64,000 nucleotides of DNA, taken from Ferrimonas kyonanensis DSM 18153 (lineage in GTDB: Bacteria; Pseudomonadota; Gammaproteobacteria; Enterobacterales; Shewanellaceae). The translations under genes were made by a program, and so were the position numbers. The notes beneath the pieces are model-generated. The model saw nothing but the letters and a program-made list of their open reading frames with translations. It did no database searches and had not been told where the DNA came from. Below are positions 1-64,000 of this stretch, in pieces (position 1 is the stretch's first letter; each line of letters starts with the position of its first letter). The DNA lies in assembly GCF_000425405.1 (NCBI RefSeq), contig NZ_AUDJ01000014.1:1-64000 (forward strand), written 5' to 3'.

Positions 1-3
1 AAA

Positions 4-1296
4 GGTTCATCGCGCATTACCGGGAAAAGCGGCTCGTATCTTCAAGAAGAAGTAGTCGCTATCCCGGTATCCGTAGGCCATGCGTTTGATGACCTTTATC
101 TTGTTGTTCATCCCCTCCAGCTTGCAGGTATGCAGCCGATAAGTCGCTGAGGCGACGATGCCTTTGAGGTAAGGTTTGAGCTTCCTGGCGAAGCGGATTA
201 GCGGCTCTATACCGCTCTCGGTGACCTGCTGCCACCACAGTTGCCACTGGTTCAGAGCAACATCGGGACTGTCGGCATACCACAACTCCTTCAGTTGCTC
301 TCGCATCAGGTACACAACCATCAGCGACCGGTTCTCGGCTAGCAACTCCTCCAGATAGGCATGTTGCTTGCCGGTCATGTTCTCCCGATTCTTCAGCAAC
401 ACCCAACGACCTCGCTTCACCCTTCTTCTGGCCGGTTTGTCCTGCTTCAGCTCGTTGGCTCGGTCTACCCGAACCCGGTCCACCACTTCCCGGCCATACT
501 TGGCCACCACATGGAACAGGTCATAGACCACTTCGGCGTTTGGACAGTGCATAGCCACCTCCAGGTCGAAGGCGGTATTCATATCCATGGCCACCGCTTC
601 GATGTACTGGCAGTGCTCCCCCAACTGTAGGAAGAACGGCCGTATTGCTTCTCGACTACGGCCCTCGCCGACCCACAGCACCTGATGGGTATCGGCATCA
701 GCGATGACCGTGGCGTAGCGGTGGCCCTTGAACAGGGCAAACTCGTCCATGACCAAACGCCGCACCTGGCTCCAGTCAGGTTCCATCACCTCTCGGGTCA
801 GGCGCCGCATATCCAGGCGCTTGAGGGTGTGCCAGTGCAAACCAGTCAGCTCGTTAACGTGCTTGATGGGCATCAGCTTAAGCAAGTGTTCGATGTAATG
901 AATCAGCAGATTGGTCTGCCGCGCATGGGGTTCAAGCCAGGAGAGGCTCTCGGTAGTTACTCCACAACCAGAGCAGCGAAGTCGGCGTAGCGGCAGCGAT
1001 AGCAGGGTGCGATAGCCAAGAATGTCTCGCTCCTGGACAGTGCGCGAGGAAACATCATGGACCTGAGTGACTGGCTGGCCACAGTGACATCGACCGGGGC
1101 TCGTAGGGGTCAAATGGATGGTAAGAGTGTCGTGGTGGAGCTCAGTATGAGTGGGGGAAAACCCTTCCCACAGTGAGACAGGCAAGGTAAGCTTCGGCAT
1201 CGAGAACGGCTGGTTGGTTATTGGGTTTGTTTGGCGACTACACAATAACCTTTCCAGCCGTTCTCGTATCTAGTTCCCGCTAATCTGCGAAGAACC
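4..1296 (-). mobile_element. ISL3-family insertion sequence, complete
   Basis: A complete IS of 1293 bp. The left end at 4-26 and the reverse complement of the right end at 1274-1296 match at 19 of 23 positions (both begin GGTTC, then TCGC, ATTA and CGGGAA blocks), so they are terminal inverted repeats. One ISL3-type transposase gene fills the element and its stop codon lies inside the left repeat. Eight A residues follow the right end (1297-1304) and AAA precedes the left end at the window edge. This fits the 8-bp target duplication usual for ISL3, but only three of the eight left bases are visible. Confidence 0.88.
7..1200 (-). CDS. ISL3-family transposase
   Basis: DDE transposase that would move the surrounding IS. 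From the ATG at 1200 the protein has 397 residues, normal for ISL3; a TTG-started extension to 1245 is possible but unlikely. An N-terminal zinc-finger-like region has two Cys pairs (CHC and CSGC, about residues 38-80). The catalytic triad is visible as MDEFALFKGHRYATV, then AMDMNTAF, then LEGMNNKIKVIKRMAYGYRD near the C-terminus. There is no frameshift or internal stop, so the enzyme looks functional. No clear Shine-Dalgarno precedes the ATG. Confidence 0.9.
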   Translation of the reverse strand: MPKLTLPVSLWEGFSPTHTELHHDTLTIHLTPTSPGRCHCGQPVTQVHDVSSRTVQERDILGYRTLLSLPLRRLRCSGCGVTTESLSWLEPHARQTNLLIHYIEHLLKLMPIKHVNELTGLHWHTLKRLDMRRLTREVMEPDWSQVRRLVMDEFALFKGHRYATVIADADTHQVLWVGEGRSREAIRPFFLQLGEHCQYIEAVAMDMNTAFDLEVAMHCPNAEVVYDLFHVVAKYGREVVDRVRVDRANELKQDKPARRRVKRGRWVLLKNRENMTGKQHAYLEELLAENRSLMVVYLMREQLKELWYADSPDVALNQWQLWWQQVTESGIEPLIRFARKLKPYLKGIVASATYRLHTCKLEGMNNKIKVIKRMAYGYRDSDYFFLKIRAAFPGNAR

Positions 1297-1326
1297 AAAA
1301 AAAAGCCCCGCATTGCGGGGCTTTTT
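1297..1326 (-). terminator. Rho-independent terminator of the SNF2 helicase gene
   Basis: The GC-rich stem AAAGCCCCGC / GCGGGGCTTT with a three-base loop ends six bases before the SNF2 stop codon. Read on the minus strand it is followed by eight T residues. The IS begins exactly after this U-tract, so the tract doubles as the probable target duplication. The hairpin also has T5 on the plus strand and may work in both directions. Confidence 0.8.
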
Positions 1327-1331
1327 GTTGG

Positions 1332-4300
1332 CTACTCCGGCTGAGGCAGCGGGGTATCGAACAGGCTCAGCAACTGGTCGCCGGTGAGGCTGCTGCCAAG
1401 ATCCTGGGCATCCTTGTCGTAGATGCTGTCTGCCAGCGCCTGTTTCTGCTGCTGCAACTCCATGACCCGCTCTTCGATGGTTTGTTCGCAGATCAGCTTG
1501 TAGACAAACACCGGCTTGTCCTGACCGATGCGGTAGGCGCGGTCGGTGGCCTGATTTTCCGCCGCCGGGTTCCACCAGGGATCGTAGTGGATCACCGTGT
1601 CTGCCGCGGTCAGGTTCAGGCCCACGCCGCCGGCCTTGAGGGAGATCAGGAACACCGGCACCTCGCCATTCTGGAAACTGTCGATGGCTTGCTCGCGCTT
1701 GCGGGTCTGACCGGTGAGCTTGGCAAAGGGAATGCCCTGTTGCTCCAGCCGCGCTTCGATCAGCGCCAGCATCTGGGTGAACTGAGAGAAGATCAGCACT
1801 CGTCGTCCCTCCTCCAGCATCGGCGGCAGCATCTCCATCAGGAAGTCGAGCTTGGCCGATTCCTGCACCAGCGCCGCCTGTTCCAGTTTCACCAGTTGTG
1901 GGTCGCAGCAGATCTGCCGTAACTTCAGCAGGGCATCGAGAAATTCGATCTGGCTTTTGGCCATTCCTTTGCTGCTGAGTAACTCCCGCACCCGGGCTTC
2001 CATGGCCACTCGAACCCCTTCGTACAGTATCCGCTGCTGAGGCGGTAAGGGAATGGTCTGCACCATCTCGGTCTTGGCCGGCAGTTCCTGAGCCACCTCA
2101 CTCTTGGTGCGGCGCAACAAAAACGGCGCCAGGCGGGTCAGCAGTTCCTTCTTCAGATCCAGGTTGCCCTCTTTTTCGATGGGCTTGCGGTAATAGCGGC
2201 TGAACTGGCCTTCGCTGCCGAGGAAGGATGGCATTACGAAATCGAACAGCGACCACAGTTCCCCGAGGTGATTTTCCATCGGCGTGCCTGTCAGGCACAG
2301 GCGTTGGCCAGCGTTAAGCTGTTTTACCGCCTTGGTGATCTTGGCCCCCGGGGTCTTGATGGCCTGCGCCTCATCGAGGATGGCCAGGCTGAAATTGAGG
2401 CTGGCAAACAGCTCGATGTCCCGACCGACCAGACCATAGGTGGTGATGATCAGATCGAACTCGCCCAGGGTATCGAAATGGCGGTGGCGCTCCTGGCCGT
2501 GCAACACCAGTACCGACAGATCCGGACAGAAGCGTTGCGACTCGCTGCGCCAGTTGCTGATCAGGCTGGTGGGACACACCAGCAGGGCCGGATGAGGCAG
2601 TTGATCCCGTTGCTTGAGCCGCTGCAGGTGCGCCAGCGTCTGCAGGGTTTTCCCCAGGCCCATGTCATCGGCAAGCACACCGCCAAAGCCGTATTGATGC
2701 AGAAAGGCCAGCCAGTCCAATCCCTGCTGTTGGTAAGGGCGCAGGGTGGCATGCAGGTTTTCGGGAGGCTCGACGGTCTCGATGCCACTGAAGTGGTTGA
2801 GTTTGTGGGCCAGTTGTTGAATGCGCTCGCCGCCAATCCATCGGCCCTGGCGAGGCAGCTGTTCCAGCAGTCCGGCCTGATGGCTGGGCAGGCGAATGCG
2901 ATCGCCACTGGGGTTAGCCAGCTCCTCCAGAATTGCCAGCACCGGTCGAATGCTGCGGTTGGCGATGCGCAGCGGCATCGCCCCTTCACGGTGCAGCAGA
3001 ATCGGGTTGTTATCGCCGCGCCAGTCGCTGTTGTGGTCCAGCCAGGTCAGCAGCAGTGGCAGCAGTTCCACCTGCTGATCGTCAATCTCCACCGACAGCC
3101 CCAGGTTAAACCAGGAGTCGTCCTCTTCGATGATCAGATCAAAGGCGGGAATTTCATGGGGCAGCAACGGCAATGACGGGTCAATTTGCAGCTGCCACTG
3201 CTGCTGGTTCATCGGTCCCTGAAACTGGCTGAGCAGCTTCTGCCAGAAGGAGAGATCGGTGGCGGCGGTGGCCAGCTTCAGGTAGGCGGCCGACGCCACT
3301 TGTGGGGCCAGCTCGCCGCCGTGTTCGAACTCCGACAGCTGCAGTTGCTGGTACAGTTCGACCGCAGCCTGTTCAGCCTCGCTGTTGCGCTGAATCTGCC
3401 AGTGGCCGTGATCATTGCTAAAGCGGGTCTGGGTTGGCCGCTGAGTGACCTCTTTCGGCAATGGCAATTGGTCGTACTGCAGCCAGAAAAAACTCTGAAT
3501 GCCTTCGTCGCTGGGCACCAGTTTCAGCACCGGTGTCAGTGGCGCCTCAATCTGCTGGTACTCGGTTTGAATCGGGTGCGGCAGGGTGTGTTCATTGAAC
3601 TGCAGGGCGATGGTGTCGCCAAAATGGCGGGCTTGCTCCCTGGGGAGCGCTGGCAGTCGCTGCAGGCAGAACAGCACCTCGGTGGAGAGTTCGGTCTCCA
3701 GCGGCCCGGAGCTGAAGTCGTCGAGGTTGATGTACCAGGGCCGGGAGAAGGGCACCAGTACCCAGGGCGCGCCGCACTGCAGTTGCGAGTGCAGCTGGTA
3801 ATCGGTGTGGTGCTCCCAGCGGAAGTTCAGGGTCTGGACCGGGCCCTGGGTCAGGGTCTGGTTGGGTTGATCCCAGAATGCCAACTGCTGATCCAGCAGC
3901 TTCTGATAGGTATAGCGATCCAGATCCGTTTCCAGATGGGCGTAGCGATACCAGGTGTTGCCCCGGGTTGCCAGCAGCAGCCGGCTGTAGGTGACCACAT
4001 CGTCGTTGGCCCAGCCATCGCCGTAGTGAGCGGCAACGTTGAACAACTGTTTGGCGGTAAATTTACTGAATCCGCCCCGCTTCAGTCGTCGGCAGTTGCC
4101 CACTTCCACCACGATCGACTCGCCGACGCTGGCGTTGCGGGTTAACGACGGTGCCACTCGAAAGCGGCCCACCAACGGCGATTCCGGCGGGGCGGGCTGT
4201 GGCTTAGGGGGGTGGACGGCAGAGAATTTTTCCAGCCAGGCCTGATAACGATCCTGGTGGCCATGGTGTTGATCCAAGATGGTCAGCAACAGGGCCACGG

Positions 4301-4550
4301 CGTGCTTGCATTGTGAAGAGACTGGGCAGTTGCAGAAGCTCTCCAGAGTGCAGCGGTCGCCGCGCTTTTTGATTTCAATGCTGGTGTCGTACTGGTTGTC
4401 CCGTCGGCCCAGGGTGGTGCCATGGACCGAGTTGCCGCCAGGGCCCAGCTCGGCTTGCAGGACCATCTCCTCCTCGAAGTAGCGTTTGCCTCGGTTAAAG
4501 GTCGCGTCGTCGAAGTTGTTTTCCACATCAGTTAGACGGAATAAAAGCAT
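1332..4550 (-). CDS. SNF2-family DEAD/DEAH helicase with SWIM zinc finger
   Basis: A 1072-residue Swi2/Snf2 ATPase, the bacterial RapA/HepA-like class that translocates on duplex DNA or remodels nucleoprotein. The N-terminus carries a SWIM zinc finger (CNCPVSSQCKH, about residues 75-90). The middle third is a long bacterial SNF2-associated region. The C-terminal half has two RecA lobes: Walker A ADDMGLGKTLQT, Walker B LDEAQAIKT, motif III LTGTPMENHLGELWSLFDF, motif V KAGGVGLNLTAAD and motif VI QATDRAYRIGQ. All motors motifs are intact. It is a single-gene unit: its terminator is directly downstream and the next upstream gene is more than 100 bp away. Cellular substrate unknown. Confidence 0.9.
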   Translation of the reverse strand: MLLFRLTDVENNFDDATFNRGKRYFEEEMVLQAELGPGGNSVHGTTLGRRDNQYDTSIEIKKRGDRCTLESFCNCPVSSQCKHAVALLLTILDQHHGHQDRYQAWLEKFSAVHPPKPQPAPPESPLVGRFRVAPSLTRNASVGESIVVEVGNCRRLKRGGFSKFTAKQLFNVAAHYGDGWANDDVVTYSRLLLATRGNTWYRYAHLETDLDRYTYQKLLDQQLAFWDQPNQTLTQGPVQTLNFRWEHHTDYQLHSQLQCGAPWVLVPFSRPWYINLDDFSSGPLETELSTEVLFCLQRLPALPREQARHFGDTIALQFNEHTLPHPIQTEYQQIEAPLTPVLKLVPSDEGIQSFFWLQYDQLPLPKEVTQRPTQTRFSNDHGHWQIQRNSEAEQAAVELYQQLQLSEFEHGGELAPQVASAAYLKLATAATDLSFWQKLLSQFQGPMNQQQWQLQIDPSLPLLPHEIPAFDLIIEEDDSWFNLGLSVEIDDQQVELLPLLLTWLDHNSDWRGDNNPILLHREGAMPLRIANRSIRPVLAILEELANPSGDRIRLPSHQAGLLEQLPRQGRWIGGERIQQLAHKLNHFSGIETVEPPENLHATLRPYQQQGLDWLAFLHQYGFGGVLADDMGLGKTLQTLAHLQRLKQRDQLPHPALLVCPTSLISNWRSESQRFCPDLSVLVLHGQERHRHFDTLGEFDLIITTYGLVGRDIELFASLNFSLAILDEAQAIKTPGAKITKAVKQLNAGQRLCLTGTPMENHLGELWSLFDFVMPSFLGSEGQFSRYYRKPIEKEGNLDLKKELLTRLAPFLLRRTKSEVAQELPAKTEMVQTIPLPPQQRILYEGVRVAMEARVRELLSSKGMAKSQIEFLDALLKLRQICCDPQLVKLEQAALVQESAKLDFLMEMLPPMLEEGRRVLIFSQFTQMLALIEARLEQQGIPFAKLTGQTRKREQAIDSFQNGEVPVFLISLKAGGVGLNLTAADTVIHYDPWWNPAAENQATDRAYRIGQDKPVFVYKLICEQTIEERVMELQQQKQALADSIYDKDAQDLGSSLTGDQLLSLFDTPLPQPE

Positions 4551-4659
4551 TCAGTGATCAGCCGGGTAACAGGGTGCAATCGGCCATCATACCACCCCTG
4601 ACAAGGGGGGTTAATAGTGACTTGCATGATGGGGTGCACAAAGGCAGGTGCGGACAGGC

Positions 4660-6333
4660 TCAGGCCAGGCGCGCCGCGGAATCCTGGTAGTGGCTCGGCT
4701 GGGGGGGCTCGGCCAGGTGGGCGATGGCTCGCTGATACAGGACGGCTGCCCGTTCCCGCAGGGCTGGCTCGTTGTGGCGGCTGCGGTACAGCCAGTGGGC
4801 GGCATCCAGCATCTGCCGGGCGGTCACGCTGTCCATCCAAGGTGGCGGGGCTGCCGAGGCCTGCTCCAGCAACATCAGGCTCAATGATGGGTACATGGGC
4901 ACCAGAAAGAAGGCTCGACAGGCGCGCTCGTAGGCCAGGTGGTAACGCTGTGCCTTGTGGTGACCCAGCGCCACATCGGCCAACCGTGCTCCTTGTGTCA
5001 GCCGGGCTTGCATGTTCTGGCGGTATGCGGCCAGCAATGCCAGCTGGCTGAGCCTGAGGGTGGGATCCGGCTGCGCTTCGGCCGTGACTCGAGCCAGCTC
5101 AATGCCCTGCTCAAACCGTTCCGTCAGGCCGCACAGGGCAAACAGCTTGGCGCTGTTTAATTGGGTATAGAAGTTGGGGTGAGGGTGGGTATCGGGGCCC
5201 AACACCTGCATGATCATCACGCAGTGATCCAGTTGCCCCTCCACCAGCGCCGCCAGGGCCGCGGCCACTTTGAGACCGCTTTCCAGCCCGGGTTGGCAAA
5301 CGCTGCCCTGGCTCAGCTGGGCGATCTGTTTCAGGCTCTGGGCGATGAGGCTGTGGCGCCGGGCCGGGCTGGTCTCGGCAAGGGCGGCAAACAAGCGGCA
5401 CAGGTTGGCGTGGATCTGCAGCTCTGGAGAAAAGCGGTGGCTGCCTTTTACCCGTGCCAGGTAATCGTCATAGTGATGGGCGGCGGCACAGAAGTCGCCT
5501 TGCTGGGCGTGAAGGTCGGCGATGATGACCTGGTAGCCAGGATCGGCCGGACACAGCCGTTGCAGTCGGGTCATGGCGCTCAGGGCATCGGAACAGGCAT
5601 CCTGGTGCAGGGCCGATTGGGTCAGCCCCTGTTGCGCTGCCGGTTCAAACGGACCGCGGCGCTGCAGCTCATTAAAGATGTGGGTGGCGTCCTCGAAACG
5701 CTGCAGCCCGATCAGCGCCTGGCCGGCGCCGATGCGTGGCCAGACCTTATCACTGCGCTGGCTGTGGTGACGGTAGAAGGTCAGGGCTTCGCTAAATCGG
5801 CGTAGCTGTAGCAAACAGTTGCCGTGGGTCCGGTCCAGGAACGGCGTGTGCTGAGGAAAGGTACGTCTTAGCCTCAGGGTCAGGTGCAGCGCCGCGCCGT
5901 AGGCTTGATCCGCCAGGGCCTGATGCAGCTCAGACAGCTGTTGGCGGCGCTGCAACGCCAGCATCAGCCGTCGCTCCAGCTCCTGGTAGCGGAACGGCTT
6001 GAGCAGCAGGTCATCCGGCTCCATGGCCAGGCATTGACTGATCGTTTCGCGACTGTGGTCATCGCTGATAAACAGGAAGGCGCCGTTGCCACACAGGTGT
6101 TGATGATGGCGAAGCTCATCCAGAATCAGGCCGCCATCGACCCGCCGCTCCGGGTCGAAGCCACACAGCACCGCATCGTACTGGTGCTGGCGAACCAGTC
6201 GCAGCGCCTTGAGGGTGTCTGAGGTGCTGGTGATGTTGGGGTGGCTGGCTCCTGCATCAAGCAGGATCGAGCGCACCAGCCCGATAAAATCGGTCGAGTG
6301 ATCGATGATCAGAAAGGTACGATCGGTGAGCAT
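4660..6333 (-). CDS. CheY-like receiver domain protein with TPR-type helical repeats
   Basis: A 557-residue protein of the receiver-TPR family seen in Shewanella and Vibrio. Residues about 5-125 are a receiver domain and the rest is helical repeats typical of tetratricopeptide proteins; there is no DNA-binding domain, so an output through protein binding is inferred. The start is the ATG at 6333, which has GGAGG five bases upstream; a TTG four codons earlier is inside that ribosome site. In the receiver the invariant Lys is kept (LLKPF) and the Ser/Thr switch is FISDD. The position of the phosphoacceptor Asp after strand 3 reads VLCGFDPERRVDGG, with Gly where relatives have Asp. Phosphorylation is therefore doubtful. 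Confidence 0.78.
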   Translation of the reverse strand: MLTDRTFLIIDHSTDFIGLVRSILLDAGASHPNITSTSDTLKALRLVRQHQYDAVLCGFDPERRVDGGLILDELRHHQHLCGNGAFLFISDDHSRETISQCLAMEPDDLLLKPFRYQELERRLMLALQRRQQLSELHQALADQAYGAALHLTLRLRRTFPQHTPFLDRTHGNCLLQLRRFSEALTFYRHHSQRSDKVWPRIGAGQALIGLQRFEDATHIFNELQRRGPFEPAAQQGLTQSALHQDACSDALSAMTRLQRLCPADPGYQVIIADLHAQQGDFCAAAHHYDDYLARVKGSHRFSPELQIHANLCRLFAALAETSPARRHSLIAQSLKQIAQLSQGSVCQPGLESGLKVAAALAALVEGQLDHCVMIMQVLGPDTHPHPNFYTQLNSAKLFALCGLTERFEQGIELARVTAEAQPDPTLRLSQLALLAAYRQNMQARLTQGARLADVALGHHKAQRYHLAYERACRAFFLVPMYPSLSLMLLEQASAAPPPWMDSVTARQMLDAAHWLYRSRHNEPALRERAAVLYQRAIAHLAEPPQPSHYQDSAARLA

Positions 6334-6470
6334 CCTTGCCTCCAACCTCAGATCGGTGCTGGCGGTTACGATCCGTGTAACCGGGGTGGTGTCAGGCCGA
6401 ACTGCGGCATTGTTTCCGTTACTTCAGTTATTTGCGTCAAATATTCGGCCTTTGCTCACACCAAAAGCCG

Positions 6471-6492
6471 ACTATCCTGATTTAAGGATAGT
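6471..6492. promoter_or_regulatory. Perfect inverted repeat in the cysD upstream region
   Basis: ACTATCCT, a six-base loop, then AGGATAGT, in the 334-bp gap between the divergent receiver-TPR gene and cysD. There is no T-run, so it is not a classical terminator; it may be an operator. Apart from this the gap (6334-6667) is AT-rich in its second half, consistent with promoters for cysD. I could not identify a CysB site with confidence. Confidence 0.4.
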
Positions 6493-6667
6493 GTAACGGC
6501 CAGATTCTGCCTCCCCGGTGGAACGATAAATTCCCTCCTTATTCCAATTTGATTGGTTGTTGTGTCTATTAATCTGTTTTGGTTATATGAAAGTCCGAAG
6601 TTGAATTGTTGAAATCGCGGTTGTGGCGTTCACTAAATGGCAGAAAAACGTTGAATAGGACGCAAGG

Positions 6668-7579
6668 ATGTCACAACCACAGCCCCTGACTCACCTGGAT
6701 CGCCTCGAAGCGGAGAGCATCCACATCTTCCGCGAAGTGGCGGCCGAGTTTGAAAACCCGGTGATGCTGTACTCCATCGGCAAAGACTCGTCGGTGCTGT
6801 TGCATCTGGCGCGCAAGGCGTTTTACCCGGGGAAGATTCCGTTTCCGCTGCTGCACGTGGACACCGATTGGAAGTTCAAGGAGATGATTGAGTTTCGCGA
6901 TCGCATGGCCCGTGAACACGGGTTTGACCTGTTGGTGCATAAGAACCCGCAGGGGCTGGAGATGGCCATCAATCCCTTTGTTCATGGCAGTGCCCTGCAT
7001 ACCGACATCATGAAAACTCAGGGGTTAAGGCAGGCGCTGGATCAGCACGGTTTCGATGCCGCCTTTGGCGGTGCTCGTCGGGATGAAGAGGCCTCCCGGG
7101 CCAAGGAGCGGGTTTACTCGTTCCGGGATAAAAACCACCGCTGGGATCCTAAAAATCAACGCCCCGAATTGTGGAATCTCTACAACGCCAAGGTGCATCC
7201 CGGTGAAAGCATTCGCGTGTTTCCACTGTCCAACTGGACCGAACTGGATATCTGGCAGTACATCTACCGCGAGCAGATTGAGATCGTGCCGCTGTACCTG
7301 GCCAAGCCGCGGCCGGTGCTGGAGCGGGACGGCAGCTTGATCATGGTGGACGACGATCGCATGCCCCTGGAAGACGGGGAAACCCCGCAACTGCGCAGCG
7401 TGCGTTTTCGCACCCTGGGGTGTTATCCCCTCACCGGGGCGGTGGAATCTGAGGCGGACACTCTGCCGGGCATCATCGAAGAGATGTTGCTGGCGACGAC
7501 CTCAGAACGCCAGGGACGGGTCATCGACCGCGACAGTGCCGGCTCGATGGAGAAGAAGAAGATGGAAGGCTATTTCTAG
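6668..7579 (+). CDS. cysD: Sulfate adenylyltransferase subunit 2
   Basis: Small catalytic subunit of ATP sulfurylase, which makes adenosine 5'-phosphosulfate (APS) from sulfate and ATP together with CysN, the first step of cytoplasmic sulfate assimilation. 303 residues, as in E. coli. The PP-loop ATP-pyrophosphatase motif is YSIGKDSSV near residue 37. The conserved [16 protein letters not shown] and the C-terminal [11 protein letters not shown] are present. It opens a five-gene plus-strand operon (cysD-cysN-permease-cysC-cysQ). AGGACGCAAGG precedes the ATG. Confidence 0.96.
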
Positions 7580-7606
7580 GCCAGGTTTGAGATACAGGAG
7601 TTAACT

Positions 7607-9034
7607 ATGTCCACCCACGCATCCAGCGTTACCCAACGGGTTACGGAATACCTGGCCCAACATGAAAACAAGGCGTTGCTGAGGTTCATCACCTGCGGCA
7701 GTGTCGACGACGGCAAGAGCACCCTGATCGGGCGACTGCTGCACGATACCAAGGCGTTGTACGACGACCAGTTGGAGGCGGTGAACCAACAGAGCCGTCG
7801 CAGCGGCACCACCGGGGAACGCCCGGATTTGGCCCTGTTGGTGGATGGCCTGCAGGCGGAGCGCGAACAGGGGATCACCATCGATGTGGCCTACCGCTAC
7901 TTCTCCACCGACAAACGTAAGTTCATCATCGCCGATACGCCGGGTCACGAACAGTACACTCGCAACATGGCCACCGGTGCATCGACGGCGGATCTGGCCA
8001 TTATTCTGGTGGATGCCCGTTATGGCCTGCTGGAGCAGACTCGTCGTCATAGCTTCCTGGTGTCGTTATTGGGGATCAAGCAGATAGTGGTCGCCATCAA
8101 CAAGATGGATCTCAAAGCGTACGACCAGTCGGTGTTTGACGCCATCTCGGCGCAGTATGCTCAGATGGCAGAATCACTGGGGTTCGAGCGCATCGATTAT
8201 GTGCCGATGTCGGCGTTGGAAGGGGACAACGTCGCCTCGTTGAGTGCGGCCATGCCCTGGTATCAGGGCCCGAGCTTGTTGGCATTGCTGGAGCAGGCTT
8301 TGCCGGCAGATGAAGCCGCGGCGCGGCCGTTCCGGTTACCGGTACAGATGGTGGCCAGGCCCAACCTCGATTTTCGAGGCTTTGCCGGCACCATCAGCGC
8401 CGGTGTGGTGCGGGTGGGTGATGAGTTGCAGGTGCTGCCATCGGGCAAGACCGCCCGGGTGGCGGGAATCCATCAGTTCGGCGGTGACGTCAGTCAGGCG
8501 CAAGCCGGTGAAGCGGTCACCCTGACTCTGGATCGTGAGATTGATGTCAGCCGCGGCAACTGGCTGGTTCATGCGGCGGATTCGGTGCCACTGTCCGACA
8601 GCTTCACGGCGAGGGTGGTGTGGATGTCGGAGACGCCGCTGCAACCGGGGCGGGATTATCGCCTGAAGCTGGCCACCTCCACGGTACGGGCAAAGGTGTC
8701 GGCCATCGATCATCAGGTGGACATTCACGATTGGAGTGAACGCCAAACCGAGCAGTTGGCACTCAACGCCATCGGCCAGATTCGATTGCAAACCGAACAG
8801 CCGTTGCCGATAGACCCCTATCGAGACCAGCGTGATACCGGCTCGTTTATCCTGATTGACCCCATCAGCAACGGCACGGTTGCCGCGGGCATGGTGCTGG
8901 AGTCGGCCGACACTCAGGCCGTGACCGCGGACTACTCCGCCTTTGAGCTGGAGCTGAATGCATTGGTGCGTAAGCATTTCCCTCATTGGAATGCGTTGGA
9001 TCTGAAGGCACTGGCTGACAGCGGACGTCGCTAA
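7607..9034 (+). CDS. cysN: Sulfate adenylyltransferase subunit 1 (GTPase)
   Basis: Large, EF-Tu-like GTPase subunit of ATP sulfurylase that couples GTP hydrolysis to APS synthesis. 475 residues. GTPase motifs: G1 GSVDDGKST (about residue 35), G3 [13 protein letters not shown] and G4 INKMDL, followed by two beta-barrel domains. It is the stand-alone form without the C-terminal APS-kinase fusion found in many bacteria, and the separate kinase cysC lies two genes on. A CAGGAG ribosome site precedes the start, 27 bp after cysD. Confidence 0.96.
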
Positions 9035-10758
9035 TGACCCTGATCCATGGTCAGTTGCTGGCTCTGGCAGTGTCGATGTTCTTCGGGCTGGTGTTTACCC
9101 GCCTGAGGCCGGTGCTGTTGTTCAGCGGCACTGCCATCGCCCTGGTGTTGATGCAGCAGCTGGACGTGGCCCGGCTGTTGACTCTGGCGGCCAATCCGGC
9201 GGTCATCAGCCTGCTGCTGTTGCTGCTGGTGTCGGCAGGCATCGAGAAGACCCGTCTGCTGGCCTGGCTCAGTCAGTTCCTGTTTCGCCGTTCCTACGCC
9301 AGCACCCTGATGCGAATGGGGGCCGGTACCATGGTGTCGTCGGCGTTTCTGAATAACACCGCGGTGGTGGCGGCCTTGATGGGGCGGGTGCACAGCAACC
9401 CGGATCACTCGCCGTCACGGCTGCTGTTACCGCTGTCGTATGCGGCCATCCTCGGTGGCACCCTGACCCTGGTGGGCACCTCCACCAACCTGATTGTGAA
9501 CAGCTTTCTGGTGGAGGCCGGTAAGCCGTCGCTGGCACTGTTTGATTTTTTGCCGGTGGGGCTGGTGGCGTGTTCGGTGGGACTGGTGTTACTGGTGCTG
9601 CTGTCGGCCTGGCTGCCTCGCCATCCGCGTCAGGCGCAGCAGGAGGATCCCTACTTTATTGAAGCCAAGGTGCAACCGGACAGTCCGCTGGTGGGGCGCT
9701 CGGTGCAGGCCAACGGCCTGCGCGCCTTGGAGGGACTGTTTTTGGCTGAAGTGGTTCGGGGGCAGAGGCTGATCTCGCCGCTGAGTCCGGACACGGTGCT
9801 GGAGGCTGGCGACAAGCTGGTGTTTTGCGGCGATGTTCGGCGGGTCACTGTGCTGCAGCGGTTCCGCGGCCTGACCCTGTTCGCCTCGGCGCAGGGGCAG
9901 TTGGATCGTACCCTGACCGAGGTGATTGTCAGCCCGACCTCCGCCATCGTCGGCCAAACCCTGAAATCGGTAGAGTTTCGGGCCCGGTTCGATGCGGCGG
10001 TGGTGGCGATGCGACGCCGGGGCGAACGTTTATCCGGCAAGCTGGGCCAGATCCCGATTCAGGCGGGTGATGTGCTGGTGCTGGCGGTGGGGCAGGGGTT
10101 TGATCACTCCCGCGTCAGTCGAAACTTCTTTGTGATTGGCAATGCCCAGTTGTCTGCCACCCTGACCCCGTTGCAGGAGTGGATCGCCATCGGCGGTTTT
10201 GTGTCGGTGCTGGCGCTGAGTGCTTTCGGAGCCATTGAGTTGGTTGCCGGGCTGGCGGTGCTGCTGATGCTGATGCTCACCAGCGGCGTGCTCAGCGGCC
10301 AGGACGTTCGCCAGCGTTTTCCATTTGAGATCTGGATGATCATCACCGGGGCTCTGGCCATCGCCGACAGTGTATTGCAGTCCGGCCTGGCGTTGGTGGC
10401 TTCCAACTGGCTGCATCAACTGTTCAATGGTCAGGGGGTGATGGTGGCGTTTGTCGGGGTCTACCTGGTGGCGCTGATTCTGACCGAACTGATGACCAAC
10501 AACGCCGCCGCCGCGCTGGCGTTGCCATTGGCGCTGGGGTTGGCAGACGCCTTCGGGGTCAGCGCCATGCCGTTTGTGATGGCGGTTGCCTATGGGGCCA
10601 GTGCCAGTTTTATCAGCCCGTTCAGTTATCAGACCAACCTGATGGTGATGAGCCTGGGCGATTATCGTAAGCGTGATTATCTGAGGCTGGGGCTGCCCAT
10701 GTCGCTGGCCTACAGCGCGGCGGTGCTGCTGACTACGCCGCTGTTTTTTCCATTTTGA
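9034..10758 (+). CDS. DASS/SLC13-family permease with two RCK_C (TrkA-C) domains, probable sulfate transporter
   Basis: A 574-residue inner-membrane permease of the divalent anion:sodium symporter type. Two blocks of membrane helices (about residues 1-190 and 380-574) carry the family Ser-Asn-Thr-like signatures [20 protein letters not shown] and [14 protein letters not shown]. Between them, about residues 205-370, are two cytoplasmic TrkA-C/RCK_C domains, a known arrangement in this family. Its ATG overlaps the cysN stop (TAATG), so the two are translationally coupled. No other sulfate importer is in the operon, so I infer that it imports sulfate. Thiosulfate or another oxyanion remains possible. 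Confidence 0.85.
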
Positions 10759-10765
10759 GGTGAGT

Positions 10766-11365
10766 ATGACCAACAACCTGACCTGGCATGACCACGCGGT
10801 AACGCCAGAACAACGGCAACAACTTAAGGGCCACGGCAGTGCCCTATTGTGGTTCACCGGCCTGAGTGGCTCGGGCAAGTCGACGCTGGCCAACGCCCTG
10901 GAGCGGCGCCTGATTGCCATGGGGGTGCACAGTTTTCTGTTGGATGGGGACAACGTGCGGCTGGGACTGAATCAAGACTTAGGTTTTGGTGACGCCGATC
11001 GTGAGGAGAACATTCGTCGTATCGGCGAAGTGGGGAAGCTGTTCGTCAGCGCCGGGACCTTGTGTTTGTCGGCTTTCATCTCGCCGTTTCAGGCGGATCG
11101 GCAGCGGGTTCGGGCGGCACTGCCCGCCGGACAGTTTATTGAGGTGTTTGTGGACGCGCCGCTGGCGGTGTGTGAGCAGCGGGATCCTAAAGGGTTGTAT
11201 CAAAAGGCCCGTGCCGGCGAGATTGCCAATTTTACCGGCATTGATTCCGACTATGAGGCGCCGAATGAGGCGGAGATCCATATACGGACCGACCAACTTG
11301 ACACCGAGGCTGCCGTTGACAAGATGGTGGCTTATCTGACCCAACGTGGAATTTTGCCCTCATGA
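10766..11365 (+). CDS. cysC: Adenylylsulfate kinase
   Basis: Phosphorylates APS at the 3' position to PAPS, the second step of sulfate activation. About 199 residues. The P-loop is [11 protein letters not shown] (about residue 35) and the APS-kinase motif [15 protein letters not shown] follows. The ATG at 10766 has GAGGTG just upstream and is preferred over a GTG six bases earlier. It begins 7 bp after the permease stop, and its end overlaps the start of cysQ by 4 bp, so the genes are probably co-translated. Confidence 0.95.
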
Positions 11366-12144
11366 CCCTGGAACCTTTAGACCGGCATCAGCAGCAACTG
11401 CTGCTGTCACAGATGATCGTGGTGGCCCGGCAGGCGGGCGAAGCGGCGATGGCCCATTATGGCCAGCCGCAGACCCGCTATAAGCAAGACGACAGTCCGC
11501 TGACTCAGGCGGATCTGGCCAGTCACCAGGCCCTGGTTCAGGGCATCCGCGACTGGGGCAACCCCTGGCCGGTGTTGTCGGAGGAGGCCGGCTTGGCGCC
11601 GTGGGAACTGCGGCGGCAGTGGCAACGCTATTGGTTGTTGGATCCGGTTGACGGCACCAAGGAGTTCATCGCCGAAAATGGCGAGTTCACCATCAATATC
11701 GCGCTGATCGAGCAAGGCGTGCCGCTGCTTGGGGTGGTGGTGGCACCGGCGCTGGGGAAACTCTACAGTGGTGGCCGGGACCTGGGGGCCTGGCTGGAAG
11801 ACGAGTCCGGTCTGCGGGCCATTAGCGGTGGCCAGTGCGGCGCGGTGCCCAGAGTGGTGACCAGTCGCTCTCACCCCTCGGCCGAATTGGCACAGTGGTT
11901 AAGCCGTTATCCCAAGGTATCACTGGTTGAGGTGGGCAGTTCGTTAAAGCTGTGTCTGTTGGCCGAAGGCAAGGCGGATCTGTACCCCAGGTTGGGCCCG
12001 ACCAGCGAGTGGGACATTGCGGCGGCACACGCGGTGCTGGAAGGGGCCGGAGGCAGCGTTCGTACCCTGGATGACCAGCCGCTGGGTTACAACGGCAAGG
12101 CCTCGGTGCTTAACCCGCACTTCATCGCTCGCAGCGACGGATAA
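11362..12144 (+). CDS. cysQ: 3'(2'),5'-bisphosphate nucleotidase
   Basis: Mg-dependent phosphatase of the inositol-monophosphatase fold that hydrolyses PAP, the by-product of PAPS reduction, to AMP. 260 residues. The metal-binding motifs are LSEEAG (about residue 73), [12 protein letters not shown] and [17 protein letters not shown]. It overlaps cysC by 4 bp and is the last gene of the sulfate operon. No strong plus-strand terminator is its own: the hairpin that follows has its T-tract on the minus strand and belongs to the converging small RNA. Confidence 0.95.
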
Positions 12145-12219
12145 AAAAAACCACCTTAAAAAAGGTGGTTAAATATAATGGAGATGATGATGAAACAAAT
12201 TTCAGTTCAAATTTGTTAC
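12143..12219 (-). ncRNA. MicA-like candidate sRNA, copy 0
   Basis: Predicted 77-nt transcript on the minus strand between a UPF0149-like gene and cysQ. It shares with five plus-strand units at 14.5-16.5 kb a start at GTAAC, the core GTTTCATCATCATCTCC (12182-12195 region) and a terminal hairpin (AACCACCTT/AAGGTGGTT, 12149-12170) followed on this strand by eight T. Unlike the others it has an extra 5' hairpin, AACAAATTT / AAATTTGTT, immediately before the core. No open reading frame of note lies in it. The transcript is inferred from promoter, terminator and paralogy; it has not been observed. Confidence 0.78.
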
Positions 12220-12224
12220 ATAAG

Positions 12225-12252
12225 GTCAGAGTCTCCATTGCTGCGTTAGTTC
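12225..12252 (-). promoter_or_regulatory. Sigma-E-like promoter of sRNA copy 0
   Basis: On the minus strand GAACTA (12252-12247), 16 bases, TCTGAC (12230-12225), then GTAAC six bases on. E. coli sigma-E (RpoE) promoters read GAACTT-N16-TCTGA. Confidence 0.75.
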
Positions 12253-12317
12253 AAATTTTTACCCATCTTTTTCGATATTTTTTCGCGCTATTTATTTCTT
12301 CTTTTGCCTTCATGCAC

Positions 12318-13706
12318 TTAGCCACAGCACTTTTTGTACTTCTTGCCACTTCCGCAGGGGCAGGGATCGTTTCGGCCAGTGGTTTTGCCGTGAGTCGCGG
12401 TGATCGTGGAGTCTGGCTCGGTGTCCACCGGGCGCTTATCACCCTGCTGGTAGCGCTGGAACAGCTGTTGGATCAGCGTCGTCGCGCCGGGCCAGCCGCC
12501 TTGGGGCAGACTGGGTCCACAGGCATCCGGCCAGGGGCCTCCCAGTGCGCTCTGCTGAGACTGGGGTAACTGCTTGGCGACGCCTCTGGCCAGTGAGCGC
12601 AGCTCGTTGGCCTGAGCGGCGGCACCGCCGAGCAGCGGTGATAATGCCTCGCCGAGGCGGGCGTCAGTCAGTTGCGCTTGCTGATGCAGCCAGGCGAGGG
12701 CGCCCAGGCACAGGCTGCGCGCCTGAGTATCGAGCTGCTCTTGTTTCAACAGGCCCATCAAGTACCCTGGCGCCTGATTGAACAGCTGCCCCAGGCATTG
12801 AGCCAGCGCCGCATAGTGGTGCTCAAACAGCCGGGCCATCGGGCTGTCGGTGTGCCAATGAAAGCGCAGCAGGGTATCGATGGCATCGCGAACATCCTGA
12901 TGGGCGTTGGCGTCAGCCAGGCACCACAGGCTGTGCCAGTGACCGATGTAGTCCTGATTGTTCAGATCGATTTGCGGTGCATCCACAAACAGCTGCAACT
13001 CCTCCTGAGCCAGTTTTACCAGCAGTGGCGAGGGCGGCTGCAGTTCGTTCAACAGCGCTTCGGGCAGGTCGCCGGTATGCAGCGTCAGTTGCTCAATCAG
13101 GGATTCATGCTCCATGAGCTGGTTGTCTGCGTCCGGGTGTTGGCCCAGAAACAGGGCGGCGGCCTGATTGATCACTTCACACAGGTGGCGTCGAACCTGT
13201 CTGGCTTCGGCGATGAATGCCGCGTCATCGAGTCCGTTTTGTTGGCAGTGGGCCTGGACCTGATGCAGGTTGGCAAAAAAGCAGCCATAGCTGGCAAAGG
13301 CTGCGATGGTGGGCTGCAGATCGGGATCCTGATGATCCAGTTGCTCCATCACCAGCGGCAGGCCGTGCTCAAACCCGGCGGCCCACTGGGCCAGGGGCGA
13401 GTCTGGGGCAAAGCCTCGCAGTGGCTCAGCCTGGGGCAGGCGGCATTGGCTGGGCAGTACCAGAGCCTGAGTTTTGAGTGCCGCGGCGGCCTGCTGATAC
13501 AACTGCACCAGCGCCGGACTCAGATCGTCATCCAGGGCCTGCTCCGGGCCCAGCAGAATCGCCAGCCAATGGCTGGGTAATACCGGCGTCGGCGCACAGA
13601 CAACGGCGCTGATAAAGCCATGCAGATAGTAGTAGTTCAGGCTGGCTTCGCAGGGAAGCGGCAGACGATTGATGGCGTGACGGAGTTTTTGCGGTGAAAG
13701 TGACAT
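12318..13706 (-). CDS. UPF0149 (YecA/YgfB)-like protein with C-terminal SEC-C motif
   Basis: A 462-residue protein of unknown function. The N-terminus (YYYLHGFISAVVCAP, about residues 26-40) matches the UPF0149/YgfB-YecA signature. The middle is helical. The last residues, GRNDPCPCGSGKKYKKCCG, form a SEC-C zinc-binding motif as found at the C-terminus of SecA and YecA. The ATG at 13706 (MSLSPQKL) is taken as the start; an in-frame extension to 13760 looks non-coding. Its 3' end is followed by the promoter of sRNA copy 0 on the same strand. YecA-type proteins have been linked to the ribosome or Sec pathway, but this protein is larger and its role is not inferable. Confidence 0.8.
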   Translation of the reverse strand: MSLSPQKLRHAINRLPLPCEASLNYYYLHGFISAVVCAPTPVLPSHWLAILLGPEQALDDDLSPALVQLYQQAAAALKTQALVLPSQCRLPQAEPLRGFAPDSPLAQWAAGFEHGLPLVMEQLDHQDPDLQPTIAAFASYGCFFANLHQVQAHCQQNGLDDAAFIAEARQVRRHLCEVINQAAALFLGQHPDADNQLMEHESLIEQLTLHTGDLPEALLNELQPPSPLLVKLAQEELQLFVDAPQIDLNNQDYIGHWHSLWCLADANAHQDVRDAIDTLLRFHWHTDSPMARLFEHHYAALAQCLGQLFNQAPGYLMGLLKQEQLDTQARSLCLGALAWLHQQAQLTDARLGEALSPLLGGAAAQANELRSLARGVAKQLPQSQQSALGGPWPDACGPSLPQGGWPGATTLIQQLFQRYQQGDKRPVDTEPDSTITATHGKTTGRNDPCPCGSGKKYKKCCG

Positions 13707-13875
13707 AGTGATCGACTGGCAGTGAAAAATGCAGCGGTTAGCTGATGAGGCGCCGATCATAGCAGATTGCGCCGTTCGGTGAGGCGAGGAATTTACCCGA
13801 CTTTACCCTGGGTTGACGTTGGTTGAAGTTGACGGCGTTAGGCTTACCGTTAACAGGGTGCACTCAGGAGGACCT

Positions 13876-14361
13876 ATGCAACGTGTTATCGCACTGATTG
13901 TGACCGCCACACTGCTGGTCAGCCCGGCACTGCAGGCCAAACCTCATTCGGGGAAGGCCCATAAGGGCAAGAATGTCATCATCGTGAAGCCGGGGTATCA
14001 CCATAAACCCTATCGAAACCACTACTCTTATCATCGTCATGAGTTGGCGCGGATCGCCACCTTTGCGGTGTTCGCCGGAGTGACCTATGCCATTGTCGAT
14101 AACGCCTATTATCGCCAGCAGGGGGACAGCTATGTGTACGTGGCTCAGCCTCCTGCAGGCAGTTATCAGGTGCTGTCTGGTGAGCCCCAGCCGGTGTTAG
14201 CCGCTCCGGAGTATGCACTCGGACAGCGGGTGCAACGATTGCCGGCAGACAGCCGGGCCGTGACGGTGGATGGGGTGTCGTACCGGGAGCATGAGGGCGT
14301 CTGGTTTGCGCCGTTGCAGGGAGGTAGCGGGTACGTGGTAACGACATCGCCGTTGAACTGA
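13876..14361 (+). CDS. Exported DUF6515-like protein
   Basis: 161 residues with an N-terminal signal peptide (MQRVIALIVTATLLVSPALQA, cleavage about residue 21). A His/Lys/Tyr-rich stretch follows, then a hydrophobic segment at about 57-72 (IATFAVFAGVTYAIV), then a C-terminal domain with VDGVSYREHEGVWF and GSGYVVTTSP. That pattern of Tyr/Gly-rich strands is typical of DUF6515 periplasmic proteins of unknown function. AGGAGG at 13867 fixes the ATG start. No operon partner; the downstream region is the sRNA cluster. Confidence 0.7.
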   Translation: MQRVIALIVTATLLVSPALQAKPHSGKAHKGKNVIIVKPGYHHKPYRNHYSYHRHELARIATFAVFAGVTYAIVDNAYYRQQGDSYVYVAQPPAGSYQVLSGEPQPVLAAPEYALGQRVQRLPADSRAVTVDGVSYREHEGVWFAPLQGGSGYVVTTSPLN

Positions 14362-14465
14362 CCGGAAGTTACAGTGATAGGTGATTGTAATGTGTTGATT
14401 TTAATGACCTTTGGCTCCTGTTTCAGCCAGGGGTGAAAAAATTGGTGATTTTTTTCATGACGGCT

Positions 14466-14493
14466 GAACTTTTGTTGTTTTTTCCGCTCTATA
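14466..14493 (+). promoter_or_regulatory. Sigma-E-like promoter of sRNA copy 1
   Basis: GAACTT (14466-14471), 16 bases, TCTATA (14488-14493), with the predicted start G six bases downstream at 14499. Confidence 0.75.
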
Positions 14494-14498
14494 TAAGG

Positions 14499-14576
14499 GT
14501 AACGAATTCAGTTTCATCATCATCATCTCCTTGAATAAAGTATTCTTCGTCATCTCCTTGAGGTGGCGTTTTTTTT
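14499..14576 (+). ncRNA. MicA-like candidate sRNA, copy 1
   Basis: Predicted 78-nt RNA beginning GTAACGAATTCAG. Its core has four CAT units (TTTCATCATCATCATCTCC) instead of three. The terminator at 14548-14576 is CGTCATCT / AGGTGGCG around a CCTTG loop, with two G-U pairs, then eight T. Reading the 14362-15190 region as protein gives nothing convincing. It is the first of four units in tandem between the DUF6515-like gene and aroG. Confidence 0.82.
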
Positions 14577-14626
14577 GCCCGGATTTTGTTGCCAATAAAA
14601 AAAGCCGGTTTTTTTTCTGACCCGGT

Positions 14627-14654
14627 GAACTTTTCTGATGGCGGCGACTCTATA
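14627..14654 (+). promoter_or_regulatory. Sigma-E-like promoter of sRNA copy 2
   Basis: GAACTT (14627-14632), 16 bases, TCTATA (14649-14654), predicted start G at 14660. The base pair before the -10 box is GAC, as in copies 3 and 4. Confidence 0.78.
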
Positions 14655-14659
14655 TCTCT

Positions 14660-14734
14660 GTAACGAATTTAGTTTCATCATCATCTCTCAGAATTCCTTA
14701 TTCTCCGCCATCTCCTTGAGATGGCGTTTTTTTT
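14660..14734 (+). ncRNA. MicA-like candidate sRNA, copy 2
   Basis: Predicted 75-nt RNA: GTAACGAATTTAG, core TTTCATCATCATCTCT, a GAATTC-containing linker, then the terminator 14706-14734 (CGCCATCT / AGATGGCG, perfect 8-bp stem, loop CCTTG, eight T). The stem differs from copies 3 and 4 at paired positions (ATCT/AGAT against ACCT/AGGT), a compensatory change supporting an RNA structure. Confidence 0.84.
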
Positions 14735-14831
14735 GCTCGCTGTCAGGGCGCCTCTGCCCGCTGGCAGCGGGGCTGCGAGCGCGGTTGGCATTGGGCGAGA
14801 ACAGGAGAAGAAAAAAACGGGGGTTGCTATG

Positions 14832-14859
14832 GAACTTTGGCGACCGGTTCGACTCTATA
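14832..14859 (+). promoter_or_regulatory. Sigma-E-like promoter of sRNA copy 3
   Basis: GAACTT (14832-14837), 16 bases, TCTATA (14854-14859), predicted start G at 14865. Confidence 0.78.
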
Positions 14860-14864
14860 TTTCT

Positions 14865-14938
14865 GTAACGAATTTGGTTTCATCATCATCTCCTGAATTC
14901 CTTAATGTTCGCCACCTGTTTGAGGTGGCGTTTTTTTT
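14865..14938 (+). ncRNA. MicA-like candidate sRNA, copy 3
   Basis: Predicted 74-nt RNA: GTAACGAATTTGG, core TTTCATCATCATCTCC directly followed by TGAATTC, then the terminator 14910-14938 (CGCCACCT / AGGTGGCG, loop GTTTG, eight T). This copy is the closest to E. coli MicA as I remember it: both have TCATCATC, CCTGAATTC and a GCCAC...GTGGC terminator. Confidence 0.85.
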
Positions 14939-15029
14939 GCCAACGGTTCAGGTAAGCGCATTAATGCCGTTGTGGCATTTCATAAGATTCGGATTTTTAA
15001 TTAAATTTAAAAAAATTACTTCGAGGCGT

Positions 15030-15057
15030 GAACTTTTAGGAAACGGAGGACTCTATT
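15030..15057 (+). promoter_or_regulatory. Sigma-E-like promoter of sRNA copy 4
   Basis: GAACTT (15030-15035), 16 bases, TCTATT (15052-15057), predicted start G at 15063. It is preceded by an AT-rich stretch (14995-15020). Confidence 0.76.
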
Positions 15058-15062
15058 GAAAG

Positions 15063-15137
15063 GTAACGAATTTAGTTTCATCATCATCTCCCTGACAGTT
15101 TTGTTGCTCGCCACCTCCTTGAGGTGGCGTTTTTTTT
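15063..15137 (+). ncRNA. MicA-like candidate sRNA, copy 4
   Basis: Predicted 75-nt RNA: GTAACGAATTTAG, core TTTCATCATCATCTCC, linker CTGACAG, then the terminator 15109-15137 (CGCCACCT / AGGTGGCG, loop CCTTG, eight T). It ends 54 bp before the 3' end of the converging aroG gene. Confidence 0.84.
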
Positions 15138-15163
15138 GCTGTCGGGAAAGTGGCCGTCAACGA

Positions 15164-15181
15164 CCCCACTCGGTGGTGGGG
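15164..15181. terminator. Hairpin downstream of aroG
   Basis: CCCCAC, loop TCGGTG, GTGGGG, ten bases beyond the aroG stop. No T-run follows on the minus strand, so termination efficiency is doubtful; it also separates aroG from sRNA copy 4. Confidence 0.45.
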
Positions 15182-15190
15182 CCATCGCAG

Positions 15191-16246
15191 TTAGCGCTGA
15201 CGGCGGGCCCGCACGGCAGTGGCTAACGTTCTGAGAACCGACTCACTGTCATCCCAGCCGATGCAGCCATCGGTAATGCTCTGGCCGTAAGTCAGGCTGT
15301 CGGGCGTGGCGAGATCCTGGCGTCCCTCCACCAGGTGACTCTCAATCATGGCGCCGAAGATATTCTGGTTGCCTGCGGCCAGTTGCTCACACACGTTGTC
15401 GGCCACGTCTAACTGACGCTTGAACTGCTTTTCGCTGTTGGCGTGGCTGAAATCGATCATGATGTTGGCGGGCAGGGCAGCCTGATGCAACTGCTCGGTA
15501 ATGGCGGCCACCTGCTCGGCCTGGTAATTGGGGCTTTTGCCGCCGCGCAGGATGATGTGGCAATCCTGGTTGCCTGTGGTGGACACGATGGCCGAGTGGC
15601 CATACTTGGTGACCGACAGGAAGTGGTGCGGTGCGTTGGCGGAGTTGATGGCATCGATGGCGATTTTGATGGTGCCATCGGTACCGTTTTTAAAGCCCAC
15701 CGGGCAAGAGAGGCCGGAAGCCAGCTCACGGTGAACCTGAGACTCGGTGGTTCGGGCACCGATGGCACCCCAACACATTAGATCGGCCACGTACTGAGGG
15801 GTGATCATATCCAGGAACTCACCGGCGGTCGGCAGTCCCATCTGATTCAACTCCAACAGCAGCTTGCGGGCGGTGCGCAGGCCGTCATTGAGCTTGAAGC
15901 TGTTGTCCAGCAGCGGATCGTTGATCAACCCTTTCCAGCCGACGGTGGTGCGGGGCTTTTCGAAATAGACCCGCATGACGATCTCGAGGTCGTCTTTGAG
16001 TTCTTCCCGTAACACATTGAGCTTGCGGCCGTATTCCAGTGCAGCCTTGGGGTCGTGAATGGAACAGGGGCCGATGACCACCAGCAGGCGGTCGTCCTGA
16101 CGGTTCATCATATTGTGGATGGATTGCCGGGCCTGATAGACGGTGGCGGCGGCGTTGTCGTCCAGGGGAAATCGTTCCAGAATCGCAATGGGGGGTAGCA
16201 GTTCTTTTATTTTATCGATGCGTACGTCATCGGTTTGGTAGTACAT
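15191..16246 (-). CDS. aroG: 3-deoxy-7-phosphoheptulonate (DAHP) synthase, AroG type
   Basis: First enzyme of the shikimate pathway, condensing phosphoenolpyruvate and erythrose 4-phosphate. 351 residues, type I-alpha. The N-terminus MYYQTDDVRIDKIKELLPP is almost that of E. coli AroG, the phenylalanine-sensitive isozyme. Active-site blocks: IGPCSIHDP (about residue 58), RVYFEKPRTTVGWKG, TGARTTESQVHRE-type segment (GARTTESQVHRE), GFKNGTDG and IDFSHANSEK. It is a single gene on the minus strand. sRNA units flank it on both sides, pointing toward its 3' end (copies 1-4) and away from its 5' end (copy 5). Which amino acid inhibits it is inferred only from similarity. Confidence 0.95.
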   Translation of the reverse strand: MYYQTDDVRIDKIKELLPPIAILERFPLDDNAAATVYQARQSIHNMMNRQDDRLLVVIGPCSIHDPKAALEYGRKLNVLREELKDDLEIVMRVYFEKPRTTVGWKGLINDPLLDNSFKLNDGLRTARKLLLELNQMGLPTAGEFLDMITPQYVADLMCWGAIGARTTESQVHRELASGLSCPVGFKNGTDGTIKIAIDAINSANAPHHFLSVTKYGHSAIVSTTGNQDCHIILRGGKSPNYQAEQVAAITEQLHQAALPANIMIDFSHANSEKQFKRQLDVADNVCEQLAAGNQNIFGAMIESHLVEGRQDLATPDSLTYGQSITDGCIGWDDSESVLRTLATAVRARRQR

Positions 16247-16375
16247 AATGCGACTCCAGAATTTAACTATCTAATAAGAATTATAAAATTAATCCACAAG
16301 TGAACCCAAGATGACTGTAAACGCCCCTCTGAATCGATGCAAGCGGCCAAATGTGGATTTTTTTCACTTTTGGCT

Positions 16376-16403
16376 GAACTTTCTGTGGCCTGGGTACTCT
16401 GAC
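16376..16403 (+). promoter_or_regulatory. Sigma-E-like promoter of sRNA copy 5
   Basis: GAACTT (16376-16381), 16 bases, TCTGAC (16398-16403). This is the E. coli RpoE consensus as I know it. Predicted start G at 16410. Confidence 0.78.
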
Positions 16404-16409
16404 TTAACA

Positions 16410-16506
16410 GTAAACACAGTTTCTTTAAGCTTGTTTTCATCATCATCTCCTTTTCTTTGCTACAGATTCAGTACCGCCACTCCCTTTGTTGGAGTGGTTT
16501 TTTTTT
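16410..16506 (+). ncRNA. MicA-like candidate sRNA, copy 5
   Basis: Predicted 97-nt RNA upstream of and divergent from aroG. It begins GTAAACACAG, keeps the core TTTTCATCATCATCTCC (16435-16450) and ends in a terminator at 16477-16506 (CCACTCC / GGAGTGG, loop CTTTGTT, nine T). It is the most diverged copy outside the core, with a longer 5' segment and a different stem sequence. Together with its promoter it fills most of the 377-bp gap 16247-16623. The remaining 16247-16375 presumably holds the aroG promoter, which I could not assign. Confidence 0.8.
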
Positions 16507-16623
16507 GGTTTGTCATCAAGGGTTCATCTTTAGTTTGATATACTGAAGGCAGGTGGTCAGGAGGCGTTCGGAACCCTCCCCGGAATCCGGTTTCCTGTCC
16601 GCTCAGGTGCGAAGGAGGCCAGT

Positions 16624-16785
16624 ATGACCAGCACTCAACCCGACAAAAGCCCCCGCAAGAAAATGAGTGGCTCTAAGCTGTGGCAAAGGAACCGCTATGC
16701 GCTGCCGGATCGGCTTTTCTACCCCATTATCACCATCATCGTTGCGGCCCTGATCATCATCGCGTTGTTCAGCAATCTGCTGTAA
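16624..16785 (+). CDS. Small single-span membrane protein
   Basis: 53 residues, MTSTQPDKSPRKKMSGSKL at the start and a hydrophobic helix IITIIVAALIIIALFSNLL at the end. A basic N-terminus followed by a C-terminal helix predicts a cytoplasmic tail and tail-anchored insertion in the inner membrane. AAGGAGG ends eight bases before the ATG, a very strong ribosome site, which supports real translation. It lies between sRNA copy 5 and the fructokinase gene. Function unknown. Confidence 0.65.
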   Translation: MTSTQPDKSPRKKMSGSKLWQRNRYALPDRLFYPIITIIVAALIIIALFSNLL

Positions 16786-16875
16786 TTGCGGCGAATGCCG
16801 GCACAAGCGGGTTCACAGCTTTATCTTAAATCTTTGCTATCATGCTGACTCATTGTGAATTAGCAGGAATCGAGC

Positions 16876-17772
16876 ATGAGAATTGGCATCGATCTTGGCG
16901 GGACCAAGATTGAAGGGATAGCGCTGGATGAGCAGGGAAAGCAGTTGTGGCGGGAACGGGTTGCCACCCCGCGAGGCGATTATTCCGCTACCTTAGAGGC
17001 CATTGCCACTCTGGTTCAGCGGGCGGAAGCCACGTTGACCCTCTCCGGGACCGTCGGCGTGGGCATTCCCGGCGTGCTGTCACCACAAACCGGTCGGGTT
17101 AAGAACGCCAACTCCCTGTGCCTTAATGGCCAACAGCTGGACCAGGACCTGGCCGCCATACTGTCGCGGCCGGTTCGTATCGCCAACGACGCCAACTGTT
17201 TCGCGGTGTCAGAAGCCATCGATGGCGCCGGTGCCGGCAAGGGGTTGGTATTTGGGGTGATTTTGGGCACCGGTTGTGGCGGCGGCCTGGCCGTCGACGG
17301 CAAGGCGCTGACCGGGGGCAATGGCTTGAGTGGTGAGTGGGGGCACAACCCGCTGCCGTGGATGAGCGCCGACGAGTTTCCCGGTCCGGAGTGTTTCTGT
17401 GGCCGCAGCGGCTGCATCGAAACCTTTGTCTCTGGCACCGGGTTCAGCCGCCAGTACCAGGCGTTAACCTCGCAGCAGCTCAGCGGCAGCGAGATCATCA
17501 GCCGGGTTCGGCAGCAGGAGCCCGCCGCCTGTGAGGTGTTTGAGCGCTACCTGGGTCAATTGTCTCGCGCCCTGGCGCACGTGGTGAACATTCTGGATCC
17601 CGACGTCATCGTTCTCGGTGGCGGCCTGTCCAACATTGATGAACTCTATCCCAGCCTTAATGCCCGCCTGTCTAAGCAGGTGCTGGGGGGCGAGTGTGCC
17701 ACCCCGATTCGAAAGAACCAGCATGGTTGCAGCTCCGGCGTTCGCGGTGCGGCCTGGTTGTGGGGGCGCTAG
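16876..17772 (+). CDS. mak: ROK-family fructokinase
   Basis: Sugar kinase that phosphorylates fructose (or a related hexose) at C6 using ATP. 298 residues. The ROK signatures are DLGGTKIEG (residue 5), [23 protein letters not shown] and [10 protein letters not shown], followed by the zinc-binding [18 protein letters not shown]. Near-identical blocks in E. coli Mak (YajF), including [16 protein letters not shown], make this assignment preferable to N-acetylglucosamine kinase. It is followed with no gap by an ElyC-like gene, so the two are probably co-transcribed. Confidence 0.9.
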
Positions 17773-18513
17773 GTGATCGGATTCTGGATTAAGAAGGGGA
17801 TTTCGGCGCTGTTGTTGCCCATCCCGGTGTGCGTGTTTCTGGTGTTGGCCGGGCTGTGGCAGCTAAAACGACGTCCTTGGCTGGGCAAAGGCTTGATTCT
17901 GGCGGGGCCGCTGCTGTTGCTGGCGCTGAGCTCGACGCCCGGCAGTCGGGCGTTGACGGCCCCGTTGGAGCAGCAGTATTCACGCTGGCACGGTCAGCCG
18001 GTGGCGGCGGTGTTGGTGCTGGGGTTTGGTCACGATGACCAAATCAGCGATCTGCCGACGCAGCAGTTGATGGCGACGGCATTGGCGCGGTTGACCGAGG
18101 GGGTGCGCATTGTTGAGGCCAGCCCCGGCAGCCTGCTGGTGCTCAGCGGCGCCAAAGGGATGCAGTCGCGTCCCCATGCCCAGGTGATGGCCGATGCCGC
18201 GGAGATGCTGGGGGTGGATCGCCGCCGAATTCGCACCCTGGATCATGCCAAAGACACTCAGGAAGAGGCCGAGGGGCTGGCTCAGTTGGTAAACGGCGGT
18301 ACCGTCGCCGTGGTGAGCTCGGCGGCGCACCTGCCCAGAGCCATGATGCTGTTTGAGCAGTTGGGGGTGGACGTACTTGCTGCCCCGACGGACTTTCGAG
18401 GCCGAACCGGGCGCTGGTGGAATTTCAGTGCCGACAACCTACTGACGTCGGAGCGGGCACTGCACGAGTACCTGGGCCAGCTGTGGCTGCGGCTTAAGTC
18501 GACGCTGGCTTAG
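17773..18513 (+). CDS. ElyC/SanA/YdcF-family (DUF218) envelope protein
   Basis: 246 residues. Two hydrophobic segments at the N-terminus (about 10-27 and 39-55) anchor a DUF218 domain that starts at AAVLVLGFG. Conserved elements include VLSGAKG, DHAKDTQEEAEGLAQLV and VVSSAAHLPRAMMLFEQLG. E. coli ElyC has the same architecture and acts in peptidoglycan and enterobacterial common antigen metabolism, which suggests an envelope role. The start is the GTG immediately after the mak stop codon; its 3' end overlaps the end of the converging DUF2982-like gene by 20 bp. Confidence 0.82.
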   Translation: MIGFWIKKGISALLLPIPVCVFLVLAGLWQLKRRPWLGKGLILAGPLLLLALSSTPGSRALTAPLEQQYSRWHGQPVAAVLVLGFGHDDQISDLPTQQLMATALARLTEGVRIVEASPGSLLVLSGAKGMQSRPHAQVMADAAEMLGVDRRRIRTLDHAKDTQEEAEGLAQLVNGGTVAVVSSAAHLPRAMMLFEQLGVDVLAAPTDFRGRTGRWWNFSADNLLTSERALHEYLGQLWLRLKSTLA

Positions 18514-19114
18514 GGGGCGGACGAGGCGACAGGGCCTGTTGACGCGCTTGTCGCAGCTTATTCGCGATGTCGATTAACGGTTCGTCGAACTGGCTTTGGT
18601 GCAGCAGGATGTGAAAGCCGCTGCTCTGGGCCAGTTGCTCCGACAGGTAACACTGCTGCTTCAGTAGGGTGGGTTGCTCCAACAGGCCATCGGTTATGGC
18701 GGCGACGCCGTACAGTTTGAGGCTCTGCTGAGTCAGTTGGCACCAGCGTCGAAGCTGGCGATTGCTGAGCTGCTGCCAGACATGGGCATCGGGTCTCAGC
18801 CGAATGCCTAACGCCTGGTGCTCGGGGACGGTATCCAGTCGTTGCAGTTGTTGCCAGTGGATGGGGATGACCGTTTGCTCAATCAGCAGCAACAGGCCGC
18901 GGTCGTCGGCCACCAGGCTGTGACGGGCTTGACGCATGTTGGCAATGGCCACCGACAGGGCAACGGCGGAGGCCAGCACCCAGACAATGGCCAGCGGGTA
19001 TTGACGGCCGAATTGAATCAGCAGGCCCAAAGCGGCCAGCAAGTTGACCATACCAAACAGAAACAGCGGCTGAGCTTTGTGACTGTGGCGAGGCGCAAAG
19101 GTCAGAACTTCCAT
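18494..19114 (-). CDS. DUF2982-like membrane protein
   Basis: 206 residues. Two hydrophobic helices at about 19-58 are followed by a soluble, Gln- and Leu-rich domain with a Pro-rich tail. I think it belongs to DUF2982, a family limited to marine gammaproteobacteria and of unknown function, but this rests on overall pattern only. It runs toward ElyC, overlapping its 3' end, and is on the same strand as galU but separated from it by the galU terminator. Confidence 0.6.
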   Translation of the reverse strand: MEVLTFAPRHSHKAQPLFLFGMVNLLAALGLLIQFGRQYPLAIVWVLASAVALSVAIANMRQARHSLVADDRGLLLLIEQTVIPIHWQQLQRLDTVPEHQALGIRLRPDAHVWQQLSNRQLRRWCQLTQQSLKLYGVAAITDGLLEQPTLLKQQCYLSEQLAQSSGFHILLHQSQFDEPLIDIANKLRQARQQALSPRPPPKPAST

Positions 19115-19174
19115 AGGATCACCCAGCTAAGGTGTACAGCATTATCTGTATAAGAATAGACTCAGAGCCAGACA

Positions 19175-19201
19175 AAAACAGCGGCACCAGGCCGCTGTTT
19201 T
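19175..19201. terminator. Bidirectional rho-independent terminator after galU
   Basis: AAAACAGCGGC, loop ACCAG, GCCGCTGTTTT: an 11-bp perfect stem with A-run and T-run at either end, 14 bp past the galU stop. Confidence 0.85.
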
Positions 19202-19215
19202 AGGGAGAAACACCG

Positions 19216-20121
19216 TTAAAAGCGGTCAACCACTTGTTTCAGGTAGGTTTTAAAATCATCTTTTAATGACGGGTGGCGCAAGCCGTATTCCACATTGGCC
19301 ATCATGTAGCCCAGCTTGCTGCCGCAATCGTGGCTGCATCCCTTCATGGCGTAGGCGTTGACCTGCTCTTGTGCCAACAGCATGTCGATGGCGTCGGTCA
19401 GTTGAATCTCGTCGCCAGCGCCCGGAGGCGTTTTGCTCAGCAGTGGCCAGATGTGCTCGGACAGCACGTAACGCCCTACCACCGCCAGGTTTGATGGCGC
19501 GTCTTCGACCGCCGGCTTTTCCACCAAGGCATTGATGGCGGCAGACTCCCCTTCGGCCAGGGTGACGCCATTGATGTCGGCCACGCCGTAGCTGGACACC
19601 TCCTGCTCGGGCACCGCTTCCACCATGATCTGACTGATGCCGTCTTGCTGGTAGCGGTTAACCATGTCGGCCAGGTTGTCTTTTTTCGGATCACTGGCGA
19701 CGTCATCGATCAGCACATCGGGCAGGATGATGGCGAACGGGGCTTCGCCCACCAGGGGTTTGGCACACATAATGGCGTGACCCAGCCCTTTGGCTTCCCC
19801 TTGACGCACATGCATGATGGTGACGTCCTTGGGGCAGATGGCCTGGACTTCGTCCAGCAACTGACGCTTGACCCGCTTTTCCAGCGTGGCTTCCAGTTCG
19901 AAGCTGGTATCGAAGTGGTTCTCAATGGAGTTCTTACTGGCGTGGGTGACCAACACAATCTCTTTGATGCCGGCTTCGATGGCCTCTTTGACCACATACT
20001 GGATCAGAGGCTTGTCCACCACCGGCAGCATCTCTTTAGGAATGGCCTTGGTGGCGGGAAGCATGCGGGTGCCAAGTCCGGCTACAGGAATGACCGCTTT
20101 CTTGACTGAGCGAGTCTGCAT
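19216..20121 (-). CDS. galU: UTP--glucose-1-phosphate uridylyltransferase
   Basis: Makes UDP-glucose from UTP and glucose 1-phosphate for envelope polysaccharides and galactose use. 301 residues, the usual length. The nucleotidyl-transferase signature is [19 protein letters not shown] (residue 13), with the sugar-binding VDKPLIQY and the product-site [14 protein letters not shown]. It is a single gene with its own terminator. Confidence 0.96.
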
Positions 20122-20272
20122 GGGCTGTGTCCTTTGGGTCGAGTATGAATACCGCTGGCGATCTTATTCGTTTTGAGCGGGGATTTCACCCCTTGCGTCG
20201 AGCCGCCGGACACAACAAGCGATGGCCGTTACGACCATCGCTGAAACAGAGCCTCACATGCCGTGCCGGCGT

Positions 20273-20566
20273 TCAGAATTGAATGCGGTCATTATTGGCG
20301 GTGATGATCTGTTCACCAATGCCTTTGACCTCAGCCAGTTGTGCCAACTCGGTGAACGGGCCGTACTGTTCACGGTAGGCGACAATGGCTTCGGCTTTAC
20401 TGGTGCCCACCCCCTTGAGGCCGCTGGCCAGTTGTTCGGCATCGGCGGTGTTGATGTTGATGGTGTTGGTGATCGTGTCCATCTGTGACGGGGCCGGTTC
20501 GTCGGCGGCGAATACCAGGGCGGGTGCAGCCATCAGCGCTGCCATAAACACAAAGAGTTTTAGCAT
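20273..20566 (-). CDS. ComEA-like helix-hairpin-helix protein
   Basis: 97 residues: a signal peptide (MLKLFVFMAALMAAPALVFA) and then a double helix-hairpin-helix domain with ININTADAEQLASGLKGVG and LAEVKGIGEQII. This matches the periplasmic DNA-binding ComEA of naturally competent gammaproteobacteria, which pulls incoming DNA through the outer membrane. The same fold also occurs in E. coli YbaV, whose function is not known. A hairpin AGCGATGG / CCATCGCT (20218-20242) follows the gene and may terminate it. Confidence 0.82.
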   Translation of the reverse strand: MLKLFVFMAALMAAPALVFAADEPAPSQMDTITNTININTADAEQLASGLKGVGTSKAEAIVAYREQYGPFTELAQLAEVKGIGEQIITANNDRIQF

Positions 20567-21014
20567 AGTCCTTTATTCCTTCAGTCGGTTTAGGGTGGTG
20601 GGCACCTCCGAGTGCTCACTTAGGACAAGCTAGCCGAGTTTTATCTGCATCAAGGTGACTTTTTGTGATTGTCACAGGTCATCTTTGTAACTCACAGTGT
20701 GATTTTTTGTGATCAGGATCGGCGGTGGTGCTCGACGGCTCGTGATCGCGATCCCGAACCTGGTTTTTGGGGTAAGCAACAAAAATCTGAAAACTCGGGA
20801 CTTTTGAAAGAAAATCACAAGTGGTCACAGTTCGACTTTGGTCTAATCGCAGCGTGATAACGCCATTGCTGCTCACTGTGGCGACTTTCAATTCCGTTGT
20901 CACTGTGCGGTGGGTCCGAGGAATTTGGTACTCAGTTTCAGGATTCGGACTCTTGTTTGATCACATTCTGCTCCCCTAATCTAATAAAAAACACTCTAGG
21001 TTTAAGGGAATTTT
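20567..21014. promoter_or_regulatory. Control region between comEA-like and DASS transporter genes
   Basis: 448 bp without a gene. Several TGTGA/TCACA half-sites occur: TGTGA-TTG-TCACA at 20664-20676, TCACA-G-TGTGA at 20692-20702, TTGTGATC at 20707 and TCACA at 20815 and 20825. None has the 6-bp spacing of a CRP site, so another regulator or chance is possible. The promoters of the divergent genes should be here, but I cannot assign -35/-10 boxes. Confidence 0.35.
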
Positions 21015-22406
21015 ATGTCCGACATCACACAGTCACAGGGCGTGACCGAGCCTGGCTTCTTTAGCAGCTTAATGGACCGAAAGATGGCCATTTTGCTGGC
21101 AGACGTGGCGCTGTTTGCCGCACTGATTGCCTGGCTCCCGTTTGACGCCCAAATCAACAAAGGCTTGGCAATGCTGGTTTGTGTGGCCATTTTGTGGCTC
21201 ACCGAGGCGATTCACATCAGCATTACTGCGTTGCTGGTGCCGGTGTTAGCGGTGGCCCTCGGGGTGTTCTCCATGCCGGCGGCGATGGCCAACTTCTCCA
21301 ACCCGATCATCTTTTTGTTCTTTGGTGGCTTTGTCATGGCGGCAGCCTTGCATGCCCAGGGGATCGATAAGCTGATTGCCGGCAAGGTGATTAACATGGC
21401 CGGCGGCCGCTTGGGGGTGGCGACCCTGATGTTGCTGAGTGTGACGGCGTTGCTGTCGATGTGGATCAGTAACACCGCCACGGCGGCGATGATGCTGCCA
21501 CTGGCCTTGGGGATGTTGTCGCAACTGGACAAAGAGGACAATCACCGCACCTACGTGTTCGTGCTGTTGGGCGTGGCCTACAGTGCCAATATCGGTGGCA
21601 TCGGCACCATCGTCGGTAGCCCACCGAACGCCATTGCCGCCGCAGAGGTGGGACTGAGCTTCTTCGAGTGGATGGAGTACGGCATTGCGGTGGTTCTGCT
21701 GCTGTGGCCACTGGCCATCGGTGCGCTGTATTTTTTCCTTAAGCCGAACCTGAAACAGAGCTTCAGCTATCGCGCGGCGGCGGGACGGTTGACGGCCAAC
21801 GGTAAGTGTACCCTGCTGGTGTTTATGCTGACCGTCAGTGCCTGGATCTTCTCCAAGCCCCTGAGCGCGGCCCTGGGAGGCATCGCCAAGTTCGATACCT
21901 TCGTGGCACTGAGCGCCGTCGGCGCCCTGGGGATCTTGCGACTGGTGAACTGGAAGCAGATCGAAAAAACCACCGATTGGGGCGTACTGCTGCTGTTCGG
22001 CGGTGGCCTGACCCTGAGTGGGGTGCTCAAGACCACCGGCACCAGTGTGTTTATGGCCCATCAGATCACCGACCTGTTTGGTTCTTCGCACATGGCGCTG
22101 TTTGTGCTCGCCACCACGGTGTTTGTGGTATTGCTGACCGAGTTTGCCAGTAATACCGCCAGTGCGGCGCTGTTGGTGCCGGTGTTTGCCTCCATCGCCG
22201 AGGCGCTGGGGATCTCCTCGGTGATGCTGTCGATGGTGATTGCCTTCTCCGCTTCCTGTGCCTTTATGCTGCCGGTGGCGACGCCACCCAATGCCATTGT
22301 GTTTGGCGCTGGCTACATTAAACAGAGCGAGATGATGCGGGCCGGTGTTCTGATCAATGCCATCGCCATTGGCGTTATCTATCTGTTGTCGCTGATTCTC
22401 TGGTAA
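21015..22406 (+). CDS. DASS-family sodium:dicarboxylate symporter (VcINDY-like)
   Basis: 463 residues of hydrophobic helices, a secondary transporter of the SLC13/DASS type that takes up C4-dicarboxylates such as succinate with sodium ions. Both Ser-Asn-Thr clamp motifs are present: [19 protein letters not shown] (about residue 150) and [13 protein letters not shown] (about residue 375). [10 protein letters not shown] and [12 protein letters not shown] also match. Unlike the permease in the cys operon it has no RCK domains. It is a single gene with a long upstream region. The substrate is inferred. Confidence 0.88.
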
Positions 22407-22608
22407 TGGTTAGGGGATGGTGTCGGCAGGCCTTGAGTCCGGCATCATGCCATTGGCGCCATCTGGCTGCGGTGAACGCGGCGGTGCTATGGCGACAGAG
22501 TAGGGAGAGTGCTTAAAGCTTGCGCAAACGCACGGCTATACGCATCCGCCCCTTGCAACCAACAGGTGCATTAGCGATAATGCGCCTGCCTTCGGGGCAC
22601 ATGTCTAT

Positions 22609-22712
22609 GATGCCCCCGGTCCTCTCGCAATAATAGTACGTGAACTCGGCCAGGCCCGGAAGGGAGCAACCGCAGCGTATGACTTATGTGCCGGGATGTG
22701 GCTGGGGGTGTC
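22609..22712 (+). ncRNA. ffs: Signal recognition particle RNA (4.5S)
   Basis: The 4.5S RNA that with Ffh targets membrane proteins to the Sec translocon. The conserved core is recognised by GGCCAGGCCCGGAAGGGAGC and GTGCCGGGATGTGGCTGGGGG (about 22648-22709). The 5' end GATGCCCCCGG pairs with the 3' end CTGGGGGTGTC, giving the expected single hairpin of about 104 nt. End positions are estimated from the pairing. The integrase remnant begins 70 bp downstream, which fits the known use of ffs as an integration site. Confidence 0.9.
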
Positions 22713-22758
22713 ACCAATTTCTCTTTATATTCCAAGCGCATAACTGAAAATGACCACA

Positions 22759-22779
22759 GGTGGTACACTTGGTGGTACA
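22759..22779 (+). repeat. Direct repeat GGTGGTACA next to the integrase start
   Basis: Two copies of GGTGGTACA at 22759-22767 and 22771-22779, just upstream of the integrase start codon and 47 bp after ffs. Tandem short repeats beside an integrase can be arm-type binding sites. The assignment is inference. Confidence 0.4.
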
Positions 22780-22781
22780 TA

Positions 22782-23354
22782 ATGCATGTCAATTCGGCGC
22801 CTAAAAAGACCTCGAAAACGGCCCAAACAGCCCCCTATCTGTTTCAGTCCCGCCATGGGATCTGGTATGCCCGCGTCGTCGTTCCTAAAGACTCCCCCAT
22901 TAGCTCAACCCGTTCTGAAGTCAGGCAATCTCTGCGCACTCGGTGTTATCGAGAAGCCGTACAGCGTTCTTGGCAGGTTTTAGAACAGCTTTCTCAGAAG
23001 GCGAGGGGAGTGCATCAAGAAACGGCTGAGAAGCCCCAGGGTCGCCCACAAGCGCAATCTGCGACGAAGCCGCACGCTGAGTCGCAACTCAGAAAGCAAA
23101 GGGCTAGGAAGCCTGTAGACGATTCCTCCAGGCTCTCTGAGGCCATCAAACTGTTTACCGCCGAGAAGATCCGGGTCAAAGCCTGGAAGCCTCACGAAGA
23201 GGCGCACAACGACTTTGCCTACCGGGAGCTGATTAAGATTGTCGGTGATATTCGGTTGAGTCAGTTCGATGGGCGGGTGGCTTTGAAATACAAGCAGCAC
23301 TTTCTTAGTGTGGGCAACCTGTCCGTGGCTATCACACCCAGTGGATACGGGTAG
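22782..23354 (+). pseudogene. Truncated tyrosine-recombinase integrase (N-terminal and core-binding part)
   Basis: 190 residues starting MHVNSAPKKTSKTAQ. The segment YLFQSRHGIWYARVVVPKD is the N-terminal domain common in phage and island integrases, and SRLSEAIKLFTAEKI with GDIRLSQFDG is the SAM-like core-binding domain. Full-length enzymes have about 400 residues with a catalytic Arg...His-x-x-Arg...Tyr domain; none of these residues is here. The reading frame stops in sequence that begins the 142-bp repeats. The gene was cut by a rearrangement and cannot catalyse recombination. Confidence 0.8.
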
Positions 23355-23374
23355 ATTGAGCCAGGTGAATTTGG

Positions 23375-23735
23375 GCAGGGTCGTGACACACCCAAGTCTA
23401 CGCACCACGGGCCTACACTTGCCCGTCCCGAGGTGGGAGCTGACTCAGGACCAGAATAGCCACGCAGCGAGCCAGGTGCAATCGCAAGGGCAGAAGAGCG
23501 AGCCCGATGAAACTAGGCAGGGTCTTGACACACCTAGCCCTACGCACGGCAGACCTACATCGCCCCGTTCTGCGGTGGGAGCGGACTCAGGACCAGAATA
23601 GCCACGCAGCGAGCCAGGTGCAATCGCAAGGGCAGAAGAGCGAGCCCGATGAAACTAGGCAGGGTCTTGACACACCTAGCCCTACGCACCACGGACCTAC
23701 ATCGCCCCGTTCCGAGGTGGGAGCGGACTCAAGGT
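23375..23735 (+). repeat. 142-bp tandem repeat array, about 2.5 copies
   Basis: Two nearly identical units with a 142-bp period (for example GACTCAGGACCAGAATAGCC at 23442 and 23584), preceded by a diverged partial copy from 23375 and ending in a partial unit near 23735. The block CACCACGG..CCTACA...CCCGTTCCGAGGTGGGAG recurs three times. Short open frames across it merely repeat the unit and I do not regard them as genes. It occupies most of the 433-bp gap 23355-23788 between integrase remnant and the next genes. Confidence 0.85.
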
Positions 23736-23788
23736 AAGTGTACTCGTGAAAAACAATCTGGCCAATTATTCATCGGGTTCGGGGGGCA

Positions 23789-23992
23789 TCAGCTAGAGAA
23801 AAGGCGTTCAAGTTCATCCAGCAGAGGCTCGCCATCCATAGCCAAAATCGCGCTGTCGCAGTTTATTTGTTGGGGGGGGCTATCCGGGAAGTCGATGGAA
23901 CTGAAAGCCAAGAGTAAGGCTCGTTGCATATCGTTCAGGTTGCCATCAGCCAGACGCTCTGCACGGCGAATACGGGTTTCCAGTCGCCTCAT
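23789..23992 (-). CDS. Small hypothetical protein
   Basis: 67 residues, charged and helical, beginning MRRLETRIRRAERLADGNL. Its ATG overlaps the stop of the preceding gene (ATGA), a sign of a real two-gene unit. I do not recognise a family. Location between an integrase remnant and a helicase operon suggests mobile-element cargo. Confidence 0.5.
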   Translation of the reverse strand: MRRLETRIRRAERLADGNLNDMQRALLLAFSSIDFPDSPPQQINCDSAILAMDGEPLLDELERLFSS

Positions 23993-24252
23993 GCTGCTCC
24001 CTCCAGTTTGTCTTCCAGCTCTGCGAGACGAACTTCTAACTCCGCCATTTCTTTGATGCGCTGAACCGTGCCGATGCCTTCTAGAAGCGACCGTCCCACG
24101 TCTGCCGGAAGATGGCCGTCGGCTATTGCCTTCATGATGGACTCTGCGCCCCTGGGGGGCACCAATTTCACAGCTATCCTGCTGATTCTATTGAAAATGC
24201 TTTTGTTGAAACTGGTGTGAGACACTTGGTGAGACAGGTTGCGACTTTCCAA
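23989..24252 (-). CDS. Small hypothetical coiled-coil protein, possibly 5'-truncated
   Basis: 87 residues from a TTG; a shorter form from ATG at 24135 would have 48 residues. The C-terminal half (EGIGTVQRIKEMAELEVRL, then AELEDKLEG) is a strong amphipathic helix or coiled coil, and the N-terminal half is basic (Lys/Arg). The lack of an ATG near the start suggests that the 5' end was lost in a rearrangement. It overlaps the next small gene by 4 bp. Function unknown; no family recognised. Confidence 0.45.
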   Translation of the reverse strand: MESRNLSHQVSHTSFNKSIFNRISRIAVKLVPPRGAESIMKAIADGHLPADVGRSLLEGIGTVQRIKEMAELEVRLAELEDKLEGAA

Positions 24253-24414
24253 TACCCCAGAAGCTCAGCTTTTCTCCTGTCGGTATTCAACACTGTTTTG
24301 CTGCTGAGCGCGTCTTTGAGTCGTTGTCTGTTGCTCAGAAATACTTTGAATCCCCCTCTCTGAAGTCAATCCGGCGGTTGCTGAATCACCGCAGAGCCAC
24401 GCAGTGGTGATGGT

Positions 24415-24442
24415 CAACGGCCCGCTATTCAGCGGGCCGTTG
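24415..24442. terminator. Strong hairpin at the 3' end of the helicase operon
   Basis: CAACGGCCCGC, loop TATTCA, GCGGGCCGTTG: an 11-bp perfect stem nine bases past the helicase stop. No clear T-run follows on the minus strand. Confidence 0.65.
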
Positions 24443-24451
24443 TGTTGTGCC

Positions 24452-27400
24452 TCAGGCGGGGCGTCGAGCCTTGGGACGTTGAGGCTGAGGCTGGGGAGGC
24501 AGGATGGCGCATTTGGGGATGCGGGCGATGATCTCCGCAAACAGGTTGCGTTCGCCATTGCGGCAAGGGCGGCGCAAAAACGGCAGGTGGCCGAAGAATA
24601 TCAGGTTCTCCTTGGCGCGGGAGCAGGCCACATTGAGCCGCTTCCAGTCCAGCAGGAAGCGCAGGTTGCCGTAGGTGCGCACGGTGGAGTAACACACCAA
24701 CTCCGCTTCGCTGCCCTGAAAACTGTCGACGGTGTTGATGCGAATGCTCAGTCCGCCCCAAGTGTATTCGCCGTGGCTTTCGTTATCGCAGACTTTGGCC
24801 ATCATCGTCCGAATGGTGCGTTTCTGGGCCCCATAGGGGGTGATCACCGCCACCTGTCGGGTATCGTCACCCTTGAGTTTGTGCCGCTGCGCGTTCAGGA
24901 AGCGGATGATGGCGCTGGCCTCTTCGCGGTTGTACTGGCTGGTGTCCTCGCGCTGTTGCCGGCCGCGAACGTCCTGCCACATCAGGGTGTGGGGCAGCAG
25001 AAACTCGGACTCGTCGATGATGCGGCCGTTCTGCAGTTGCCGCTGGCCATTCGGGCTGTAGAACAGCTCTGCCACCAGGTCACCGATCTGTTTCGGCATT
25101 CGGAACTGCTCGCCGAGGAAACTCTTCGACTGGGCCGGCAGGCCATCGTAGAGGGTTTCAAAGAAGCTGGTCTCCAGAAAGGTCTCTTTCAAAAACGGCA
25201 GTTCCTCGCTGGCTTCATCGGTCTGCAACAGCGGCGCCACGCTGGGCGGCAGCTGAAAATGATCCCCGATCAGAATCACTTTCTTGGCCCTGAGCATGGG
25301 AATCATCAGCTCCGGCACCGTCGAGCGACCGGCTTCATCGATGATCACCACGTCGAAGCGCAGCTGGTCGATGCTCTGTTGCCGTGACGCCAGTCCGACG
25401 CAGGTGGCCCCCACCAGGTTGTGGTTTTGCAGCAGCAGCCAGGTCAGCTCCTGGTTCAGCGCCGGGGTGGGTTTATCCTCTTCGGCAACCGGGCCCAGTA
25501 CGCCGTTCAGCCAATGACTGGCCAGCGTCCGGTCGTCGGCCTGAGCGCTGACGGCGGCTTGGGTGGCCGCCTGGCGGCTGAGGTCGACAAACTCCTGTTG
25601 CCGCTTGCCCAGGGTGTAATTGCGCAGCTGGCCTTCCACCTTCTTCTCCGGGCCGATGCGAAGCAGCTTGACCTGGCCGCTGCCCAGTTGTGGCTGGTGC
25701 AGATCGATGAACCGGTCCAGGGCGTTGTCGACGGCGGCGTGCTGCTGCGACACCAGCAGCACCCGGGTCTCCGGCTGTTGGCTGAAAATCTGGTGCAACA
25801 TCTCGACGATGCTGGTGGTTTTGGCGGTGCCCGGAGGGCCCTGAATCAGCGCCAGGTGGCGTTCGGTCAGCGCCGTGGCGATCACCTGTTTCTGGGTTGG
25901 GGTCAGTTGCGGATTCTGCCATTGCACCGGCTGGCTGAAATGCTGATGCCAGAAGGGATCTCGCTCGCCCTGATACTGCCCGGGCGCCAGCAGAATCTGT
26001 TTGATCTGCGGCGAGGCCAGGGCGTCATGGCGAAACGCTTCCAGGGCGGTGTGCTGGCGGTTGAGGGCGTCGTCGTACTTGTGCAGGGTCAGTTGCAGTG
26101 CCACGGCCCCCGGGTGGTGCTGCAAAGCGTGTTGCAGCTGCCGACCGTGGGCCCACGGCAGCCCCAGGTTCAGACGTTTTCCCTGAATGACCAGCTCCAG
26201 CTTATGCCGTGCTCGAGGCGGCAAAGGCTCCAGCCAACGGTGTTGGCCCTGACCGTCATCGCCCCAGTAGCTGAGGCGACAGCGTGGCTCGAAACCGCTG
26301 CGCTGAATCTGTTTGCAGGCGTCAATGAACTCCGCTAACGGTGCGTCGGCAGCGGCCTGTAACGACAGCTGCAGCTGTGCCGCCTGCTCGTCCGGTTCAC
26401 TGGCGACCCCTTCTACCGTTAGTTGCAGCTGGCTTTGTTGATAGTCCATTACCTGTTGCCACTGCCCCAGCATCTTGGCCTGGGCCAGCCGCTGCTGCTG
26501 ATTGGCATCGGCGGCGGCAATCTGGGCGGTCAGGTTGACCAATTGTTCGAAGGCGTCGGGGTTGGTGGGGGTCTGCCCAACCAGGCGGGCGTCCACCGCG
26601 ACCATGGCCAGGGGCAGTTCAAATCCCTGGCCGTGATCCTGGTAGGGGTCGATGTGCTGTACCGTCAGCGCCGATAACGAGGCGTCCATGTGGCAGTGCA
26701 GGCGCAGATTATGGCGGGCGATCACCAGCTGGTTGCCCTCCAGCGCCAGCATTCGCCACGGGGTGGTGTCGGCACCATCCAGTGCCGCTTCCCAACCGGG
26801 CTGCAGCAGCTTGGCGTCCAGAAACAGAAACAGCCCGCCTTGCTCCTCTGAGCCCAGCTCGGCGCTGTCGAGCATGCTCACCTGAATCCGCTTGAACTTG
26901 GGATTGAGGTTGCCCGGCGAATCGCTCAGCAGCAGGTTGTACTGATCGGCGTAGGCGTGCACCTGCTGGCCGGGCAGCAGTTCAATCAGCGGGTTATGGG
27001 TCAATTGAATCGGCAAGTTGGCGCGGACGATGCCCAGCTCCGACTGCAGCAGGTAACCGAGGCGGGTTTTGCGTTCCACTTCCAGTGGAATTGGCTGGCC
27101 CGCCAGGATGTGGTCGACCCAGAGGCGGCCCTTGGCGACGCAGCCGTAAAACAGTCGTTTGCCTTTGGCACTGGTCTTGTGGTGAACGATCTGCAGTGGA
27201 ATTGCATCCCGCTGAGGGTAGTCGAAGAACAGCCGCTCCTGAAAATCGCTGCTCCAGCCCTGCATCACCCGGTTGTTGGTCAGGTGCAGGCGGCTGTTAA
27301 ACGCCATGTTGCTGTCGAGCTCCTGTTCCTCAATCAACACCACCTTACCCACGTAAAGCCAGTCGTGAGGCAGGGTGGCCGACGGCAGCTCAATGTCGCC

Positions 27401-27895
27401 GAGCAGGGTTTGCAGCGATTCGATGTCGTGGCGGTTGTGATCCAGGGTCGACCAATAGTGGTCTAGCTGGGTGCGGTACCAGTCCAGGTAGTGGCCAAAG
27501 GCCCGCAATCGGGCCTGGGCATCTTCAATCTGGCAGTAGCTTTGCTTCAGGGCGCGGCGACGGTAGGGACTGATGCTGTCGTCCTGCAACTCTCTGGCCA
27601 GCTGGGGCGGCAGCTTACTGAGCTCGGCATCGATGGCGGCAATTTTGCTGCGCTGACGCTGATGTTCTTCACCGAGCTTGGTCAGCACCTGCTCCAGAGC
27701 CTGGCGCAGGTGCAGGGCATTGGCGGTTTCCAGCTCGATGCCATGGGCGGCCAGCTGTTGGTTGAGGGCATCGATGTCGGCTCGCAAATGGCTGTGGCGC
27801 CGCTGCTCCTCCTCGGTGGCCTTGTCGAAATACCAGGCGGCGGCGGAGGCGGTCAGGGCGACGCCGACACCGATAGCGGTTAGGGCTGCAAGCAT
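24452..27895 (-). CDS. Membrane-anchored UPF1-like SF1 helicase
   Basis: 1147 residues. An N-terminal hydrophobic segment (MLAALTAIGVGVALTASAAA) and a coiled coil (about 30-165) come first, then about 450 residues of unassigned beta-rich sequence. The C-terminal 480 residues are a superfamily 1B helicase of the UPF1/Dna2 type: Walker A IQGPPGTAKTTS, motif II VVIIDEAGRS, motif III LIGDHFQLPPSV, motif V INTVDSFQGSEAELV and motif VI RLNVACSRAKENLIFFG. All are intact, so RNA or DNA translocation is expected. The tail is Pro/Arg-rich. It is the last gene of a minus-strand cluster with coiled-coil, winged-helix and HEPN-like partners. No nuclease domain seen. Defence or RNA surveillance is inference. 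Confidence 0.78.
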   Translation of the reverse strand: MLAALTAIGVGVALTASAAAWYFDKATEEEQRRHSHLRADIDALNQQLAAHGIELETANALHLRQALEQVLTKLGEEHQRQRSKIAAIDAELSKLPPQLARELQDDSISPYRRRALKQSYCQIEDAQARLRAFGHYLDWYRTQLDHYWSTLDHNRHDIESLQTLLGDIELPSATLPHDWLYVGKVVLIEEQELDSNMAFNSRLHLTNNRVMQGWSSDFQERLFFDYPQRDAIPLQIVHHKTSAKGKRLFYGCVAKGRLWVDHILAGQPIPLEVERKTRLGYLLQSELGIVRANLPIQLTHNPLIELLPGQQVHAYADQYNLLLSDSPGNLNPKFKRIQVSMLDSAELGSEEQGGLFLFLDAKLLQPGWEAALDGADTTPWRMLALEGNQLVIARHNLRLHCHMDASLSALTVQHIDPYQDHGQGFELPLAMVAVDARLVGQTPTNPDAFEQLVNLTAQIAAADANQQQRLAQAKMLGQWQQVMDYQQSQLQLTVEGVASEPDEQAAQLQLSLQAAADAPLAEFIDACKQIQRSGFEPRCRLSYWGDDGQGQHRWLEPLPPRARHKLELVIQGKRLNLGLPWAHGRQLQHALQHHPGAVALQLTLHKYDDALNRQHTALEAFRHDALASPQIKQILLAPGQYQGERDPFWHQHFSQPVQWQNPQLTPTQKQVIATALTERHLALIQGPPGTAKTTSIVEMLHQIFSQQPETRVLLVSQQHAAVDNALDRFIDLHQPQLGSGQVKLLRIGPEKKVEGQLRNYTLGKRQQEFVDLSRQAATQAAVSAQADDRTLASHWLNGVLGPVAEEDKPTPALNQELTWLLLQNHNLVGATCVGLASRQQSIDQLRFDVVIIDEAGRSTVPELMIPMLRAKKVILIGDHFQLPPSVAPLLQTDEASEELPFLKETFLETSFFETLYDGLPAQSKSFLGEQFRMPKQIGDLVAELFYSPNGQRQLQNGRIIDESEFLLPHTLMWQDVRGRQQREDTSQYNREEASAIIRFLNAQRHKLKGDDTRQVAVITPYGAQKRTIRTMMAKVCDNESHGEYTWGGLSIRINTVDSFQGSEAELVCYSTVRTYGNLRFLLDWKRLNVACSRAKENLIFFGHLPFLRRPCRNGERNLFAEIIARIPKCAILPPQPQPQRPKARRPA

Positions 27896-27900
27896 GCGGG

Positions 27901-28353
27901 TCAGTCCTGGCTGGCGCTGTGAAGCTGTTGCAGCAGCACAATTTCATCGGCACTGGCGTCTCCGGTGGCTACCTTGGCGCGAAGCACGGCGATGGTTTTC
28001 TCGCGGCTCTGCTGGTCTTGTTGCCACTGCTGGTGCCGCTGGCTGTGGCTCAGTCGCTCAGTTTCGGCGTTGTATTGCTCCACTTCCAGCTCTTTGCTGC
28101 GCTGATGGAAGGCGGTCTGCTGCTTGCGCACCTCGTTGTCCGATTGCTGCATCTCTTTGAGGGCGTCGGCTTTGACCTGAATGGTCCGCTCCCGCTCGCT
28201 GCGCAGTTCGTTGTAGCTGCTGTAGGCCTTGACGCCCTCCTGGGCCAGTTCCACCAGTTGCTGGCCGTCCAGCTTGTCGACCGCCTTGGCGGCGGCGCCT
28301 TGCTGAGTGGCCTTGGTCTTTTTCGATACGGTTCTGGTCGGGGTTTTCATCAT
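27901..28353 (-). CDS. Coiled-coil protein of the helicase cluster
   Basis: 150 residues from the ATG at 28353 (a TTG ten codons upstream is possible). A Lys/Thr-rich basic start (MKTPTRTVSKKTK) is followed by a long Gln/Glu/Arg-rich helix (about 45-130) and a C-terminal segment ending VLLQQLHSASQD. The gap to the helicase gene is 5 bp, so it is co-transcribed. I know no family. It may be a scaffold for the helicase's own coiled coil. Confidence 0.6.
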   Translation of the reverse strand: MMKTPTRTVSKKTKATQQGAAAKAVDKLDGQQLVELAQEGVKAYSSYNELRSERERTIQVKADALKEMQQSDNEVRKQQTAFHQRSKELEVEQYNAETERLSHSQRHQQWQQDQQSREKTIAVLRAKVATGDASADEIVLLQQLHSASQD

Positions 28354-28395
28354 CAGTTCTCGGCAATTAGTTGATACGGTCAACGGGCGCGGTGG

Positions 28396-28944
28396 TCATT
28401 CAGACGGCTCATTGAGGGCATACACCAGGCACGCCAGTTGCGCCTGCATCAGGGCATCGGCGGCGTGGGTCAGGGTCGTTAATCTGGGGCAACTGCTGCG
28501 GCTTTGGCGCCTCAGAGCCCGCACCTGGGTCAACAGCATCTCCAGGCTCTTGTGCTGGCTTTTCAGCTGCGCCAGCAATCGTTCGGTGTGTTGCTGACGC
28601 TGTTCCAGCGTGGTTTCCAGCAGGGTTAATCGGTGTTGCTGTTCCAGTTGCCACAGGTTCTGCTTAATGGCCAGCACCTCACTGGCGTTGGCCACCTTGC
28701 GTGTCAGCTCCTGCTTTCTGGCTTGCAGTTGTTCGGTAATGGCCCTGGCCCGCTGCAGTTTGCAGTAGGAGTTGATGGCATCGGCCACCGAGATGGCGGC
28801 GTCGACCCAGGCGGCCACCGGGTTGGCGCCCTTGGCGCCGTGGCGCACCAGTTGCAGGGCGGCTCGGGAGTTTTTGACGACCCGGGCATGGCGGCCGCTG
28901 CCAAAATCCAACTGATTGAACTGGAACAGTTCGACGGTCTTCAT
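28396..28944 (-). CDS. Second coiled-coil protein of the helicase cluster
   Basis: 182 residues. The N-terminus MKTVELFQFNQLDFGSGRHA is followed by a weakly hydrophobic stretch (VAAWVDAAISVADAINSY, about 43-60) and then a long coiled coil (about 65-145) rich in Gln, Leu and Arg. The start overlaps the stop of the winged-helix gene by 4 bp (ATGA), so translation is coupled. No family recognised. Confidence 0.6.
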   Translation of the reverse strand: MKTVELFQFNQLDFGSGRHARVVKNSRAALQLVRHGAKGANPVAAWVDAAISVADAINSYCKLQRARAITEQLQARKQELTRKVANASEVLAIKQNLWQLEQQHRLTLLETTLEQRQQHTERLLAQLKSQHKSLEMLLTQVRALRRQSRSSCPRLTTLTHAADALMQAQLACLVYALNEPSE

Positions 28945-29936
28945 GATGACTCCCTGTCGGCATGCAGTTGCTGTCGTAAGACGTGATGACCGAGAATCAA
29001 GGCCCGGCTGCTCTGGGTCAGGGACACGCTGCGGCTCATTAGCGGTGGCAGTGGTGTTTCGGTGGCGACCAGTTCGGTGATCGGAATCAAGCTCGCTTCG
29101 GGCCAGTGCAGATCCGTCTTGCGGGTCATGGCCGCTTCAAACTGGGTCAATGGCATACCGGTGACCCGGCATATGTCCTCGCTCAGTGGCGGTATCGGCG
29201 TCAGTGCCCCGGCGATCAGCTCCGGTACCCGGTGCTCGATGCGACACTGCAGCACCGGAAGTTGTACCGTGATGCCTCGCCAGTAGTCGGTTTCCAGTGG
29301 GGTACCGGCTGCCAACTCGACGGTGCGATAGCGCAGCGTCTGCTCAGTGCCGTCGACGCTGAGCTGAAACTGCCAGCCCTGGCACTGGCTGCGGAGAATG
29401 TCATGATGCTGGGGCCATAGCCGGGTCATAAAGTCGATGAAGGCTTCGCCGCTGTCGTCGGTCAGGCCTTTGGTCAGGCGCCGGGTCTGCAGCACTTTTT
29501 GAATGTTCCAGTCCTTCTCAAACTCGGGGACCGTCACCGCGTCATCGACATCGCTAGCGGGGTGCAGTCGTTGCTCCGCTTCGGCGTGATGCAGGCTGCT
29601 GATGCCATCCACCACGTCCAGCCACAGCCCCTGGCTCTGGCCATTCAGCGCCGAGGCCTGAGCCATCTCCTGGCCCATTTCGGTGAGTTGTTGTCGCTCC
29701 AGATCGAACCAACCCAGCCCCTCCAGTCGGGTCAGAATCGGCGTCAGGTGGGCGTCGGTGAGGGCGGTGATGCGCTTGATGTCAGCCAGGGTGCGGCAGT
29801 CTTCGGCCAACGCTTGCAGTACAAACTGCGATACCTTGCCTAAGGCGTCGAGCAGTTGATGCTGTAGGGTTAGGCGGTAACGCCGGACCGGAAGTTGGAC
29901 TTTCAGGGGTGCAGGTAGAGTGCCCGGTGAATTCAT
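28941..29936 (-). CDS. Winged-helix-like protein of the helicase cluster
   Basis: 331 residues. About residues 35-90 (LGKVSQFVLQALAEDCRTLADIKRI... to LTRLEGLGWFDLE) read like a winged helix, with an LTRLEGLGWFDL recognition region. The remainder is mixed alpha/beta and unassigned, with few charged clusters. It may sense or bind nucleic acid for the cluster, but that is inference. The 174-bp gap upstream to the HEPN-like gene contains an inverted repeat, so it could have its own promoter. Confidence 0.6.
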   Translation of the reverse strand: MNSPGTLPAPLKVQLPVRRYRLTLQHQLLDALGKVSQFVLQALAEDCRTLADIKRITALTDAHLTPILTRLEGLGWFDLERQQLTEMGQEMAQASALNGQSQGLWLDVVDGISSLHHAEAEQRLHPASDVDDAVTVPEFEKDWNIQKVLQTRRLTKGLTDDSGEAFIDFMTRLWPQHHDILRSQCQGWQFQLSVDGTEQTLRYRTVELAAGTPLETDYWRGITVQLPVLQCRIEHRVPELIAGALTPIPPLSEDICRVTGMPLTQFEAAMTRKTDLHWPEASLIPITELVATETPLPPLMSRSVSLTQSSRALILGHHVLRQQLHADRESS

Positions 29937-30007
29937 AGATCAGGTGCAGGTCTGTGCTTTTTTATTTGTGGAATCAATCTTATCACAGCCCGACGGCGGT
30001 TCGCTTG

Positions 30008-30030
30008 CAGGCAGAATGGACACCTGCCTG
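30008..30030. repeat. Inverted repeat between the HEPN-like and winged-helix genes
   Basis: CAGGCAG, nine-base loop, CTGCCTG in the 174-bp gap 29937-30110. No T-run follows on the minus strand. It could be a weak terminator, an attenuator or an operator for the winged-helix-like protein. Confidence 0.35.
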
Positions 30031-30110
30031 AAAACACGACAGGTGCGGCAACGGCAGCGTGGTGGTTCGTCATCGAGGTTAAGGTTCGACGACGGATCGT
30101 TCTGCTTGAG

Positions 30111-30767
30111 TCAGGAGGCCACCACCGGGTAGAAGGGGTCTCCCCAGATCTGATCGGCATTGTCCATCATGATGTCGATAACGATGGGTACCAGGCTGCG
30201 CAAGATGGCGCAGCAATCCCTGAGTTGCTGGCGGTTCAGCTGACTGTTCCAAGTGGCTCCGCCATGAACCAGTTGATTGCGAAGGGTGTAGATGCGCTGC
30301 AGGGCAATCGCCAGCACCCTGGGGGTGTTTTGTTGGCTCAGTGCTTTAGCCGCCTGGTGCCTGGCTTCACTGAACTGCTGTTGCCATTGCTCGCTGCCTG
30401 GCTTGCCGTTGAGGTGATCCCAGAACGGCTGAAAAACGTGTTGATTGTCGAGCAGCACTCGAATGGGGCCTGGGTACTGCTGCCAGACCAGGGCACTGAG
30501 TCGTTGCTCGGGGTCCAGTTGGCACAGCCGGGTCAGGAAGCGATTGGAGGCATCCAGTTCGCTGCCGCGGTACTGGGCATCCATGTCGTTGGCGTAGGCG
30601 GCGTTAAAGGCGATCCACAGGAAGATGAATTCGCCGTCGGGGTCATCGTCGCAGGCTTCCGAGCGCTGCAGCCAACTCAGGGCGCGATGCACCCTCAGGC
30701 TCAGGTTCTCGGAAAAGCCGGCTCTCAGCTGCCGCTGCTTAGTTTTTAACTGGTTAAACTGCTTCAT
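30111..30767 (-). CDS. HEPN-like protein, first gene of the helicase cluster
   Basis: 218 residues, all-helical. The segment YTLRNQLVHGGATWNS (about residue 168) contains R-N-Q-L-V-H, the R-x4-H motif of HEPN RNases found in toxins and phage-defence proteins; FIFLWIAFNAAYAND near residue 48 fits the N-terminal helix of Apea/RiboL-type HEPN proteins. Catalytic activity cannot be judged from sequence. It is on the same strand as, and 174 bp before, the winged-helix gene. No good ribosome site precedes the ATG (AT-rich, AAATAATTAAAAA). Confidence 0.65.
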   Translation of the reverse strand: MKQFNQLKTKQRQLRAGFSENLSLRVHRALSWLQRSEACDDDPDGEFIFLWIAFNAAYANDMDAQYRGSELDASNRFLTRLCQLDPEQRLSALVWQQYPGPIRVLLDNQHVFQPFWDHLNGKPGSEQWQQQFSEARHQAAKALSQQNTPRVLAIALQRIYTLRNQLVHGGATWNSQLNRQQLRDCCAILRSLVPIVIDIMMDNADQIWGDPFYPVVAS

Positions 30768-31101
30768 TTTTTAATTATTTCTCCGTGCTGGCACACCATA
30801 ACACAGAAGGGAAAGTGGACCCCAATGGTGACGTGACCTTTGCCGTGTCTGGCCCGGACTCCTCTGTCTCTGAGAGCCGGTGAGCCTTGGAAACTAGCGC
30901 CGGCCCACGTTGTCGCGGTGGTCAACTTGGCCAGACCCGCAGCATTCATCATCTACACTTGGGAAGATGGAGAGCTGTGGTTGCATCGGCGCGCTTGTGA
31001 CTGGCTGGCATCGGGCCACCTTGCTGTTTGTCATCCTTGGGCGTTGGCGCGTGGGTTTTTCGAGCCCCTGTGGGCAGCTTAACCAACATTGAGGCTTTGG
31101 C
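30768..31101. other. Intergenic region between the helicase cluster and the Mrp operon
   Basis: 334 bp between divergent units. Short open frames exist on both strands but have no ribosome site or recognisable product, so I see no gene. It should contain promoters for both directions. No repeats or insertion scar are obvious. Confidence 0.4.
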
Positions 31102-31647
31102 ATGAATCGACGATCTGGCTGGAGCGGGCTTGGAAAGGGGCCGAGTGTTGACCGTCGACGCATCGCGACCAGTGCGCTGATGTTTGCCGGGCTGTGGTGG
31201 ATGCTCAGTTCAGGTTCGGCACAGTCATGGATATTGGGGCTGCCGGTGGTGTGTATCGCGACCTTGACCTACGTGACCCTGGTGCCGGCGTTCTCGTGTT
31301 CGGTCGTTGGCTCGATGCGCTTCCTCCGGTTTTTCTTGTGGCACTCGCTGCTGGGGGCCATCGACGTGGCCTGGCGCGCCTTTCACCCGGGCCTGCCCAT
31401 CTTCCCGGGAGTGGTGGAGTTTTCAATACGATTGCCAAAGGGGTTGCCTCGGGTATGCCTGGTGAACACCATCAGTTTGCTCCCGGGCACATTGGGAATG
31501 GAGCTGCGTGCCAATCGCTTACAGATCCATGTGCTTGACCTGCGCAAAGCGGTCTGGCCGGAACTGATGAGATTGGAGCAGTTGGTGGCGCGAATGTTTG
31601 AAGTTTCCTTGGACTGTGATGCAGGGGCAAGTAGTGAAGCGGTTTAA
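31102..31647 (+). CDS. mrpE: Mrp-type antiporter subunit E
   Basis: 181 residues of the MnhE/MrpE family, a small integral subunit of the multisubunit Na+(K+)/H+ antiporter. An N-terminal helical pair (about 25-62) is followed by a conserved loop with PGVVEFSIRLP, VCLVNTISLLPGTLGMEL and LQIHVLDLRK, which are hallmark MrpE sequences. It opens a ten-gene plus-strand operon whose genes abut or overlap. The start ATG is a little longer than usual for the family, with about 20 extra polar residues. Confidence 0.9.
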   Translation: MNRRSGWSGLGKGPSVDRRRIATSALMFAGLWWMLSSGSAQSWILGLPVVCIATLTYVTLVPAFSCSVVGSMRFLRFFLWHSLLGAIDVAWRAFHPGLPIFPGVVEFSIRLPKGLPRVCLVNTISLLPGTLGMELRANRLQIHVLDLRKAVWPELMRLEQLVARMFEVSLDCDAGASSEAV

Positions 31648-32617
31648 AAACATTCTTTGCGTGCTGGAGCCTGAGCGCAGCTCCGTGCCGGTGCTGGAGC
31701 GGGCCATTGAGTTGGCGAATAGCAACCAGGGCAGGCTGACCGTTGTCAGTGTGGTGCCGCATGTCACGGTAGGGATTGGCGTGTCTGATGGCGGGCCGGA
31801 TCTGGTCGATCTTCAGGATGCGATAGTCACTATTCACCGTCAGAAACTGGACGCCTTCATAGCGCCCTTTGCCACGCGCACCAAGATGGACATCAAGGTG
31901 TTGGTCGGGATTCCGTTCTTGCAGATTATTCATGAGGTACTGCGTCATCACCGGGACCTGGTGATCAAGGTTCCCGAGCAGCGGGATTGGTTGGATCGTC
32001 TATTTGGCAGTGATGATATGCACCTGTTGCGGAAATGCCCCTGTCCGCTTTGGATCATCAAACCGCAGGCGCCCAAGCCTTGTCGCGTCATCCTGGCCGC
32101 CGTCGATGTTGATGATGCCTACCCCCGGGATGAGGCCGCGCCCGTTGAGGGGTTGAACCGACAGTTGCTTGAAATGGCCAGCGCCCTGGCACTGGCCGAA
32201 TCGGCCGAGCTGCACATCATCCATGTCTGGGAGGCCCCGGCCGAGAGCGCGATGCGAAATGGCGCATTCATGAGAACCGGGCAGACCGAGGTTGACGCTT
32301 ATGTTCAGCAAATTAGGCGCCAGCGTTCGGCCTGCATGGAGAGTTTGATGCAGTCGCTGAAACACAGCATCGGTGCCGATGCCCTGCAGTACCTTCGCCC
32401 GACGATTCACCTGCTTAAGGGCGATGCCTGTCAGCAGATCCCGTCACTGAGTCAGCAGATTGATGCCGACCTGGTGGTGATGGGAACCGTCGCCCGAACC
32501 GGGGTGTCGGGATTGATCATGGGAAATACCGCCGAGACGATACTGGGTCAGATTCAGTGCTCCGTGCTTGCTGTGAAACCACCCGGCTTTAGCACGCCGG
32601 TGAAAGTGGATGGTTGA
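31634..32617 (+). CDS. Tandem universal stress protein within the Mrp operon
   Basis: Two UspA domains, about residues 1-150 and 150-320 (327 residues). The second domain ends with VVMGTVARTGVSGLIMGNTAETIL, containing the G-2x-G-9x-G-type ATP-binding loop. The first domain's nucleotide loop is degenerate (DLVIKVPEQRD). The GTG at 31634 (MKRFKNILCVLEP) has AGGGG in front and is preferred to the ATG at 31619; either overlaps mrpE. The operon placement suggests that it adjusts the antiporter or reports its state, by inference. Confidence 0.82.
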   Translation: MKRFKNILCVLEPERSSVPVLERAIELANSNQGRLTVVSVVPHVTVGIGVSDGGPDLVDLQDAIVTIHRQKLDAFIAPFATRTKMDIKVLVGIPFLQIIHEVLRHHRDLVIKVPEQRDWLDRLFGSDDMHLLRKCPCPLWIIKPQAPKPCRVILAAVDVDDAYPRDEAAPVEGLNRQLLEMASALALAESAELHIIHVWEAPAESAMRNGAFMRTGQTEVDAYVQQIRRQRSACMESLMQSLKHSIGADALQYLRPTIHLLKGDACQQIPSLSQQIDADLVVMGTVARTGVSGLIMGNTAETILGQIQCSVLAVKPPGFSTPVKVDG

Positions 32618-32622
32618 CCCTT

Positions 32623-32901
32623 ATGCAAATTTTTTACCTGTCATTGGTGTTGGTGCTGCTTGTCAATCTGGTTGTCGGTATGTGGCGGGTCGTGCGGGGG
32701 CCCACGGCGGCCGATCGCATGTTGTCGGTGCAGTTGCTGGGCACCTCCCTGGTGGCCATCTTGTTGATTTTGGCGCAGGCCTTAGGTCATTCGGCCCTGG
32801 TTGACGTGGCTTTGGTTTTTGCCTTGCTGTCGGCGGTCACGGCCGTGGCGTTTGTCAGACCGGCCTGGCGGACTAAGGAGCAGAAGAATGACTCCCATTG
32901 A
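32623..32901 (+). CDS. mrpF: Mrp-type antiporter subunit F
   Basis: 92 residues with three hydrophobic helices. RVVRGPTAADRMLSVQLLG is the family signature and the final helices end at RPAWR. MnhF/MrpF subunits are part of the membrane core that couples cation efflux to proton entry. The ATG at 32623 is used; a TTG three codons earlier overlaps the Usp stop. The following mrpG begins 11 bp before its end. Confidence 0.9.
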   Translation: MQIFYLSLVLVLLVNLVVGMWRVVRGPTAADRMLSVQLLGTSLVAILLILAQALGHSALVDVALVFALLSAVTAVAFVRPAWRTKEQKNDSH

Positions 32902-33187
32902 GGTGTTCTCTGCCATTTTATTGCTGGCAGGGAGTGTGTTTTTTGTGGCGGGCACCGTCGGCTTGCTGCGTTTTCCTGATGTGTATACGCGGCTGCACGC
33001 GTTGACCAAGGCCGACAATGTTGGCCTGGGGTTGGTGATCCTGGGGTTGGCGGTTCAGGCACCTCATGGGCTTGGCGTGGGTAAACTGCTGCTCATTTGG
33101 GGGTTGGTGATGCTTGCCAGCGCAAGCATCGCCCACTTGATCGCCCGGCGGGCGTTGCAGCGGGGCATTAAGCCATGGACGGAATGA
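32888..33187 (+). CDS. mrpG: Mrp-type antiporter subunit G
   Basis: 99 residues, three helices, MnhG/MrpG family: GTVGLLRFPDVYTRLHALTKADNVGLG is in one block (about residues 22-48) and is diagnostic. The ATG at 32888 has AGGAG upstream inside the mrpF coding sequence. It overlaps mrpF by 14 bp and the next gene by 13 bp, so translation is coupled. Confidence 0.92.
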   Translation: MTPIEVFSAILLLAGSVFFVAGTVGLLRFPDVYTRLHALTKADNVGLGLVILGLAVQAPHGLGVGKLLLIWGLVMLASASIAHLIARRALQRGIKPWTE

Positions 33188-33504
33188 CGCTGTTGTCTTG
33201 GTTGCTTGATGGACTGCTGGCAGCGGCGGTGTTGTGGCTGGCGTGGCTGGCATTGGCGACTAAACAGACGTTCAAGGCGATCGTGCTCTATGTCAGTTTC
33301 GGATTGTTGATGTCATTGGTGTGGGTTCGGCTCAATGCGCCGGACATCGCCCTGGCGGAAGCGGCGATAGGTGGCGGACTGACCGGTGCCCTGTTGTTGG
33401 CAGCCATGGCGCGAATGCGGCGGAGCCGGCTGGCAGCACCGAAGGCCGAGCAGGATGGGGCCGGCGAACAATCGGCGGTCAAGGGAGCGGAAAGTGAGCT
33501 GTGA
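33175..33504 (+). CDS. DUF4040 (MbhD/MrpB N-terminal-like) antiporter subunit
   Basis: 109 residues. Three hydrophobic helices with FKAIVLYVSFGLLMSLVW and LNAPDIALAEAAIGGGLTGALLL, the core motif of MbhD and of the C-terminal part of MrpA. The tail is polar (Ala, Glu, Arg). In classical Mrp operons this part is fused to MrpA; here it is a separate gene, as in Mbh-type hydrogenase antiporter modules. It is followed by the MbhE/MrpB gene 56 bp away. Confidence 0.85.
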   Translation: MDGMTLLSWLLDGLLAAAVLWLAWLALATKQTFKAIVLYVSFGLLMSLVWVRLNAPDIALAEAAIGGGLTGALLLAAMARMRRSRLAAPKAEQDGAGEQSAVKGAESEL

Positions 33505-33560
33505 CCCATCCCGCGGTGTCGTGGTCGGCGCCGCCGAAGTGATGGCTGCAAGAGGCTGGC

Positions 33561-34205
33561 ATGAGGGCTAGGCTCAGGCCGTTACTGCTGCTGTTTTGGT
33601 TGGGACTGGTGTACACCGTCGTCTCTCTGCCAGAGCACGCTGTCAGCCTGTCGGAAACGGTCGCGGCGAAGATGGAGGAGAGTGGGATCTCGAACCCGGT
33701 GACCGCGGTGCTGCTGAATTTTCGTGGCTACGACACCTTACTGGAGTTGGCGGTATTGCTGGCGGCTCTGTTGGGGGTGTGGTCTTTGCGCATCGCCTCG
33801 GTGTCGCGGCAATGGAACCCGGGTCAGGTGCTGGACACCATGTCCCGTCAACTGGTTCCGGTATTGATTGTCTCGGCAGGGTATCTGCTTTGGGCGGGCA
33901 CCAACGCCCCGGGGGGCGCCTTCCAGGCCGGTTCACTATTGGGGGCGGCAGGGGTACTGCTGCTGTTGTGTGGCTGGCGTATCGACAATCGCTTTATCGG
34001 CTTGCCGCTGCGGCTGTTGCTGGCGTCGGGGCTGGGATTGTTTGTATTGACCGGTGTCGCCCTGGCCGCGGCAGATGGCGCGTTTTTGCAGTACCCGCCC
34101 TCGGTGGCGAGTCAATTGGTGGTCGTGATTGAGGCCATGGCGACGCTGTCCATCGGCGCGACATTGGCGGCGCTGTTTATGGGCGGGCGCCCAGGGGAGG
34201 AGTGA
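33561..34205 (+). CDS. mrpB: MbhE/MrpB-like antiporter subunit
   Basis: 214 residues. The first 80 residues look like MbhE (VTAVLLNFRGYDTLLELAVL) and the rest like MrpB (GYLLWAGTNAPGGAFQAGSLL, then four helices). The fusion joins two small subunits that are separate in archaeal Mbh and part of MrpA/MrpB in Bacillus. It ends one base before the ATG of mrpC. Confidence 0.87.
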   Translation: MRARLRPLLLLFWLGLVYTVVSLPEHAVSLSETVAAKMEESGISNPVTAVLLNFRGYDTLLELAVLLAALLGVWSLRIASVSRQWNPGQVLDTMSRQLVPVLIVSAGYLLWAGTNAPGGAFQAGSLLGAAGVLLLLCGWRIDNRFIGLPLRLLLASGLGLFVLTGVALAAADGAFLQYPPSVASQLVVVIEAMATLSIGATLAALFMGGRPGEE

Positions 34206-34511
34206 ATGGGTCACGCTTATTTCTACGCACTGCTTGGCGTCAGCGTGTTTGTTCTGGCCCTGCATGCCTTGATTCACAATGTGAATCTGTTGCGCAAGAT
34301 ACTGGCCGTTAATGTGATGTGCTCCGGGGTGTTTCTGGTGCTGGTGGCCTTGGCGTCCCGCACTTCGGGGGTGGTGGACCCGGTGCCTCACGCCATGGTC
34401 ATTACCGGCATTGTTATCACGGTGTCAGCGACGGCGCTGGCACTGACGTTGATGTTGCGGCTGTATCAGGCAACGGGGGACAACCAATTGTCTGATGGCA
34501 GTGGGGAGTAA
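34206..34511 (+). CDS. mrpC: Mrp-type antiporter subunit C (NuoK-like)
   Basis: 101 residues, three transmembrane helices, homologous to NuoK of complex I. LLRKILAVNVMCSGVFLVLV and PVPHAMVITGIVITVSATALAL are the conserved blocks. Its last base is the first of the mrpD start codon (TAATG), so expression is coupled. Confidence 0.92.
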   Translation: MGHAYFYALLGVSVFVLALHALIHNVNLLRKILAVNVMCSGVFLVLVALASRTSGVVDPVPHAMVITGIVITVSATALALTLMLRLYQATGDNQLSDGSGE

Positions 34512-35944
34512 TGGACACTCCGTGGGGTGTGGTACTGATCGTCGTGCCTTTGTTGGGAGGCATCGGCTGCTTTCTGTTTCGTACCAAGGCCGGACTCTTG
34601 GGCCTGGCCACGTCATTGGCGGTGATGGGGGCGATCGCGGGGTTAGGCTGGCAGTTGCAACAGATGGGGCCACAGCGCTATGCCATTGGTGGCTGGGGCG
34701 CGCCTCTGGGGATTGATCTTTATGCCGATGGGCTGAGCCTGTTGATGCTGGCGGTGGCCTCCGTGGTCGGGCTCGGGATCAGCGTCTACTCCTATGACTA
34801 CTTTGGTCGCGATAAATCAGTCCATTTCTGGTCATTGTGGCTGCTGCTTTGGGCCGCACTCAATGCCCTGTTTCTGTCGGCCGATATCTTTAATCTCTAT
34901 GTCACTCTTGAGTTGTTGGGATTAGCGGCGGTGGCCTTGATCGCGCTGGACGGCGGGGCACAGGCCCTGAATTCGGCGATGCGTTACTGGTTAATCAGCC
35001 AAGTGGGGTCTTTGTTTTACCTATTAGGCATCGCCTTTATTTATCATGGGTTTGGCAGCCTGGATATCGCCGTACTGGCACAAAGAGTGGTGCCATCGCC
35101 GCCGGTACTGGTGGCGCTAGGGGTGATGAGTGTCGGCCTGCTGATTAAGTCGGCACTGTTTCCACTGCATTTCTGGTTGCCGGCTGCCCACGCCTTTTCT
35201 CCGGCTCCGGTGAGTGCGTTGCTGTCGGCGCTGGTGGTGAAGGCCCCGTTCTACATCTTGTTGCGTCTGTGGCTGGAGGTGTTCCCCGCAGTGGATGGGT
35301 ATGTTGCCCAGTTACTGGGGACTTTGGGGGCGTTGGCCGTTTTGTGGGGCGGGATTCTGGCGCTATGTCAGCAGCGGCTAAAGCTACTGATAGCGTATTC
35401 GACGGTGTCGCAACTGGGCTACCTGTTTCTGGCTTTTCCCCTTGGTATGAGCACCGCCTGGAAAGGCGGGCTTTATATGCTGTTGTCTCATGCGGTGGCG
35501 AAGGCGGCGATGTTTATGGCAGCGGGGAACATACAACGGGTGGCGGGTCACGATCGCATCGCGGAGTTAGCGCCCGTTGCTCAGCGCATGCCTCTGACCT
35601 TCATTGCTTTGACACTGGCTGGAATCAGTCTGATGGGGTTGCCCCCCAGTGGTGGCTTCATTGCCAAGTGGTTGTTGCTGGAGGCCTCACTCGAGTCTGG
35701 CCAGTGGTGGTGGGGGGCGATTTTGCTTGTCGGCGGGTTATTGGCTGCGGCTTACGTGTTCAAAATCATCGCTCATGCCTTTACTCAGGCCGAGCCGGGC
35801 CATGACAGCCAAGGGGGCGTCGCGCGAATGGAGTGGACCGCCTTGCTGTTGGCGATGGCGGCCGTTGTGTTGGGGTTGGTTGCCCCCTGGCCGCTGGCCG
35901 TGATGGAGATCGGTGCTCCTTTTGGCGGGACTGTTTGCTTATGA
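34511..35944 (+). CDS. mrpD: Mrp-type antiporter subunit D (NuoL/M/N-like)
   Basis: 477 residues, about 14 helices, a proton-translocating subunit related to NuoM and NuoN. The key Glu of helix 5 is present (NLYVTLELLGL, near residue 138), as are the channel Lys residues in LIKSALFPLHFWLP and in SALVVKAPFYI. It is therefore probably active in cation/proton exchange. It overlaps mrpC by one base and the next gene by four bases. Confidence 0.9.
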   Translation: MDTPWGVVLIVVPLLGGIGCFLFRTKAGLLGLATSLAVMGAIAGLGWQLQQMGPQRYAIGGWGAPLGIDLYADGLSLLMLAVASVVGLGISVYSYDYFGRDKSVHFWSLWLLLWAALNALFLSADIFNLYVTLELLGLAAVALIALDGGAQALNSAMRYWLISQVGSLFYLLGIAFIYHGFGSLDIAVLAQRVVPSPPVLVALGVMSVGLLIKSALFPLHFWLPAAHAFSPAPVSALLSALVVKAPFYILLRLWLEVFPAVDGYVAQLLGTLGALAVLWGGILALCQQRLKLLIAYSTVSQLGYLFLAFPLGMSTAWKGGLYMLLSHAVAKAAMFMAAGNIQRVAGHDRIAELAPVAQRMPLTFIALTLAGISLMGLPPSGGFIAKWLLLEASLESGQWWWGAILLVGGLLAAAYVFKIIAHAFTQAEPGHDSQGGVARMEWTALLLAMAAVVLGLVAPWPLAVMEIGAPFGGTVCL

Positions 35945-37437
35945 ACTGGGGCGAGGCTCTGCCGCTATTGGTGGTCGGCAGCTCCCTTGTTCCGGGGCTG
36001 GTCATCTTCTTCCTGCCGGAGGAGCGGGTGGCTGCCCGAACAACGCTGAATTTGGCCGGCGCGGTGGTCAAACTGCTGTTGGTCGGGGTGATGTTTTTTG
36101 GCCTGTTAAATGGCCAGCAATACCAGACCCGCTTGCCTCTGCTGCCGGGAATCGAATTGGTATTGAGTGCCGGACCACTGTCGATGTTGTTCCTGAGCTT
36201 GTCGGCGGCGCTGTGGCTGGTGACCACGGTGTACGCGGTCGGCTACCTGGAAGGGTCCCCTTACCGCAGTCGCTTCTTCGGGTTTTTCAGTGTGTGCGTC
36301 ACGGCAACGGTAGGGGTTGCCCTGGCCGGCAACCTGGTGACCTTCCTGTTATTTTATGAGCTGCTGACCCTGTGCACCTATCCGCTTATTGTCCATCGCG
36401 GCACCGAGGTCGCGAAACGGGCAGGGCGAGATTACCTCGTCTACACCCTCGGCGGTGGGGCGTTATTGCTGTTGTCTACGGTTTGGCTGCACACCCTGTC
36501 CGGTACGACCGAGTTCCGGGCGCACGGTTTTCTGTCCGGTCTCGATGCTTCGTTGCATCCAACGCTGATGCTGATTTTCGCCTTGTGTATTGCAGGCCTG
36601 GGGGTTAAGGCTGCCCTGGTTCCTCTGCATGGCTGGTTGCTCAAGGCGATGGTGGCTCCGGCCCCAGTGAGCGCCCTGCTGCACGCGGTGGCGGTGGTTA
36701 AGGCCGGGGCATTTGGGATTATTCGGATTGTGTATGACGTCTACGGCATTGAGTTTTCGCAAAGCCTTGGGCTGACCTTGCCTCTGGCGGTGGTGGCCGC
36801 GGTCACCATTCTGTATGGCTCGTTCCGGGCGCTGTTTCAGGATGAGCTCAAGCGACGGCTGGCGTTTTCGACGGTCAGTCAGGTGGCTTACATCATCCTT
36901 GGCATTGGTGTCGCCGGCCCGGTTGCGGCCACTGGCGGCTTGATTCACTTGGTGCACCAGGGGGTTCAGAAAATCACTCTGTTTCTGTGTGCCGGCAACC
37001 TGGCCGAGACCTTGGGGATTCATCGAGTCAGTGAAATGAATGGGGTCGGGCGGCGAATGCCCTGGACCATGGCGGCGTTCACCGTGGGGGTGTTCGCCAT
37101 GATCGGGGCACCGCCCCTGGCGGGCTTTTTCAGTAAATGGTATCTCGGCATGGGGGCACTGGCCTCCGATCAGGGCTGGGTCGTGTGGATTTTGGCAGGC
37201 AGCAGCCTGTTAAATGCCGCGTATTTCCTGCCCATTCTCTACGCCGCCTGGTTTGAGCCTGCGCCCACACGCTGGCCTGACGAGCGCTGTCTTGGGCAGC
37301 AGGAGACGGCCTGGATGCTGTTGATACCGCCATTGATTACCGCTACTACCGTTGTGGTTCTGGGGCTGTGGGCGTCGGCCCCCTTCAGTTTGGTGGAGTG
37401 GGTTAGCTTGATTGTCAACAGGGCGGGGGGCGAATGA
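35941..37437 (+). CDS. Second NuoL/M-like antiporter subunit (MrpA/D type)
   Basis: 498 residues from the ATG at 35941, which overlaps the mrpD stop (ATGA). It has the catalytic Glu in FYELLTLCTYPLI and the Lys residues in LGVKAALVPLHGWL and HAVAVVKAGAFGI, so it looks functional. It lacks the long C-terminal MrpA extension (the DUF4040 part is encoded separately). It overlaps the third NuoL/M-like gene by four bases. Confidence 0.88.
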   Translation: MNWGEALPLLVVGSSLVPGLVIFFLPEERVAARTTLNLAGAVVKLLLVGVMFFGLLNGQQYQTRLPLLPGIELVLSAGPLSMLFLSLSAALWLVTTVYAVGYLEGSPYRSRFFGFFSVCVTATVGVALAGNLVTFLLFYELLTLCTYPLIVHRGTEVAKRAGRDYLVYTLGGGALLLLSTVWLHTLSGTTEFRAHGFLSGLDASLHPTLMLIFALCIAGLGVKAALVPLHGWLLKAMVAPAPVSALLHAVAVVKAGAFGIIRIVYDVYGIEFSQSLGLTLPLAVVAAVTILYGSFRALFQDELKRRLAFSTVSQVAYIILGIGVAGPVAATGGLIHLVHQGVQKITLFLCAGNLAETLGIHRVSEMNGVGRRMPWTMAAFTVGVFAMIGAPPLAGFFSKWYLGMGALASDQGWVVWILAGSSLLNAAYFLPILYAAWFEPAPTRWPDERCLGQQETAWMLLIPPLITATTVVVLGLWASAPFSLVEWVSLIVNRAGGE

Positions 37438-38717
37438 GCGATCTGCTGGTGCTGCTTTCCCCCTTGTGGCCGTTGCTACTGGCGCTGTCTAAATCGCCAT
37501 GGCGCCTGCTCTGGTCTGCGCATCTGGCGTTGCTGCCGGCCGCGGCATTGTTGCTGGTTTCGCAGCCGCTGATGGTGGAACTGCCGTGGCTGTATGCGGG
37601 GGCAGGGATGGGGCTGGATTCGCAGCGATGGTGGTGGTTGGCGGTATCGGTGCTGTTTTGGAGCAGTGCGGCATTCCTCGGTGGCAAAACCGCGGGTGCT
37701 GGGGGGGCAAATCGCCTGTTGTTGCTGTCGATGGCGGGGCAGTTAGGGGCGATTTTGTCGATGGATATGATTGTGTTTCTGTCGTTTTCAACCTTGATGG
37801 GCTATGCCTGCGTCGGGGTGTTGTGCGCGCAAGGCGATGGGGCTGCCCGGCGCGCCGGTCGCCTCTATCTGATGGCGTTGGTGGTGGCAGACCTGCTGTT
37901 GTTTGAGGCGATGTTGCTCGTGGCCGGGTTCAGCGGCTCGGTCGGGTTTACCTCCTTGCCCGAGGCGCTGTCGACGTTCGATTCTTCAACACTGTATCTG
38001 GCCCTGGTGATGACGGGGTTTGCTTTGAAAATCGGTTTATGGCCGCTGCATCAATGGCTGCCGTTGGCGCATCATCCGCAGCGGTTGGCAACATTCTTGT
38101 TGTTGTGGTTGGGGCCGGTCGCCACCGGCTTGCTCGGGTTGGCTCACTGGCTGCCGCTGGGTAAGGTGGTTGCGCCTGGGTTGGGGAGGGGGCTTCAGGC
38201 CTTTGGGGTTGCGGCGATGCTCTATTGCCTGATGGTTGGGATCGTGGGGGCCCAGAGGCAACGACGGCCAGCCTATGTGGTCATTATGGTGACCGGGGGG
38301 CTGGTTACGGCACTGGGAGCGGCGATGGTGACCCCGGAGCTCTGGCAGCGCTATGGAGGCGTGGCATGGCCGTTGATGGTGGCCTTGGGAATAGGGGTTA
38401 GCCTCGGGGTTGCGGGCTGGCAGAGCGCGGGCGGGAGAGCGCCAACGCCTGTGGGTGTGTCGCCACCGAGGGTGGCTATAGAGCGCTGCTACCAGGCGTG
38501 TGTCGCGTTGGGACGGCGGGTGGCGCTGCAGTCAGGGTTCGCAATGCTGGCGCGCTGGCTTATCTGGGGGGGAGAGCAGCGGCGTTTGTCATATTGGGTG
38601 AGGCTGTTTGAGACTGGCGAGCGATGGTTGCGGGTTTGGAGGGTGGCACTGTCGTTGTTGTTGCTGTTGTGCATTGTGGCGGTGGCACTGTGGCTGCTGC
38701 AGGTAGAGCCGCCTTGA
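37434..38717 (+). CDS. Third, degenerate NuoL/M-like antiporter subunit
   Basis: 427 residues with about 12 helices, aligning with the two preceding subunits but shorter. The region SMDMIVFLSFSTLMGYACVG corresponds to the helix that carries the essential Glu in its neighbours, and Thr stands in that place. The first Lys is kept (LKIGLWPLHQWLP) but the second, in the SALxxAxxVVKAG segment, is lost (RLATFLLLWLGPVATG). The gene is intact and overlaps the previous one by four bases, so it is kept as a protein, perhaps structural or regulatory. It ends the operon. Confidence 0.8.
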   Translation: MSDLLVLLSPLWPLLLALSKSPWRLLWSAHLALLPAAALLLVSQPLMVELPWLYAGAGMGLDSQRWWWLAVSVLFWSSAAFLGGKTAGAGGANRLLLLSMAGQLGAILSMDMIVFLSFSTLMGYACVGVLCAQGDGAARRAGRLYLMALVVADLLLFEAMLLVAGFSGSVGFTSLPEALSTFDSSTLYLALVMTGFALKIGLWPLHQWLPLAHHPQRLATFLLLWLGPVATGLLGLAHWLPLGKVVAPGLGRGLQAFGVAAMLYCLMVGIVGAQRQRRPAYVVIMVTGGLVTALGAAMVTPELWQRYGGVAWPLMVALGIGVSLGVAGWQSAGGRAPTPVGVSPPRVAIERCYQACVALGRRVALQSGFAMLARWLIWGGEQRRLSYWVRLFETGERWLRVWRVALSLLLLLCIVAVALWLLQVEPP

Positions 38718-38915
38718 TGGTGTGAATGCACCGGCCTGCCTGGTGACAGGCTTGGGGTCGAACCGAATTCGATACTGATTTGTTTGCGGCTGTGATCCGG
38801 GGCGCAAAACGGCGCAGGTTATTGGGCGTAATATGGGCACACACCACGAATTAGAGCTGGTGTTCTATTTGATTTAACTTGAGTTCTGGGCTTATGAAGT
38901 TCCGGAACGGCTCAT

Positions 38916-38931
38916 GGAGTGATGCATGAAA
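38916..38931 (+). promoter_or_regulatory. Candidate sRNA target site over the ribosome-binding site and start of the barrel gene
   Basis: GGAG-TGATG-C-ATGAAA. It can form 15 base pairs with the sRNA core TTTCATCATCATCTCC, with one unpaired C on the mRNA (38925) and one unpaired U on the sRNA. It covers both the Shine-Dalgarno and the start codon, as in RNA-based repression of outer-membrane protein synthesis. The interaction is a prediction from base pairing only. Confidence 0.55.
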
Positions 38932-39429
38932 AAGATCGTATTTGCCTGTTTGTTGATGCCGATGTGTGCCCTGGCATCGGAGCCTGCCGTCTATGTAGGT
39001 GGCCAGTATAACTTTATGGAAGTGGATGGCGGCCCCAGCGTCGATATCGGCGCCTTGAGTGGGCGTCTGGGGTATGAGTTCAATAGAAACGTGGCGGTCG
39101 AGGCACGTCTGGGCATGGGGGTGTCCGACGATACCCTGATGGGCGTCGACATTGAATTGAACTACTACTACGGCGTGTATCTGCGCGGTCAGATGCCGAT
39201 GGATTCCGGTTTTACTCCCTATGTGATTGCCGGTTATACCAAGGGTGAACTGGAAGCCAGCAATGACTTTGATAAAGCCAAGGAGGACGAAAACGATTTC
39301 TCCTACGGCATCGGGGTGGACTTCGCGGCCACCGACAACCTGGACGTGGGTCTGGAATACATGATGTACCTGGACAAGAAAGACGTGGAAGTGTCCGGAT
39401 TCAGCCTGGGTGTCACTTATCGGTTCTGA
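38926..39429 (+). CDS. Small outer-membrane beta-barrel protein (OmpA-like/opacity type)
   Basis: 167 residues: signal peptide MKKIVFACLLMPMCALA, then alternating hydrophobic strands (YVGGQYNFMEV, LSGRLGYEFN, VAVEARLGMGV, ELNYYYGVYLR, PYVIAGYTKGEL, SYGIGVDFA, LDVGLEYMMYL) and the C-terminal strand FSLGVTYRF, whose last Phe is the Bam-targeting signal. This is an eight-stranded barrel of the outer-membrane beta-barrel family (PF13505 type). Single gene with a rho-independent terminator. The short leader contains a predicted pairing site for the sRNAs at 12-16 kb. Confidence 0.88.
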   Translation: MKKIVFACLLMPMCALASEPAVYVGGQYNFMEVDGGPSVDIGALSGRLGYEFNRNVAVEARLGMGVSDDTLMGVDIELNYYYGVYLRGQMPMDSGFTPYVIAGYTKGELEASNDFDKAKEDENDFSYGIGVDFAATDNLDVGLEYMMYLDKKDVEVSGFSLGVTYRF

Positions 39430-39449
39430 TGCCGGTGGTGTCGTCGACA

Positions 39450-39476
39450 AGGGTGCCTGAGGGGCGCCCTTTTTTT
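39450..39476 (+). terminator. Rho-independent terminator of the beta-barrel gene
   Basis: AGGGTGCC, loop TGAGG, GGCGCCCT, then seven T, 21 bp after the stop codon. The rest of the gap to the next gene (39477-39732) is AT-rich and without a recognisable feature. Confidence 0.88.
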
Positions 39477-39732
39477 ATTTTTTCTGTTGCCCCCATTGTT
39501 TTTCCGTTGCCCCGGTACAGGTTGCTGTTCTAATTGAAGAGTTTTAAAACCCGATAAAATCACTCAGTTTTCTATCCTTGAAGCCAGCCCTTGCGCCGAG
39601 CCGTTGCAGGTTCGACAGCGTTTATTTCTTTACTAGACTAGTTGCATTCGGCGGCTTGAATTGCCGAATCAGGATGTTGCATGCCGGGGATCAGCGCCCG
39701 GTATTCTTACCCTAATGCAGTGGGTGATGTGT

Positions 39733-42700
39733 ATGCGCCAAATCATAATGGGCATGCTGTTGCTCTCAGGACTCTGGCTGTTGCCAATGATGGCATCGGC
39801 GGCACTGTTTGAAGACTCGGATTTCACGGAGGAGACCCTCTCCCGCCCCGATGGGGCTGGGTGGTCTGGTGTGGTAGGTCTGGCTTTCAACGAGGAAGGC
39901 TCTCGCATCTACGCCTGGGAACGTGACGGTAAAGTCTGGATTATTGATCAAGCGACTCCGGTGACTCAGCCTCTCCTCGACATCAGCGATGAGGTGTTGG
40001 CCTGGCGTGATCACGGTTTGTTGGGCTTTGCTCTGGATCCCGACTTCAACAACAACGGTTACCTCTACCTGAATTATGGCGTCGATCGGCATCACCTGCT
40101 GCACTGCAGCGAACCCCCATCCGGGGTTGGCGCCCCGCAGTGTGACCAGGATTATGACCCGTCGCTCACCATTCAGGTGACTCAGGCCACCATCGGTCGC
40201 ATCACCCGTTACACCGCCATCAAACCCGCCGGTCAGGCGGATTATCGCAATGCCACCAGCGTGGATTACGGCAGCCGTAAAGTGTTGCTGGGGGAAACCG
40301 CGTCCAGCGGTTTTCCACTGCTGCACCAATCCCACAGCAGCGGTCAGTTGGTGTTTGGTACCGACGGCAGCTTGTTGGCGGCCTTTGGCGATGGTGCCAG
40401 TTACGCCAGCACGGACACCGGTAGCGCCGGTGAAACCGCCTATCAGGATGGTCTTAACGACGGCATTATCACTCCGGAGGAGAACGTCGGTTCTTACCGT
40501 TCGCAAATGCCGAACTCCTTGAATGGCAAGATTGTGAGGCTGGATCCCGAGAGCGGAGATGGGCTACCGGGCAATCCCTATTTCGATGCTGCGGCACCGC
40601 GAGCGCCTAAGTCCAGAGTGTGGGCACTGGGGCTGCGAAACCCTTACCGCATGAGCCTGAAGCCGGGCACCGGCTCGCACAACATTGCCGATGGCGACCC
40701 CGGCGTACTGTTTGTGGGGGACGTGGGCAACAACCGCTGGGAGGAGTTTAACGTGGTCAGTGGCCCAGGGCAGAATTTTGGCTGGCCGCTGTTTGAAGGG
40801 ATTGAACCGTCACAGGAGTACCAGAATAAGGTGGTGCAAAACCAGATCGCCTCACAGGTGCTGGGGTGTACCGTCAATTTTGGCGATCTGTTGAAGCAAG
40901 CGGCTCAACCAAGCCCTGGTTTTGCCAATCCTTGTGGTGGCGGCAGCATTACTCAGGTGCCGGTATACGTGCACCAACGGCCGCAACTGGACTGGTTTCA
41001 TGGCGGTGCGATCACCCGCTATCCGGCGTTCGACGGGGCCGGTAACAGCGTGGCGGTGGATGTGGGGGATGCGGTACCGGGCACCGGTAATGTGCTGACT
41101 CAGGGGCAGCCGTTTTTCGGCAATGCCTCAACCGGCGGCGTCTGGTATCAGGGCAGTGATTTCCCCACCAGCTATCAGGGTACCTACTTCCACGGTGATT
41201 TTGGTGGTCAGTGGATTCGTAACTTTGTGATGACTGCGGATCATCGTCCTGCGGAGATCCGTCCCTTCCTGAGCCAGGGCGGCGGCATCGTATTTCTGGC
41301 CACTCACCCTACCGAAGGGCAGTTGTACTACATCAGCTGGGCCAGTTTCATCCATAAGGTCAGTTACGCGCCGGGGGGCAACCGGCCGCCAACCGCCGTG
41401 GCCTCGGCCACGCCTCAGTTCGGGCCATCGCCGCTGTCGGTGCAGTTGTCCTCCGGCGGCTCCAGCGATCCGGAAGGGGGGCCGCTCAGCTACTGGTGGA
41501 ACTTTGATGATGGTGCCAGCAGTGGCAGCGCCAACCCGGTTCATCAGTTTTCTGCCCCCGGGGCCGGCCCCGCCAGCTTCCAGGTGCAGCTGACGGTCAC
41601 AGATTCTGGTTCGCCGGCGCAGAGCGACGACGCCAGTGTGCTGGTGAGCGTCAACAACACCCCGCCGTCGGTCACCATCACCAGCCCGGTCGATGGCAGC
41701 CGTTACCCTCTGTCCGGTGACACCCTGTATCCGTTGCAGGCCCAGCTCAGCGACAATGAGCACAGCCTGGCGGAGCTGAGCTGTGCCTGGCAGACGGTGT
41801 TGCATCACAACAACCACACCCACTCCGACCCCATCGACAGCAACTGCAGCAGCCAGGTGCAGATTGCCCCGGTGGGTTGCGATGGCGAAACTTATTTCTT
41901 TCGCATTCACCTGACGGTGACCGATGCCCATGGTCTGGCCACCCATAAAGTGGCCACCCTCTATCCGGATTGCGGCACCGTTTCGCCCCCGGTGGCCAAT
42001 GACGATAACGCCAGTGTGGCGCTGGGGAGCGTGGCAGACATCGATCTGCTCGCCAACGACAGCGACGATGCCGGTCTGGATTACGACAGCCTGACCCTGA
42101 TCAGCCAGCCGGCGTCCGGGTTGCTGACCGTGATACCGGGCACCGGTCGGGTCAGCTATCAGCCCAGCAGTGCCGTCCCCGGCAGCGTCAGTTTTCAATA
42201 CACGGTGCAGGACAGTGACGGTTATGTGTCGGCGCCGGCAACGGTGACCATCGATCTGTATGACAATGGCAGTAGTGCCACCGTGGCTACTGCGGTGATC
42301 ACGCCCAACGGCGGCAGCCATACCGCGCCTCTGACGGTCAGTCTCAGCTCGGCGACGGCGGGCGCCAGCCTGTATTACACCCTCGATGGCAGCGACCCGA
42401 ATCTGTCTTCCGCGACGACGACCGGCACGGTGACGCTGAACCAAAGTGCAACCCTGAAAGTGTGGGCCTATCATCTTGGCTTCATTCCTTCCGCGGTGGC
42501 GGTCGCCCAGTTCGATCTTCAGCAAACCGGCCCGCAGTTTCCGTTGCTGGGATTGGTGGGTTACTGGCCGATGAATGAAGGCGGCGGCAGCACCGTCAAT
42601 GATGAGTCCGGCAGCGGCTGGAACGGCCAGCTCAGCGGTGGCAGTTGGACCGCTGGCTGGGACGGACAGGGGCTCAGGTTCAATGGCAGCGGTGACCAGG

Positions 42701-45700
42701 TGGTGGTGTCCCACCAGCCTGGAATGGCGTTTGCCGACAGCGACAGTTTTACCCTGTCCGCCTGGGTCGATGCCGATGGTCACCAGGGAGGCTGGGCCGG
42801 ATTAGTGACTCACTCCCGGGATCAGAGCCCCTGGTACGGATTGTGGATCTCCGCCTGGGACGTGTGGACCTTTGGCGGCTCGTCGAACCTGTATGGCAGC
42901 AGCATCGATACCGGCTGGCAGCACTTGTCGCTGGTTCAGGATGGCCCCGGCGGCGTTCGTCGTCTCTATCTCAATGGTGAACTGGTGGCCAGCGGCGCTG
43001 CTCAAGCCGCAACCGGCGGCGGTGATCTGAGATTCGGCGGGGCCGGTGGGGTCAGCGAGTTCTTCTCCGGGGTACTGGATGAGGTGCGCCTCTATAACCG
43101 GGCGCTGGATTCTCAGGAACTGCTGACTCTGGCAACCACGGCGCCGCCGGCGCCGGGGCCGGTGACTCAATCCGACAGCGCCAGTGTGGTGTCCGGGGCC
43201 AGTGTCGGCATCGATGTGCTGGCTAATGACAGTGCCGCCTCCGGGCTGAATCCCGGCTCGGTAGAGGTGGTGGCCGCACCCGCAGCCGGCACCATCGACG
43301 CCATCGATGCCCAGAGTGGTGAGATACTGTATCGCCACAATGGTGCCACCGGCAGCGGTGACAGCTTCAGCTATCGGGTGCAGGATTACGCCGGTAACTG
43401 GTCTGGCGCCACACCGGTGTCTGTGACGGTTCAGGGGTATCAGCCTGCGACGGTGACCATTACCAGTCCCGCCGACGGTCAGAATCTCAGTGGCAATCTG
43501 GTGGTGTACTGGCAGCTGTCCGGAGACAGCAACGCCTATGACCACATTCACGTCAAGCTGGACGACAACCCCCACGTCACCCTGCACAATACGGCCCTCA
43601 CCAGTTATGACTTTGGCCAGGTGAGCGTCGGCAGTCATCAGGTTCAGGTGTGGCTGGTGGACTCGAGCCATGTGGCGTTGCCCAATCCTGAGGCGTCCCA
43701 GACCATCACGATTCAGGTGGTCGACGGCAGCGTCGATCCGGATCTGTTGGGGTACTGGCCGATGGACGCTCTGCCCGGTGGCCTGGTCAACGATGCCTCG
43801 GGCAATGGTCGCAGCGGTACCGCTTTCGGTGCCAGCCTGACCGCCGGTCGCTTTGGCAGCGGCCTGAGTTTCAATGGCGTCGATAACTGGGTCAGCGTGC
43901 CCCATGACGCCGGACTGGCGTTTGGTGCCGGCGATGCCTTTACCCTGTCGGCGTGGGTCAATCCTGCCGCCAGCCAGGGCGGCTGGAGCGGGGTGGTCAC
44001 CAAGTCCCGGGATCAGAGTCCCTGGTACGGGCTGTGGATCTCCTCCTGGAATGCCTGGACCTTCGGCGGCCCATCGGCCCTGTACGGCAGTGGCATCAGC
44101 AGTGGCTGGCACCACCTGGCCCTGGTGCAGGCGTCAGGCAGTCGCAGCCTCTACCTTAATGGCGTTGAGATCGCCAGCGGAGCGGCCCGGGAGGGCACCG
44201 GCAGCGGTGAGTTATGGTTCGGCGGCGCCGCCGGCATCAGCGAGTTCTTTGACGGTGTGCTGGATGAAGTCCGCTTGTATGGCCGCGGTTTCAGCGCCGC
44301 CGAGGTGGTGGCGCTGATGAACCTGGAGCCCGGTAGCGGCAACCCCAGCGCCGGCAATGACAGCGCACTGGTCACCCAGGGGCAGGCGGTCACCATTGCC
44401 ATTTTGGCCAACGATTCGGCCCCGGCCGGGTGGGACCTGGACAGCTTTGAGCTGGTATCGGCACCGGCCTACGGCAGCATCGATTACGACGCGGCAACCG
44501 GCAGCCTCAGCTACCAGCATGATGGCAGCGCCAGCAGCAGCGACAGTTTCAGCTATCGGCTGGCGGATCAAAACGGCACCGTCAGTAATACCGCCGAGGT
44601 CAGTGTGGCCATCGAGCCTTACCAGGCTCCGGCGCTGGTGATCACTGCACCCATCGATGGCAGTGAGGTGAGCGGCAACCTGGTGGTGAGCTGGAACCGC
44701 AGTGGCGATGCCAGTGGCTACAACCATGTCCATGTGCAGTTGGACGATCAGGCCTATGTGCCTGTGCACGATCTGTCGCTGTCCAGTTATGACTTTGGCG
44801 CGGTGGCGCCGGGCAGTCACCTGGTGCAGGTGTGGCTGGTGGATGAAAATCATCAACCGCTCACTAATCCGGAGTCCGGTGACAGCATCACGGTTACCGT
44901 AGCCGCACTGGCGACGGTGGCGGCGCCGGTGATCTCGCCGGCCGGAGGCAGTTTCTCCGGTCCGGTGGCCGTGACCCTGAGTTCGTCGACGCCGCTGGCG
45001 CGGGTGTATTACACCCTGGACGGCAGCGATCCCGATGTAGGCTCTGATGAGTATCTGTCGGTGTTGACCCTGGATCAGAGCGTGACCCTCAAGGCCATCG
45101 CCCTGGCCGACGGCTTGTCAGACAGCAGCATCAGCAGTGCTCAGTTTGACATTGACCTCAGCGGTGGTGGCCTGCCCAGTGTCGGCCTGGTGGGCTACTG
45201 GCCATTGGATGAAGCTGGCGGTGATTCGGTGCTGGATGCCTCAGGCAATGGTCGGGTGGGCAGCCTCAGCGGCGCCAGTCGAGTGCCGGGCTGGGCCGGG
45301 GGCGGCCTGAGCTTCGATGGCGGCGACGACCAGGTTCGTATCGGCCATGAGTCGGCGCTGGCCTTTGCCGTCGGTGACAGTTTCACCCTGTCGGTGTGGG
45401 TGAACGCCGATGGGCCTCAGGGAGGCTGGTCCGGAGTGGTGACCAAGTCCCGTGACAGTGCCCCCTGGTATGGCCTTTGGGTGTCATCCTGGAATGCCTG
45501 GGTCTTTGGCGGGCCCGCAAATCTGGCTGACGGCAGCATCAGTAGCGGCTGGACTCAGTTGACGCTGGTGCAAAACGGACCCGCAGGAACCCGCACCCTG
45601 TACCGCGATGGCGCCGTCGTGGCCTCGGGCTCGGCACAGCCAGCCGATGGCAATGGCGACCTGATCTTCGGTGGCGCCGATGGCGTCTCCGAGTTCTTCA

Positions 45701-45783
45701 GCGGAACCCTGGATGAAGTGCGTCTCTACGATCGAGCGTTGACCGGGGACGAGATTCAGGCCCTAGCGACGTTGCCGCCGTAA
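39733..45783 (+). CDS. Secreted multidomain protein with soluble glucose dehydrogenase (GSDH) and LamG repeats
   Basis: About 2016 residues from the ATG at 39733. The signal peptide ends near residue 24 (MASAALF). Residues about 25-546 are a PQQ-type glucose/sorbosone dehydrogenase beta-propeller (HSSGQLVFGTDGSLLAAFGD, WALGLRNPYRMSL, LFVGDVGNNRWEEFN, GQNFGWPLFEG). A PKD-like domain follows (about 552-640). Then come two chitobiase-type domains (YYTLDGSDP twice), three cadherin-like ANDS segments, two ITSPADG/APIDG segments and three LamG domains (GYWPMNEGG, GYWPMDALPG, GYWPLDEAGG). There is no C-terminal sorting signal or membrane anchor, so export and release or adhesion through LamG is inferred. 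Enzyme activity and substrate are unproven; single gene. Confidence 0.8.
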   Translation: MRQIIMGMLLLSGLWLLPMMASAALFEDSDFTEETLSRPDGAGWSGVVGLAFNEEGSRIYAWERDGKVWIIDQATPVTQPLLDISDEVLAWRDHGLLGFALDPDFNNNGYLYLNYGVDRHHLLHCSEPPSGVGAPQCDQDYDPSLTIQVTQATIGRITRYTAIKPAGQADYRNATSVDYGSRKVLLGETASSGFPLLHQSHSSGQLVFGTDGSLLAAFGDGASYASTDTGSAGETAYQDGLNDGIITPEENVGSYRSQMPNSLNGKIVRLDPESGDGLPGNPYFDAAAPRAPKSRVWALGLRNPYRMSLKPGTGSHNIADGDPGVLFVGDVGNNRWEEFNVVSGPGQNFGWPLFEGIEPSQEYQNKVVQNQIASQVLGCTVNFGDLLKQAAQPSPGFANPCGGGSITQVPVYVHQRPQLDWFHGGAITRYPAFDGAGNSVAVDVGDAVPGTGNVLTQGQPFFGNASTGGVWYQGSDFPTSYQGTYFHGDFGGQWIRNFVMTADHRPAEIRPFLSQGGGIVFLATHPTEGQLYYISWASFIHKVSYAPGGNRPPTAVASATPQFGPSPLSVQLSSGGSSDPEGGPLSYWWNFDDGASSGSANPVHQFSAPGAGPASFQVQLTVTDSGSPAQSDDASVLVSVNNTPPSVTITSPVDGSRYPLSGDTLYPLQAQLSDNEHSLAELSCAWQTVLHHNNHTHSDPIDSNCSSQVQIAPVGCDGETYFFRIHLTVTDAHGLATHKVATLYPDCGTVSPPVANDDNASVALGSVADIDLLANDSDDAGLDYDSLTLISQPASGLLTVIPGTGRVSYQPSSAVPGSVSFQYTVQDSDGYVSAPATVTIDLYDNGSSATVATAVITPNGGSHTAPLTVSLSSATAGASLYYTLDGSDPNLSSATTTGTVTLNQSATLKVWAYHLGFIPSAVAVAQFDLQQTGPQFPLLGLVGYWPMNEGGGSTVNDESGSGWNGQLSGGSWTAGWDGQGLRFNGSGDQVVVSHQPGMAFADSDSFTLSAWVDADGHQGGWAGLVTHSRDQSPWYGLWISAWDVWTFGGSSNLYGSSIDTGWQHLSLVQDGPGGVRRLYLNGELVASGAAQAATGGGDLRFGGAGGVSEFFSGVLDEVRLYNRALDSQELLTLATTAPPAPGPVTQSDSASVVSGASVGIDVLANDSAASGLNPGSVEVVAAPAAGTIDAIDAQSGEILYRHNGATGSGDSFSYRVQDYAGNWSGATPVSVTVQGYQPATVTITSPADGQNLSGNLVVYWQLSGDSNAYDHIHVKLDDNPHVTLHNTALTSYDFGQVSVGSHQVQVWLVDSSHVALPNPEASQTITIQVVDGSVDPDLLGYWPMDALPGGLVNDASGNGRSGTAFGASLTAGRFGSGLSFNGVDNWVSVPHDAGLAFGAGDAFTLSAWVNPAASQGGWSGVVTKSRDQSPWYGLWISSWNAWTFGGPSALYGSGISSGWHHLALVQASGSRSLYLNGVEIASGAAREGTGSGELWFGGAAGISEFFDGVLDEVRLYGRGFSAAEVVALMNLEPGSGNPSAGNDSALVTQGQAVTIAILANDSAPAGWDLDSFELVSAPAYGSIDYDAATGSLSYQHDGSASSSDSFSYRLADQNGTVSNTAEVSVAIEPYQAPALVITAPIDGSEVSGNLVVSWNRSGDASGYNHVHVQLDDQAYVPVHDLSLSSYDFGAVAPGSHLVQVWLVDENHQPLTNPESGDSITVTVAALATVAAPVISPAGGSFSGPVAVTLSSSTPLARVYYTLDGSDPDVGSDEYLSVLTLDQSVTLKAIALADGLSDSSISSAQFDIDLSGGGLPSVGLVGYWPLDEAGGDSVLDASGNGRVGSLSGASRVPGWAGGGLSFDGGDDQVRIGHESALAFAVGDSFTLSVWVNADGPQGGWSGVVTKSRDSAPWYGLWVSSWNAWVFGGPANLADGSISSGWTQLTLVQNGPAGTRTLYRDGAVVASGSAQPADGNGDLIFGGADGVSEFFSGTLDEVRLYDRALTGDEIQALATLPP
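42540..45775 (+). repeat. Long internal repeats of the GSDH/LamG gene
   Basis: Three LamG units at about 42546-43140, 43741-44330 and 45181-45771 share many identical runs (TTCTTC or TTCTTT, GAGTTCTT, GGCGG). The interleaved modules (about 43165-43735 and 44340-44915) are also similar. They arose by module duplication and could recombine. Confidence 0.75.
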
Positions 45784-45820
45784 GCCATGGGCGCTCCGAC
45801 GCCGTCGGAGCGCCTGGCTG

Positions 45821-47413
45821 TTACTCCAGATACAGAGTGTGCCGATAGAGATGGCAGGGGGACTGCCAGCCAAACCGCTGCTCTTTGGCATTGGCGGCGA
45901 CCCGTTGCCAGTCGTCGCTGCCAAATGCTTCCAGCAGTTCATCAAACCTGGCCAGCAGCGCCAGCCCCTGCTGCTCGAGGCCATCGCCTTCGAACCAGTA
46001 GCCGGTCTGATTGTCCACCACCGTATCCCGCAGTCCGCCTACCGCGTGTACCAGGCAGGGTTGGCCTTCCCGCATCGCCATCAACTGACTGATGCCGCAG
46101 GGTTCAAAGGAGCTGGGCATCATAAACAACTGGCCCTGACGGTACAGTTGTGCCGACAACTGTTCCTGATAGCCGTTGAGGAACAGGAAGTTGTCGTGAT
46201 GCGCCGCGACCCGCTGCAGTTCCGCTTCGATGGTGTGATTGCCGCTGCCCAGGCAGACGTACAGCCCCTGAGGCTGACGTTGCTTAAACCGGCGCAGCAG
46301 GGTTTCCAGTACGGTATCGCCATTGTCGAGGCGGTGGCACAGGATGGCCACTTTCTGCTCAGTCAGCCTGGCGACCGTGGTCAGCAGCATCGACGGCGGC
46401 GGCCGCTTCGCCTGCTGCCACAACTGCAGGCGGGTATGGGCAATGAAATCGACGTTGCGCAGGTGGGTGCCGTGGCCCTGCCAGCCAAGCAGGGTGGTGT
46501 GCATGGTGTTCAGCAGCGCTTCAAAACTCTGTGATGGCGCCGGGGTGTCCGGGTAGACCAGGCCGTTCAGAATGCCGCAGAGCCCTCCCTGTTGATGACG
46601 GCGGTTGAGATCCTGCTCCAGGCCTTCTCCGCCCCAGATCCCGTGTCGATGGTCGCTGGGTTGCAGCACTTCGCTGGCGTAGCTGGGGCTGACCAGGTGT
46701 ACCTTGTCCGCCAGGTTGATGGCGGCCCGCATCGGGTTCAGACACTGAGGGTAGCTGGGGTCTTCGATTCGGCGGGTCTGGGCATCGGTGAGGCTGGCGG
46801 CCAACTCCGGAAACCAGCGACCAAAACTGGAGTGACTGTTTCGAAACGGCCGGGTACCCTGGAGGGCCAGGTTGTGAATGCTGTACACACAGCGAAGCGC
46901 CTGCAACGGCTGATAGCGGGGATCAAAAGCTCGCAGCACCGTGAGCAGGGCCGCATGCCAGTCATGCAGGTGCAGCACCTCAGGCCGGCCTAGGTGACGC
47001 TGGCACAGGGCGACGGCAACGGCGGCGCAAAACAGGGCAAACTTGCTGGCATCGCTGGCATAGGGTTCGGGGTCATTGCAGTGGTAGATGACCCCGTCGC
47101 CGGCGTTACTGAACAGCGGGTGATCGAGCACAAACAACCTGGACTCGGGGTGGGCCGGATTGGCCAGCTGGTACAGGGTGACAATTTCATGACGACCGCC
47201 GAAGGGGACGGTCAACCGTGCCAGTTGGCTGGCGTGGGGGTGGCGGTGAAAGCGGCCGTAAGCGGGCATGATCTGATCGGCTTGCACCTGGGCCTTGGCC
47301 AGCTCAGGGGCCAGATCCCGCAGCACATCGCCCATGCCGCCGACTTTGGCGGCGGGAAGGGCGCCATTTTCCGCCGCAACCATCAGTACTCGAATCCTGT
47401 GTTCAGTCTTCAT
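45821..47413 (-). CDS. glgA: Glycogen synthase
   Basis: Glycosyltransferase family 5 enzyme that adds glucose from ADP-glucose to the glycogen chain. 530 residues. The N-terminal lobe has the ADP-glucose loop [10 protein letters not shown] (near residue 22), and the C-terminal lobe has the [17 protein letters not shown] block (near residue 435) and the [13 protein letters not shown] block. It is the last gene of a six-gene minus-strand operon and overlaps glgC by 11 bp. The ATG at 47413 is preceded by ACAGG within glgC. Confidence 0.93.
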
Positions 47414-48674
47414 AACCCACCTGTAAGCCCAGCATCTCCCGGGTCACCAGCACTCGTCCCTGTTCCGTTACTCGAAAGCCACGGCTTTTATCCTGCAGGC
47501 GGTCGTAGCCGATCACCATGTTGTCAGGTACCTCACAGCCTCGCTCGAGGATGGCATTTTTAATCTGTGCGCCCTGGCCGATGTGGACGTTGGGCAGAAT
47601 CACCGAGTCTTCCACCAGGGCGTAATCGTCGATGCGAACCCGGTTGAACAGCACGCAGCGGCGCACGGTTGCCCCTGAGACAATGCAACCGGAGGACACG
47701 ATGGAATCGGCGGCGGTGCCGCGACGATGGTCGTCGTCGAACACGAACTTGGCCGGGGCCAGCTGTTCCTGGTAGCTCCAGATGGGCCAGCGGGAGTCAT
47801 ACAGGTTCAGCGGCGGAGTTGGCTGCAGCAGCTCCATGTTGGCCTGGTAGAAGGAGTCCAGAGAGCCCACGTCGCGCCAGTAGGGCGGTTCGTTGTCCAG
47901 AGCGCTGCGGTGGCGGTAGGCGAAGACTTTATGATTCTCGATGATGGCGGGAATGATGTCCTTGCCGAAATCCCGATCCGAGTTTTGGCGCCGGGCATCC
48001 TGGCTGAGTTGGTCAAACAGGAATTCGGCGTTGAACACGTAGTTGCCCATGGAGGCCAGGCAGCGCTCCGGGTCGTCCGCCAACCCCTGCGGCCGCGCGG
48101 GTTTCTCTTCGAAGCCGGTGATGCGCTGCTCGGTATCGACGGCCATCACCCCAAAGGCACCGGCGGCCTCGGCTACTGCCACTTCGATGCAGGAAACGGT
48201 CATGTCGGCACCGGATTCAACGTGGGCGGCGATCAGGCCGGCGTAGTCCATGCGGTAGATGTGATCGCCGGAGAGGATCATGACGTACTTGGGCAGCTCG
48301 TGACGAATGATGTCCAGATTCTGAAATACCGCATCGGCGGTACCCTGATACCAGTTGTCGGAGTAGCGCTGGGAAGCCGGCAGAATCTCCACCGACTCCC
48401 CCAGCTCGCGCTTGAAATGGCCCCAGCCTCGGCTCAGGTGGCGGATCAGGCTGTGGGATTTGTACTGAGTCACCACACCGATGCGGCGCACGCCGGAGTT
48501 AACGCAGTTGGACAGCGGAAAGTCGATGATTCGAAACTGGCCACCGAAATAGACCGCCGGTTTGGCCCGCCAGCTGGTGAGTTCATGCAGGCGGCTGCCA
48601 CGGCCCCCGGCCAGGATGATGGCGTAGGTATCCCGGGTCAGGTTGCTGACGTAGCGTGGATTGGAATTAAGCAT
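47403..48674 (-). CDS. glgC: Glucose-1-phosphate adenylyltransferase (ADP-glucose pyrophosphorylase)
   Basis: Makes ADP-glucose from glucose 1-phosphate and ATP, the rate-limiting step of glycogen synthesis. 423 residues from the ATG at 48674; an upstream extension is not used because AAGGAG lies just before this ATG. Motifs: [15 protein letters not shown] (about residue 18), [15 protein letters not shown], the left-handed-helix C-terminal domain, and [13 protein letters not shown]. Allosteric regulation by fructose 1,6-bisphosphate is likely for this family. The start overlaps the glgP end by 8 bp. Confidence 0.95.
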
Positions 48675-51156
48675 CGGGCGTCTCTCCTTGACGGCAAGGG
48701 TTGGCGGGGGCGAGGCTCCAGATCTCGTCCCGGTAACGGCTGATGGTGGCATCGCTGGAAAAGCGGCCACTGGCGGCGGTATTGCGAATGCTCATGCGGG
48801 TCCAGTGTGCGGGGTTGAGGTAGGCTTCGGCGACCCGCTCCTGGGCCTGAAGGTAGGCGTCGAAATCGGCCAGTACCATCCAGGGGTCCGCCGGGCTGAG
48901 CAGGGCATCCAGTATCGGCTGGAACAGCCCAGGCTCCAACAGGTTGAAGTGGCCGCTTTGCAGCAGTTCTATGACCCCCCGCAGCGCTGGCGAACGCTGC
49001 AGGTAGGTGTCGGGCTGATAGTGCTGCCGAGCCTGTTCAACCTCCTGGGCATTGAGTCCGAACAGGAAAAAGTTCTCCGAACCCACCGCATCCAGTATCT
49101 CGATGTTGGCCCCGTCCAGGGTGCCGATGGTCAGGGCACCGTTCATCATCAACTTCATGTTGCCGGTGCCGGAGGCCTCTTTGCCGGCGGTACTGATCTG
49201 CTGTGACAGGTCGGCACCGGGACAGATGATCTCCATGGCACTGACGTTGTAGTCCGGTAACACCGCCACCCTCAGGAAGGGGCGGACCCGAGCGTCGGCA
49301 TTGATCATGTAGGCCACATTGTTGGCCAGTTTCAGTATCCGCTTGGCCAGCGCGTAGCCCGGGGCGGCCTTGCCGCCAATCAGCACGCAGCGGGGGGTCA
49401 TATTGGCGGTGTCGCCGGCGGTAATGCGCCGGTACAGGTGGATGACGTGGAGCAGGTTCAGCAATTGCCGCTTGTACTCATGGATGCGTTTTACCTGGAC
49501 GTCAAACAGCATGCCGGTGTCAAACTCGACGTTGCAGCGCTGGTACACCAACTGTGCCAGCCGTTGTTTGTTGGCCTGTTTGATCTCGCGCCAGTGATGA
49601 ATAAAGCTGTCGTCGCTCAGGTAGGCGTTCAGGGCGGTCAGTTGGCTCAGATCGGTAATCCACTGCTTGCCCAGCCGCTCGGTCAGCAGGGCGCTGAGGC
49701 GTGGGTTGGCGTGGGCCAGCCAGCGCCGGGGCGTCACGCCGTTGGTTTTGTTGTTGAACCGTTGTGGCCATAGCTGGTGGAAGTGGTGAAACAACCCCTG
49801 GGTCAACAGTGTGGTGTGCAGCATGGCCACGCCATTGACCGAGAAACTGCCGACGATGGCCAGGTGTGCCATGCGCACCGCCGGATCGGCATCGTCGCTG
49901 ATGATCGACAATTGCCGCAGCTTGTGGCTGTCGCCGGGCCAGCGCTGGGCCACCTGCTCCAGGAAGCGGGCATTGATCTCGAAGATGATCTCCATCAGCC
50001 GAGGTAGCAGGCGCTGCATCAGCGCCACCGGCCAGCTCTCCAACGCCTCGGGCAGCAAGGTGTGGTTGGTGTAAGCCAGGGTGCGGCTGCTGACCGACCA
50101 GGCCTGATCCCAGCCCAGTCCATACTCATCCATCAGCAGCCGCATCAGTTCGGCGACCGAGATGCTGGGGTGAGTGTCGTTGAGCTGAATCACATGGTGC
50201 TTGGCGAAATCACCGACGTCACCACCTTGACCGAGGTAGCTGCGCAGCAGATCCTGCAGGCTGGCGGAGCTGAGGAAATACTGCTGTCGTAATCGCAACT
50301 CTTTGCCGTTCTCACTGCTGTCGTTGGGGTACAGCACCATGGTGATCTGCTCCGCCTGGTTTTTCCTGGCGACCGCCTCACTGTAATCCCCCTGATTGAA
50401 TTCACTGAGGTCAAACTCGTCGGTGGCCTCCGCTTTCCACAGCCTGAGGGTGTTGACCCGGCGGTTGTTAAATCCGGGGATCGGCACATCGTAGGCCACC
50501 GCCAGTACCTCTTCGGTATCGACCCAGTGGTGGCGCCGCCGGCCCTGATCGTCGCAGAAGGTGTCGGCCCGGCCGCCAAACTGCACCAGCACGTTGTGGT
50601 GTGGGACTTTGACCTCCCAGGGAGTGCCGTTGCGCAGCCAGCGGTCCGGTTGCTCCACCTGATGGCCATCGACAAACTGTTGCGTAAACATGCCGTATTC
50701 ATAGCGAATGCCGTACCCCAGTACCGCCATGTCCAGGGTGGCGCAACTGTCCAGGAAGCAGGCGGCCAGTCGCCCCAACCCGCCGTTGCCCAGGCCGGCA
50801 TCCTGCTCCTGTTCGGCGACCTCCTCCAGCCGGGCGCCGTAGCCCTTCAAAGCCTGGCGGGCGTCGTCGGTCAGGTTCAGGTTGAGGGCGGCGTTGCCCA
50901 GTGCCCGTCCCATCAGGAACTCCAGCGACAGGTAGGCGACTTTGCGATCGGAAAACTGGTTGTTGCGAACCCGGGTGTCGCGCCAGTTGTCCATCAGTTG
51001 TTCGCGGACACTTAACGCCAGGGCCTGGTAGAGATCCTGGTCACTGGGCTTGTCACGGTTGAGGCTGTAGCGGATGTAATGGTCGAAACCGGCTTTCAGG
51101 CACTCCTTGGGTTGAGCGCTGAACTTGGGTGGGGTCGGGCGGCTGACTTTGGGCAT
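48667..51156 (-). CDS. glgP: Glycogen phosphorylase
   Basis: Pyridoxal-phosphate enzyme that releases glucose 1-phosphate from glycogen ends. 829 residues. The PLP-binding lysine is in [20 protein letters not shown] (near residue 675). The active site is completed by [15 protein letters not shown] and the nucleotide-independent catalytic residues. It follows glgX with 1 bp between them. Some members cleave maltodextrin as well, which suits the presence of malQ. Confidence 0.94.
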
Positions 51157-51157
51157 C

Positions 51158-53173
51158 TCATTGGTCCTTTAATGAAGCCTGCAGCACTGCCAGGCTGTGT
51201 TCCGAAAGGGTCACCGTGTTGTGGGACAGGGCATGGCCGTCTTCGAGGCCGTCGGCCTGGGTGTGCACCCGGCAGTGCCAGGTCTGGGCGTAGCGGGGGG
51301 GCGGTAGCTGAAAAGTCACTGGCGTCTCCCCGGCGTTGAACATCATCAACAGGGCGTCGTTTGTGGATTGAATCTGCACCATCAGGTGACGGCGCTGCGG
51401 TTGATGCCAGTGTGACTCCTGCATCTTGTGCCCCTGTTCTGTGTACCAGTGGAAACGGACATCGCCGTGGTTGTGCTGATAACGGCATTGTCTGAGCAGA
51501 GGCTGCGAGCGGCGCAGGGCGATCAACTGACGCAGAAACTGACCCAGGTGTTGCTGCTCCGGGGCCGGGCTCCAGTCGAGCCAGCCGATGGCGTTGTCCT
51601 GACAATAGGCGTTGTTGTTGCCCTGCTGGCTGTTACCCAGGTCATCACCGGCCAGCAGCATGGGCACTCCCTGAGACAGCAGCAGGGTGGCCAGCAGGTT
51701 TTTCTGCTGCCGCCGCCTCAGGGCGCGAATGTCGCTGGCGGCGGTCGGGCCCTCGGTGCCATGGTTGCGGCTGAAGTTGTGGCCATGGCCGTCTCGGTTG
51801 TGTTCGCCATTGGCGTGGTTGTGGCGCTGTTCATAGCTGACCAGATCCGCCAGGGTGTAACCGTCGTGACTGGTAATAAAGTTGATGCTGGCCACAGGGC
51901 CGCGGCCATGGTGATCGAACCATCTGGCACTGCCGTGAAGGGCGTTGGCCAGGGCCGGCAGTTGATTGGCATCGCCGCGCCAGAACCGGCGCACGGTGTC
52001 GCGATACTGATCGTTCCATTCGCTCCATGGTGGTGGAAACTGACCCAGTTGATAGCCGTCCGGGCCGAGATCCCAGGGCTCGGCAATCAGCTTAACCTGG
52101 CTCAGCAGTGGATCCTGGCCGATGGCATCCAGCAGGCCAGCCCCGGCGTCGAAGTGGGGGGCTTCCCGTCCCAGGGCGGTCGCCAGGTCGAAGCGAAAGC
52201 CGTCGATGCCGATGTCCCTGACCCAGTAACGCAGGCTGTCGGTCACCATCTGCAGCACCCTGGGGTGGCTGAGGTTGAGGCTGTTGCCGCAGCCACTGAA
52301 GTTGAGGTAGCGGCTTGGGTCCCGATCATCGAGACGGTAGTAGCTGGCGTTGTCCAGGCCACGAAAGCTGTAGGTGGAGCCCTGTTCATCGCCTTCGGCG
52401 CTGTGGTTGAACACCACATCCATAATGACCTCCAACCCGGCGTCGTGGAGGCGTTGTACCACCTCGGCAAACTCGGCCGGATCGTTGCCGTTGAGGTAGC
52501 CGGGATGGATGGCAAAAAACTGCAGGCTGTTGTAGCCCCAGTAGTTGCTGAGGGAGCGTTGGGTCAGAAAGGGTTCGCTGGCGAAGGGGTGAATGGGCAA
52601 CAGTTCCAGGGTGGTGATCCCGAGGCGGTGAAAATACTCAATGGCTTGTGGCTGAGCCAGGGCGGACAGTTTGCCGCGATGCTGGGGAGCCAGCCCGGGA
52701 AGATTGATGCTGAACCCCTTGGGGTGAAGTTCCAGAATCAGGGTGTCGGACAGGGGGATTCGGGGTCGGCTGTCCGCGGTAGCCAGGGGGGCGGTGACCC
52801 GGCATTTGGGCATCCAGTGGCCGTTATCCAGCTGGGGGGCGGGTTCGCTGTCCGGGGACGGCATCGGTCCGGACAGGGCTTTGGCGTACGGGTCTAGCAG
52901 CAGCTTGTGGGGCGCGAAGCGGTGACCGAGATGGGGCGCCGTCGGGCCATGAACCCGATAGCCGTAATATTGACCTTCGGCGAGGTTGGCCACTTCGATG
53001 CACCACAGGCCGCCAGGGGTGGGGCGCAGTGGCAGTTGCGCCTGAGGTTGCTGTTGGTCATCGAATAAGCACAGAGTGACGGCGTCGGCATGGGCACTGA
53101 ACAGGACGAAGTTGACGCCCCGTTCCGTCAGGGTTGCGCCTAATGGGTAAGGGCGTCCCGGCCGGGTCTGCAT
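51158..53173 (-). CDS. glgX: Glycogen debranching enzyme
   Basis: GH13 isoamylase-type enzyme that removes short side chains left after phosphorolysis. 671 residues. N-terminal CBM48 domain (about 1-120), then the GH13 barrel with the nucleophile in GIDGFRFDLATALG, the acid in LIAEPWDLGPDGYQLG and NFITSHDGYTLADLV. It overlaps the glgB stop by one base. It is slightly shorter than some GlgX but complete. Confidence 0.93.
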   Translation of the reverse strand: MQTRPGRPYPLGATLTERGVNFVLFSAHADAVTLCLFDDQQQPQAQLPLRPTPGGLWCIEVANLAEGQYYGYRVHGPTAPHLGHRFAPHKLLLDPYAKALSGPMPSPDSEPAPQLDNGHWMPKCRVTAPLATADSRPRIPLSDTLILELHPKGFSINLPGLAPQHRGKLSALAQPQAIEYFHRLGITTLELLPIHPFASEPFLTQRSLSNYWGYNSLQFFAIHPGYLNGNDPAEFAEVVQRLHDAGLEVIMDVVFNHSAEGDEQGSTYSFRGLDNASYYRLDDRDPSRYLNFSGCGNSLNLSHPRVLQMVTDSLRYWVRDIGIDGFRFDLATALGREAPHFDAGAGLLDAIGQDPLLSQVKLIAEPWDLGPDGYQLGQFPPPWSEWNDQYRDTVRRFWRGDANQLPALANALHGSARWFDHHGRGPVASINFITSHDGYTLADLVSYEQRHNHANGEHNRDGHGHNFSRNHGTEGPTAASDIRALRRRQQKNLLATLLLSQGVPMLLAGDDLGNSQQGNNNAYCQDNAIGWLDWSPAPEQQHLGQFLRQLIALRRSQPLLRQCRYQHNHGDVRFHWYTEQGHKMQESHWHQPQRRHLMVQIQSTNDALLMMFNAGETPVTFQLPPPRYAQTWHCRVHTQADGLEDGHALSHNTVTLSEHSLAVLQASLKDQ

Positions 53174-55359
53174 TACGGTGACTCCGGCGCCAGAATGACG
53201 CAGCTCAGCGGCGGCAGGCGCAGGGTCAACCGCTGCGCCATCTGATGCAGCGGCTGATCGTCGCTACTGAGCGGTTCGGGATTGGTCACGCCACTGCCGC
53301 CATACTCACCGGCGTCGCTGTTGAGCTGCTCGCGCCAGCGGCCCGGTTGTGGCACGCCGACGGCAAATTGCTCATGAACCTGCGGCGTCATATTGATGAT
53401 CACCAACAGCGGTGATGTCGGCTCGGGTCCGCGCCGAAGGAAGCTGAATACGCTGTTGTGGTAGTCGTTGCACTCCAGCCACTGAAACCCCTGGGGTTGA
53501 TGGTCCCACAGATGCAGGGCGCCCTGACTGGCGTAGAGTTGGTTCAGGTCCCGAACCCAGTGCTGCACGCCGAGGTGAGGCGGGCTGTCGAGCAGGTGCC
53601 AGTCGAGGGAGCGCTGATGGCACCATTCGTCCCACTGGGCCAGTTCATTGCCCATAAACAACAGCTTCTTTCCCGGGTGGGTCCACATAAAGCCGAAGTA
53701 GGCCCTGAGGGTGGCGAACTTCTGCCAGGGATCGCCGGGCACTTTGCTCAGTAATGATCCTTTGCCGTGAACCACCTCATCATGGCTGAGGGACAGGATG
53801 AAGTGCTCACTGTAGGCGTACAGCATGCTGAAGTTCATCAGGCTATGGTGATGGCGGCGGTGAATGGGGTCCTGGTTGAGGTAACGCAGGGTGTCGTTCA
53901 TCCAGCCCATGTTCCACTTGTAGCCAAAGCCGAGACCGCCCTGGTCCACCGGTCGGGTAATGCCGTCCCAGGTGGTGGACTCTTCGGCAATCATCAACAG
54001 GCCGGGAAAGTTGAAATGGCAGCGTTGGTTAAGCTGCTTCAGCAACTCGGCGGCGTCCAGGTTTTCACGGCCGCCATGGCGGTTGGGCACCCACTGTCCG
54101 GGCTCTCGGCTGTAGTCCAGGTACAGCATGGAGGAGACGGCGTCCAGACGCAGGCCATCGAAGTGGTATTCGCCCAGCCAGTAGAAGGCGTTGCTGATGA
54201 GATAACTTTTGACCTCGTTGCGGCCGTAGTTGAACAGCAGGGTGTCCCAGTCCGGATGATGGCCCTGACGGGGATCGTCGTGTTCATACAGGGCGGTGCC
54301 GTCCAGTTGCGCCAGGCCGTGAGCGTCGCCGGGGAAGTGGGCCGCGACCCAGTCGAGAATGACACCGATCCCCTGTTGATGGCACTGATCGATGAAGGCC
54401 TTGAGGGCGTCGCCGTCGCCGAGGCGCTGATTGGGAGCGAACAGGCCAATGGGCTGATAACCCCAGGAGCCTTCGAACGGGTGACTGGCGATGGGCATCA
54501 GCTGAATGTGGCTGAACCCCATCCGTTTGACATAGGGGATAAGGCGCTGCGCCAGCTGGGTATAGCTCAGAGGCTGGTTGTCCTGTTGCCGTTGCCAGGA
54601 GGCAAGGTGGACCTCGTAGATGGACAGCGGCCGCTGGTGGGAAGGCCACTGGGCCCGGCGCGCCATCCAGCACTGATCCTGCCATGGGTAGTCGGCAATG
54701 GCGCCGATTCGACTGGCGTTGTGGGGCGGCGATTCCATCTCCCGGGCGTAGGGATCCGCCTTATCCTGAGTGCGGCCATCGGCCAGGGTCAGGCGGTATT
54801 TATAATGCTGGCCCGGACTGGCCTGGGGCAAAAACAGCTCCCAGATGCCACTGTGGTGGTGGGTTTTCATGGGATGGCTGCGGCTGTCCCAATGGTTAAA
54901 GTCGCCGATTAACGCCACCGCCCTGGCGTTGGGGGCCCACAGGCTGAACCAGATGCCGTCGATACCCTGAACGCAGCGATGGTTGGCGCCGAGGAAACGG
55001 TAGGCGTGTTCCTCTTTGCCTTCGGCAAACAGGTAACGCTGTTGCTCGGTGAGCAGCGAGCCGAACTGATGGGGGTCGATGATTGACGCCTGTGACTGGG
55101 GGTAGTCCACCTGCAGCCGATACGGGAATCGTCGAATGCGGCGCCCGAGAGGCCCCAGGAAGTAGCCAAGATTTCCTCTCGGTACCAGGGTGGCCACGGT
55201 GCGCTGACTATTGAGGTCGACGACTCGAACGGACAGGGCGCCGGGGAAATAGCAACCGACCTGAAGTCGGCGACCATCGGCGCCTGGGTGCATCCCCAGT
55301 TGGGACGGGGTCAGCACGTCATCCTCGGGAGCCGGTGGGGCAAGGGTGGTCAGGGTCAT
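53173..55359 (-). CDS. glgB: 1,4-alpha-glucan branching enzyme
   Basis: Introduces alpha-1,6 branches into glycogen. 728 residues, as in E. coli. Two N-terminal beta-sandwich domains are followed by the GH13 barrel: the nucleophile is in FDGLRLDAVSSMLYLDYSR, the acid in LMIAEESTTWDGI and the His-Asp in LSHDEVVHGK. It overlaps malQ by 4 bp at its start. Confidence 0.95.
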   Translation of the reverse strand: MTLTTLAPPAPEDDVLTPSQLGMHPGADGRRLQVGCYFPGALSVRVVDLNSQRTVATLVPRGNLGYFLGPLGRRIRRFPYRLQVDYPQSQASIIDPHQFGSLLTEQQRYLFAEGKEEHAYRFLGANHRCVQGIDGIWFSLWAPNARAVALIGDFNHWDSRSHPMKTHHHSGIWELFLPQASPGQHYKYRLTLADGRTQDKADPYAREMESPPHNASRIGAIADYPWQDQCWMARRAQWPSHQRPLSIYEVHLASWQRQQDNQPLSYTQLAQRLIPYVKRMGFSHIQLMPIASHPFEGSWGYQPIGLFAPNQRLGDGDALKAFIDQCHQQGIGVILDWVAAHFPGDAHGLAQLDGTALYEHDDPRQGHHPDWDTLLFNYGRNEVKSYLISNAFYWLGEYHFDGLRLDAVSSMLYLDYSREPGQWVPNRHGGRENLDAAELLKQLNQRCHFNFPGLLMIAEESTTWDGITRPVDQGGLGFGYKWNMGWMNDTLRYLNQDPIHRRHHHSLMNFSMLYAYSEHFILSLSHDEVVHGKGSLLSKVPGDPWQKFATLRAYFGFMWTHPGKKLLFMGNELAQWDEWCHQRSLDWHLLDSPPHLGVQHWVRDLNQLYASQGALHLWDHQPQGFQWLECNDYHNSVFSFLRRGPEPTSPLLVIINMTPQVHEQFAVGVPQPGRWREQLNSDAGEYGGSGVTNPEPLSSDDQPLHQMAQRLTLRLPPLSCVILAPESP

Positions 55360-57482
55360 GGGGTGGGCCTCGATTGGCGACGGAGTTGATCGATCTGTTG
55401 CAGCAGCGCATGGATTTGCGGGTCCTGCTCCAGGCTGGCCAATGGCTGGCTTAAGCGCAGTTGCCAGTTGCGGTACTGCTTCCAGGTGCCGGGAATATTG
55501 ACCGGCTGAGAGCTCAATAGCAGGTCGTCCAGTTGCAGCGCAAAGCGGTTGGCCCGGCTTTTGGCCAGGGTGAGCAAAGAGGCGGCCATCAGTTCAAAGT
55601 TCCAATCCTGCTCGGCATCGGTTGCCGGGCTGTCACCAAAGCGCGTCAGCCACTCCAGCAAGGCCTGCTTTTGCCGCCGACGCTGCTGCAATCGTTGCGG
55701 CAGTTGCTCGGCACTCAGCAGTTGCAACTGCTGAAGGAGATGCAAATCCCCACCCTGCCACCACTGTGCCAGTGGTGGCACGTCATGGTTGCTGGTCATC
55801 AGCATCAGGTTGTTCCCCAGGGTATCCGGGGCCAGGTAGCGGCCTTGTGAGTCCAGACAGAAGTGCAGCAGCTGGGTACCGGCGATGCCTTTATGTTGCA
55901 TCTGCTGGTCGATCTCGGGCGGCACAATGCCGAGGTTTTCGCCAATCACTTCACACCCATGATTGTGGCTGTGCAGGGCCAGCAGATCGAACAGCTGCTC
56001 ATGGGGGTAATAGACGTAACCGCCGATGCCAGGGGCCTCGCCGGGCAGGCACCACCACTGCCGTCTCAGGCCCATGATGTGATCAATGCGCAGGGCGCCG
56101 CAGTGGTGCATATTGGCGTCCAGCAACGATCGCCAATGACGAAAGTGCTGTTGTTTCATGATGATGGGGTCTGCAGGTGCCAGGCCCCAGTCCTGCCCCT
56201 GAGCGGCGAAGGGGTCTGGCGGGGCACCAATGCTGGCGTGGCGACAAAAGTACTGCGGGTCGGCGGCCACCTCACAGCTGGTGGGGGGAACCCCTACCGG
56301 GAGATCCGCAATCAGACCGGTGACCATCCCTAAAGCCTGGCAACGGGCCTGACAACGAGCCTGTTGTCGTCGGGCTTCAAACTGCAGGAACAGGGGCAGA
56401 TCCGGATGGGTCTCCAGCTGCAGCTGTTGCCACAACCATTGATGCTCCTGACGTCGGTATTGCTGCAGCCGTTCCCCGTGCTGACGCACAAACCGCTGGT
56501 AGGCCTGGTCGCGCTCAGCGCCCGAGTTGCAGACGGTCTGCAGAAACTGCTGATGCAGTCGGTCGAACAGGGCAAACTTGAGCCTGGCGATGGCGTCGTA
56601 GTCGAGCCAGTCCGCCTCAGCCAGGCGTTGCCTGGGGCCCAGCCACTGGGGACGTTGAAACTCGGCGGCTAACGACGAGTACTCTTCAATCCACTCCGGG
56701 GCCAGATAGAGGGGGCTGAGGCAGTGTCGGTCGGCTGCGGCATAGGGACTGACGTTGCCTTTCAGGTGCGGATCCGGGGTGTGCAGAGGATTGAGCTGAA
56801 TGAAGTCGGCCCCCAGGGGACCCAGCCAGTCGATGAGTCGGTGCAGATCGGCAAAGTCGCCGATGCCCCACTGCCGGGACGTTCGCAGTCGATACAGTTG
56901 CAGGTTCAGTCCCCAGCTGCGTTCGGGTCTGGCCGGGGCCTGATAACAGCGGGCCGGCGTGCGGCACAGGGTGACACGCTGTTGGCGCCCCTGTTGATAC
57001 ACCGTCAGTTCGGTGTCGGTGGCATCGGTGCTCAGCCAGTCAGGAGGCAGGGGCAGATGGTAGCGGACAAAGCGGCGCTGTTGGTACCAGTACTCACCGT
57101 GCTGCCAGTGTGGCCTGGCCTCAATCTGCAGCGGCGTTGCCTGAGGGTGACTCAGGCTAAAGTGAGCGGTCAGCTCCTGTGGCTGATACACCTCAAGGGT
57201 GGGGGTGTCGATGTCGGTAATTTGAAACGCCGGTGCCAGTTGCAGCCAGGGGCGGGCATCCAGGGCGTCGATGCGTTGCTGCCAGGGGTCGGTTCCGATG
57301 GCTGGAGGCCCGGTCATGGCGAACAGCAACCGCCGTCGCACCTCGGGGTCGATGGCCACGCACTGTCCCTGATTGTCTTGGTAGTCGGCGCCTATCCCTT
57401 GCAGGTAAAACAGTTTTTCCGGTATCACCCTGTCTTCCATCACCCTGTCTTGGCGGCCGATGTGGCGACCGCGTTCATCCAT
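55356..57482 (-). CDS. malQ: 4-alpha-glucanotransferase (amylomaltase)
   Basis: GH77 disproportionating enzyme that moves glucan segments among maltodextrins. 708 residues with the ATG at 57482; a later ATG at 57440 (MEDRVIPEKLFYLQG) is an alternative start. Residues: nucleophile Asp in ALRIDHIMGLRRQWW, acid in VIGENLGIVPPEI and the SNHDVPP segment. It opens the glycogen operon, which links maltodextrin use with storage. A LacI-family-like palindrome lies 43 bp upstream. Confidence 0.92.
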   Translation of the reverse strand: MDERGRHIGRQDRVMEDRVIPEKLFYLQGIGADYQDNQGQCVAIDPEVRRRLLFAMTGPPAIGTDPWQQRIDALDARPWLQLAPAFQITDIDTPTLEVYQPQELTAHFSLSHPQATPLQIEARPHWQHGEYWYQQRRFVRYHLPLPPDWLSTDATDTELTVYQQGRQQRVTLCRTPARCYQAPARPERSWGLNLQLYRLRTSRQWGIGDFADLHRLIDWLGPLGADFIQLNPLHTPDPHLKGNVSPYAAADRHCLSPLYLAPEWIEEYSSLAAEFQRPQWLGPRQRLAEADWLDYDAIARLKFALFDRLHQQFLQTVCNSGAERDQAYQRFVRQHGERLQQYRRQEHQWLWQQLQLETHPDLPLFLQFEARRQQARCQARCQALGMVTGLIADLPVGVPPTSCEVAADPQYFCRHASIGAPPDPFAAQGQDWGLAPADPIIMKQQHFRHWRSLLDANMHHCGALRIDHIMGLRRQWWCLPGEAPGIGGYVYYPHEQLFDLLALHSHNHGCEVIGENLGIVPPEIDQQMQHKGIAGTQLLHFCLDSQGRYLAPDTLGNNLMLMTSNHDVPPLAQWWQGGDLHLLQQLQLLSAEQLPQRLQQRRRQKQALLEWLTRFGDSPATDAEQDWNFELMAASLLTLAKSRANRFALQLDDLLLSSQPVNIPGTWKQYRNWQLRLSQPLASLEQDPQIHALLQQIDQLRRQSRPTP

Positions 57483-57524
57483 GAACCCAGGCGCCGGTTC
57501 GGCGCCCTGAGGATAGAATGAAAA

Positions 57525-57536
57525 GCAAACGTTTCA
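57525..57536. promoter_or_regulatory. Candidate LacI-family operator upstream of malQ-glg operon
   Basis: GCAAACGTTTCA, a near-perfect 12-bp palindrome centred on CG, 43 bp before the malQ start. It sits inside a larger inverted repeat AGAATGAAA / TTTCATTCT (57515-57540). Central-CG palindromes of this form are typical of LacI/GalR-family regulators of sugar genes. The regulator is not in the window. Confidence 0.5.
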
Positions 57537-57677
57537 TTCTGATGTCAGTTTGATTCTATTTCTGGGGTCGACGGCTAAGGCTGAAGCGGCATCCGGTGCC
57601 TGGGCTAATGAGCATGCCGACCGTTATAAAAAGTAGAAGTCGGGAGGAGAAAGGGCAACGTTGAACGGCAATGGCCG

Positions 57678-58406
57678 TTATCGAGTGATGGGGTCTGAAC
57701 GTTCGAAGTCAGACAGTCGCACGTCGAGCATCTTGATGCCGAGGCGATGGACCGTCATCTTGATCAACTGGTGTTCCAGTGCCGGTGCAAACCAGAAGTC
57801 AGCCACCCGGGACTTTTTGGGGTGGGTTTGCCGCAGGTGATGGGCCCGGTAGGCGCGCCCATCAAACTCAATCTGTTCCTCTCCCAGCCATTCAAAGCGG
57901 TAGTTCCGGGTTTCATCGCCCCAGGTGTAGTCGGCATAAAGGTCCTGGCGTTGGCGTTCGACATCCAGAGCCAGGTTCTGCAGCATCGTCGCGGCGCCCT
58001 GGCTGGCCGGGGCGTGCTCCTCATAAACCAGGGGATGACCATCCTTGTTGACCGCCATCAGCCCCTCCGGGGTTCGGCTGGCTTGATAGTCATCTTGGGA
58101 GAACCAGCCGGACACCGTGGCATCGAAGGCGAGCGTCTGCCAGCGTCCCTGTTGCCAGCTGAGCAGACTGTGGTTGTCCACTCGGCCTCCGAGAAGACAG
58201 AACTTGCCCTTGCTGAGCAGTTGATACTGACCGTCGTCGATAACCAGTTGCTGCGAGCCACCACCGCAAGGCAAGCCTTTACTGGTGGCCTGATAGTGGG
58301 CGATGAAGGGCGCCGGTTGCTGGGCCTGCAGCGTCGGTGTCAGCAACAGGCCAATCAACAGCAACCGGTAGGGCGAGGGCTTATTCTTCTCTGGGATGGC
58401 GTTCAA
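57678..58406 (-). CDS. Exported DUF3108-like protein
   Basis: 242 residues from a TTG at 58406 (no ATG is available). Hydrophobic residues about 13-28 (YRLLLIGLLLTPTLQAQ) form a signal peptide. The body (FIAHYQATSKGLPCGGG ... YRFEWLGEEQIEFDG, FWFAPALEHQLIKM) matches DUF3108 periplasmic proteins of unknown function. It overlaps the comFB end by 26 bp, so it is translated from the same message. Its downstream gap to malQ is 195 bp. Confidence 0.72.
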   Translation of the reverse strand: MNAIPEKNKPSPYRLLLIGLLLTPTLQAQQPAPFIAHYQATSKGLPCGGGSQQLVIDDGQYQLLSKGKFCLLGGRVDNHSLLSWQQGRWQTLAFDATVSGWFSQDDYQASRTPEGLMAVNKDGHPLVYEEHAPASQGAATMLQNLALDVERQRQDLYADYTWGDETRNYRFEWLGEEQIEFDGRAYRAHHLRQTHPKKSRVADFWFAPALEHQLIKMTVHRLGIKMLDVRLSDFERSDPITR

Positions 58407-58644
58407 TGTAGTTCAGGGCTCGGGTTAGGGCTTCATCGACGTTCTTCTGCATCGCAACCAGCTCGTCGCTGGAGGCGTAGGCGCTGAGGTCCACCCGGTG
58501 GCGGAAATAGCGGCAGGGCATCTGGTTCAAAGTCAGGCAGAACAGGTCGGCCAACTGGCTGTCGTTATACTGTTCGGCCAGTTTACGGTCGGTGACCGTT
58601 TGTTCCAGCAGAATTTCGTAATAATTTCTGATGTCTGCATCCAT
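58381..58644 (-). CDS. ComFB-like late competence protein
   Basis: 87 residues: MDADIRNYYEILLEQ, then LADLFCLTLNQMPCRYFRH and VDLSAYAS, the ComFB pattern (PF10719). AAAGGAG sits seven bases upstream of the ATG at 58644. ComFB-domain proteins have been reported to bind cyclic di-nucleotides in some bacteria; its role here is unknown. The gene lies 11 bp after the HDAC-like gene. Confidence 0.8.
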   Translation of the reverse strand: MDADIRNYYEILLEQTVTDRKLAEQYNDSQLADLFCLTLNQMPCRYFRHRVDLSAYASSDELVAMQKNVDEALTRALNYIERHPREE

Positions 58645-58655
58645 GTCATACTCCT

Positions 58656-59558
58656 TTATTGCAGTTCCAGCGCCGCGTCGAACAGTTGCAGGTGCCTGTG
58701 GGTCAGGGCCTCTGGGTCGCGGTCGTAACCGCCGCCGATGACGCAGGCGAGCGGCAGCTTCTTGTCCAGACAATAGGATAGTACCAGCTGTTCGCGCCGA
58801 CGTAATCCACTATCACTGATACTCAGGTGTCCCAACCTGTCGCGATGATGGACATCGACGCCGGCATCGTAGATCAGCAGATCCGGTTGATGAAGGCGGG
58901 TCACCAGTTGCAGTGCCTCGCCGACACTCTGCAGGTAATCGTCGTCCTGGCAGCCTTTAGGCAGGCCAAAGTCGAAGTCGGAGCGCTGCTTGCGGCTGGG
59001 AAAGTTGCTGTCGCAGTGCACCGAGCAACTGATGATTTCGGTTCGGTCCTGGCATAGGGCAGCGGTGCCGTCTCCTTGGTGAACATCGAGATCGAAGATC
59101 ACCACCTTGTGGATCTCCGGCCGGAGCAGGGCCATCTCGGCGGCGATCACCAGGTCATTGAACACGCAGTAGCCGCTGCCAAAATCATAGTGGGCGTGGT
59201 GGTAGCCGCCGGACAGGTGCAGGGCGATGCCATGATCCAACGCCAACTCGGTGGTGCGCAGGGTGCCCCCTACCGAGGTCAGGGTGCGGTTGACCAGCGC
59301 CTCGCTCCAGGGGAAGCCCATCCGTTTCAGCGGCGCGGCGGCGAGGCCATTGCCGAGAAACTGTCGCAGGTATTCGGGGTGGTGACAGCGTTCAATCAGC
59401 GCCAGTGGCGCGGCATCGGGTTGGTGCCAGCGCAGCCGGTGCTGCTGCGGGTGCTGTTGTAACTGCTGGTACAGGTGCTGATATTTGGTGATGGGAAAAC
59501 CGTGATTCTGTGGCAGAACCAACTGGGAATAGCAGGGGTGATAGACGCAATGGATCAT
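58656..59558 (-). CDS. Histone deacetylase-family (class II HDAC-like) hydrolase
   Basis: 300 residues. Zinc-hydrolase motifs are complete: LSGGYHHAHYDFGSGYCVFN (the His-His pair and Tyr region, about residue 115), FDLDVHQGDGTA (metal Asp/His), YDAGVDVHHRDRLG (third Asp) and the catalytic loop VIGGGYDRD. Bacterial members act on acetylated lysine, polyamines or acetoin-related substrates; which applies here is unknown. It heads an apparent operon with comFB and the DUF3108 gene, and a terminator separates it from yccT. Confidence 0.85.
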   Translation of the reverse strand: MIHCVYHPCYSQLVLPQNHGFPITKYQHLYQQLQQHPQQHRLRWHQPDAAPLALIERCHHPEYLRQFLGNGLAAAPLKRMGFPWSEALVNRTLTSVGGTLRTTELALDHGIALHLSGGYHHAHYDFGSGYCVFNDLVIAAEMALLRPEIHKVVIFDLDVHQGDGTAALCQDRTEIISCSVHCDSNFPSRKQRSDFDFGLPKGCQDDDYLQSVGEALQLVTRLHQPDLLIYDAGVDVHHRDRLGHLSISDSGLRRREQLVLSYCLDKKLPLACVIGGGYDRDPEALTHRHLQLFDAALELQ

Positions 59559-59566
59559 GAGGCAAA

Positions 59567-59588
59567 AAGGGGCCGTTGCCGGCCCCTT
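59567..59588 (-). terminator. Rho-independent terminator of the dinG-tauE-priC-yccT operon
   Basis: AAGGGGCCG, loop TTGC, CGGCCCCTT just past the yccT stop. On the minus strand it ends in five T, so it terminates the operon rather than the HDAC gene. Confidence 0.85.
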
Positions 59589-59592
59589 CGGG

Positions 59593-60246
59593 TTACATGT
59601 TCTGGATGGCCCAGCTCATGAAGTCCTTGCGGGTCTTCTCGTCGGCTTGTTGCCACCAGTACTTCAGCATCATCTGCGGGTTGGTGACGTCGTCGCCCTT
59701 CATATTGACCGAAGGCTGAGCAGCGCCGGTGGCGACCACGGCGCCCGGTGCGGTAGCGGCGATCACTTTCTTTTTGGCTTCCTGCTCCGGGGACAGGCCC
59801 TTGTTGAGGGTGTCGAAGAGGGTTTCCTGCTTGACCGAGGTCATCTCAACTTTGTAGGTGACGGCCTGACCATTTTCCTGGGTGACGTTCAGAACTGGCT
59901 TCTGGGCGAAGGCTTTGGCCTGGTCCAGATCCCGAATCACCTCATGGGGGCGCACCTTGTACTCGCCATCGCTGTCGATGGTGATGTGCAGTAGGAAGGG
60001 GTCGGAGCTGACCCGCTGATGGCCGTCACCAAAGGGTTCTTCCACCAGATCTTTGTAGACCAGGGCGATAGTGTGCTGCCCTTTTTCCAACTCAATTTCG
60101 TCTTTATGGCTGAAAAAGTTGGACTTCACTTCCTGCCCATTGACTGCAATAAACTCAAATGACAGTGGAATGGTCAGTTCTGCAGCCAGGCTGCCAAAGC
60201 TCATTCCCCCGGCGATCATTGCCGCCAATACCGAGGCCTTATTCAT
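59593..60246 (-). CDS. DUF2057 (YccT-like) exported protein
   Basis: 217 residues with a signal peptide (MNKASVLAAMIAGGMSFGSLAA). The periplasmic part has LTIPLSFEFIAVNGQEV, LEKGQHTIALVYKDL and SSDPFLLHI, matching DUF2057/YccT, a gammaproteobacterial family. E. coli YccT (CsgI) influences curli assembly; whether that applies here is not known. It is 12 bp after priC in the dinG operon. Confidence 0.8.
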   Translation of the reverse strand: MNKASVLAAMIAGGMSFGSLAAELTIPLSFEFIAVNGQEVKSNFFSHKDEIELEKGQHTIALVYKDLVEEPFGDGHQRVSSDPFLLHITIDSDGEYKVRPHEVIRDLDQAKAFAQKPVLNVTQENGQAVTYKVEMTSVKQETLFDTLNKGLSPEQEAKKKVIAATAPGAVVATGAAQPSVNMKGDDVTNPQMMLKYWWQQADEKTRKDFMSWAIQNM

Positions 60247-60258
60247 CCTGTGCTCCTT

Positions 60259-60897
60259 TTATCTGTGCCCGCGCTTTTCAAGCTGAGCGATACGTTCTTC
60301 AATATAGGTCATAGCCTGGCGACATTGGCCGAGCCGTTTGTGGGTTGCCAGAATATCATTCTGTAGTTTGATTTTTTCTTGTCCTTGATGCAAATCCAGT
60401 TTTTGCTCAAGTTCACGGATTTTCTGCTCCAGCCGACTGGCCCAGTTCTGGTGTTTGCGCAGCTCGGCGTAGGCGCCGTTGCTGTTGCTCATCACCGATT
60501 GGGCAATCCACTGGTACTGGTTGTGGGGGCGCTGCTGCCATTGCCGGCGGCTTTTGAGCTTGGTGCCGGCCACCTGAACGCCGGTGGCCGCCATGGCCTG
60601 AGTGACCGCCTGATAGCGATCGCTGAACTGTTGACACAGGTACTCAAAGGTGGCCTCGGAGCCAGGGTGGTGGGACAGGCGCTCGAGGGCGGTCATGTCC
60701 TTGTCCATTTGAGCGATGCACTGACTCAGCGAGGCGCCGGTTTGTTCAAACAGTCCCTGATGGAAGCGATGGCTGTGGTTGAGAGCCTTTTCTGTGCTCT
60801 GATTCAGCTGGCGGTCGTAGTCCTGAACCTGCTGTTTCAGCTGGGCAAAGCGCTGGCGCAGCAGCTGCATCAATTCGCTTTGGCGACGAAAACTCAT
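60259..60897 (-). CDS. priC: Primosomal replication protein N'' (PriC)-like
   Basis: 212 residues from the ATG at 60897. Helical, with HQGLFEQTGASLSQCIAQM and the C-terminal QCRQAMTYIEERIAQLEKRG block, which line up with E. coli PriC (HLFQTRATTLQACL and RCRHALEKIENRLARL from memory). PriC restarts stalled replication forks with DnaB loading. It overlaps the tauE-like gene stop by 4 bp (ATGA). Position in a dinG operon with a possible LexA box would put fork restart under SOS control. Confidence 0.8.
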   Translation of the reverse strand: MSFRRQSELMQLLRQRFAQLKQQVQDYDRQLNQSTEKALNHSHRFHQGLFEQTGASLSQCIAQMDKDMTALERLSHHPGSEATFEYLCQQFSDRYQAVTQAMAATGVQVAGTKLKSRRQWQQRPHNQYQWIAQSVMSNSNGAYAELRKHQNWASRLEQKIRELEQKLDLHQGQEKIKLQNDILATHKRLGQCRQAMTYIEERIAQLEKRGHR

Positions 60898-61670
60898 AAC
60901 CAGGCTTCCAGAGCCAGCTTGCCGGCGATGATCAGCACCATGGTAATGAACACCGGCCGAATGAACTTGCTGCCGAAGCGAATGGCGGAGTGGGCGCCAA
61001 TCCAGGCGCCGGCCATCAGGCAGACCCCCATGGCGATGCCAATGCCAAAGTGGACGTGTCCCAGGGCGATGAAGAACCCGAGAGAGGTGGCATTGCTGAC
61101 AAAATTCATGCTTCTGGCCAGCCCGGAGGAGAGCAGAATATTCATTTTGTACAGCACCATGGAGGAAACGGTCCAGAAGGCGCCGGTTCCGGGGCCGGCA
61201 AAGCCATCGTAGAAGCCCAGCCCCAGCCCCTGAGTCCACTGTTTTACCTTCAACCCCAGAGTGCGTTCCGGGAGGCCCTTGTGTTCGTCACTGGGGCTGG
61301 GCGCGCACAGGGTATACAGGGCGATGGCCACAATCACCAGAGGCAACAGCCGGTTCAGTATGTCGGCGGAAAACTGATCCACCGCCAGGGTACCGGCGGC
61401 GGCACCGATAAAGGTGGCGACAAAGGACTTTCGCCAGAAGGAGGGGTTAAACAGTTGCTTGCGATAATAGGTCCAACTGGCGGTCAGAGAGCCAAAGCTG
61501 GCGGCCAGCTTGTTGGTGCCCAGTGCCAGGTGCGGAGGCAGCCCGGCGGTCAGCAAAGCCGGTATGGTCAGCAGGCCGCCACCGCCGGCAACGGCATCGA
61601 TGAAGCCGGCGGCAAAGGCCACTGCCGACAACAGCAACATCAAGTTCAGGTCTAAACCCAGTTCAATCAT
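60894..61670 (-). CDS. TauE/SafE (TSUP) family membrane protein
   Basis: 258 residues, about eight hydrophobic helices in two repeats, beginning FAAGFIDAVAGGGGLLTIPALL. GTNKLAASFGSLTASWTYYR and FYDGFAGPGTGAFWT are the family signature segments. The TSUP family moves sulfite, sulfonates or other organosulfur ions; substrate not determinable. It lies 7 bp after dinG and overlaps priC. Confidence 0.88.
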   Translation of the reverse strand: MIELGLDLNLMLLLSAVAFAAGFIDAVAGGGGLLTIPALLTAGLPPHLALGTNKLAASFGSLTASWTYYRKQLFNPSFWRKSFVATFIGAAAGTLAVDQFSADILNRLLPLVIVAIALYTLCAPSPSDEHKGLPERTLGLKVKQWTQGLGLGFYDGFAGPGTGAFWTVSSMVLYKMNILLSSGLARSMNFVSNATSLGFFIALGHVHFGIGIAMGVCLMAGAWIGAHSAIRFGSKFIRPVFITMVLIIAGKLALEAWL

Positions 61671-61677
61671 TTGGCTA

Positions 61678-63765
61678 TCAATATTCTATATGGCGACGGT
61701 AGGGGGGCAGGGAGTCCAACAGTGAACTGCCGTAGCGCTTGGTGACCAGGCGCCGATCCAGAATGGAGATTCTGCCATAGTCGGTTTCGTTTCGAAGCAG
61801 ACGACCGCAGGACTGTACCAGTTTTTTGGCCGCATCGGGAACCGCCAGCTGCAAAAAAGGGTTGCCGCCCTTGGATTTGATGTACTCGGCGTGGGCCTGT
61901 TCCACCGGGGAGGTGGGAACCGCGAACGGTAACCGAGTGATGATCAGGTTAGTCAGGTACTCACCGGGCAGATCCAGACCTTCGGAGAAGCTGCTGGTGC
62001 CAAACAGGATGGAGACCTTACCATCATCGATGCGCTGACGGTGTTCGGCAATCAGCTCCGAGCGGGCCTTTTCACCTTGCACCAGGATCGGCAGCTTCTT
62101 GTGCATCCTCAGGGTGTCGGCCACCGCTTCCATCTGTCGGTAGGAGGTAAACAGCACCAGGCTGGCGGTTTCCTCCTCCAGCAGTTCGGGGATGGTCTTG
62201 ATCAGCATGTCACCAAAGCGGTCGTCGCTGGGTTCAACGCTGACTTTAGGCAGAAACAGGGTGGCGCTCTGCTGGTAATCAAAGGGGGAGGGCAGGGCGG
62301 TATAGCGGGTGCCGTCGTTATTGCGCAGCCCGACCTGATGGCGGTAGTGATCAAAACTGCCCAGGGCCATCAACGTGGCCGACAACAGGGCAACGCCGGC
62401 GGCCTTGCTCCACAGCATCTCCTCCAGCATAAAGCCGATCTCGATGGGGGAGGTGCACACCAGGTAGTCGGCCCGCTGCTGATACTCCACCCGCTCTATC
62501 CAGCGCGCCAGTGGCGCGCCGCTGCTGGGGGTCTCCCGGGCCATCATCAGCCACAGCTGCGACAAGCCCTCCAGCCGTTGCAGATGAAAGCCGGTGTCGG
62601 CCACCAGAGGCTCAGCCTGCCAGCCTTTGATGTCGCCGTCTTTCACCGACTCCATCAACTGTTGCTGCAACTTGGTCAGGCGCTTCAGGGCCTGATTGGT
62701 GGCAAGCTTGAGATTTTCAGCCAGGGTGATCAGCACCGGCGGCAGTTCGCCGCCTTCGAACCGGTGCCTGAGCTCTGGATTGTCAAAGATGGCCGGATTG
62801 GCTTCGCAGAATTCCACCACCTGGCCAAGGCCATCGCCAATGGCTTCGATGTCGCTGGTAAGCTCGGTGGCCTGATTGGTGGCGCGATCACTGCGCAGTT
62901 CTCGGGCCAGCTTATGGGCAGACTTTTCCAGTTTTCCCAGCCAGTCGGCGGTGCTCTTCATATTGGCGCTGGCAGCAGAGAAGTCGCGGGTGACCTGAGG
63001 CAGGTGGTGGGCCTCATCGATGATGTAATACATGCTGTCGGGATCGGGCAGGATTTTGCCGCCGCCCAGTTCGAGATCCGCCAGCAACAGGCTGTGGTTG
63101 ACGATCAACACGTCCCAGCTGTCCATGTCGTCGCGACTCTTGTGGAACGGACAATCCCGGTGGGCGGCCAGCTGTTTGTTGCAGCTGTGCTTGTCGGAAC
63201 CAATCTGCTGCCACAGGTAATCCGCGACCGGCTCAGGAACACTGTCGACCTCGCCGTTCCATTTGCCGTTGTGGTAGGCCTGATGCAATCGCTTCAGCAG
63301 GGCGATGTCGGCGCTGGCCGGTTTGCTTTCCCACAGCGCCTGCTGCCCCTGCTCATTGTCGCCGGCTTCACCGGCCAGCAGTTCCAGCTTGGATAAGCAG
63401 ACGTAGCGCTGGCGTCCCTTGGCCAAGCCGAATTTAAACTCCATGCCGCTGTGGCGCTGCACCAGAGGCAGATCCTTGTACATCAACTGTTCCTGCAGGG
63501 CGACGGTGGCGGTGGCGATGCAGACCTTGTTGCCGGATGCCAGTGCCTGAGGAATGGCGCCCAGGCAGTAGGCCAGTGACTTACCGGTGCCGGTGCCGGC
63601 CTGAACCACCATGATGCGGCGCGACTTTTCATATTCACCGGCCAGGGTCTTGGCGATTTCGGCGATCAGGAAATTCTGCTCCTTGCGGCGGACGAAGTTC
63701 GGGATCGCTTCCGCAATGCCGTTATAGGCCTGGCGGGTCATTTTTTTGGTTTTGTCACTGAGCAT
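61678..63765 (-). CDS. dinG: ATP-dependent DNA helicase DinG
   Basis: 695-residue SF2 helicase of the XPD-like Fe-S class that unwinds DNA and R-loops 5'-3'. Walker A QAGTGTGKSLAY (about residue 55), motif II YYIIDEAHHLP, motif VI QSCGRLLRNETDYG. Four Cys for a 4Fe-4S cluster can be placed: one in RYVCLSKLE, and three in KHSCNKQLAAHRDCPF plus its surroundings. E. coli DinG is SOS-induced. The first ATG (63765) was chosen; a second ATG eight codons later is an alternative. Confidence 0.9.
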   Translation of the reverse strand: MLSDKTKKMTRQAYNGIAEAIPNFVRRKEQNFLIAEIAKTLAGEYEKSRRIMVVQAGTGTGKSLAYCLGAIPQALASGNKVCIATATVALQEQLMYKDLPLVQRHSGMEFKFGLAKGRQRYVCLSKLELLAGEAGDNEQGQQALWESKPASADIALLKRLHQAYHNGKWNGEVDSVPEPVADYLWQQIGSDKHSCNKQLAAHRDCPFHKSRDDMDSWDVLIVNHSLLLADLELGGGKILPDPDSMYYIIDEAHHLPQVTRDFSAASANMKSTADWLGKLEKSAHKLARELRSDRATNQATELTSDIEAIGDGLGQVVEFCEANPAIFDNPELRHRFEGGELPPVLITLAENLKLATNQALKRLTKLQQQLMESVKDGDIKGWQAEPLVADTGFHLQRLEGLSQLWLMMARETPSSGAPLARWIERVEYQQRADYLVCTSPIEIGFMLEEMLWSKAAGVALLSATLMALGSFDHYRHQVGLRNNDGTRYTALPSPFDYQQSATLFLPKVSVEPSDDRFGDMLIKTIPELLEEETASLVLFTSYRQMEAVADTLRMHKKLPILVQGEKARSELIAEHRQRIDDGKVSILFGTSSFSEGLDLPGEYLTNLIITRLPFAVPTSPVEQAHAEYIKSKGGNPFLQLAVPDAAKKLVQSCGRLLRNETDYGRISILDRRLVTKRYGSSLLDSLPPYRRHIEY

Positions 63766-63791
63766 GCTGCGGCTTATATGGGGAAAGTCAG

Positions 63792-63807
63792 CTGTACATA
63801 ATACCAG
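63792..63807. promoter_or_regulatory. LexA (SOS) box between dinG and polB
   Basis: CTGTACATAATACCAG, matching the gammaproteobacterial LexA consensus CTG-N10-CAG. It sits in the 63-bp gap between the divergent starts of dinG (63765) and polB (63829), both SOS genes in E. coli. One operator may serve both. Confidence 0.75.
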
Positions 63808-63828
63808 TGTTTACGTCAGAATGCCTGT

Positions 63829-64000
63829 ATGACCGATTCAACTCCCTCCCGTGGCTGGTTATTAAGCCGCCATCAGCACAGCGGCCCTGGCGGCCTGTCA
63901 TTGGTTTACTGGCTGGCAACCGATTCCGGGCCGTACCGACTGGAGGTGGCCGGGCAAGGGTTTTTGGGGTTTGTGCCCCAGCAGCAACAGGCGGCGTTGC
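63829..64000 (+). CDS. polB: DNA polymerase II, N-terminal fragment (window edge)
   Basis: Only the first 57 codons are in the window: MTDSTPSRGWLLSRHQHS, then SLVYWLATDSGPYRLEV and GFLGFVPQQQQ. This is the N-terminal domain of family-B DNA polymerase II, comparable to E. coli PolB, which uses ILTRH and SFWLATDNGP at the same places. Pol II is SOS-induced and acts in translesion synthesis and fork restart. The assignment rests on the short N-terminus, the divergent dinG and the LexA box between them. Confidence 0.82.
   Translation, partial: MTDSTPSRGWLLSRHQHSGPGGLSLVYWLATDSGPYRLEVAGQGFLGFVPQQQQAAL

Follow-up and report, generated by a model that had tools for sequence, protein, structure and literature searches.

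A cluster of six sigma-E-type promoters and putative MicA-like small RNA genes in Ferrimonas kyonanensis

Six short genes of Ferrimonas kyonanensis DSM 18153 appear, judging by their sequence, to make MicA-like sigma-E small RNAs (sRNAs). They are located in the window analyzed, namely, the 64,000 nucleotides at the beginning of contig NZ_AUDJ01000014.1, and their neighbors are cysQ, aroG, and the genes of a SEC-C-type and a VPA0510-like protein. We consider it probable that six sites in this region are the RpoE promoters of six such genes, and that the seed of the RNAs acts with Hfq to block the starts of exported-protein mRNAs under envelope stress. The features observed are the promoters, the units behind them, the pairing of the terminators, the conservation of the units, an rpoE-rseA pair with its own promoter, hfq, and the complementarity of the seed to mRNA starts.

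The preliminary description of this DNA had assigned a sigma-E-type promoter with a 16-base spacer to each of six units. This was borne out at all sites, which read GAACT(T/A)-N16-TCT(ATA/ATT/GAC) with spacers of exactly 16 bases (Table 1). The transcription starts, predicted six to seven bases beyond the promoter, agree as well: when +1 was placed by aligning the 5' ends of the units with the annotated 5' end of Escherichia coli micA, it fell at GTAA, six bases past the -10 hexamer in units 1 to 5 and seven bases past it in unit 6. The pattern has no further match in the window: six matches were found versus 0.08 expected, and none of 100 shuffles reached six, but this test is post hoc, since its pattern was derived from the same six sites. 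The genome-wide motif scan that had also been proposed was run with the looser pattern GAACT-N17-TCT and returned 94 matches, compared to 87 in the reversed control, so that the motif is barely enriched. For this reason, the promoter evidence lies in the coupling of promoter and unit and not in the motif by itself. The combination of promoter and seed is confined to this cluster, where all six of its matches in the genome are found.

Table 1. Promoters and sRNA-like genes of the cluster (positions in the window)
Feature	Position	Strand	Description
Unit 1 promoter	12252-12225	-	GAACTA-N16-TCTGAC
Unit 1 (type A) sRNA-like gene	12143..12219	-	5' hairpin, seed TTTCATCATCATCTCC at 12195-12180, terminator
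Unit 2 promoter	14466-14493	+	GAACTT-N16-TCTATA
Unit 2 (type B) sRNA-like gene	14499..14576	+	Seed with one additional TCA
Unit 3 promoter	14627-14654	+	GAACTT-N16-TCTATA
Unit 3 (type B) sRNA-like gene	14660..14734	+	
Unit 4 promoter	14832-14859	+	GAACTT-N16-TCTATA
Unit 4 (type B) sRNA-like gene	14865..14938	+	Best E. coli MicA alignment, z 7.0
Unit 5 promoter	15030-15057	+	GAACTT-N16-TCTATT; hexamers identical to those upstream of rpoE in this genome
Unit 5 (type B) sRNA-like gene	15063..15137	+	
Unit 6 promoter	16376-16403	+	GAACTT-N16-TCTGAC
Unit 6 (type C) sRNA-like gene	16410..16506	+	Longer leader, seed TTTCATCATCATCTCC at 16435-16450

Downstream of every promoter are a leader, a conserved single-stranded UUUCAUCAUCAUCUCC seed, and an intrinsic terminator, which form an RNA-like unit of 74 to 97 nt; the end of unit 1 abuts the 3' end of cysQ. 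The seed and the terminator behind each promoter were absent from the preliminary description. In the predicted folds, the seed is largely unpaired (mean, 0.87 to 1.00). The type B terminator was analyzed in 22 units from six genomes. Its stem positions pair in 98.9% of the cells, nine cells carry double changes, and the covariation score is 0.210, each a value reached by none of 500 shuffles; when the partner was shifted by 1 to 3 columns, pairing fell to 33 to 58%. Two of the five terminator measures, namely, double-change pairs and further pair types, did not exceed the shuffles (117 and 127 of 500 were as high). With a single-stranded seed, a rho-independent terminator with a U-run, and hfq in the genome, the units have the sequence features of Hfq-type trans-encoded sRNAs. 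In a check for small proteins, no ATG was found on the sense strand of four of the six unit RNAs, and the ATG of the other two lies beyond the seed; this strand does contain GTG and TTG. No tRNA was detected in the 64,000-nt window.

Units composed of promoter, seed, and terminator are present in all 14 Ferrimonas genomes, with two to six per genome; Ferrimonas balearica PAT, a type strain, has two. The extraction yielded 59 rows, from which rows 18 and 28 were removed (the same unit re-read from an internal GAAC), leaving 57, and rows 48, 52, and 55 (genomes G394, G395, and G401), which have a 15-base spacer and no upstream A/T tract, were set aside, resulting in 54 units. The spacer has 16 bases in 53 of these and 17 in one. 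The invariant GAAC and TC were imposed by the search pattern and are not counted as evidence; T/G before GAAC and C/G before TCT, each in 53 of 53 units, were not imposed. Some degenerate copies in the arrays, visible but not caught by the extraction pattern, were left out of the unit counts. Type A copies also occur in genomes G399, G391, G398, and G402. Outside the genus, 132 genomes of the family were covered, and 39 of them (chosen by eye from 44 matching) have a promoter and unit with a longer leader; the sister genus carries related sigma-E tandem arrays of up to six copies. A restriction to Ferrimonas, suggested by the absence of matches in 29 sister-genus genomes under a pattern that allowed at most 40 nt from the -10 hexamer to the seed, was rejected; that result is misleading, because the sister-genus leaders exceed the 40-nt limit. 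Two lone matches elsewhere in the order (G080 and G183) look like chance.

The proposal that envelope stress is the input, acting through RpoE, is supported as the best reading by the rpoE-rseA pair, the promoter of rpoE, the E. coli micA and rybB promoters, and the conservation of the units. A single gene of the genome exceeds the cut-off of the RpoE model TIGR02939 (337.8 bits versus 236.15), and it is followed by rseA, in which both Pfam RseA domains were found. The region upstream of rpoE contains GAACTT-N16-TCTATT, 61 nt ahead of the start codon, identical to unit 5 in its hexamers and spacing. In E. coli, the corresponding sequences are GAACTC-N16-TCTGAG for micA and GAACTT-N16-TCTTAA for rybB, and the available text of a study in Salmonella reports that both promoters need rpoE (PMC1804206). 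The -10 hexamers TCTATA and TCTATT depart from the E. coli TCTGA core.

Two alternatives concern the identity of the promoters and units. We think it improbable that the units, as sRNA genes, are transcribed with a different ECF sigma factor of RpoE-like specificity, or with several factors. The genome does contain four further ECF-type genes that match the RpoE model, weakly, at 47.7 to 57.0 bits, and GAAC in the -35 element is common to many ECF promoters; what argues for RpoE is that only one gene passes its cut-off, that the promoter of this gene shares hexamers and spacing with unit 5, and that most sister-genus units among the matches listed have TCTGA, as in E. coli micA. It is far less probable still that the units represent a repeated REP/MITE-like intergenic element or relics of gene starts on the opposite strand. 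The tandem copies are alike, and the antisense strand, GGAG-ATGATGATG-AAA, resembles a gene start and has short ORFs, but these span only 9 to 17 codons at the unit sites (L269, L270, and L326). Furthermore, promoter, seed, and terminator are retained whereas the promoter spacer and the DNA between the units diverge, the stem pairing persists through base changes, and the limitation of promoter plus seed to one cluster also speaks against a repeat.

The seed is antisense to GGAG-AUGAUG-AUG-AAA, i.e., the ribosome-binding site plus start codon in the mRNAs of exported proteins. Apart from the units and a dps-like 3' untranslated region (UTR), the genome contains nine sites with at most one mismatch, eight of which are on start codons. 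These eight starts belong to six multihaem c-type cytochromes, a DcaP porin, and a DUF3373 protein. Their duplexes with the unit 4 seed region have energies of -24.3 to -32.3 kcal/mol, compared to a mean of -14.9 and a minimum of -22.2 kcal/mol for 52 control starts; the low target energies are partly circular, because the targets were picked by complementarity. Only these unit 4 seed-only values were used; whole-RNA energies were discarded, as the terminator contributes to them and, for several units, controls were as low as targets. Across the genus, at least three CXXCH motifs occur in 39 of the 64 genes with a site at their start, a number of motifs reached by none of the 52 ATG ORFs of 200+ amino acids in the window, and multihaem paralogues matching Cytochrome_C554 retain the site in several species. 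Among 20 sites of sister genera, hand-picked from the matches listed, 11 are gene starts by eye, one of them multihaem; these are no clean negative control, because the sister genus also has the RNAs.

A seed that mirrors the Shine-Dalgarno sequence, spacer, AUG, and AAA by nature matches many exported-protein starts, and any SD-ATG-AAA start looks like a target. The units might thus chiefly repress classic outer membrane proteins, like MicA and RybB, the cytochrome matches being incidental to the many Ferrimonas cytochromes that start with ATG-ATG-ATG-AAA after a strong Shine-Dalgarno sequence. The two-mismatch sites fit this idea: of the 24 examined in this genome, 16 lie at the start of an exported-type protein (by eye, from signal peptides and lipoproteins), and two of these 16 are multihaem (L011 and L015). 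We nevertheless regard it as unlikely, given that cytochromes prevail among the nearest matches in both genome and genus, and that the Cytochrome_C554-matching paralogues have kept the site.

With six RpoE-driven, MicA-like sRNA genes, envelope stress would release RpoE from RseA, and free RpoE would transcribe all six units plus its own operon. Each RNA would present its single-stranded seed upstream of the rho-independent terminator, and the seed would pair, with Hfq, to the Shine-Dalgarno and start-codon region of exported-protein mRNAs, stopping ribosome entry and promoting mRNA decay, with a drop in the load of export and folding as the expected result. The predicted targets are multihaem c-type cytochromes and outer membrane proteins. 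Transcription, sigma-E dependence, Hfq dependence, repression, and benefit are what we infer from the features described above.

The identical seed is also found behind a dps-like gene, a tetrahaem cytochrome gene, a porin-like gene, and nagA. One may tentatively ask, with the odds somewhat against it, whether the anti-start-codon seed UUUCAUCAUCAUC is a common address of RNAs with different inputs, namely, the multicopy sigma-E genes, 3'-end RNAs of the dps-like, tetrahaem cytochrome, and porin-like genes, and an RNA downstream of nagA. If so, the translation of multihaem cytochromes and porins destined for export would be the point at which envelope stress, signals of oxidation or starvation, and the expression of cytochromes or porins itself meet, and metal-respiring bacteria would have one posttranscriptional brake on extracellular respiration. 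sRNAs are the noncoding arm of the sigma-E envelope stress response and act on porins. This arm is six-fold here and seemingly redirected to multihaem cytochromes for mineral respiration in Ferrimonas, and probably in Shewanella, which raises the testable question of whether envelope stress shuts off extracellular electron transfer and that of why a lineage would retain one seed two to six times over, be it for dose, for speed, or for targets specific to single copies. What appears to be new is the number of copies, the prediction of cytochromes as targets, and the recurrence of the seed behind other genes. In the open-licence literature, we found no article joining Ferrimonas with small RNA, and the arrays were not described in the available portions of that linking sigma-E sRNAs with Shewanella or with cytochromes; the terms MicA, RpoE, and sigma were absent from the accessible text of a Shewanella piezotolerans sRNA paper (PMC5471319).

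By promoter geometry and the alignment of unit 4, E. coli MicA is the closest relative, yet we name the units MicA-like rather than MicA, because the Rfam threshold is missed, the units do not lie between luxS and gshA, and no alignment is obtained with units of distant species. The distance from the start of the -10 hexamer to +1 (inferred for the units) is 11 nt in both E. coli micA and units 1 to 5 and 12 nt in unit 6, the length is similar at about 70 nt, and the promoter spacing is identical. MicA, which represses ompA, differs in having one copy versus six, in its location between luxS and gshA, and in the cytochrome targets predicted for the units. Alignment of the MicA 5' pairing region with 13 sequences gave z values of 7.0, 5.1, 4.8, 3.3, 2.6, and 2.5 for units 4, 5, 3, 1, 6, and 2, respectively, and 3.9, 3.9, 2.6, 1.6, 1.2, 0.8, and -0.2 for units of other species. 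None of 500 shuffles was as good as unit 4 or unit 5, whereas one sister-genus unit and those of three less closely related Ferrimonas species did not clearly exceed the shuffles (z, -0.2 to 1.6). According to the available text of one study, the mRNA-binding region of MicA also shows repeat variation (PMC4618604). With the Rfam MicA model (RF00078), units 4 and 5 scored 26.1 and 24.8 bits, below the gathering score of 41, at which the window scan did not find MicA; MicA was also absent from the results for ten loci of relatives at E values up to 5. The relatives also gave scores below threshold with further Rfam families that contain a CUCCCU stretch. At eleven loci of relatives, the 20 flanking ORFs scanned did not match the LuxS or GshA families. 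The best blastn match of unit 5 to E. coli genomes covered 21 bases (E value of 3) and was not micA, which argues against homology recognizable by plain similarity.

Several homologous stress sRNAs lie side by side in Rhodobacter, where CcsR1-4 are driven by other sigma factors. Similarity to E. coli RybB was not clear (best z of 2.0 among 13 sequences). The units suggest MicA-like sigma-E RNAs in a further family, with the Rfam MicA model under threshold at the scanned loci; there is one earlier proposal of a MicA homologue from outside Enterobacteriaceae, the Hfq-dependent sRNA CT_532 of Bordetella pertussis, which is reported to interact with ompA (PMC12235514). As far as the available text of that study goes, CT_532 lacks the ompA-pairing region of MicA and its level is unchanged in an rseA mutant. 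In the accessible parts of the respective papers, RybB and MicV/VrrA are sigma-E-driven, Hfq-dependent sRNAs that lower outer membrane protein synthesis, and MicV and VrrA of Vibrio have one seed-pairing domain in common (PMC7602753, PMC1804206). RyhB of Shewanella oneidensis is reported to repress c-type cytochromes, including cctA, with Hfq (PMC5826389, available text), but its input is Fur and iron as opposed to envelope stress. The same combination of similar seeds and sigma-E control in one genome is seen in FoxI and FoxJ of Fusobacterium nucleatum, two sRNAs whose promoter motif, in the text available, is shared with rpoE (PMC11005410); they differ from the units in being two separate genes with C-stretch seeds in another phylum.

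The positions of the six promoter-like sites put forward in the preliminary description were borne out, and the 16-base spacer was exact at all six. The starts that it had predicted shortly after the -10 element agree with a GTAA located 11 nt (units 1 to 5) or 12 nt (unit 6) from the -10 start. Its claim that this regularity was very unlikely by chance held insofar as the window contains six matches where 0.08 would be expected, although the pattern was derived from the sites themselves. The genome-wide scan that it proposed retrieved 94 matches to a looser GAACT-N17-TCT, but the reversed control gave 87. This looser motif is hardly enriched, and the case therefore depends on the units that follow the sites.

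In each unit, GTAA is followed by a short leader and a TCA-repeat seed, then by a variable stretch and a GC-rich stem with a T-run of at least 7; predicted RNA lengths are 74-97 nt. The seed, TTTCATCATCATCTCC, is identical in units 1, 4, 5, and 6, contains one extra TCA in unit 2 and ends in TCTCT in unit 3; predicted folding leaves it mostly unpaired. Six genomes provided 22 type B units for an assessment of terminator pairing. In the stem, 98.9% of cells were paired, with 9 double-change cells, and none of 500 shuffles scored as high, whereas the counts of pairs showing a double change (2) and of further pair types (6) were both within the shuffle range. Sliding the partner broke the pairing, and this control is weightier because the shuffles ignore the relatedness of the units. 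The overlap between unit 1 and cysQ (see the table) is probably a shared bidirectional terminator.

Features associated with the units, the seed and its predicted targets (G, genomes of relatives; L, extracted loci; C10, contig of the own genome)
Feature	Location	Detail
Type A unit		next to cysQ
Type B units		tandem, between VPA0510-like gene and aroG
Type C unit		opposite side of aroG from type B
Unit 1 terminator/cysQ 3' end	window 12143-12150	overlap, opposite strands
Bacterial small SRP RNA gene	window 22614-22710	sole Rfam match in window at gathering score
Seed in dps-like 3' UTR	L007:1048-1131; C10 ~90747-90830	two copies (TTTCATCATCATC), then terminator
Seed + terminator, tetrahaem cytochrome c3-type gene	L284, L385 (G391, G402)	23-25 nt 3' of stop
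Seed + strong terminator, behind porin-like gene	L386, L388, L327 group (G391, G398)	
Seed + terminator, downstream of nagA	L384, L300, L321 (G391, G398, G402)	153 nt downstream
Predicted target start, CctA-like tetrahaem cytochrome		80 bits, below CctA cut-off of 180
Predicted target starts, two multihaem paralogues		match Cytochrome_C554
Predicted target start, DmsE-family decahaem cytochrome		316 bits, above cut-off
Predicted target starts, two further multihaem proteins		
Predicted target start, DcaP porin		
Predicted target start, DUF3373 protein		

A single gene in the genome exceeded the RpoE cut-off, and rseA follows it. Upstream of rpoE we found GAACTT-N16-TCTATT, which ends 61 nt 5' of the start codon and has the hexamers of unit 5; the E. 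coli promoters of micA (GAACTC-N16-TCTGAG) and rybB (GAACTT-N16-TCTTAA) are comparable. The reading of envelope stress, via sigma-E, as the probable input is thus upheld, all function being predicted from sequence. An A/T run of at least 6 occurs within 20 bases 5' of GAAC in 52 of the 54 units counted in the genus and also precedes the -35 element of E. coli micA and rybB, which suggests UP elements.

These 54 units were distributed over all 14 Ferrimonas genomes (2-6 per genome), and the spacer measured 16 bases in 53 and 17 in one. Two of the pattern searches fixed it at 16 and one, covering seven genomes, permitted 15-17, as did unit extraction at every locus; three odd elements with 15-base spacers were excluded from the count. 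Loci L366, L367, and L368 (G394, G395, G401) carry a conserved GAACTC-N15-TCTGA...CATCATCATCC with a terminator and, in contrast to the arrays, lack the A/T tract. A covariance model of the type B units gave 1-7 matches in 13 of the 14 genomes and none in G397, although the pattern search yields two units there; of 82 other genomes of the family, 20 had one weak match each. Four other genomes (G399, G391, G398, G402) have units of all three types, A, B, and C, around the same aroG. In other Ferrimonas species, arrays are near a threonine dehydratase or a topoisomerase gene (L224, L226, L362; L225, L359), and the array has therefore moved within the genus. With a longer leader permitted, 44 of the 146 genomes searched in the family had the promoter and seed pattern (control, 2 matches), and no Ferrimonas genome was among them. 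Of the 44, 39 share a leader resembling TGAACCGA 3' of the -10 element, four appear chance-like and one is ambiguous. These arrays reach six copies. In G460, from the sister genus (probably Shewanella), there is a second unit whose leader, TGTAACGAATT, resembles that of Ferrimonas. Among the fifteen sister-genera loci listed, the eight matched in stored orientation show the seed, and most of them have a T-run after it.

The reverse complement of the seed, GGAGATGATGATGAAA, reads as a Shine-Dalgarno sequence, a six-base spacer, ATG, and AAA. The own genome contains 41 places with at most two mismatches to it. The six units account for 7 of them and the dps-like 3' UTR for 1; all of the 33 elsewhere were inspected. 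Of the 9 sites with 0-1 mismatch, 8 are gene starts (see the table), and 16 of the 24 with two mismatches were classed by eye as starts of exported-type proteins. Duplexes of the eight starts in the table with the unit 4 seed region ranged from -24.3 to -32.3 kcal/mol, whereas none of 52 control starts fell below -22.2 kcal/mol. The genus set comprised 84 sites with 0-1 mismatch, namely the 8 own-genome starts and 76 sites from twelve other genomes; the ninth own-genome site (L010) and, by hand, sites within known units were left out, so that G030, with unit sites only, contributed none. An ORF of at least 60 aa begins at 66 of the 84. L287 and L321 lie in antisense orientation to the nagA-linked RNA and were removed; at least three CXXCH motifs were present in 39 of the 64 ORFs left, compared with 0 of 52 ATG ORFs of at least 200 aa in the window. 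Among the matches listed for the sister genera, 11 of 20 sites were gene starts (by eye), one of them multihaem, a control that is weak because the main sister genus also carries these RNAs.

The seed also occurs outside the arrays. Of the 13 dps-like loci, three, in the own genome, G399 (two copies) and G374 (one), have it between stop codon and terminator, and no sigma-E-type promoter was seen before it at these three; the protein is ferritin-like, with Dps model matches below cut-offs. With the seed behind the tetrahaem gene, a cytochrome mRNA may itself be the source of an RNA acting against cytochromes. At the porin-like gene, which had no Pfam match in G391 and G398, the seed is presented by a GACACGA/TCGTGTC-type stem, between its two arms. 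G391 has a further stem-held copy ~240 bases away, and for another in G402 no porin-like gene was found upstream. The nagA assignment is supported by TIGR00221, above cut-off for the G398 protein.

Of more interest than the promoters are the MicA-like nature of the units, their copy number, the predicted cytochrome targets and the common seed. In alignments to nucleotides 1-45 of E. coli MicA, unit 4 exceeded shuffles by 7.0 standard deviations, unit 5 by 5.1 and the other four window units by 2.5-4.8, while seven units of other species ranged from -0.2 to 3.9; RybB alignments reached at most 2.0. With the Rfam MicA model, units 4 and 5 scored 26.1 and 24.8 bits, under the threshold of 41, and models of other CU-rich sRNAs gave comparable scores in relatives. 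No micA was found by blastn against E. coli genomes, and the neighbors of MicA, luxS and gshA, are not those of the units. Membership of the MicA family is thus unproven; judging from sequence, the units would work like MicA and quite possibly descend from it. A passage of a review (PMC4618604) places MicA in Enterobacteriaceae and reports repeat variation within its pairing region, and the TCA copy-number variation of the units is of the same kind.
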